A stretch of DNA of 10,382 bases. Source: Thermococci archaeon. GTDB taxonomy: Archaea > Hadarchaeota > B88-G9. Of this stretch, positions 1-10,382 are shown in pieces; position 1 is the stretch's first letter; each line of letters begins with the position of its first letter. A model generated the notes under the pieces. That model was not told the DNA's origin and made no database searches. It saw only the letters and a program-made list of their open reading frames with translations. The stretch spans positions 1-10,382 of the forward strand of contig QMUK01000040.1 of NCBI GenBank assembly GCA_003660555.1, given 5' to 3'. Both the position numbers and the translations under genes were made by a program.

Positions 1-1227
1 AGGAAAGCCATCTTCGTATCTCTCGATTATTTCGAGTATTCTTCCCTCCTTCTTGATTTTTCCGGATGTGTCCTTCACTCTGAGTCCAGAGAATTCCTCT
101 TTCCACCAATTCCTCTTCTCTCTAGCCTTGGGAGCTATTCTAACTCGGTCTAGGTAAAACCTGTATTCGGTTCTGGTGCTGTCCCTAGCGAACATGAAAA
201 CTGGGTACCAGTCTCCCTCTCTGGAGACTACCAGAGTGTTTCTCAAGACGTATCCTTCATAGAGAATCGAGTGTGCATAGTATAGGTCCAATAAGGTCCA
301 TTTCTTAACCCCAAAGAAGTAAAGAGCATCCTCTCTGTGGAAATTCTTGAATCTGGATGTAGTAATTCCTTTCAGTGCCGAAAGAAATTCATCGCTTGTG
401 TTGGCAATGAAAACTTCCCCGTGTTCGTCTGTGAGAATTTCCATAGGTTCCACTTCTGGTAGCCTCTCTTCTCTAACAGGAGCCCATCCATATTCCATGT
501 TTGGTACTCTAACCAAGTTTTTTATTCCGGTTCTCTCCTGGATTACACCGACGAAGTATTTACTTCCCTCTATCATTATGGAGCTTATCTCTTTGGATGA
601 GTTGCTCCTAATTCTATTTGTAACAACAGCAACAGTTCCTGTTCCTGCAAATGGATCTAGTACCAGATCTCCGCTCCTTAATTCTACTCTCTTGAGCATT
701 TCTTCAACCAATCTCTCAGGAAATACTGCAGTATGTCTCCAAGGTGTCTGTTGTAATGGTACCCTCAATATTCTCTCCTTTCCATTGTAGATACTTCTTC
801 TTTCGCTCTTAGTGAAAACCAGTATCGGTTCGTATGTGTTCGTGAATCTGTCCTTCGCTGGAGAGGGCATGTGATTCGGTTTGTACCAGATCAAGATGTC
901 CTTCAAGTTCCATCCCCTTTTCTCCATGTGATATCCTACCCTGTATGGAATTTGAAGCAATTGGGATTTCCCATATCTATTCAGATACTTATCTCCTATA
1001 TTGAGGAAGAAGACTCCATCGTCACGAATTTTGTGTTTCAATTTATCAAATACCGTGACTAATCTACCTATGTACTCCTCCGGAGTTTTCTCTTGTCCTA
1101 TTTGATCTTTGAACCCGTAGTCTCTTTGTTTCCAGTAAGGTGGGGATGTGATAGCTACAGCTATCGAATTGTCCTCTAATTGATCTAGACAGGAGTATAC
1201 GTCTCCATGCAGAATTAAGTCGCTCAT
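1..1227 (-). CDS. DNA methyltransferase (N4-cytosine/N6-adenine type, beta class), 3' end outside window
   Basis: The frame is open for 409 codons from the ATG at 1227-1225 to the left edge, so the C-terminus is missing. It probably transfers a methyl group from S-adenosylmethionine to an exocyclic amino group of a base in DNA. The catalytic motif TSPPYW is at residues 27-32 and the SAM-binding motif DPFAGTGT at 191-198; catalytic motif before SAM motif is the beta-class order. SPPY favours cytosine-N4, but adenine-N6 cannot be excluded. Between them are a family-like GDKY (78-81), a KPNHMPSPAKDRF segment near 116-128, and HTAVFPERL (165-173), the usual lead-in to motif I. After motif I, about 210 more residues follow, far more than a minimal enzyme needs, and I do not recognise them. 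A GGGAG Shine-Dalgarno lies just upstream of the ATG. No restriction enzyme gene is visible, so it may be a solitary methylase or have a partner off the left edge. Confidence 0.85.
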   Translation of the reverse strand, partial: MSDLILHGDVYSCLDQLEDNSIAVAITSPPYWKQRDYGFKDQIGQEKTPEEYIGRLVTVFDKLKHKIRDDGVFFLNIGDKYLNRYGKSQLLQIPYRVGYHMEKRGWNLKDILIWYKPNHMPSPAKDRFTNTYEPILVFTKSERRSIYNGKERILRVPLQQTPWRHTAVFPERLVEEMLKRVELRSGDLVLDPFAGTGTVAVVTNRIRSNSSKEISSIMIEGSKYFVGVIQERTGIKNLVRVPNMEYGWAPVREERLPEVEPMEILTDEHGEVFIANTSDEFLSALKGITTSRFKNFHREDALYFFGVKKWTLLDLYYAHSILYEGYVLRNTLVVSREGDWYPVFMFARDSTRTEYRFYLDRVRIAPKAREKRNWWKEEFSGLRVKDTSGKIKKEGRILEIIERYEDGFP

Positions 1228-1261
1228 TCGGATCTCCCTCACTCAGTCCGTAGACCTCGCT

Positions 1262-1285
1262 CTGAATTGACAATCCCTGAATTGA
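1262..1285. repeat. Short direct repeat CTGAATTGA, two copies
   Basis: The 9-nt word CTGAATTGA occurs at 1262-1270 and again at 1277-1285, a period of 15 nt, in the gap between the divergent methylase and purA genes. It lies 35-58 nt upstream of the methylase start codon, where a regulator could bind near the minus-strand promoter. The function is inferred only from position. Confidence 0.4.
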
Positions 1286-1323
1286 TCGACGCGCTTATTG
1301 CTTTCCATCACTTCATTCGAAAT

Positions 1324-1356
1324 CTTCCGACTTCGTTTTCGGAAGCCGTCGAAGTC
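1324..1356. other. Overlapping, mutually exclusive inverted repeats in divergent intergenic gap
   Basis: CTTCCGA (1324-1330) pairs with TCGGAAG (1339-1345) over an 8-nt loop. An alternative stem pairs GACTTCG (1329-1335) with CGAAGTC (1350-1356). The two share 1329-1330, so they cannot form fully together. The element lies upstream of the likely purA transcription start, so as RNA it would belong to the methylase leader on the minus strand; as DNA it could be an operator. No known riboswitch class was recognised. Confidence 0.35.
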
Positions 1357-1388
1357 TCGGGCCTCATCTCTCTGGATCTCAGTCTCGA

Positions 1389-1402
1389 GGAAAAACTTTA
1401 TT
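1389..1402 (+). promoter_or_regulatory. Archaeal BRE/TATA promoter for the purA operon
   Basis: GGAAAAA (1389-1395, BRE-like) is followed by CTTTATT (1396-1402, TATA-like). Adding the usual ~27 bp from the TATA centre puts the transcription start near 1426, about 9 nt before the ATG at 1435. This near-leaderless arrangement argues against the in-frame TTG at 1423, which would lie upstream of the transcript. Confidence 0.6.
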
Positions 1403-1434
1403 CCACTTTCATATGTTCTTAATTGGGATATAGT

Positions 1435-4042
<2,608 letters not shown>

Positions 4043-4045
<3 letters not shown>

Positions 4046-4963
4046 GACGTCTCCTCCATCGTGAAGGAGAAAGTCTCAGAAATAAAACAAGAGATTGGGG
4101 ATGGGAAGGCAATAATAGCTCTTTCTGGTGGTGTAGATAGTACAGTCTCCGCCATATTGACTAGAAAAGCGATAGGAGACAGATTACTATGCATATACGT
4201 TGAAACTGGGTTCATGAGGAAGAAAGATGAGGAAAAAGTGGATAAAATCTCTAGGAAGTTCGAGCTCAAACTAAAGAAAATAGATGCCAAAGACAAGTTC
4301 CTGAGAGAAATAAGTGGTGTGAGAGATCCAGAAGAGAAAAGAAGAAGAATAGGGAGGTTGTTCATAAGGATATTTGAGGAAGTAGCTTCCGAATTCGGAG
4401 CTGATTACCTAGTTCAAGGAACAATAGCCCCAGATGTAATAGAATCCAAGGGAGGAATAAAGACTCATCACAATGTAGGAGGTATAGGCAAACCTAACTT
4501 GAAAATAGTTGAGCCACTAAGAGACTACTATAAGGACGAAGTAAGGGAAATAGCTAAATTCCTTGACGTACCATCAGAAGTAATAGAGGACATGCCCTTT
4601 CCAGGTCCAGGACTAGCTGTTAGGATAATGGGGGATGTAACAGAGGAAAAGCTAGAAATAACGAAAAAAGCAAATGAAATAGTTGAGGAAGAAGTACAGA
4701 AGTTCGGTCTAAAGCCATGGCAAGCATTTGCTGTTCTAATGGAAGGGAGAGCCACTGGTGTAAAGGGGGACCTGAGACAGTACGGGAGAATAGTTTGCAT
4801 AAGGCTAGTAGACTCCATAGATGCCATGACAGCTGGGGTCTACTGGCCTCCGAGGGAGTTTCTAGAGAGGGTTTGCTCGAGAATAACTTCAGAGATTCCT
4901 GAAATAACGAGGGTTCTATTTGACGTAACTCCTAAGCCTCCAGCAACAATAGAGTTCGAATGA
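4043..4963 (+). CDS. guaAB: GMP synthase ATP-pyrophosphatase subunit (subunit B)
   Basis: It adenylates XMP with ATP and accepts ammonia to form GMP. The 306-residue protein is the synthetase half only, as in archaea with a split GMP synthase; the glutaminase subunit (GuaAA) is not in the window. The N-type PP-loop LSGGVDST is at 27-34. Other GuaA blocks are [20 protein letters not shown], the [16 protein letters not shown] stretch, [13 protein letters not shown], and the C-terminal signature KPPATIEFE that closes over XMP. It is the last gene of the purA-pyrG-guaAB operon. The stop (4961-4963) directly abuts the stop of the convergent DUF2073 gene with no base between them, so no terminator can lie in a gap there. 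Confidence 0.95.
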
Positions 4964-5332
4964 TCACTGGTATTGATTGCTCTTGGCTAAAAGGGATATC
5001 ATTCCCGGTTCCTTCCTTATCTGTTCCAAGACGTTGCTTGGACCTATTACAGTAAGCTTTGATTTTCTTTCTCCATTTATTCCTAGTATCTTCTTAATTC
5101 TACTCACAGATCTTTCGTCCCCCAGAGAGTAAAGTTCTATTCCGAAGAAGTCGTCTGTTGTATTTATCTCTAGCATAGTGGTTTCTATCAATGTCTTCTC
5201 CTCTTCAGGGCTTAGTCCTCCCTCAACTACTACCAATGAGCCTTCCTTGACCATTCCAAGTATTGTCCTGACTTTCTCCATTACTGTTTTCCCTTCCATT
5301 CTGTCCTTCGATATGAAGTCTAGTCTTATCAT
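4964..5332 (-). CDS. DUF2073 family protein, partner of Era-like GTPase
   Basis: A 122-residue soluble protein of unknown biochemical function. The N-terminal MIRLDFISKDRMEGKTVMEK, the glycine-rich VVVEGGLSPEEEKTLIETTM turn and the C-terminal TVIGPSNVLEQIRKEP block fit the archaeal DUF2073 family, whose members usually sit beside an Era-like GTPase, as here. The chosen ATG at 5332 lies 5 nt after the GTPase stop and is preceded by GGGGTGATCC, complementary to the 3' end of archaeal 16S rRNA. A GTG three codons upstream (5341), overlapping the GTPase stop as GTGA, is the alternative. There is no predicted membrane segment or signal peptide. The family name is from memory of conserved motifs and gene order; the role, perhaps in ribosome biogenesis or another RNA-linked process with the GTPase, is inferred. 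Confidence 0.75.
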   Translation of the reverse strand: MIRLDFISKDRMEGKTVMEKVRTILGMVKEGSLVVVEGGLSPEEEKTLIETTMLEINTTDDFFGIELYSLGDERSVSRIKKILGINGERKSKLTVIGPSNVLEQIRKEPGMISLLAKSNQYQ

Positions 5333-5337
5333 TCGGA

Positions 5338-5955
5338 TCACCCCAGTTTCCTCACTATCTCCATGTACAGCTTGTCCACGTTCTCTCCAGACAGAGCCGA
5401 TATGGGAATTACTGGATGCTGTGGAAAGGCCACCTTTATCATGTTTGGCTTTGCCTCAGGCAAATCTATCTTGTTAGCCACTATTATCACGGGTATTCCC
5501 CTAGCCTCCAAATTGCCCAAAATGGTTATGTTCACCTGGTTGAATGGATCCTTAGTTGAATCCATTACTGCTAATACAGCATCTACATGTTCTAACCACT
5601 TTATAGCTTCTATTACTCCCTTAGTTGCCTCTTTAGCTCTTTCTCTAGCCTCAATCACGTCTATTCCGTAGTCCAAGAAGTCCCTGTAGTCTAGTTTCGT
5701 GCTTATCCCGGGCATGTCTAGGATGTCTAGAGCTATTTCTCCTCCGTTCACCTTTATCAGGACGTTTTCCATTCCCTGTACTTTCCTGGTTTCGTGTGGT
5801 ACTTCGGAAACTCTACCCACTATGGTTCCCTTCCAATCCATGGCTATCCTGTTAGCTAGGGTGGTTTTACCCACATTAGGTGCCCCGTATATTCCAAGCT
5901 TCACTTTCCTCTTCTTTCTGATTATCCGGTAAATGAGCCTTCTCAGGCTCACCAT
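5338..5955 (-). CDS. Era-like GTPase (TRAFAC class)
   Basis: A 205-residue GTP-binding protein. A basic stretch (RRLIYRIIRKKRKVK, 5-19) leads into the G1 P-loop GAPNVGKTT (24-32). The G3 motif is DMPG (80-83), G4 is NKID (161-164) and G5 is the SAL at 186-188. The G2 region contains HETRKV near 54-59. Unlike bacterial Era, it stops right after the G domain and has no KH RNA-binding domain, so RNA contact, if any, might come through the basic N-terminus or a partner. The ATG at 5955 follows AAGGAGG with 8 nt spacing. It is translated just ahead of the DUF2073 gene, and the two form a minus-strand operon. A role in ribosome or RNP maturation is inferred from Era relatives only. Confidence 0.88.
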   Translation of the reverse strand: MVSLRRLIYRIIRKKRKVKLGIYGAPNVGKTTLANRIAMDWKGTIVGRVSEVPHETRKVQGMENVLIKVNGGEIALDILDMPGISTKLDYRDFLDYGIDVIEARERAKEATKGVIEAIKWLEHVDAVLAVMDSTKDPFNQVNITILGNLEARGIPVIIVANKIDLPEAKPNMIKVAFPQHPVIPISALSGENVDKLYMEIVRKLG

Positions 5956-5962
5956 ATCATAT

Positions 5963-5970
5963 GCCTCCTT
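5963..5970 (-). promoter_or_regulatory. Shine-Dalgarno of the Era-like GTPase
   Basis: On the minus strand AAGGAGGC ends 7-8 nt before the ATG at 5955. It selects this ATG over a second, out-of-frame ATG at 5960-5958. Upstream, between about 5975 and 6040, I see no convincing TATA box for this operon. Confidence 0.6.
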
Positions 5971-6065
5971 ATTATTTCTGTAGATTTGAGTGTATTCATT
6001 AGGTCTTAAGAGAGTTCTCCTTTCTCCTAGGGAGGCACACTATGCTATGGCGTATTCCCGCGAGC

Positions 6066-6084
6066 GAAAAAAGGTTATATTATT
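6066..6084 (+). promoter_or_regulatory. BRE/TATA promoter for the membrane coiled-coil gene
   Basis: GAAAAAAGG (6066-6074) is BRE-like and is followed by TTATATTATT (6075-6084), a near-consensus archaeal TATA box. The predicted start site near 6105 leaves a leader of about 10 nt that consists almost only of GGTGGTGAC, a Shine-Dalgarno-like sequence, before the ATG at 6115. Confidence 0.65.
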
Positions 6085-6114
6085 CCTCGGCACAGAGATA
6101 GACTTGGTGGTGAC

Positions 6115-6540
6115 ATGCATCAAATAATCGAGATGCTCTTCGGGATAGAGCCCAAGTTCCTCCTCTGGGGGATAATAGCTCTTTTCACTTTCGGTGTAAT
6201 AATGCTCATTCCCTTCCTATTTGGAGTTGGCAAGGAGAAAGAGATTGCTAAGGAGGAGACTATCCTAAGAAAAATAGACGAGTTGTCAAAGAAGATAGAG
6301 AAATTAGAAAAAGAGAGAAAGAGAGAAGAAGAGAGTAAGCCTAGTTTCGAGGAGTTGGCAGGAGTGAAGGAGGAGAGGGTGCTTCTGAAGATGGATAGAG
6401 AGGCCCTAGGAGCTAGGCTCCTGGCTTTGGAGTCTCTCTACAAAAAGGGTGAGATAAGCGAAGATAAATATAAGGAAATGAAAGAAGAATGGGAGAAAAA
6501 GCTCAGAGAAATAGAAGAGAAGCTGAAGGGCAAGAAGTAA
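6115..6540 (+). CDS. Small membrane-anchored coiled-coil protein, unknown function
   Basis: A 141-residue protein I do not recognise. Residues 15-38 form one strongly hydrophobic membrane segment (LLWGIIALF...PFLFG). The following charged region (40-75) is rich in K and E with heptad-like spacing, so a cytoplasmic coiled coil is likely. After a short linker, residues 94-141 form a second helical hairpin with LYKKGEISEDKYKEMKEEW, which resembles the SHOCT-like modules (short helix, G-x-I/L-[ST]-E turn, longer helix) at the C-termini of many archaeal and bacterial proteins. The N-terminus has few charges before the membrane segment, so the basic C-terminal part is probably cytosolic. It lies 45 nt upstream of the Hel308 start but has its own promoter, and no functional link is shown. 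Confidence 0.8.
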   Translation: MHQIIEMLFGIEPKFLLWGIIALFTFGVIMLIPFLFGVGKEKEIAKEETILRKIDELSKKIEKLEKERKREEESKPSFEELAGVKEERVLLKMDREALGARLLALESLYKKGEISEDKYKEMKEEWEKKLREIEEKLKGKK

Positions 6541-6546
6541 TTTCAC

Positions 6547-6561
6547 ATTAAACCTTTTATG
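6547..6561 (+). promoter_or_regulatory. BRE/TATA promoter for hel308, leaderless type
   Basis: ATTAAACC (6547-6554) and CTTTTATG (6554-6561) form a BRE/TATA pair immediately after the previous stop codon. The predicted transcription start (~6584) nearly coincides with the ATG at 6586, so the mRNA is likely leaderless. The upstream in-frame ATG at 6559 lies inside the TATA box and is unlikely to be the start. Confidence 0.6.
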
Positions 6562-6585
6562 TTCTCCTTGAGGGTAGTCGCTAAC

Positions 6586-8730
6586 ATGAAGTTGAGTGAG
6601 CTAGTTAACCTAGGGTTTCCGAGGGAAGGTATCTCTCTTCTGATTGAAGACGGCATAGAGACTCTATACCCTCCTCAAGAGGAGGCAGTTAAGAAAATCT
6701 TGAGCAATAGGAATTTGCTTCTCAGTGTTCCTACAGCTAGTGGGAAAACTCTAGTTGCTGAGTTAGCAATAATGCGGAATTTAGGAGGAAAAACTCTTTA
6801 CATAGTCCCACTTAGGGCTTTAGCTAACGAGAAGTACGAGGAGTTTAAGAAATACGAGGCTTTAGGCTTGAAAGTGGCTCTTAGCACTGGGGAATACGAT
6901 TCTAAGGATGAATGGCTTGAGGATTACGACCTAATAATATGTACTTCTGAAAAAGCCGATTCTCTGTTGAGACATGGCGCTAGATGGATGGAAGAAGTAT
7001 CTCTTCTTATAGTAGACGAAATACACCTCATAAACGACTACTCTAGAGGGGCAACCCTTGAGATGGTTATTTCTAGAATGAGGAGAATCAATCCAGATGT
7101 CAGAATAATAGGGCTGAGTGCCACAATAGGGAATCCATCCGATCTCGCAGAGTGGTTGGATGCTGAACTAGTCTCTTCCGACTGGAGGCCCGTGGTGTTG
7201 AGAGAAGGCGTTCTTTTGGGACATGAGGTGTTCTTCGGCGACGGGGAAGTGAGGAGAGTGAATAAAATAAAGGGTGATTCAGCAATAGATTTAGCAGTAG
7301 ACGCAGTAATAGACGGAGGACAATCTCTAGTCTTCCTAGGGAGTAGGAGATCTGCAGAGAGCTTGGCGATTAAAATCTCTGAAGTTTTAAGAAAGTTTCT
7401 AGGGGAAGAAGAGTTAAACAATCTATCCAGAATTGCAGAGAGTATAGAGGAGGTAACTCAGGAGAGAACTGAGTTAGCAGAGAAACTAGCTAGGTGTGTG
7501 AGGGGAGGAGTCGCCTTTCATCACGCTGGATTGCATCCCGAGCACAGGAGAATAGTTGAGAAGAAGTTCAAATCCAGAGAAATAAAAGTGGTATGTGCTA
7601 CCCCTACTCTAGCTGCTGGCGTGAATTTACCGGCAAGGAGGGTCATAATAAGGGATTATAGGAGATACGACATGGGTTCCATGATTCCTATTCCGACAAT
7701 GGAGTATAAACAAATGGCGGGAAGAGCGGGTAGACCCAAATACGACGAATACGGAGAGGCAGTATTAATTTCTAAGAGCTTAAACGAGATGAACTTTCTC
7801 ATGAGTAGATATGTGCTAGGTAGAGTAGAAGAAATAAGCTCAAAGCTTTCTAGCCTCCCATCTCTTAGATTCCACGTTCTCTCTTCAATAGAATTTTGCA
7901 AGAACTTCGAGGAACTACTTGAGTTTTTCTCCTCGACCTTCCTTGGTCATGCCGTTGGAGTGAGGGAAATAGAGGACAAGGTATCCCAAGTGATAGAGTT
8001 CTTAATCGAGAATGGGTTCGTAATTGAACAGAACGATGAATACAAGCTTACAATCTTCGGGAAGAGAACTTCAGAGTTATATTTAGATCCAGTCAGTTCT
8101 CTAATAATTAGAGACGGGGCTGTCAAGGGAGAGGAAGAGAAAAAGGTCTCGGAAATTGGTTTGTTGCATTTAATATGTAGCACTCCAGACATGGAGAGAC
8201 TGAGCTTCTCTAAGAGAGACTACTTGCTAATGGAAGAAGTGGATAATGAACACTTACTAATTGATCCCCCAGATGAATTCGAGGACCCAATTGGATTTAA
8301 GGAATTTTTGAGGAGTCTGAAAACTGGACTTCTCCTAAAAGACTGGATAAAGGAAATGGGAGAGAACGAAATAACTAAGAAATACAGAATAGGGCCAGGA
8401 GACCTAAGGAGAATACTGGAGACTGCTGAATGGCTCCTCTACTCTACCAGAGAAATATCTAGGCTTTTCGAGCTAAGGAGAGTTCGAAAAATTTCAGAAG
8501 AACTTAGAAAAAGAGTAAAATATGGTGTGAAAAGGGAACTACTCCCATTGGTCTCTATAAGAGGTATAGGAAGGGTTAGAGCTAGAACTCTCTTCAATAA
8601 GGGCATTAGAAATAGAGAGGATTTGCTCAGACTAGGCGTCTCTGGTCTAGAGAGGATCGATGGGATTGGGAAGAAGTTGGCCGAGAAGATAATTAGGGAC
8701 CTAGAGAGCTCTGGAAATAGCAAGGGCTAA
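6586..8730 (+). CDS. hel308: Hel308-family superfamily 2 DNA helicase
   Basis: An ATP-dependent 3'-5' DNA helicase thought to act on stalled replication forks and in recombination in archaea. The 714-residue length is typical. Motifs in order: Q-motif YPPQEEA (28-34); Walker A PTASGKT (49-55); Walker B DEIH (144-147); motif III SATIGNP (178-184); motif IV VFLGSRRSAE; HHAGL (312-316); motif V CATPTLAAGVNLP (337-349); motif VI QMAGRAGRP (376-384). A winged-helix region and the ratchet domain (GPGDLRRILETAEWLLYS) follow. The C-terminal helix-hairpin-helix region (about 660-706) has two GIG turns, GIGRVRA and GIGKKLA. The ATG at 6586 is chosen from the promoter position and family N-terminus; starting at 6559 would add nine residues. 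All helicase motifs are intact. The last 30 nt overlap the convergent methyltransferase gene. Confidence 0.95.
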   Translation: MKLSELVNLGFPREGISLLIEDGIETLYPPQEEAVKKILSNRNLLLSVPTASGKTLVAELAIMRNLGGKTLYIVPLRALANEKYEEFKKYEALGLKVALSTGEYDSKDEWLEDYDLIICTSEKADSLLRHGARWMEEVSLLIVDEIHLINDYSRGATLEMVISRMRRINPDVRIIGLSATIGNPSDLAEWLDAELVSSDWRPVVLREGVLLGHEVFFGDGEVRRVNKIKGDSAIDLAVDAVIDGGQSLVFLGSRRSAESLAIKISEVLRKFLGEEELNNLSRIAESIEEVTQERTELAEKLARCVRGGVAFHHAGLHPEHRRIVEKKFKSREIKVVCATPTLAAGVNLPARRVIIRDYRRYDMGSMIPIPTMEYKQMAGRAGRPKYDEYGEAVLISKSLNEMNFLMSRYVLGRVEEISSKLSSLPSLRFHVLSSIEFCKNFEELLEFFSSTFLGHAVGVREIEDKVSQVIEFLIENGFVIEQNDEYKLTIFGKRTSELYLDPVSSLIIRDGAVKGEEEKKVSEIGLLHLICSTPDMERLSFSKRDYLLMEEVDNEHLLIDPPDEFEDPIGFKEFLRSLKTGLLLKDWIKEMGENEITKKYRIGPGDLRRILETAEWLLYSTREISRLFELRRVRKISEELRKRVKYGVKRELLPLVSIRGIGRVRARTLFNKGIRNREDLLRLGVSGLERIDGIGKKLAEKIIRDLESSGNSKG

Positions 8731-9489
8731 ATCTCTTGGGCACAATCCTGGAGATTCTCTTATCTTGTCCCAAAATTCTTCCAATATTGAAGCTATGTGT
8801 ATATATGACGCTCTAGACCCAGTTAGATGATCTTCCAGTTGAGTTATTGCCTCCTCTGGATAGAGGAAGAAGTCTCCCGAGATCTTGATCTCAGATATCT
8901 TTCCCTCTGAGACTGAACACCTGCATCTTATGAGGCCTCCCTTAGATTTATACTCGCTTACTCCCCTGTAGTCCAATTCCTTTTTTCCAATTGCTCCTAT
9001 GTCCTCAGTTCCTTCTAGGTCTAATTTTTCTATTTCTCTAAATCCCGAGTTACCCAGAAGACGAATTACCTCTTTCTCAGAGAGAGACTTCCTTAAAGCA
9101 GTGACTATGACCATTCCACCTGGGACTAGAACTCTCTTTATTTCTGAGATGAACCTGGCCTTATGGGGGACGTTCTGCAATACCGTTATGGATAAGACTG
9201 TATCGAAAGTCGAGTTCGGGTAGGGCATCCTCTCCACGTCTCCTCTGACTACTCTTTCCTTCGGACAGCTCAAAAGTAGCTTCTGAGAAATGTCTATCCC
9301 GAAATATTCCTCAATGTATTCCCTGAGGAAGCAAGGGCCGCATCCAGCATCTAGTACAATTCCTCTTAATAGCCTATCTCTCCTCACTAGTTTGAACTTC
9401 TCCAACTGTGTTTCTTTGTATCTCTTTACGTATACATCTGAACTCTCGTCGTATAACCTGTTTAGCTCGAGTTTTCTCTCTTCGTTCAA
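8701..9489 (-). CDS. Class I SAM methyltransferase fused to an LplB-like lipoate ligase C-terminal domain
   Basis: The product has 262 residues and two parts. Residues ~15-160 are a Rossmann-fold SAM methyltransferase: motif I VLDAGCGP (45-52), the acidic ribose-binding end of beta-2 in FGIDIS (63-68), RGDVERMPY (82-90), FDTVLSITVLQNV (95-107) and LVPGGMVIV (121-129), a small-molecule/UbiE-like pattern. Residues ~180-262 (KGGLIRCRCSV...ISGDFFLYPEEAI...LTG...LCPRDLALAISRAL) resemble the C-terminal accessory domain of lipoate-protein ligase A, a separate protein, LplB, in Thermoplasma. No LplA catalytic domain is present in the window. The start is a TTG at 9489; no ATG or GTG is available in frame before the upstream stop. 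A BRE/TATA-like element lies about 30 nt upstream. The methyl acceptor is unknown. Confidence 0.82.
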   Translation of the reverse strand: MNEERKLELNRLYDESSDVYVKRYKETQLEKFKLVRRDRLLRGIVLDAGCGPCFLREYIEEYFGIDISQKLLLSCPKERVVRGDVERMPYPNSTFDTVLSITVLQNVPHKARFISEIKRVLVPGGMVIVTALRKSLSEKEVIRLLGNSGFREIEKLDLEGTEDIGAIGKKELDYRGVSEYKSKGGLIRCRCSVSEGKISEIKISGDFFLYPEEAITQLEDHLTGSRASYIHIASILEEFWDKIRESPGLCPRDLALAISRAL

Positions 9490-9518
9490 GTTGACCCAAC
9501 TGGACTGGAGGAGTGGGC

Positions 9519-9530
9519 AATATTAAAAAG
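9519..9530 (-). promoter_or_regulatory. TATA-like promoter for the methyltransferase-LplB gene
   Basis: On the minus strand CTTTTTAATATT (9530-9519) is a good TATA match. The predicted start near 9498 gives a leader of about 9 nt before the TTG at 9489, the same short-leader layout as the other promoters in the window, which supports the TTG start. Confidence 0.55.
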
Positions 9531-9596
9531 TGTCTCTAGGGAGTCTAATCTACTTCCTATTGTCGATGGAGTGTGAGTAAATAAGTCGGGTGGATT

Positions 9597-10081
9597 TCAA
9601 TCTTCGCTCCATTCATTATAAACAAGTCTTATCAACTTGGTTTGATGATAAGTAGCCTTTCTTACCAAATCTTCCTTTTTCTATCATCCACGACTTCAGT
9701 AGGTGCTTGCTTTATTTTTGGGATCAAATGATCTCTCAAGAAATTACGAACAAACCAGCCATTTAAGCAAATAATCTTATCTCAGCTGTTTCTCCATTTT
9801 CAACCTCTCGAAGTTTAGCATATCTTAATGTCCCATGCAGTCTTTCAACGAACAATCGTTAGTTTCCCTGATCATCCGCGCTCCTCGAAAATTCGACTCT
9901 ATGATCTTTGTACTTACTGCGAATGACTTTCTTGAAACCTTTTTCATACGATTAAGCCATCTACAACTTTTCCTGTTTGTGGGAATATTTCCTCAGCTTC
10001 ATTTTCTATGAACTTGCCTATCAGTTCATATAGTTCCTGAGGCGTAAGTTTTTTAACGTTCAAGCTCGTAAACGAAAGCAT
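9597..10081 (-). pseudogene. Degenerate DDE transposase (IS remnant)
   Basis: The minus strand carries pieces of one transposase-like protein spread over different frames. Piece 1 (10081-9944) begins MLSFTSLNVKKLTPQELYEL and ends at a TGA. Piece 2 (9951-9763) includes YEKGFKKVIRSKYKDHRVEF, an in-frame TAA at 9861-9859, then FVERLHGTLRYAKLRE; ERLHGTLR (9846-9823) is the signature around the final catalytic Glu of many DDE transposases. Piece 3 (about 9772-9662) reads GWFVRNFLRDHLIPKIKQA and ends at a TAA. A further open piece (KATYHQTKLIRLVYNEW) runs to a TGA at 9597 and may or may not belong. At least two frameshifts and one stop make it inactive. The exact IS family cannot be assigned by eye. 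Confidence 0.65.
9628..9652. repeat. Inverted repeat CTTATCA / TGATAAG
   Basis: CTTATCA (9628-9634) and TGATAAG (9646-9652) form a 7-bp stem with an 11-nt loop; an alternative inner stem pairs ATCAA (9631-9635) with TTGAT (9642-9646). It lies in the 3' part of the transposase remnant. The same arm sequences recur, in opposite order, at the start of the ATPase gene at 10195. Confidence 0.4.
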
Positions 10082-10101
10082 GACCACAAGAGTTATGAAA
10101 T

Positions 10102-10162
10102 TTCGCTTAACTCCTACTTGATTACACGAATAAAAAGGTGCTGGAAATACTCGTTAAGCGAA
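10102..10162. repeat. 10-bp inverted repeat flanking a possible promoter
   Basis: TTCGCTTAAC (10102-10111) and its exact complement GTTAAGCGAA (10153-10162) are separated by 41 nt. The spacer holds an AT-rich GAATAAAAAGG (10128-10138) that could be a weak TATA box for the downstream ATPase gene, with a start site near the right arm. It could be an operator or an old IS end. Confidence 0.4.
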
Positions 10163-10194
10163 GTGCCCACTGTCGCCTCTAAGGAGGATAAAAT

Positions 10195-10214
10195 ATGATA
10201 AGGAAACTTATCAT
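10195..10214 (+). promoter_or_regulatory. Perfect hairpin covering the start codon of the ATPase gene
   Basis: ATGATAAG (10195-10202) pairs perfectly with CTTATCAT (10207-10214) around a GAAA tetraloop (10203-10206). The stem begins with the ATG itself while the Shine-Dalgarno at 10183-10187 stays outside. In RNA this would hide the start codon; a GNRA loop would stabilise it. It could tune translation, bind a protein as DNA, or be a chance effect of the codons. Confidence 0.5.
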
Positions 10215-10382
10215 AGAAAACTATAGATCCATTGAAAGATTAGAAGTTGAATTATCCATGCTTAACGCCTTAATAGGTCCAAATAGCTCTGGAAAGACAA
10301 ATATCTTAAAGGCATTGGACTTGATAGTTGGAGCAACATATCCTTCTGTTCGATCTTTCAATGATTCTGATTTTTATTTGCA
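10195..10382 (+). CDS. AAA ATPase, OLD/RecF-like, N-terminus only
   Basis: The first 62 codons of a gene cut by the right edge. The sequence begins MIRKLIIENYRSIERLEVEL, then LNALIGPNSSGKTNILKALD. This is the N-terminal layout of RecF/SMC-like and OLD-family ATPases: a beta-hairpin with the 'I.NYRSI' pattern, then a Walker A GPNSSGKT at 32-39. Whether a TOPRIM nuclease or another effector follows lies outside the window. GGAGG (10183-10187) is a good Shine-Dalgarno 7 nt before the ATG. The start codon is inside a perfect 8-bp inverted repeat with a GAAA loop. The codons are more AT-rich (TTA, AAT, GAT) than in the housekeeping genes to the left, and a dead transposase lies upstream, both of which fit an acquired gene. 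Confidence 0.8.
   Translation, partial: MIRKLIIENYRSIERLEVELSMLNALIGPNSSGKTNILKALDLIVGATYPSVRSFNDSDFYL

Follow-up and report, generated by a model that had tools for sequence, protein, structure and literature searches.

In archaeal bipartite lipoate-protein ligases, such as those of Thermoplasma acidophilum (PDB 3r07) and Thermococcus, the subunits LplA and LplB form a heterodimer (PMC10332631), and formation of lipoyl-adenylate requires both the LplA and the LplB domain (PMC6067878). The two domains can also be carried on one chain: in fused Lpl(AB), exemplified by Escherichia coli LplA, LplB is attached to LplA by its N-terminus, and in Streptomyces the order is permuted to Lpl(BA). An archaeal cluster combines LplA and LplB with LipS1 and LipS2 for lipoate assembly (PMC10332631), and in other lineages an LplA that lacks LplB can turn into a transferase of the LipM type (PMC10332631).

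The window considered here is a stretch of 10,382 nucleotides, contig QMUK01000040.1 of the draft genome GCA_003660555.1 (Thermococci archaeon). The host is a deep-branching member of Hadarchaeota, the phylum that includes Hadarchaeum and Hodarchaeaceae. One open reading frame (ORF) of the window joins a complete class I S-adenosylmethionine (SAM) methyltransferase (MTase) end to end with a complete LplB (Table 1). It has no internal stop and is the only copy in the genome, and its domain matches go far beyond chance. The preliminary description, which had read the C-terminus as an LplB domain attached to a full class I MTase, is thus confirmed by an LplB profile (NF053749) above its cut-off, by the fold of T. 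acidophilum LplB (3r07_C) and by the Methyltransf_11 profile.

The ORF is an unusual domain arrangement around an already known subunit. As in the bipartite ligases, LplB agrees with profile and fold from end to end, and the genome has one separate LplA catalytic subunit and a GcvH; here, however, LplB is the C-terminal part of an MTase ORF, away from lplA. The attachment by its N-terminus to a folded domain recalls Lpl(AB), but the partner is not the LplA catalytic domain found in Lpl(AB) and Lpl(BA). Compared with the archaeal assembly cluster, the genome has LplA and LplB together with a probable LipS2 and a LipS1 homologue, although their genes are spread over several contigs.

Table 1. 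Positions of the fused ORF, its parts and its junction in the window, and of LplA-LplB-DUF116 proteins at other loci
Feature	Position	Strand	Remarks
Fused ORF	8701-9489	-	TTG start, 262 aa and stop; class I SAM methyltransferase - LplB
MTase domain	8980-9489	-	Residues 1-170; orthologue of the free ~180-aa Hadarchaeota MTase
A6 run	8981-8986	-	Just before the junction; read by eye
Codon 171, GAA (Glu)	8977-8979	-	Aligned with the stop codon of MTase orthologues; one base from TAA
LplB domain	8701-8976	-	Residues 172-262 (91 aa) and stop
LplA-LplB-DUF116	L304:1116-2720	-	
LplA-LplB-DUF116	L155:375-1931	+	
LplA-LplB-DUF116	L305, L306, L307, L312, L313		

For the LplB half, residues 179-262 match NCBIfam NF053749 (LplB) at 70.4 bits (cut-off 65) over profile positions 2-86 of 86, and Pfam PF10437 (Lip_prot_lig_C) at 39.2 bits (cut-off 24). 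The T. acidophilum chain 3r07_C is also matched by sequence (phmmer, 9e-13). In an AlphaFold2 model, residues 173-262 have pLDDT values of about 90-97; the MTase half, with its shallow alignment, is poorly modelled. Superposing the model on 3r07_C with VIA-align gives Z 15.1 and an rmsd of 1.0 Å over 87 aligned residues, with model residues 172-260 on residues 1-87 of the chain, and Foldseek gives a TMt of 0.91 for the LplB part. Both comparisons proposed in the preliminary description, an HMM search of the C-terminal residues against lipoate ligase families and a structural match to T. acidophilum LplB, therefore bear it out. The domain keeps 16 of the 17 positions that are invariant in 11 relatives, and its 91 residues, counted from residue 172, are a length shared with many free LplBs.

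In the N-terminal half, many SAM-MTase profiles find residues 45-135 (Methyltransf_11, 64.1 bits, E 1.9e-17), and the domain aligns over its full length with free Hadarchaeota orthologues at 28-38% identity. The gene neighbourhood of these orthologues, which are about 180 aa long, is conserved and contains proS, a PepQ-like peptidase, proline-pathway-like genes, nicotinate phosphoribosyltransferase (NAPRT), CoaD, CoaBC and pantoate kinase. In contrast to the copy described here, they are without an LplB tail in any relative; this copy has the Hel308 helicase gene as a neighbour, and in its motif I the usual GCGTG has become DAGCGPC, with cysteine in place of the last glycine (G53C). None of 11 aligned orthologues has a cysteine at that position. 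The invariant acidic residue D66 is kept, as is D84. Among otherwise-invariant positions, the MTase has lost 9 of 38, compared with 44 of 132 in LplA, 32 of 110 in LipS2 and 12 of 46 in GcvH of the same genome. Because its losses resemble those of these other genes, the MTase shows no sign of decay, and decay as an explanation for its changes can be ruled out. Identification as the malonyl-ACP methyltransferase BioC was rejected (TIGR02072, 41.1 bits against a cut-off of 184.95), as was UbiE, which like other named MTases scores far under its cut-off.

The two halves meet with no real linker between them, because the free orthologues of the MTase stop at the position of K170 and free LplBs begin around residue 172, which leaves a single residue between two complete proteins. 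Residue 1 of 3r07_C also falls on residue 172. The C-terminal placing of LplB in the preliminary description stands, with a sharper boundary than was given there: about 90 residues, beginning at 172. A single base decides between a fusion and adjacent genes, and the single polypeptide hinges on a few bases at 8977-8986 in one genome. With one wrong base in the assembly, either GAA for TAA at codon 171 or an insertion or deletion in the A6 run, where one base more or less brings a stop soon after in the MTase frame and separates the genes, the locus would hold two adjacent or slightly overlapping genes, the MTase followed by lplB. LplB would then begin at the TTG of residue 172 (8976-8974), a possible start of its own, and function as usual. 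Such an arrangement fits a junction that lies exactly at the stop of the orthologues and the first residue of LplB, and it fits the common free length that this TTG yields. The same assembly also has a hydrogenase large-subunit-like gene in two frames (G000:C14, L204:2414-2929), with stops between them and two compensating indels; this broken gene is either a pseudogene or an assembly error, and thus indels or pseudogenes do occur in the assembly. Against a wrong base, however, the paired-match rule reveals no frameshift when applied to 120,639 bases of conserved coding sequence in the assembly, among them 80 homopolymers at least six bases long, and the remaining genes of the window appear intact. 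Nor does a Shine-Dalgarno-like site precede TTG172 at -16 to -3, whereas a loose test on 130 closely spaced downstream genes finds such a site ahead of a start within the first 25 codons in 110. We therefore consider adjacent genes unlikely, and judge that the fusion is probably real in the organism, in one reading frame.

Instead of the usual free LplB of about 90 aa beside lplA, this genome has LplB fused to the MTase on a different contig from lplA. The inventory agrees with what the preliminary description had predicted, a lone LplA and a GcvH with no free LplB: there is one LplA of 247 aa (G000:C1:50653-51240; PF21948, 171.9 bits), with no lplB beside its gene; one GcvH, within a gcvT-gcvH-gcvPA set; and, in the draft genome, no second LplB at E<=10 and no lipoyl domain besides GcvH. 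LipS2 precedes lplA and scores 256.2 bits, just below its cut-off of 270, and a LipS1 homologue on a separate contig is 42% identical to a profile-confirmed LipS1. In trees, the LplA of this genome falls near Thermoplasmatota with weak support, and its LplB, on a long branch, is left unplaced. The only known instance of the fusion is in this draft genome (1.30 Mb, 150 contigs, 91% complete), whose missing part could encode a free LplB.

A single set of LplA and LplB argues for the usual role of LplB as the second subunit of LplA. Since the genome has one copy of each subunit and one acceptor, action of the LplB tail in trans with LplA is the simplest reading. Lipoylation might instead proceed with LplA alone, as a LipM-like transferase, and LplB might have been recruited from it as a docking or regulatory module of the MTase. 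It would be in keeping with such recruitment that lplA is on another contig with no lplB at its side, and that transferases consisting of LplA only exist (PMC10332631), which makes the need for LplB uncertain. However, the domain has kept nearly all positions that are invariant in its relatives, and the genome has LplA, LipS2, the LipS1 homologue and GcvH, with LplB the only candidate partner of LplA. Recruitment away from lipoylation is thus hardly probable.

Relatives and wider searches bear on whether the MTase itself could have a part in lipoylation. LplB is present in 17 of 28 genomes of the phylum; apart from the copy in the window, it is a free protein of about 91 aa and, in G005, also joined to LplA, and most free copies adjoin lplA. 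Neighbours of free lplB in these relatives are lplA, lipS1, lipS2, gcvH and gcvPA, with the order lplB-lplA-lipS1-lipS2-gcvH-gcvPA in Hadarchaeum yellowstonense. In all other Hadarchaeota genomes searched, the MTase and LplB are encoded apart, and the MTase orthologue also occurs where LplA and LplB are both missing from the genome (for example G022, G024 and G026). Farther afield, an MTase of this kind is absent from fused and neighbouring frames at 80 LplB loci, kept out of 254 confirmed in 84,980 species genomes (the genome of the window was not among them). A survey of 394 archaeal genomes found LplB in 143; a subset of the matches was inspected, and no MTase-LplB fusion occurs among the unusual or long LplB frames examined. 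The long ones are LplA-LplB, LplA-LplB-DUF116 or LplB with short upstream open frames, mostly Thermococcus-like, in which no MTase-like sequence is seen by eye. Viral contigs gave one LplB match and only remote MTases, which served as rows in the alignments, and a narrow literature search found no published MTase-LplB fusion.

The preliminary description had suggested that the fusion may link methylation with lipoyl or octanoyl transfer. In a version of this idea, the MTase would act on a lipoylation substrate (GcvH, a lipoyl or octanoyl intermediate, or LplA) or regulate LplA through the tethered LplB. A covalent join would supply the two activities in equal amounts at the same place, and there is a weak resemblance to the BioC profile (41 bits, cut-off 185), which amounts to general MTase similarity. 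But MTase orthologues exist in genomes without lplA and lplB and belong to an unrelated gene cluster, and the survey shows no second fusion or adjacency. A role of this kind is very unlikely, and it is most improbable that the protein is a working bifunctional enzyme, with the MTase tied to the ligase through LplB and methylating a lipoylation substrate or controlling the ligase. The suggested link between methylation and acyl transfer accordingly lacks support, given parts that are apart in relatives. The use of LplB as a carrier-protein or acyl docking module fares no better, with no other inspected LplB joined to an MTase and the MTase lying beside CoA, NAD and proline genes. New chemistry from the fusion finds no support.

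Most likely, then, we are looking at an ordinary helper subunit, LplB, joined by chance to a neighbouring MTase. That the MTase and LplB are apart in relatives and that no other fusion is seen make service of LplB to LplA in trans the most likely role. The fuller account, in which the LplB tail acts in trans for LplA, the MTase is an unrelated passenger, and lplB was scattered and then joined by loss of a stop, we hold to be moderately likely; we infer the activity in trans, the independence of the MTase and the stop-loss origin from the comparisons above. The LplB tail would be the small subunit of a bipartite archaeal ligase and would act with the only LplA of the genome. Together they would activate octanoate or lipoate and load GcvH, the sole lipoyl acceptor found, and sulfur insertion would fall to LipS1 and LipS2. 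In this lineage the usual lplB-lplA-lipS1-lipS2-gcvH cluster may have been scattered, with lplB landing immediately after a conserved MTase gene unrelated to it and the frames joining when the stop codon between them was lost. The MTase would retain its own activity, with LplB merely carried at its C-terminus by way of the LplB N-terminus. Since LplB is attached to LplA by its N-terminus in Lpl(AB), it should in principle accommodate a partner there. The G53C change in motif I of the MTase counts against this account.

A real join would mean that LplB can work for LplA with an unrelated enzyme at its N-terminus, and that a further LplB arrangement exists beside the free and LplA-fused ones. 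The genome is also an example, from a deep branch of Hadarchaeota, of a lipoate assembly set whose genes are dispersed.

Several other features can be seen in the window and the surveys. The fused ORF and the Hel308 gene on the forward strand, assigned from its helicase domains, converge with a 30-bp overlap of their 3' ends (8701-8730). On the other side of the fused ORF, a stretch of about 650 bp (9540-10190) that has neither a plausible gene nor an Rfam match separates it from an AAA ATPase (RecF/OLD-like) gene that starts at 10195. In the phylum, the relative G021 has a strong GcvH match, and neither LplA nor LplB is matched there at the thresholds applied. Proteins of the LplA-LplB-DUF116 type, about 520-535 aa long, are found repeatedly, in several families of archaea and in one Dehalococcoidia genome; Pfam was run on two such proteins.
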